DNA of 15,733 bases from an uncultured Lysobacteraceae bacterium (GTDB lineage Bacteria > Pseudomonadota > Gammaproteobacteria > Xanthomonadales > Xanthomonadaceae). The notes under the pieces were generated by a model. The model searched no databases. It had not been told where the DNA came from and saw nothing but the letters and a program-made list of their open reading frames with translations. The position numbers and the translations under genes were made by a program. The stretch spans positions 1-15,733 of the forward strand of contig CAMLSB010000029.1 of NCBI GenBank assembly GCA_946482565.1, given 5' to 3'. Within the stretch, counting starts at the first letter, position 1, and the number at the start of each line of letters is the position of its first letter. Shown here one piece after another: positions 1-15,733 of this stretch.

Positions 1-760
1 TGAGGCTGGTCGGCTCCTCGAGCGCGTGGAAGACTTCGCCGCCGACCTCGAAGCGCCCCTTGCACACGGTCGGATAGCCGGCCGGCTCGTCCGGCGAGAA
101 CCGGTCGATCAGCACCTGGTTCAGGCGCACGCTGCGGCTCCCGTCGTCGTGCTCGTCCCAGCGCACGAACTTCGCCGGCGAACACACGCCATGGCGGTTC
201 GGCGACGCGCCGGTGACATAGCTCGAGAGCTGGCAGCGGCCTTCGACCATGATGCAGAGACTGCCGAACGCGAAGGTTTCCAGTGGCACCGGCGAGCTTT
301 CGCAGAGCCGCTCGACCTGCTGGATCGACAGCACGCGCGGCAGCACCGCGCGGGCGATGCCGAAGCGCTCGTGCATCCAGCGCAGCGCGGGCGCGGTGGT
401 GGCGGAACCCTGTACCGACAGGTGGCGCGGCAGCTGCGGATGCATGCGCGTGGCGTAGCCCAGCACGGCGGGCTCGGCGGCGATGATCGCGTCGCAGCCG
501 AGCGCCGCGGCACGATCGACCGCGGCTTCCCAGAGCCCGAGCCGCGCGCTGTCCGGGTAGGTGTTGAGCGCGAGGTAGACCTTGGCGCCGCGCGCATGCG
601 CGTATCCGATGCCGGTGCGCAGCGTGGCGTCGTCGAAGTTGAGGCCCGGGAACGCGCGCGCGTTGGTCTCGTCGCGGAAGCCCGCGTAGACCGCATCGGC
701 GCCGGCGTCGACCGCCGCCTGCAGGGCGGGCAGGTTGCCGGCGGGGCAGACCAGTTGCAT
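1..760 (-). CDS. ubiU: UbiU, O2-independent ubiquinone hydroxylation protein (U32 family), 3' end outside window
   Basis: The reading frame from the ATG at 760 stays open to the window edge (253 codons). It begins MQLVCPAGNLPAL and closely resembles E. coli UbiU (formerly YhbU) as I remember it. UbiU works with UbiV and UbiT to hydroxylate ubiquinone precursors without oxygen. Cysteines at 169, 176, 193 and 233 match the four that hold the [4Fe-4S] cluster in the E. coli protein (169, 176, 193, 232). The stretch FAFGSLCIM at 163-171 is typical of U32 proteins. About 80 C-terminal residues are missing, and ubiV would be expected next, off the left edge. An AGGA sequence lies about 9 nt before the ATG. 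An FNR-type box is 55 bp upstream, which fits anaerobic induction. Confidence 0.93.
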   Translation of the reverse strand, partial: MQLVCPAGNLPALQAAVDAGADAVYAGFRDETNARAFPGLNFDDATLRTGIGYAHARGAKVYLALNTYPDSARLGLWEAAVDRAAALGCDAIIAAEPAVLGYATRMHPQLPRHLSVQGSATTAPALRWMHERFGIARAVLPRVLSIQQVERLCESSPVPLETFAFGSLCIMVEGRCQLSSYVTGASPNRHGVCSPAKFVRWDEHDDGSRSVRLNQVLIDRFSPDEPAGYPTVCKGRFEVGGEVFHALEEPTSL

Positions 761-785
761 GGCGTGTTCCTGGGCGGGATGCGGC

Positions 786-828
786 ATCGTCGCAGCCGGC
801 GTCGCGGCGGGTCCTTGACCTGCGTCAA
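786..828 (-). promoter_or_regulatory. FNR-type box and -10 of the ubiU promoter
   Basis: TTGACCTGCGTCAA at 815-828 is a perfect TTGAC-N4-GTCAA palindrome. Reading toward ubiU, a GACGAT hexamer (786-791; A at 2, T at 6) is centred 33 bp from the box centre. That is close to class II FNR spacing and predicts a start near 779-780 and a 20-nt leader containing AGGA. The box also lies 89 bp before the plus-strand gene at 918, but no good -10 at the class II distance is visible in that direction, so shared control is only possible. The regulator would be the FNR-type protein at 13157-13912. Confidence 0.78.
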
Positions 829-846
829 TCGCGGACGTGGAAGCCT

Positions 847-867
847 TAAGCAGCGCATAAGCAGCGC
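847..867 (+). repeat. Short direct repeat in the divergent ubiU/PepSY promoter region
   Basis: TAAGCAGCGC occurs twice, at 847-856 and 858-867, with an 11-bp period (one helical turn). It sits between the FNR box and the plus-strand start codon at 918. OmpR-family regulators often bind such direct repeats, and the first plus-strand operon encodes one, so an autoregulatory site is conceivable. Two 10-bp copies could also arise by chance or by replication slippage. Confidence 0.35.
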
Positions 868-917
868 GCGCTGGAATGCATGCCGTGGGCGATCCGCCCA
901 TCCACGGAGACAGGACC

Positions 918-1199
918 ATGAAGACCCTCGCCACCCTCGCGCTCGCGGGCGCCGCCGCCTTCCTTTCGACCACGGCCTTCGCCAGCGCGAAGTGCACCGA
1001 CGCGCCGCGCGACAAGTGGATGCCGCAGGCGCAACTGAAGGCGCAACTGCTCAAGGACGGCTACACCATCGACAAGTTCAAGGTGTCCGGCACCTGCTAC
1101 GAGATCTACGGCCAGGACAAGGCCGGCAAGGCCGTCGAGATCTACTTCGATCCGACCGACGGCCGCATCGTGAAGCGTCGCGCCCGCGACGAGGACTGA
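918..1199 (+). CDS. Small secreted PepSY-domain protein
   Basis: A 93-residue protein. Residues 1-22/24 form a Sec signal peptide (MKTLATLALAG..., likely cut after AFA or ASA). The mature part fits a single PepSY_2-type domain: a helix near 35-47, then GYTIDKFKV, CYEIYGQDKAGKAVEIYFD and a closing DPTDGRIV. C26 and C60 could form a disulfide. The ATG at 918 is preferred over the upstream in-frame ATG at 876 because it follows a GGAGA and starts the signal peptide. PepSY proteins of this size are often paired with cytochrome b561-like proteins and two-component systems, as here. Their biochemical role is not established, and a sensory or chaperone role in the periplasm is inference. The stop is 10 nt before the next gene. 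Confidence 0.85.
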   Translation: MKTLATLALAGAAAFLSTTAFASAKCTDAPRDKWMPQAQLKAQLLKDGYTIDKFKVSGTCYEIYGQDKAGKAVEIYFDPTDGRIVKRRARDED

Positions 1200-1209
1200 G
1201 GAGACGGGC

Positions 1210-1827
1210 ATGAACGCCATCACTCGTACCGCGGCCGGCCGGGAGGCCGGCCGCACCGCGGCACCGCAGGTGAGGGTCTGGGACCCGCTGGTGCGGCTGT
1301 TCCACTGGTCGCTGGCCGCCTGCACCTTCGGCGCGTTCCTTGTCGAGGAGGGCGACACCGCGCACCGTTTCCTTGGCTGCACCGCGCTCGGCCTCGTCGC
1401 TTTCCGCCTGCTGTGGGGCGTTGTCGGCAGCCGCCATGCGCGCTTCGGCGACTTCGTGCGTGGCCCGCGCGCCGTGATCGCCTACCTGCGGGAGCGCCTG
1501 TCGGGCCGTTCGCAACGCCGCCTGGGCCACAACCCGGCGGGTGCCGTGATGGTCCTGCTGCTGCTTGCGGGTGTCTTCGCCGTCGGACTGACCGGCTGGA
1601 TGCAGACGCTGGACGCGTTCTGGGGCGCCGAATGGCTCGAGGACGTGCATGAGGCCCTGGCGTACGGCCTGCTCGCCTTCGTCGCCGTGCACGTGCTCGC
1701 GGCGATCGTGGAAAGCGTGCATTACCGCGAAAACCTCGTCGCGGCCATGTTCCATGGGCGCAAGCGCGCGCTGGAAGGCGCCGAAGTTGCCCCAGGTCAA
1801 GGCCTTCCCGGCGAACCCCGGCCATGA
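1210..1827 (+). CDS. Cytochrome b561-type integral membrane protein
   Basis: A 205-residue membrane protein of the family that contains b561 and the cytochrome b subunits of hydrogenases. The start VWDPLVRLFHWSL (24-36) is the family's W-D-x-x-R-x-x-H-W signature. Four hydrophobic helices lie at about 34-50, 53-73, 110-132 and 150-172. Candidate haem-binding histidines are H32, H52 (TAHRFLG), H147 (VHEAL) and H161 (VAVHVLA). It probably carries two b haems and moves electrons across or within the inner membrane, likely to or from quinone, with the neighbouring PepSY protein on the periplasmic side as a possible partner. It is co-transcribed with the upstream gene (10-nt gap) and ends 7 nt before the response regulator. 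The substrate is unknown. Confidence 0.85.
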   Translation: MNAITRTAAGREAGRTAAPQVRVWDPLVRLFHWSLAACTFGAFLVEEGDTAHRFLGCTALGLVAFRLLWGVVGSRHARFGDFVRGPRAVIAYLRERLSGRSQRRLGHNPAGAVMVLLLLAGVFAVGLTGWMQTLDAFWGAEWLEDVHEALAYGLLAFVAVHVLAAIVESVHYRENLVAAMFHGRKRALEGAEVAPGQGLPGEPRP

Positions 1828-1834
1828 TCGTCCC

Positions 1835-2524
1835 ATGCGCCTGTTGCTCGCCGAGGATGACCGCGCGCTGGGACGCGCCCTGGCCGACGGCCTGCGCCAC
1901 CTCGGCCATGCGGTGGACTGGGTCGAGGACGGGCGCCACGCGGACCAGGCGCTGCGGGACGGGACGCATGCCGCCGCGATCGTCGACTGGAACCTGCCCC
2001 GGATGAGCGGCATCGACGTCATCGCGGCGTTGCGCAAGCGCGGTGACCGCACGCCGGTGTTGCTGCTGACGGCGCGCGATGCGCTTGGCGACCGCGTGCA
2101 GGGGCTGGACAGCGGCGCCGACGACTACGTGGTCAAGCCCGTGCACCTCGCGGAACTCGCCGCCCGCGTCCGGGCGATGCTGCGGCGCGTGGAGGGCAAC
2201 CCCGTGCCCGTGCAGCAGGTCGGCGCGCTGGCGCTGGATCCCGCGGCGCGCAACGCCCGCCTCGGCGATGTCGCGCTCGAGTTGTCGCCGCGCGAATATG
2301 CGCTGCTCGAGGCGCTGGCCGCGCGGCCGGGGCGTGCGCTCTCGCGTGCGCAGCTCGAGGAATCGCTGTACGGGTGGGGCGAGGAAGTCGCGAGCAACGC
2401 GGTCGAGGTGCACGTCCACCACCTGCGGCGCAAGCTTGGCCCCGACTGGATCCGCACGCTGCGTGGCGTGGGCTACGCGCTGTATCCACCACAGGCGCCC
2501 TCGGTGGAGGGACCGTTCCCGTGA
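1835..2524 (+). CDS. OmpR/PhoB-family response regulator
   Basis: A 229-residue transcription factor of the PmrA/QseB type. The receiver domain (1-115) has the acidic pair D8-D9, phosphoacceptor D51 (IVDWNLP), T79 and K101. The winged-helix output domain (125-220) contains LSPREYALLEAL and the recognition region NAVEVHVHHLRRKLG, then the wing RGVGYALYPP. The reading frame is open further upstream, but the ATG at 1835 gives the standard start of the fold (MRLLLAEDD). Its stop overlaps the kinase start as GTGA, so the two are translationally coupled. It presumably controls this operon and perhaps more. The signal is not visible from sequence. Confidence 0.94.
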   Translation: MRLLLAEDDRALGRALADGLRHLGHAVDWVEDGRHADQALRDGTHAAAIVDWNLPRMSGIDVIAALRKRGDRTPVLLLTARDALGDRVQGLDSGADDYVVKPVHLAELAARVRAMLRRVEGNPVPVQQVGALALDPAARNARLGDVALELSPREYALLEALAARPGRALSRAQLEESLYGWGEEVASNAVEVHVHHLRRKLGPDWIRTLRGVGYALYPPQAPSVEGPFP

Positions 2525-3885
2525 AGCGCCCGTCGTTGCACCGCCGCCTGCTGTGGCTGGTCGGGGCACCTGTCATCGTCCTGTGGCTGGCGGCGGGCGC
2601 CTGGCTGTGGCAGCAGTCCGTGCACGAGACCTCGGAGATGTTCGACCGCGAACTCGAACGCACCGCGGCCAGCGTGCTCGCGGTGCTGGCGACCGCTCCC
2701 GGCGCCCCTGCGCAGGCAGCCGTCGACCGTGTCGCGGGCGATGGCGGCGCGGAGGAGGGCGATGGCGCGCGCGCAGAAATCGTCGTACGCGACCGCGCCG
2801 GTCGCTCGCTGCTGGATGCGTCCACGCTGCCGCCGCTGCCGGTCGCGCCCGGCCGCCCGCATTTCCACGTGCTGCAACACGAGGGCGACCGCTGGCGCGT
2901 GTATCAGCGCTGGGACGCAGCCGGCCGCCACTGGATCCAGGTCGCGGCGCCGCTGCACGACCGCGACGAACTGCTCGCGGCGCATGCGCGCGCGCTGCTG
3001 GTGCCGCTGGCCGGCTTGTTGCTGCTGTTGCCGCTCGCGATCTGGCTCGGGCTGCGGCTGGGCCTGGCCCCGGTGCGCGCGGTGTCGCGCGCGATCGATG
3101 CGCAGCCGGCGCGGCCGCCCTTGCTGACCCGTGCCGATGTCCCCGCCGAACTGTTGCAGATGACGCGCGCACTGGACGCGCTCGTGGCCGACCTCGATGC
3201 CACGCTGGCGCGGGAACGCCGCTTCACCGCGGACGCCGCGCACGAATTGCGGCATCCGCTGTCGGTGCTGCGGATGGAACTCGACCTCGCTGGTGTCGAT
3301 GGCGACGCGACCGCGCGCGAACGCCACCTTCAGCGCGCCCGGGAGGGACTCGAGCGGATGGAGCGATTGGTCGCCCAATTGCTCACGCTGGCGCGCGTCG
3401 AGTCGGTCGACGGTCTCGACGATGCCGGCATGTCCGCGGAACTGGTCTCGCCGGCAGCGCTTGCGCGCGAGGTGCTGGCGACGGCGGCCGAACGCGCGGC
3501 GCCGCGCGGCATCACCCTCTCGCTGCAGGCCGACGAATCGGTGTACGTGCGCGGCAGCCCGGGCCTGCTGTCGATCGCGCTGGGCAACCTGGTGGACAAC
3601 GCGAGCCTCCACGGCCGCCCGCAGGGTCATGTCGACGTGGCCGTCGCGCGCGTCGGTGACATCGTCGAACTGGTCGTCGACGACGACGGCCCCGGCTTCG
3701 CGCCCGGACAGGTCGCGCACATCGGCGAGCGGTTCCTGCGCGGTGCCAGCGCAGGCACCGGCAGCGGGCTCGGTCTTTCCATCGCCCAGGCCATCGCTGC
3801 GCTGCACGGTGGCAGCCTGGCTGTGGCGACGTCACCCACGGGCGGCGCGCGCATCATCCTTCGAATGCCTTCCCCCCAACCATGA
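2521..3885 (+). CDS. Membrane sensor histidine kinase (partner of the response regulator)
   Basis: A 454-residue kinase starting at GTG 2521, four bases inside the regulator gene. Transmembrane helices lie at about 11-30 and 156-180, flanking a periplasmic domain of about 125 residues rich in acidic and Arg residues. The HisKA domain has H241 in HELRHPLSVLRMEL. The ATPase domain has the N box NLVDNAS (356-362), G1 box DDGPGF (388-393) and G2 box GSGLGLS (414-420). The residue four after the histidine is His (H245), where Thr or Asn is usual. That position supports phosphatase activity in HisKA kinases, so the kinase/phosphatase balance may be unusual. The QseC/PmrB-like organisation is clear, the ligand is not. 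Its stop overlaps the ATG at 3882. Confidence 0.94.
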   Translation: MKRPSLHRRLLWLVGAPVIVLWLAAGAWLWQQSVHETSEMFDRELERTAASVLAVLATAPGAPAQAAVDRVAGDGGAEEGDGARAEIVVRDRAGRSLLDASTLPPLPVAPGRPHFHVLQHEGDRWRVYQRWDAAGRHWIQVAAPLHDRDELLAAHARALLVPLAGLLLLLPLAIWLGLRLGLAPVRAVSRAIDAQPARPPLLTRADVPAELLQMTRALDALVADLDATLARERRFTADAAHELRHPLSVLRMELDLAGVDGDATARERHLQRAREGLERMERLVAQLLTLARVESVDGLDDAGMSAELVSPAALAREVLATAAERAAPRGITLSLQADESVYVRGSPGLLSIALGNLVDNASLHGRPQGHVDVAVARVGDIVELVVDDDGPGFAPGQVAHIGERFLRGASAGTGSGLGLSIAQAIAALHGGSLAVATSPTGGARIILRMPSPQP

Positions 3886-3893
3886 GGTCCTCC

Positions 3894-4379
3894 ATGCGCA
3901 ACATCCTCGCCATCGTCCTGGCCGCAAGCCTGGGCACCCTCGCGCCGCAAGCCGTCGCGCAGCACCACGCGCACCCTCCCGCCGCGACGCCGGCCACGCA
4001 GGCCGCGGGACCGGCCGCCCGCTACGCCACTGATGCGCCGCTGCGCAAGGGCATGGCCGATATCCGCACGGCGGTCGGCATGCTCGAGCACGCCGCGCAC
4101 GGTCACCTCGACGCCGCGCAGGTGCGTACGCTCGCGGCGAACATCGAGCGCGCGATCGGCGGCATCATCGCGGAGTGCAAGCTCGATCCGCAGGCCGATG
4201 CGGCGCTGCACGGGATCATTGGGCGGCTGGGCGCGGGCATCGCGGCGCTGAAGGAACACCCCGGAGACGCCACACCGGTCGCGGGCATGCGCGCCGCGCT
4301 CGACGACTACGCGCGGATGTTCGACGATCCTGGCGTGGTCCCCGCTGCATCACCGACGGCGATGCAGCACGTGCACTGA
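3894..4379 (+). CDS. Small secreted His-rich helical protein (DnrO-like, function unknown)
   Basis: A 161-residue protein with a signal peptide (1-22, cut after AVA) and a mature N terminus QHHAHPP. After a Pro/Ala linker, YATDAPLRKGM begins a helical domain with regularly placed His (H66, H69, H71, H106) and one Cys (C95). It ends MQHVH. The two His-rich ends suggest metal binding, perhaps Cu or Ni, but there is no diagnostic motif. From memory it resembles proteins labelled DnrO in Xanthomonadaceae; I could not verify this and the label gives no function. An in-frame ATG at 3882 overlaps the kinase stop, but GAGGT at 3884-3888 is well spaced for the ATG at 3894. It is last in the plus-strand operon. 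Confidence 0.7.
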   Translation: MRNILAIVLAASLGTLAPQAVAQHHAHPPAATPATQAAGPAARYATDAPLRKGMADIRTAVGMLEHAAHGHLDAAQVRTLAANIERAIGGIIAECKLDPQADAALHGIIGRLGAGIAALKEHPGDATPVAGMRAALDDYARMFDDPGVVPAASPTAMQHVH

Positions 4380-4388
4380 CCGACGGGT

Positions 4389-5861
4389 TCAGCCGGAAGC
4401 GGCGACCCGCTGCCAGAGCGCGTCGACGCGCGCTTCGACGGCGGGATCCGGCACGATCGGCCGGCCCCACTCGCGCACCGTTTCGCCGCGCCACTTGCCG
4501 GTCGCGTCGATGCCGAGCTTGGAGCCGAGCCCGGCCACCGGGCTTGCGAAATCGAGATAGTCCACCGGCGTGTTCTCGACCAGCATCGTGTCGCGCGCCG
4601 GATCCACGCGCGTGGAAATCGCCCACAGCACCTGGCCCCAGTCGCGCGGATCGATGTCCTCGTCCACGACGATCACGAACTTGGTGTAGGTGAACTGGCG
4701 CAGGTAGGACCACACCGCCATCATCACGCGCCTCGCGTGGCCGGCGTACTGCTTGCGGATCGATACGACGGCGATGCGGTACGAGCAGGCCTCCGGTGGC
4801 AGGTGGAAGTCGACGATGTCCGGGAACACGCGCCGCAGGATCGGCACGAACACCTCGTTGAGCGCGACCGCGAGCATCGATGGCTCGTCGTGCGGGGCGC
4901 GCCCCATGTAGCTGCCCTGGTAGATGGCGTCGCGGCGCATCGACATGCGCTCGATGGTCAGCACGGGGAAGGGTGCGACCGCGTTGTAGTAGCCGGTGTG
5001 GTCGCCGAACGGCCCCTCCGGCGCGGTGTCGCCGGGCGCGATGTGGCCTTCGAGCAGGATTTCGGCGCCTGCCGGCGCGTCGAGGCCGGTGAGGTCGCTG
5101 CGCCAGGTGCGGCTGCGCTCGCCGCGGAGCAGGCCCGCGAACTCGAATTCCGACAGCGTGTCCGGCACCGGCGCGACCGCGGCCAGCGTGGTCGCCGGGT
5201 CCGCGCCGATCGCCACCACGACCGGGAATTTCGCGCCGGGATGCACGCGCCGCCAGTCGGCGAAATCGAGCGCGCCGCCGCGGTGCGCCAGCCAGCGCAT
5301 GATCACGCGGTTGCGGCCGAGCACCTGCATCCGGTAGATCGCGATGTTCTGTCGCGGCTGGCGCGTACCGCGCGTCACGACCAGGCCCAGCGTGATGAGC
5401 TTTCCGGCGTCGCCGGGCCAGCAGCGCTGGATCGGCAGGCGCGCGAGGTCGATGTCTTCGCCTTCGAGCACGACATCGCGGAAGGCAGCGTCATGCACGC
5501 GGCGCGGCGCGACGTGCGCGAGCTGCGCGAACTCCGGCCAGGCCTGCAACGCCTGGCGCAGGTTGGCCGGCCAGCGCGGTTCCTTGAGCGCGGCCAGCAG
5601 TTCGCCGAGTTCGCGCAGGCTGGCGAGCGGGCGGCCCGCGAGCGCGGCTTCGATGCGTTCGCGCGTGCCGAACAGGTTGCCGAGCAAGGGATGCGACGAG
5701 CCGGCGGGATGCTCCATCAGCAGGGCGGGGCCGCCGGCGCGCAGCACGTGCTGGCACAGTGCGGTGGCCTCGAGGTCCGGGTCGACCGGTTCGGCGATGC
5801 GGACCAGCTGCTTGCGGGCTTCCAGCTGCGCCAGGAAGCCGCGCAGGTCGTGGTGGCTCAT
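4389..5861 (-). CDS. ubiD: UbiD, 4-hydroxy-3-polyprenylbenzoate decarboxylase
   Basis: A 490-residue protein (E. coli UbiD is about 497). It removes the carboxyl group of polyprenyl-4-hydroxybenzoate in ubiquinone synthesis, using prenylated FMN made by UbiX, which is not in this window. Recognisable family segments are [20 protein letters not shown] (172-191), [11 protein letters not shown] (193-203) and the active-site segment [13 protein letters not shown] (281-293). The ATG at 5861 overlaps the stop of the preceding cysteine desulfhydrase gene as ATGA, so translation is coupled. The frame continues open far upstream, but that part lies inside the neighbour and is not coding. It is the last gene of the norZ operon. 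Its stop is 9 bp from the convergent plus-strand operon, with no room for a separate terminator. Confidence 0.95.
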
Positions 5862-6937
5862 GCGGGCACTGCGGACACGGTCGCGCGCAGCGCCGCGAGC
5901 TGCGGGCGCGGATCCAGGCCGCGCGTCGCGAGCCATGCCGCGTCGAACAGCGTGTCGTGGTAACGGTCGCCGAGGTCGCCCAGCAAGGTGACGATCGCGC
6001 CTGGCTGCCCCTCGTCGCGCATCGACGCGGCAAGCCGCAGGCAGGCCGCGAAATGCGTGCCGGACGATCCGCCGCGGCGGCGCCCGAGCAGTTCTTCCAG
6101 CAGCCAGGCCGCGGCGATGGATTCGGCGTCGTCGACTTCGATGACGGCGTCGACGATCTCGAACAGGAAGCCCGGCTCCACGTGGCGGCGGCCGATGCCT
6201 TCGATCACGGTAGGCCGCGTCGCCACGGCATCGTGGTCGTCCTCGCGCCAGCCGTTGGCGAACGCCGCGCCGGTCGGGTCGGCGACGCACAGGCGCGTGT
6301 CCAGGCCGCGATAGCGCAGGTATCGACCGATCGTTGCGGAGGTACCGCCGGTGCCGGCGCCGCAGACGATCCATGCCGGCACCGGGTGGGGTTCGCGCGC
6401 CAGCTGTCCGAGGATCGATTCGGCGATGTTGTTGTTGCCGCGCCAGTCGGTGGCGCGCTCGGCCAGTGCGAACTGGTCGAGGTGGCAGGCGCCGCCGAGC
6501 GCGATTTCGCGGGCCCGCGCCTGCGGGTCGACGCCGGGCGGGGTGAGCTCGCAGCGGCCGCCGAGCGCGCGCACGGCCTCGATCTTCGCGGGCGCGGTGC
6601 AATCGGGCATCACCGCCGTGAACGGCAGCCCGAGCATGCGCGCGAACCAGGCTTCGGAGATCGCGGTGCTTCCGGAAGACGCATCGACGACGGCCTGGCC
6701 TTCGGCGAGGCGCCCGTTGCACAGCGCGTACAGGAACAACGACCGCGCCAGCCGGTGTTTCAGGCTGCCGCTGGGATGCGTCGCTTCGTCCTTGAAATAG
6801 AAGTCGATGCCCGGGAACGCGGGCAGCGCCAGATGCAGCAGGTGCGTGTCGGCCGAGCGCGCGGACTCCCGGTGCAGGGCCGAGACGGCGCCGGCGACCC
6901 AGGCGCGGCCGTCGTGGTGTTCAGCGCAGGCGGGCAC
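5858..6937 (-). CDS. cds1: PLP-dependent cysteine desulfhydrase, Cds1 type (cysteine synthase superfamily)
   Basis: A 359-residue fold-type II PLP enzyme. The PLP lysine is K60 in [11 protein letters not shown]. The substrate-loop motif [13 protein letters not shown] (85-97) is typical of Cds1-type desulfhydrases, not CysK/CysM, and the phosphate loop is GAGTGGTSA (193-201). Cds1 enzymes cleave L-cysteine to sulfide, pyruvate and ammonia. A cysteine synthase-like activity cannot be excluded. Translation starts at GTG 6937, supported by GGAGGA at 6946-6951 with an 8-nt spacer. The start overlaps the decarboxylase gene by 17 nt. The stop overlaps the ubiD ATG. In an NO-reductase operon it may supply sulfide, for example for Fe-S repair or NO chemistry; this is inference. 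Confidence 0.85.
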
Positions 6938-8849
6938 GGATCCGTTCCTCCAGGTGCGCGAAGTAGAGCTCGATGTAGCTGATGCCGTTCTCGCGGTCGA
7001 TCAGGTAGGGATTCATCAGCGTGTGGCGCAGGACCACGAGGCCGTCGTCGTCGTCGGGCCCGTGTGCGTCGAGGCCGAGCGACGCGAGGATGCGCGTGCG
7101 GTCGTTGGCATCGAGCAGGTCGAGGTGCAGGCTTGTGACCGAGCCGAAGAATTCATGCGACTGCAACGGCTGCCGCGGGTTGCTGCGCAGCCCGTCGTGC
7201 AGCGCGCGCACGCACGCGCTGGCGGCCGCGATGCTGCGGTTGCCGCGCGGGTTCACCGCCATGCACACCAGGTTCGTGTCGGGCGCGAAGGGGACGCAGA
7301 CCGTCGCCACGTCCGCGACCGCGGCCGCCAGTGACTGCGCGCCGGCGTGGAAGGCCTCGGCGGCGCGGATCGAATGCTGCTGCAGCTGGCCGAAGCCTTC
7401 GTGGTCCAGCGGCAGCACCTTGTGCGTCACGTGGACCGCGGCGGCTGCGGCGCCCGGCTTGGAGCCTTCGATGGTGTACAGGCCGAGACTGCGGTAATGG
7501 GCGAGGTAGTCGGCCGGCGCGTCGCCATGGAACACGTAGTCGGCGCCCTCGGCGAGCAGGGCCATCGCGCGGTGGTCGCGGCAGACGAAGGCTCCGGCGC
7601 CGTAGGGCAGGTAACCGAGCTTGTGCGGATCCACGGTGATCGAGTCGGTGCGTCCCAGCGCGGCGAACGCGGCATGCACCTGCGTCGACGGGAACGCGTG
7701 GAAGCCCTCGGCGACTTCATCGCGGTTCCGCAGGCTGCCATCCGGGTTGCGGAACAGGCTGGCCAGGTAGCCGCCCCAGGCTGCATCCACGTGCACGCCG
7801 AAACCGAAGCCGCGGGCTTGCGCCTCGTCGCGCGCATCGCAGATCCCGTCGATGGGATCGATGCTGCCGTATTCGGTGGTGCCGAGCACGCCGACCACCA
7901 GCAGCACGGGTTGCCGGTCCCGCTCGCAGGCCCCGATGCATTCGGCGAGCGCGTCGACGTCCATGCGCATGCCGTGCTGCGCGACCGGCCGCAGCTGCGC
8001 GCGCCCAAGGCCCAGCAGCTTCAGCCCCTTGCTCCACGAGTAGTGCGCCGTGCACGGCGCCAGCACCACCGGCGGCCGCAGCTCGCGGTGGAGGTCGAAG
8101 AATGCGGCGATGCCGAGCTGTTCGAGGCGCTGGGCGTCGACCTGCGCGCGCCAGTGGCGACGCTCGCGCGGCGCGAGCCGGCCGAGCCAGTCCTGCCAGT
8201 GCTGCAGCAGGGCGATGCCGGCGTCGTGCCCGAGGTTGAAAGCGGCCCAGTCGTCGGGCGGCAGGTCTTCCCACGGCACGTTCGCCGCGCGCAGCGCGAC
8301 CGGGAAGGCCTTCAGCGCGAGCGCCAGGCGCAGCGCCTGCAGGTTGGCCGAGGTGCCGCCGGACGCGAGGTGGCCGAACGCGCAGGACGGCAGCGCCGGA
8401 TCATGCGGATATCCGAGCATGCGCGCGAGCTGCAGGCCGGCGCGCACCTCGAGGTCCACCGTCACCGGTGCCGCATCCTCGCTGACGTTGTTCGGGTTGT
8501 AGGGCAAGGTCAGGATCTGCGCCGCGAGCCCCGGCAACAGCAGGTCGGAGACCATGTGGCCGAGGTAACGCGGGCTGTGGAACGGCACCGACTGCTTCAG
8601 CGCCGCCGACAGTTGGTGCAGTTCGCGGCGCATCCGTGCCTCGAGCTGCTGGTAACCGGGGCGTTGCGTGGCGCTGGTCGGGATCGCGGGCGGATCGGCC
8701 GGATGGAAGTTGCGCCGCCAGTACACGTGGTCGCGCAGGAACTCGACGACCAGCTTCTCGAGCAGGCTGTCGTTTTCGCCATACGGGCCGAGGAAGCAGG
8801 CATCGACCATGCCCGGCCCGGCCGCCACCCGCGTTTCCGTCGTCGACAT
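6921..8849 (-). CDS. PLP-dependent group II amino-acid decarboxylase (tyrosine decarboxylase-like)
   Basis: A 642-residue fold-type I PLP enzyme. The PLP lysine is K410 in SITVDPHKLGYLPYGAG. H269 (TAHYSWSKG) should stack on PLP, D355 (VHVDAAWGGY) should bind the ring nitrogen, and GGTSANLQAL (164-173) contributes to the phosphate pocket. The length, the YNPNNVSED segment (117-125) and the DPHKLGYLPY form resemble the long bacterial tyrosine-decarboxylase branch more than the shorter glutamate or aspartate decarboxylases. The substrate cannot be read from sequence. It lies 6 nt after the SirB2-like gene and overlaps the desulfhydrase gene. An amine-forming decarboxylase within a denitrification operon is unexpected. 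No frameshift or missing catalytic residue is seen. Confidence 0.88.
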   Translation of the reverse strand: MSTTETRVAAGPGMVDACFLGPYGENDSLLEKLVVEFLRDHVYWRRNFHPADPPAIPTSATQRPGYQQLEARMRRELHQLSAALKQSVPFHSPRYLGHMVSDLLLPGLAAQILTLPYNPNNVSEDAAPVTVDLEVRAGLQLARMLGYPHDPALPSCAFGHLASGGTSANLQALRLALALKAFPVALRAANVPWEDLPPDDWAAFNLGHDAGIALLQHWQDWLGRLAPRERRHWRAQVDAQRLEQLGIAAFFDLHRELRPPVVLAPCTAHYSWSKGLKLLGLGRAQLRPVAQHGMRMDVDALAECIGACERDRQPVLLVVGVLGTTEYGSIDPIDGICDARDEAQARGFGFGVHVDAAWGGYLASLFRNPDGSLRNRDEVAEGFHAFPSTQVHAAFAALGRTDSITVDPHKLGYLPYGAGAFVCRDHRAMALLAEGADYVFHGDAPADYLAHYRSLGLYTIEGSKPGAAAAAVHVTHKVLPLDHEGFGQLQQHSIRAAEAFHAGAQSLAAAVADVATVCVPFAPDTNLVCMAVNPRGNRSIAAASACVRALHDGLRSNPRQPLQSHEFFGSVTSLHLDLLDANDRTRILASLGLDAHGPDDDDGLVVLRHTLMNPYLIDRENGISYIELYFAHLEERIRARLR

Positions 8850-8855
8850 GTGCGT

Positions 8856-9275
8856 TCAGCCCAGGAACGGCAGCAGCCAGCCGGCCGGGTTGTGCATGCG
8901 GGCGATGCCGAAGGCCGTGGCGTAGGCGAGCAGCGCGGCGGCGTAGAATCCTGCGCGCGCGCCGCGCCCGCGGCGGCTGCGCATCATCGCGATGCCCAGC
9001 ACGATGTAGGCCGCGACGAAGCACAGCTTCACCGACAGCCAGTGGTTGGCGAACATCGCGCCCGGCAGGATCGTCAGCAGCATCAGCGCGGCGGTGAGCA
9101 GCACCGTGTCGATCGTGTAGCTGCCGTAGCGCAGCACCGCGTTGCGTGGCCACGAATGCCCGGCCAGCACGCCGAGGCCGCGCAGCGCGAACAGCGCGCC
9201 GCTCAGGCACACCGCCGCGATGTGGACCTGGCGGATCTGCGGATAGAACTCGATCATGCCGCCGGCTTCGGTCAT
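8856..9275 (-). CDS. SirB2-family integral membrane protein
   Basis: A 139-residue protein with four hydrophobic helices at about 17-36, 50-72, 78-98 and 107-125. The opening MIEFYPQIRQVHIAAVCLSG fits the SirB2 family. H18 in this conserved opening and H78 at the start of the third helix (NHWLSVK) are possible haem or metal ligands. No biochemical function is established for SirB2 proteins, and the name comes from an old invasion-gene screen. The ATG at 9275 is used here; the Met at 9257 is an alternative that would match shorter family members. It lies 6 nt from both the nnrS stop and the decarboxylase start, inside the operon. A haem- or NO-related membrane role is inferred from context only. 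Confidence 0.8.
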   Translation of the reverse strand: MTEAGGMIEFYPQIRQVHIAAVCLSGALFALRGLGVLAGHSWPRNAVLRYGSYTIDTVLLTAALMLLTILPGAMFANHWLSVKLCFVAAYIVLGIAMMRSRRGRGARAGFYAAALLAYATAFGIARMHNPAGWLLPFLG

Positions 9276-9281
9276 GGCGGC

Positions 9282-10520
9282 TCAGCCCGGCCTGCCGTCG
9301 GTGCGCGGCGTGCCGTAGATGTGCAACGAGCGCAGGACCCAGGGCGCGAACGCAACCAGCCAGCCGGCTGCGGCGGCGGCCTGCCAGGCCATCTGGTCGG
9401 GCACGAGTTCTGCGACGATGCGCAGCACCGCGACCAGTTGCAGGGCCGCGAACGCGAACGCTGCCGCGCCACCGAGTTCCAGCGGCCGGCCCGAATGGCC
9501 CTGCGTTACCCGCGTGACCATGGCCACCAGCAGGCTGCCGAAGAAGCCGATGAACAGGGCGTGCGCCGGGGCCCGACCGAGCACGAAGCCCTGGCCCAGC
9601 GCGTACATCACCGATTGCACGACGTACAGCGCCATCGCGACCGGCAACCACGCGTAGCCGCGGAACAGCACATGCAACAGCGCGCGTTGGGCCGGCTGGC
9701 CGCGCATGCCCTCGGTCCGGGCACGCGGCCAGTTGTGCCACAGCCACGTGCCGGCGAGCGCGAACAGCGGCGCATCCGCCAGCCACAGCCACTGGTAGCC
9801 GTGGACCAGTTCCATCGCCAGGTGCAGCAAGGCGAGCGCCCAGAACACGCCAAGCACCCACAGCGGTCGCCACGGCTTGTAGCCCGGCACCATGTTGCCC
9901 GCGAAGAACGGGAACATGCGGTGCGCGACGGTGAAGTACACCGGCAACAGCAGTCCCCACGTGCCCATCTTGATCGACGCGAACACCAGGCGCGCGTCGC
10001 CGGTGTGCAGGAACACGGCGTACGCGAGGAAACCGGCGAAGCCCAGCAGCATCGCGCCGCCGCACGAGATCGCGTGCCAGGTCTTGCCGCCGTCGCGCCA
10101 CAGCCAGCGCAGCAGGTAGAACAGGCCCGTCGCCCAGCCGGCGATGGTGAACACCGCGCCCAGGTGCAGCAGGTGCGCGGGGCCGAACGCACCGGCGAGC
10201 GTCAGCAGCTGCCCGCCGAACAGGCCGATGCCCACCGGCACGTAGTGCCAGCGGCCGATGTCGTCCAGGCCCATCCAGCGCGGGAACACCGTGAGCAGGA
10301 AGCCGAACATGAAGGGTGCCAGCACCTGGTACTGCATGACGATCGCGTGGATCCAGCCGCCGTAGACCGCCGGCTGGCGCAGTCCGATCACGTGCCAGCG
10401 CGTGTCGACCAGCCACAGCGTCCACCAGGCCATGGCCAGCAGCACGTTGCCGGCGCCGACCGCGAACATCAGGCGGTGCGGCGCATGCGCGAGGAAGCGG
10501 GGCGAGGGCATCGTGTCCAT
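9282..10520 (-). CDS. nnrS: NnrS family haem/copper membrane protein
   Basis: A 412-residue polytopic membrane protein with about twelve helices. Family landmarks are GGWIHAIVMQYQVLAPFMFGFLL (54-76, split here only by the quoting: H58 then GFLLTVFPRW) and YFTVAHRMFPFFAGNM (195-210, with H200). NnrS proteins are found with denitrification genes. They bind haem and copper and protect iron metabolism against nitrosative stress without themselves being the main NO reductase. It follows the small HMA-like gene by 4 nt, and its ATG is at 10520; Met4 is an alternative start. Position in the norZ transcript matches the usual co-regulation of nnrS with NO reductase. Confidence 0.92.
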   Translation of the reverse strand: MDTMPSPRFLAHAPHRLMFAVGAGNVLLAMAWWTLWLVDTRWHVIGLRQPAVYGGWIHAIVMQYQVLAPFMFGFLLTVFPRWMGLDDIGRWHYVPVGIGLFGGQLLTLAGAFGPAHLLHLGAVFTIAGWATGLFYLLRWLWRDGGKTWHAISCGGAMLLGFAGFLAYAVFLHTGDARLVFASIKMGTWGLLLPVYFTVAHRMFPFFAGNMVPGYKPWRPLWVLGVFWALALLHLAMELVHGYQWLWLADAPLFALAGTWLWHNWPRARTEGMRGQPAQRALLHVLFRGYAWLPVAMALYVVQSVMYALGQGFVLGRAPAHALFIGFFGSLLVAMVTRVTQGHSGRPLELGGAAAFAFAALQLVAVLRIVAELVPDQMAWQAAAAAGWLVAFAPWVLRSLHIYGTPRTDGRPG

Positions 10521-10524
10521 GGGT

Positions 10525-10767
10525 TCAGCCGCTGCAGCCGCCGCAGCACACCGACGGCAGCTGGCGCAGTCGCGCGTTGTCCGCGGGCAGCCCGGCTTCC
10601 GCCAGGCAGGCCAGCAGCTCGGCGCGCGTCAGCACCGTGGCCATGCGGATGGTGCGGCCATCCGCGTCGAGGTCCACCAACGCCGCCGGATCCAGGTCGA
10701 CGATGGCGCGGTCCAGCGGCGCCAAGTCGGGCGCCGCCACCGGTGATTCGAACGCGAACTCGGCCAT
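10525..10767 (-). CDS. Small HMA-like protein lacking CxxC, with a C-terminal CCGGC metal-binding tail
   Basis: An 80-residue protein. From FES at 6-8, through DRAIVDLDPAALVDLDADG to LTRAELLACLAEAGLPA (46-62), it follows the strand-helix-strand-strand-helix pattern of heavy-metal-associated (CopZ-like) domains. The loop that normally holds MxCxxC is replaced by a shorter Pro/Ala segment without Cys (residues 9-17). The protein then ends PSVCCGGCSG, putting three cysteines (74, 75, 78) at the C terminus, plus C54 in helix 2. It could be a metal or Fe-S carrier that moved its binding site to the tail. It sits 4 nt after norZ and 4 nt before nnrS, both metalloproteins, so metal delivery to them is a reasonable guess. 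I know no named family. Confidence 0.75.
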   Translation of the reverse strand: MAEFAFESPVAAPDLAPLDRAIVDLDPAALVDLDADGRTIRMATVLTRAELLACLAEAGLPADNARLRQLPSVCCGGCSG

Positions 10768-10771
10768 GGGC

Positions 10772-13081
10772 CTACTCCCTGTCTTCGCGGCGACGCGGCG
10801 CGATCCACAGCCGCAGCATGAACCAGCACAGGGCCAGCGCGCCGACGCTGAAGATGGTGTCGCCGGGCACGCGCATCCACACCAGCATGTCCACGATCGG
10901 CTTGTTCATGAAGTCGGCCGAGCGCGCGTACCAGTAGCCGTGCTCGATCGCGGCCAGCAGCTGCATCGTGCCCAGCGGCAGCAGCGTGAGCAGCGCCATC
11001 AGCGCCAGGCCGATGTTGAGGCACCAGAACGCGATCTTGAGCGCCTTGACGTTCCACTGCAGGTGCCCGCGCAGGCCGCGCATGCAGAACAGCACCAGCG
11101 CGATGCCGAGCATGCCGTACACGCCGAACAGCGCCGTGTGCCCGTGCAGCGGGGTCAGGTTCAGGCCCTGCATGTAGTACAGCGACAGCGGCGGGTTGAT
11201 GAGGAAGCCGAACAGGCCCGCGCCCACCAGGTTCCAGAACGACACCGCGATGAAGAACAGGATCGGCCAGCGATAGCGCTCCATCCACGGCGTGGCCTGG
11301 CCGAGCTTCCAGGTGTGGTAGGCCTCGAACCCGATGTAGGCCAGCGGCACCACTTCCAGCGCGCTGAAGCTCGCGCCCAGCGCGACCACCGCGATCGGCG
11401 TGCCGACGAAGTACAGGTGGTGCAGCGTGCCGAGCACGCCGCCGGCCATGAACACGATGGTCGCGAACAGCACCGCCACCGCCGCGCTCGAGGCGCGGAT
11501 CAGCCCGAGCTTGGTGAAGATCAGCGCCATCACCGCCGTGGCGAACACTTCGAAGAAGCCTTCCACCCACAGGTGGACCAGCCACCAGCGCCAGTACTCG
11601 ACCTCGGAGATGTGGGTGTGCTCGTTCCACATCAGCGCCGAGCCGAAGAACAGCCCGATGCAGACGGTGGACAGGAACAGCAGGCCGACGATCGAGCGCG
11701 TCGGCGACGCCGGCCCGCGCAGGACCGGCCACAGCGAGCGCCCGACGAGGGTGAGCCACAGCATCAGGCCGACGAACAGGAACCACTGCCAGAAGCGGCC
11801 CATGTCGGCGTATTCCCAGCCCTGGTGGCCGAACCAGAAGTTGACCGGGCCGATGCCGAGCTTCTGCATCACCGCCATCCACTGCCCGGCGAACGAGCCG
11901 ACCACGATGATCAGCAGGCAGGTGAACAGGAAGTTGACGCCCAGTCGCTGGAATTTCGGTTCATGCCCCGACAGCGCCGGGCCGATGTACAGGCCGGTGC
12001 CTAGCCATGCGACCGCGATCCACAGCACCGCGAGCTGCGTGTGCCAGGTGCGCGTGATCGAGTAGGGCAACACCTCGGATATCGCGAATCCGTAGGCCTG
12101 CTGGCCTTCGACCTGGTAGTGCGCGGTGATCGCGCCGAGCAGGATCTGCACCACGAACAGCGCCAGCACCACCCAGAAATACTTGGCGGTGGCGCGCATC
12201 GAAGGCGTGACCTTCACTTCCGCGAACGGGTCGGACTTCGGCAACTCCAGCGGCAGCTCGCCCCGGCCGTGGCTGACGGCGTGGTGCCAGCCGAGCACGC
12301 CGATGCCGGCGATCAGGAACAGCACGCTGAAGGCCGACCACACCCACAGTGCCGGCGGCGGCGTGTTGCCGATCAGCGGTTCCGCCGGCCAGTTGTTGGT
12401 ATAGGTGACGCGCGCAGGTGCAACGCCGGCCTGGGTCGGTGCCAGGCTGTTGCCGGCTTCCGCCGGGCGTTCGGTCCCCGCGGCCCATGCCGTCCACCAG
12501 AAGAAGGCGCTGAGCGCGCGGCGATGACCGGCATCGGGCACCGTGCCTTCCTTCATCGCATAGGCTTCGCGCAGCTTCGCCGTGGCCGGATCGTTGCCGA
12601 ACAGGCTTTCGTAATGCGCGGCGACGTTCGAGAGCGCGGCCAGGCGATCGCGGCTGATCGAGATCGTGCCCGTGGCCGGATCGTAGGTGTTGCGGCGCAT
12701 CTCCTGCTGCAGGCGCCCGCGCAGCGCGCCCTGTTCCTCGGGCGGCAGCAGGTCGTAGCTGGCCATGCTGTCGTCCTGGCGCGCCCACAGGTCGAGCAGC
12801 TCGACCGCTTCGCGATGCAGCCAGTCGGCGCTCCAGTCGGGCGCGACGTAGGCGCCGTGGCCCCAGATCGAGCCCAGCTGCATGCCGCCCATCGACTGCC
12901 AGACCTCGCGGCCTTCCTCGATGTCGGCACGGGTGAAGGCGACCGTGCCGTCCGCGGCGACGACCTGCTCGGGGATGGGCGGGGCGGCGCGGAAGATTTC
13001 CGTGCCGGCCCAGAGCAGCACGCCGAAGGACACCACCAGCAGGGTGGCGAGGACGATCCAGAGCTTGCGCGTGCTTTCCAT
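10772..13081 (-). CDS. norZ: Quinol-dependent nitric oxide reductase (qNOR)
   Basis: A 769-residue single-subunit enzyme that reduces two NO to N2O with electrons from quinol. A first helix (7-29) is followed by the large periplasmic domain (30-240) fused in place of NorC, then about thirteen helices. Haem and metal ligands are visible: H347 (TRTWHTQLAVLW) for low-spin haem; H503 and E507 (HLWVEGFFE) with H554 and H555 (LHHLYFVGTP) for FeB; H646 and H648 (LHGHTALFG) for the haems; and E576 (SALEVVPL). The spacing equals that of Geobacillus qNOR as I recall it (508, 512, 559, 560, 581). GGGAGAA precedes the ATG by 5-8 nt. It is the first gene of a seven-gene operon behind an FNR box. Confidence 0.97.
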   Translation of the reverse strand: MESTRKLWIVLATLLVVSFGVLLWAGTEIFRAAPPIPEQVVAADGTVAFTRADIEEGREVWQSMGGMQLGSIWGHGAYVAPDWSADWLHREAVELLDLWARQDDSMASYDLLPPEEQGALRGRLQQEMRRNTYDPATGTISISRDRLAALSNVAAHYESLFGNDPATAKLREAYAMKEGTVPDAGHRRALSAFFWWTAWAAGTERPAEAGNSLAPTQAGVAPARVTYTNNWPAEPLIGNTPPPALWVWSAFSVLFLIAGIGVLGWHHAVSHGRGELPLELPKSDPFAEVKVTPSMRATAKYFWVVLALFVVQILLGAITAHYQVEGQQAYGFAISEVLPYSITRTWHTQLAVLWIAVAWLGTGLYIGPALSGHEPKFQRLGVNFLFTCLLIIVVGSFAGQWMAVMQKLGIGPVNFWFGHQGWEYADMGRFWQWFLFVGLMLWLTLVGRSLWPVLRGPASPTRSIVGLLFLSTVCIGLFFGSALMWNEHTHISEVEYWRWWLVHLWVEGFFEVFATAVMALIFTKLGLIRASSAAVAVLFATIVFMAGGVLGTLHHLYFVGTPIAVVALGASFSALEVVPLAYIGFEAYHTWKLGQATPWMERYRWPILFFIAVSFWNLVGAGLFGFLINPPLSLYYMQGLNLTPLHGHTALFGVYGMLGIALVLFCMRGLRGHLQWNVKALKIAFWCLNIGLALMALLTLLPLGTMQLLAAIEHGYWYARSADFMNKPIVDMLVWMRVPGDTIFSVGALALCWFMLRLWIAPRRREDRE

Positions 13082-13104
13082 GGGCTTCTCCCGGGGTTGG
13101 CGGC

Positions 13105-13146
13105 ATGGTGCGAGACGGCGCCCGCGACAGCCATGACCCAGGTCAA
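13105..13146 (-). promoter_or_regulatory. FNR-type box and -10 of the norZ operon promoter
   Basis: On the minus strand, TTGACCTGGGTCAT (13133-13146) differs from a perfect TTGAC-N4-GTCAA palindrome at one base. A CACCAT hexamer (13105-13110) is centred exactly 32 bp from the box centre, the class II FNR distance. It predicts a start at A13098 and a 17-nt leader carrying GGGAGAA. No hairpin terminator separates it from the fnr stop at 13157, so read-through from hemN-fnr probably adds to expression. No separate NO-specific regulator gene (DNR, NsrR, NorR) is in the window. Confidence 0.8.
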
Positions 13147-13156
13147 GCCACGCGTG

Positions 13157-13912
13157 TCAGGACTGCTGGAGGATCGCTCCGGCGATGCCTTCGAGGCGCT
13201 TGCGGTCCGCCAGTTCCACTTCGCGGCGGTCGACCTGGATCAGGCCTTCATCGTTGAAGCGCTTGAGCACGCGGCTCACCGTTTCCGGCGCGAGCCGCAG
13301 GTAATTCGCGATGTCGGTGCGCGACATCGTGAGCTGGAAGCGGTCGGGAGAGAATCCGCGCGCGGCCAGGCGCCGCGACAGCCGGATCAGGAACGCGGCC
13401 ATGCGCTCGTCCGCCGACCAGTCGCCGGCGAGCAGCGAGGCGGTGCCGATGTCGCGGCTGAGCAGCTGGAACAGCGTCTGCTGCAGGCGCGGCAGGCGCG
13501 CGGCGAGTACCGAGATCTTCGGGAACGAGAACCGGCACAGCGTGACCGTGTCCAGTGCGATGGCGTTGCAGGGGAAGCGGTCCTCGGCGATCGCGTTGAG
13601 GCCGATCAGCTCGCCCGGCAGGTGGAAGCCGAGCACGTGCTCGCGGCCGTCGCGGTCGATGGTGTAGGTCTTGACCGTGCCGGCGCGCACCGCGGCGATC
13701 GCCTCGAACGGGTCGCCTTCGCGGAACACGTGGTCGCCGGCATGCAGCGGGCCGATGTGCTCGACCAGCATGTGCAGGTCCATCAGCTGGCTCTTGTCCA
13801 TGCCCTGCGAGAGGCAGGCATGCGAGAACGCGCAGGTCGAGCAGAAGGTGTAGGCGTCGCCGTCGTCGGCGACGATGTTGCGGTCGACGCGCGGGAACTC
13901 GGTGGCGCTCAT
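13157..13912 (-). CDS. fnr: FNR-type oxygen-sensing transcription regulator with [4Fe-4S] cysteines
   Basis: A 251-residue Crp/FNR-family protein. The N-terminal C24-x2-C27-x5-C33 cluster plus C115 (RFPCNAI) match the four cluster ligands of E. coli FNR (20, 23, 29, 122), so it should sense O2, and probably NO, through an Fe-S cluster. DNR-type NO sensors lack these cysteines. The cyclic-nucleotide-fold domain spans about 45-150, then the dimer helix, then the winged helix. Recognition helix residues E210, S213 and R214 (PETVSRV) match the E-x-x-S-R contacts that read TTGA. The frame is open upstream, but the ATG at 13912 gives the right N terminus and follows GGAG. It lies 28 nt after hemN and likely shares its FNR-controlled promoter, giving autoregulation. 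Confidence 0.95.
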   Translation of the reverse strand: MSATEFPRVDRNIVADDGDAYTFCSTCAFSHACLSQGMDKSQLMDLHMLVEHIGPLHAGDHVFREGDPFEAIAAVRAGTVKTYTIDRDGREHVLGFHLPGELIGLNAIAEDRFPCNAIALDTVTLCRFSFPKISVLAARLPRLQQTLFQLLSRDIGTASLLAGDWSADERMAAFLIRLSRRLAARGFSPDRFQLTMSRTDIANYLRLAPETVSRVLKRFNDEGLIQVDRREVELADRKRLEGIAGAILQQS

Positions 13913-13940
13913 GACCGGCGCTCCGGAAGGCAGGGTCGGG

Positions 13941-15353
13941 TCAGATCGCGCGGGAAAACCGGGGCGCGGTGTCTTGGGCCTGGTTCGAACCAGTAAGGGG
14001 TGCGAGGTAGCGGTCGAAGCACATCGCGATATTACGCAACAACAGGCGTCCTTGCGTAGTCGCCACGATGCGGTCGGGGCCGACCCGGACCAGGCCGTCG
14101 GCTTCCAGCGGGGCCAGCTTCGCCAGCGCGTCGGCAAAGTAGCTGGCGAAATCGACGCCGTGGCGCCGTTCCAGCGCGCGGATCGGGATTTCGCCCTGGC
14201 ACATCAGGTGCTGGATCAGGTCCGCGCGCAGTACGTCGTCCTCGTCCAGGCGCAGGCCGCGGAACACCGGCAGGCGACCCTCGTCCAGCGCGATCTGCCA
14301 GCTGGGCAGGTCGCGCGGGTTCTGGCTGAAGCTGTCGCCGACGTGGCTGATCGCGCTCACGCCCAGGCCCACCAGGTCGGTATTGGCGTGGGTCGTGTAG
14401 CCCATGAAGTTGCGGTGCAGCGTGCCGCGTTCCTGCGCCTGCGCCAGGTCGTCGTCGGGCAGGGCGAAGTGGTCCATGCCGATGTAGGCGTAGCCGGCGG
14501 CGGTCAGCTTGTCGATCGCCAGCTGCAGCAGCGACAGTTTCGTCGCCGCGTCCGGCAGCTGCGACGCGTCGATCTGGCGTTGCGCCTTGAACATCGCCGG
14601 CAGGTGCGCGTAGCTGTAGACGGCGAGCCGGTCGGGCCGCATGTCGACCACGGTGTCGAGCGTGCGCGCGAAGCCCTCCGCCGACTGCTTCGGCAACCCG
14701 TAGATCAGGTCGATGTTCACCGAGCGGAAGCCGGATTCGCGGCAGGCATCGACCACCGCGCGCGTTTCCTCGACCGACTGGATCCGGTTCACCGCTTCCT
14801 GCACCGCCGGGTCGAAGTCCTGCACGCCGAAGCTGGCGCGGTTGAAGCCCAGCGCGCCGAGCGCACGCACGTCCGGCGCGTTGGTGAAGCGCGGGTCGAG
14901 TTCGATCGACAGGTCGCGCGTCGACGAATCGGAGAAGCGGAAATGGCTGCGCAGCGTGTCGAGCAGTTCGCCCAGCTGCGCCGGCGACAGGAAGTTGGGC
15001 GTGCCGCCGCCCAGGTGGAGCTGGATGACTTCACGGTCGCGGTCGAACAGCTCGGCCGTGAGCGCGATCTCGCGGTACAGGCGCACCAGGTAGGCCGCGC
15101 CGCGCGCGAGGTCGCGGGTGATGATGCGGTTGCAGCCGCAGTAGAAGCACGGGCTCATGCAGAACGGCACGTGCACGTACAGCGACAGGCGCGGCGGGAT
15201 CGGGTCGCCGTTGCTGGCGGCGACCGCCGCGCGCAGTTCCGCTTCGCCGAAGCCCGCGTGGAATTGCGGCGCGGTCGGGTACGAGGTGTAACGCGGGCCC
15301 GGCCGGTCGTAGCGGGTCAGCAGGTCGGCGTCGAAGCGGGGATTGGCGAGCAT
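13941..15353 (-). CDS. hemN: Oxygen-independent coproporphyrinogen III dehydrogenase (HemN)
   Basis: A 470-residue radical-SAM enzyme that converts coproporphyrinogen III to protoporphyrinogen IX without oxygen, in the cytoplasm. The start RYDRPGPRYTSYPTAPQF (14-31) is a HemN hallmark. The cluster motif is C65-x3-C69-x2-C72-x-C74 (E. coli 62, 66, 69, 71). GGGTPNFL (SAM glycine motif) and the HemN C-terminal domain (from about 370) follow. The ATG at 15353 is preferred to the GTG at 15371 because the predicted transcript start lies at 15354. No Shine-Dalgarno sequence precedes the ATG, which fits a leaderless message. It heads a probable hemN-fnr operon. Confidence 0.96.
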   Translation of the reverse strand: MLANPRFDADLLTRYDRPGPRYTSYPTAPQFHAGFGEAELRAAVAASNGDPIPPRLSLYVHVPFCMSPCFYCGCNRIITRDLARGAAYLVRLYREIALTAELFDRDREVIQLHLGGGTPNFLSPAQLGELLDTLRSHFRFSDSSTRDLSIELDPRFTNAPDVRALGALGFNRASFGVQDFDPAVQEAVNRIQSVEETRAVVDACRESGFRSVNIDLIYGLPKQSAEGFARTLDTVVDMRPDRLAVYSYAHLPAMFKAQRQIDASQLPDAATKLSLLQLAIDKLTAAGYAYIGMDHFALPDDDLAQAQERGTLHRNFMGYTTHANTDLVGLGVSAISHVGDSFSQNPRDLPSWQIALDEGRLPVFRGLRLDEDDVLRADLIQHLMCQGEIPIRALERRHGVDFASYFADALAKLAPLEADGLVRVGPDRIVATTQGRLLLRNIAMCFDRYLAPLTGSNQAQDTAPRFSRAI

Positions 15354-15360
15354 GGGGTGC

Positions 15361-15402
15361 AGTCTGCGCACGCAAGTGCCTGTTCGCCTTGACCCTGGTC
15401 AA
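15361..15402 (-). promoter_or_regulatory. FNR-type box and -10 of the hemN promoter
   Basis: On the minus strand, TTGACCAGGGTCAA (15389-15402) is a full TTGAC-N4-GTCAA palindrome. A CAGACT hexamer (15361-15366; A at 2, T at 6) is centred 32 bp from the box centre, as at norZ. The predicted start is at 15354 or 15353, i.e. at the hemN ATG, which implies a leaderless transcript. FNR/ANR control of hemN is well known in other gammaproteobacteria. Confidence 0.8.
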
Positions 15403-15430
15403 CCGGAACCCAACTGCGGGATCTGCTTCG

Positions 15431-15554
15431 GGGAGGGCGACGGAAGCGTGCAGTGACTTCCGGGGGACGCCGTGAATACGTCCATGTAGGCTCGTCGGCG
15501 CCATCCATGGCGCCGAAGCCCCCGGAAGTCCCCGCACGCTCCCGCCGCCGCCCC
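15431..15554 (-). repeat. Structured intergenic repeat, copy 1 (long stem with two ANGGAN-loop hairpins)
   Basis: Read on the minus strand this is a long imperfect inverted repeat. 15519-15554 pairs with 15431-15466 over 36 positions: 30 Watson-Crick, 4 G-U if transcribed from the minus strand, 2 mismatches. The innermost 11 bp (ACTTCCGGGGG) are perfect. Inside lie a perfect 10-bp hairpin (15495-15516, TCGGCGCCAT and its complement) and a second small hairpin (15477-15488). Both loops read AUGGAU or AUGGAC. It resembles copy 2 in sequence and architecture. There is no U-run, so an ordinary terminator is unlikely. It may be a REP-like element or a structured RNA. It lies 29 bp upstream of the hemN FNR box, in hemN orientation. 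Confidence 0.8.
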
Positions 15555-15641
15555 AAGCGAGTCCCGCGTCTTCGTCGGAAGAGCAAAAGCGCGTCGCGTC
15601 TCGAAGCTTCGGCGCGCCACGTCCGCGTGTCGCCGTGGATG
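15555..15641. other. 87-bp spacer between the two divergently oriented structured repeats
   Basis: No gene is visible. It contains the palindromes CGAAGCTTCG (15602-15611) and GGCGCGCC (15611-15618), and an AGCAAAAGC stretch (15582-15590) that is AT-rich against its surroundings. If the two flanking elements are RNAs, their 5' ends both face this spacer, so it would be the place for divergent promoters. I see no convincing -35/-10 pair on either strand. Confidence 0.3.
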
Positions 15642-15733
15642 CGAGGGGTTCGGGTCGGGGACGTCGAAAACATGGATGTTTTCGAAGAGGCTCCATGGAT
15701 GGATTCACGCCGGTCCCCGGCCCGGACCCCTCG
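15642..15733 (+). repeat. Structured intergenic repeat, copy 2 (inverted relative to copy 1; may continue past the window)
   Basis: Read on the plus strand, 15642-15662 pairs with 15713-15733 over 21 positions with no mismatch (19 Watson-Crick, 2 G-U). Directly inside is a perfect 10-bp hairpin (15664-15685, TCGAAAACAT and its complement). A linker follows with a second hairpin (15692-15703, UCC/GGA). The linker matches copy 1 at 21 of 27 positions. Inner-stem bases GCGC of copy 1 are AAAA here, with the opposite arm changed to match. Both loops read AUGGAU. The outer stem reaches the last base of the window and may extend beyond it. Confidence 0.8.

Follow-up and report, generated by a model that had tools for sequence, protein, structure and literature searches.

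A palindromic sequence with twin hairpins occurs twice at the end of a 15,733-nucleotide stretch (contig CAMLSB010000029.1) from an uncultured Lysobacteraceae bacterium, hereafter the window, that is, the whole stretch of DNA analyzed. Each hairpin presents an ANGGAN loop, and the question raised by this locus is whether these loops are sites for CsrA/RsmA carried by a dispersed repeat, or whether they are kept for another reason or arose by chance.

Two copies of a twin-hairpin element in the window

The first-pass annotation had described two repeats with paired ANGGAN hairpins at this place as candidate CsrA/RsmA-binding RNAs. Read directly from the sequence, both copies are real and the four loops lie where they had been placed, within the following features:

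15429..15556, minus strand: element copy 1, whole palindrome including the outer stem, ~128 nt, delimited by stem extension
15431-15466 / 15519-15554: inverted arms of copy 1, within element copy 1
15454-15528, minus strand: R2-type covariance model match of copy 1
15495..15516, minus strand: copy 1 hairpin 1, 8 bp, loop AUGGAU at 15503-15508
15469..15491, minus strand: copy 1 hairpin 2, loop AUGGAC at 15480-15485, from family covariation
15472-15476, minus strand: UUCAC bulge of copy 1 hairpin 2, closing GCC/GGC
15642..15733 (start approximate), plus strand: element copy 2, truncated at the window end
15652-15726, plus strand: covariance model match of copy 2
15664..15685, plus strand: copy 2 hairpin 1, 8 bp, loop AUGGAU at 15672-15677
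15689..15711, plus strand: copy 2 hairpin 2, loop AUGGAU at 15695-15700
15704-15708, plus strand: UUCAC bulge of copy 2 hairpin 2, closing GGC/GCC
13941..15353, minus strand: gene for a hemN-type radical SAM protein, neighbor of copy 1

The 17-nt gap noted between the loops of each copy was found again (15486-15502 on the minus strand in copy 1, 15678-15694 on the plus strand in copy 2), as were the ten-mers ACAUGGACGU and ACAUGGAUGU, one per copy, with CCAUGGAUGG at the other site. The annotation covered the core alone, and a long outer stem surrounds both hairpins in each copy. Copy 1 lies ~75 nt upstream of the start of the hemN-type gene and is co-oriented with it. Copies 1 and 2, the first on the minus and the second on the plus strand, make up an inverted composite, which recurs at places in the nearest genome, G001.

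Fold prediction on pieces of 78 to 94 nt gave hairpin 1 in both copies and hairpin 2 in copy 2; within AUGGAU, it paired the first A with the last U. In copy 1, the hairpin-2 region takes other partners at minimum energy, and hairpin 2 of this copy therefore rests on family covariation. Fold z-scores for copies 1 and 2, respectively, were -5.31 and -7.10 on the ANGGAN strand and -6.13 and -6.82 on the opposite strand; since they are similar on both, fold energy cannot separate the strands. The pattern ANGGANNNATTCAC has two matches in the window, both exact; with one mismatch allowed, 0.25 would be expected and two were reached in 7 of 200 shuffles, which is modest.

The closest contig found with the hemN protein (95% identity) was L001, from the Lysobacteraceae metagenome assembly G001, which aligns with the window at 88.5% over 11 kb and begins within the same element, upstream of hemN. 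As read by eye, copy 1 and its L001 counterpart differ at three base pairs, all three compensated (C-G to A-U in hairpin 1, A-U to C-G in hairpin 2, and GCC/GGC to GGC/GCC), and their loops differ at an N position alone. These differences may reflect a swap for another repeat copy.

A dispersed family selected on the ANGGAN strand

The suggestion that the element is a dispersed repeat was borne out by covariance-model matches in surveys of the family, the class, and the phylum. The model R1, built from 12 copies, matched in at least 35 of 149 Lysobacteraceae genomes, its counts there being lower bounds obtained with strict filters and with up to 32 candidates scored in each genome (13 in the class survey and 16 in the phylum survey below). 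The model R2, built from 84 aligned matches, had matches in at least 69 of 369 class genomes, a few of these positives being lone matches close to the E-value limit that may be due to chance, and in at least 19 of 299 phylum genomes; the survey samples overlap in some genomes. Among 48 named genomes, taken from 80 loci, R2 matched in 8: the Lysobacteraceae assembly, Thermomonas sp. SJ789, T. haemolytica, Luteimonas terricola, Halomonas smyrnensis (39 matches), H. stenophila (48), H. nitroreducens (6), and Modicisalibacter xianhensis (5). At the same threshold, it gave no match in the Lysobacter, Pseudoxanthomonas, Rhodanobacter, Dyella, and Pseudomonas genomes among these 48, so the distribution of the element is patchy. 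By pattern count, G088 holds 73 copies and G112 61. With one copy each, blastn returned no match in the E. coli collection, one weak 26-base match in the plasmid collection, and none in the phage collection; a short core with variable stems makes a poor blastn query, and these negatives thus do not prove absence.

Closely similar copies of the element were also observed at unrelated places in G001. Several contigs break inside the element (window end at 15733, start of L001, ends of L089, L094, and L097), which makes it a likely assembly breakpoint and copy numbers likely underestimates. Variant forms were seen as well. In a subfamily (L093, L096, L098, L171, L178, and many free-loop matches), UACUUG(C/U) replaces UAUUCAC after hairpin 2, and the conserved stretch at this position thus has two alternative states. 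Weak R2 matches of the phylum survey (L372 to L374, in G592, G596, and G675) have a longer hairpin 2 and end in UUC(A/G)CGGCGU, as in the main form. The named Pseudomonas loci L066, L070, L071, L072, and L080 carry another repeat of paired hairpins with ANGGAN loops, enclosed by an outer stem; R2 did not match it in the portions searched of four of these genomes. Two Thermomonas loci (L016 12287, minus strand; L019 3997, minus strand) carry a different hairpin with a single CCATGGATGG center.

The structure is conserved through compensation. In the 84 matches (71 distinct rows), 96.8% of cells are paired and 22 of 24 pairs are changed on both sides, with a covariation score of 0.604 compared to 0.153 in shuffles and at most 0.108 with the structure slid. 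The 31 class-wide copies (28 loci) gave 95.0% of cells paired, 21 of 24 pairs changed on both sides, and a score of 0.724 compared to 0.166 and at most 0.123, respectively; both alignments were fitted to the structure and hence lean towards it. By stem extension, the element has a median length of 108 nt (range, 67 to 183; 5th to 95th percentile, 81 to 129).

Because palindromic DNA would covary too, the strand was tested separately, in the outer stem beyond the model, a region in which G-U cannot have been favored by any model, extended with equal penalties for G-U and A-C. Read on the ANGGAN strand, 209 unique stems held 191 G-U pairs versus 32 A-C. Copies in one genome are not independent; counted per genome (66, with the window as one), G-U exceeded A-C in 42, the reverse held in 6, and 18 were tied, mostly genomes with neither kind of pair (p 1e-7). 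A separate phylum set gave 38 G-U versus 2 A-C (10 genomes versus 1, with 6 ties). G-U is tolerated far more than A-C, and the ANGGAN strand is therefore under selection as a fold of its own. The excess is compatible with folded single-stranded DNA, from which an excess of this sign would also be expected.

Since a model that contains ANGGAN favors copies that read ANGGAN, the loops were assessed with a pattern that leaves all six loop bases free; it covers hairpin 2 in one family, with conserved flanks required. It yielded 553 matches in 29 of 149 Lysobacteraceae genomes, and its backward control yielded none in the 149. Loss of the loop GGA had been named beforehand as what would refute the CsrA reading; among the 150 matches listed of the 553 (13 of the 29 genomes), 148 read ANGGAN, the exceptions being CGGGAC and ATGGGT. 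The N positions do vary among the listed matches (T 99, G 41, A 8, C 2; and C 71, T 71, G 8). In 259 distinct model-found copies, ANGGAN is present at hairpin 2 in 256 and at hairpin 1 in 244, ten of the 15 non-ANGGAN hairpin-1 loops being AGGAT, one base short. The earlier remark that loops stay fixed while stems vary thus holds across the family, whose stems are compensated and whose loops vary at N positions: the constant positions are A, GGA, and the closing C-G, and both N positions are free.

The paired spacing likewise extends beyond the window, at 17 nt in 165 rows, 16 nt in 80, and 18 nt in 1, across the 246 rows, out of 265 unique ones, in which both motifs are complete, the 19 that lack an intact motif falling outside the count. 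Of these 246 rows, 68 carry ACANGGANGU at hairpin 1, 101 carry it at hairpin 2, and 23 contain UACARGGAUGU. Among perfect hairpins of 16 Pseudomonas-type loci, ANGGAN centers numbered 13 of 296 versus 0 to 2 for each of 15 other center patterns; most of them belong to one repeat and are therefore not independent. No ANGGAN excess among perfect hairpins was found in 46 Lysobacterales loci (5, versus up to 9 for other patterns), nor by a crude count in 400 kb of the positive genome G109 (6, versus 10 CNGGAN).

Genomic position, csrA co-occurrence, and related repeats

Genes were called with a small custom gene finder, which on the window missed a cytochrome b561 gene (1210-1827). By these calls, only 1 of 263 copies overlaps a gene, and the element is thus intergenic. 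The 196 single copies were sense to both neighbors in 75 cases, antisense in 46, between convergent genes in 49, between divergent genes in 20, and at an open end in 6; the ratio of convergent to divergent gaps (49:20) differs from that of the other gaps at the same loci (73:101; p 6e-5). For single copies between co-directional genes, the median distance to the stop codon was 46 nt in sense and 44 nt in antisense orientation, and that to the next start 109 and 158.5 nt, respectively. Sense copies prevailed over antisense in Halomonas and Modicisalibacter (41:14, p 0.0004), with no sense bias outside Halomonas relatives (6:11 in 28 class-survey genomes, 28:21 in the rest). Thus, copies lie 3' of genes, without a general preference for sense orientation. 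A TTTT run within 10 nt after the stem was present in 1 of 280 copies (6 of 280 on the other strand), and the element is therefore not an intrinsic terminator.

The csrA family PF02599 was detected in 145 of the 149 family genomes, the 35 element positives all among them; in 313 of 369 class genomes, including 64 of 69 positives; and in 180 of 299 phylum genomes, including 19 of 19 positives, so that the element occurs in none of the 119 csrA-less phylum genomes. The Fisher p values, in which descent is not corrected for, were 0.57 (family), 0.04 (class), and 5e-5 (phylum). Given how widespread csrA is, its co-occurrence with the element is weak evidence within the family, and at the phylum level it is confounded by descent. 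In the element positives G001, G088, and G109, csrA encodes complete proteins of 66 to 80 residues; that of G001, the nearest genome but a different assembly from the window's own, reads as an intact CsrA. PF02599 was not found in five of the 69 class positives (G161, G221, G252, G347, and G493); G493 also lacks alaS and thus looks incomplete, and in G347 and G221 alaS is present, with no csrA in the remainder of the alaS contigs.

At the gathering cutoff, no Rfam family matched in the window. Below it, the Yersinia small RNA (sRNA) Ysr224 matched a window copy on the opposite strand (31.4 bits, cutoff 70), and at E values up to 1 it matched five of nine sources, always on the strand opposite to the element and twice at E near 1. 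This similarity led to the comparison with YPAL/RU-2. In local alignments with the printed RU-2 sequence, from an excerpt of PMC2759123, copy 1 scored 67 and the best copy 74, and 200 shuffles, each aligned against all copies, reached at most 32. The core is homologous, with two hairpins whose RU-2 loops read AAGGAU and AUGGAU, and the printed RU-2 has a UUUAC bulge and a GGCGUC end (excerpt of PMC2759123). Both elements are intergenic and on the 3' side of genes. However, YPAL measures ~167 to 168 bp in the excerpts available, whereas the present element is mostly 81 to 129 nt long (median, 108), and it was therefore filed as a relative of YPAL rather than YPAL itself. Moreover, YPAL has been described in Yersinia and Erwinia, whereas the present element is found in Lysobacteraceae, Halomonas relatives, and others and sometimes forms inverted pairs. 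The primary YPAL paper reportedly found higher levels of transcripts with YPAL in their 3' part.

In the portions available of the respective papers, YPAL is an intergenic, mobile sequence of ~168 bp with variable target-site duplications, possibly influencing transcript stability (PMC2229807), a structured intergenic family (PMC2267715), and abundant in Yersinia except Y. ruckeri, with three copies in E. coli (PMC2847712). No specific protein partner of YPAL is named in the portions available of PMC2229807, PMC2267715, PMC2847712, and PMC2759123, those of the first two containing no mention of CsrA. No paper in the collection searched names both YPAL and CsrA, and among the papers listed by the literature searches none links CsrA with a repeat; matches listed by a literal-sequence search were mostly unrelated primer or oligonucleotide papers.

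The described CsrA ligands, as given in an excerpt of PMC7652899, comprise the SELEX consensus RUACARGGAUGU and ANGGAN hexaloops with variable N, and a CsrA dimer bridges sites 10 to 63 nt apart, with an optimum given as >18 nt. The element resembles them by its ANGGAN motifs in apical hairpin loops and by a spacing of 16 to 18 nt, within this bridging range. It also recalls CsrB/CsrC and RsmX/Y/Z as a presumed CsrA ligand with paired ANGGAN hairpins, but these have many sites and a dedicated sRNA gene, in contrast to two sites per copy of a dispersed repeat. The GTAG/CGTC REP palindromes associated with RAYT are likewise intergenic palindromes, often in inverted dimers (excerpt of PMC3733652), whereas the element forms a three-way junction whose two hairpins carry loops of the CsrA type, and its presence is not tied to PF01797. 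ERIC/RU-1, of similar size, is likewise an intergenic palindrome of enterobacteria and can form part of transcripts, but it is kept separate from YPAL/RU-2 in the portions available of PMC2229807 and PMC2267715 and is set apart here by description. A link with RAYT was tested and is unsupported, PF01797 being present in 27 of 35 positives and 74 of 114 negatives (p 0.22); no such Y1 transposase was found in G001, which is incomplete, or in the high-copy genomes G112 and G088.

What the conserved loops may be for

We propose that the window features, copies of a dispersed, probably mobile, YPAL-related repeat, would as RNA probably be a two-site CsrA ligand. Cross-genome comparison argues well for the loops being CsrA sites, at which binding is predicted; the first-pass interpretation as a whole is partly supported. 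What would be new is the join, i.e., that a described repeat, now found class-wide, has as its conserved feature a putative two-site ligand of the CsrA type. In the proposed model, RNA of the ANGGAN strand would fold into a three-way junction in which the outer stem is long and variable and hairpins 1 and 2 each present a CANGGANG loop, with the loops 16 to 18 nt apart and most likely bridged by one CsrA/RsmA dimer. Usually lying just past a stop codon, the element would be transcribed by read-through. It may then be speculated that CsrA on the element could protect the end of that mRNA, that tens of copies per genome could jointly titrate CsrA, or, alternatively, that CsrA could be recruited locally. 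Antisense copies may be inert, or would depend on transcription from another source to act. A broader and more doubtful possibility is that a class-wide family of mobile repeats spreads paired CsrA sites and, transcribed into the tails of mRNAs, works as a distributed sponge that determines the level of free CsrA, with copy number (tens to >70 in some genomes) tuning the regulator between species and unrelated mRNAs being put under Csr influence.

The loops could instead be kept for a mobilizing or DNA-processing enzyme of the IS200/RAYT type that reads a folded single DNA strand, their likeness to CsrA sites being incidental. We regard this as unlikely, and yet it keeps real weight, since it would explain the unbiased gene orientation outside Halomonas relatives; the element is dispersed, with copies of close similarity at unrelated places in G001, and single-stranded DNA also tolerates G-T pairs. 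Against it, the fixed A, GGA, and closing C-G, the variation at both N positions, and the pairing of hairpins at 16 to 18 nt are CsrA's own rule, and the Y1 transposase is not required, as seen from the counts given above. The unbiased orientation outside Halomonas relatives does count against a simple RNA role, and the Ysr224 match on the opposite strand, the strand-neutral fold energy, the five class positives with no csrA match, and the count of perfect hairpins in G109 count against the CsrA reading.

A generic 3' hairpin, acting through its long outer stem as an mRNA stabilizer or weak terminator with no part for CsrA, would fit the position just past stop codons and the preference for convergent over divergent gaps. 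Such a hairpin leaves the invariant loops unexplained, and we consider it improbable, even with the possible effect of YPAL on transcript stability mentioned in the excerpt of PMC2229807. Chance likeness in a GC-rich palindrome might be entertained from the window alone, where the pattern is modestly unlikely; against the loop-blind search, its backward control without a match in 149 genomes, and the class-wide copies, it becomes extremely improbable, and it is the genome surveys, beyond the modest within-window odds, on which we exclude it.

Intergenic palindromes of bacteria, YPAL among them, have a description going back years. Were the loops of this YPAL-related repeat CsrA sites, as we favor, a large repeat family would gain a specific partner, and the Csr network a mobile layer, variable in copy number, that predictions centered on 5' leaders would miss.

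Two further observations concern gene context and arrangement. Between 9282 and 15353 of the window, the hemN-type gene, a Crp/Fnr-type regulator, the nitric oxide reductase NorB, and NnrS stand in a row that looks like a denitrification cluster. At L360 (G721:C1:94431-95642), six elements are arranged in direct tandem with a period of ~227 bp, each unit having a GGCTGAAGCCGCTCCTACA hairpin between copies, which gives 12 ANGGAN loops in ~1.2 kb.
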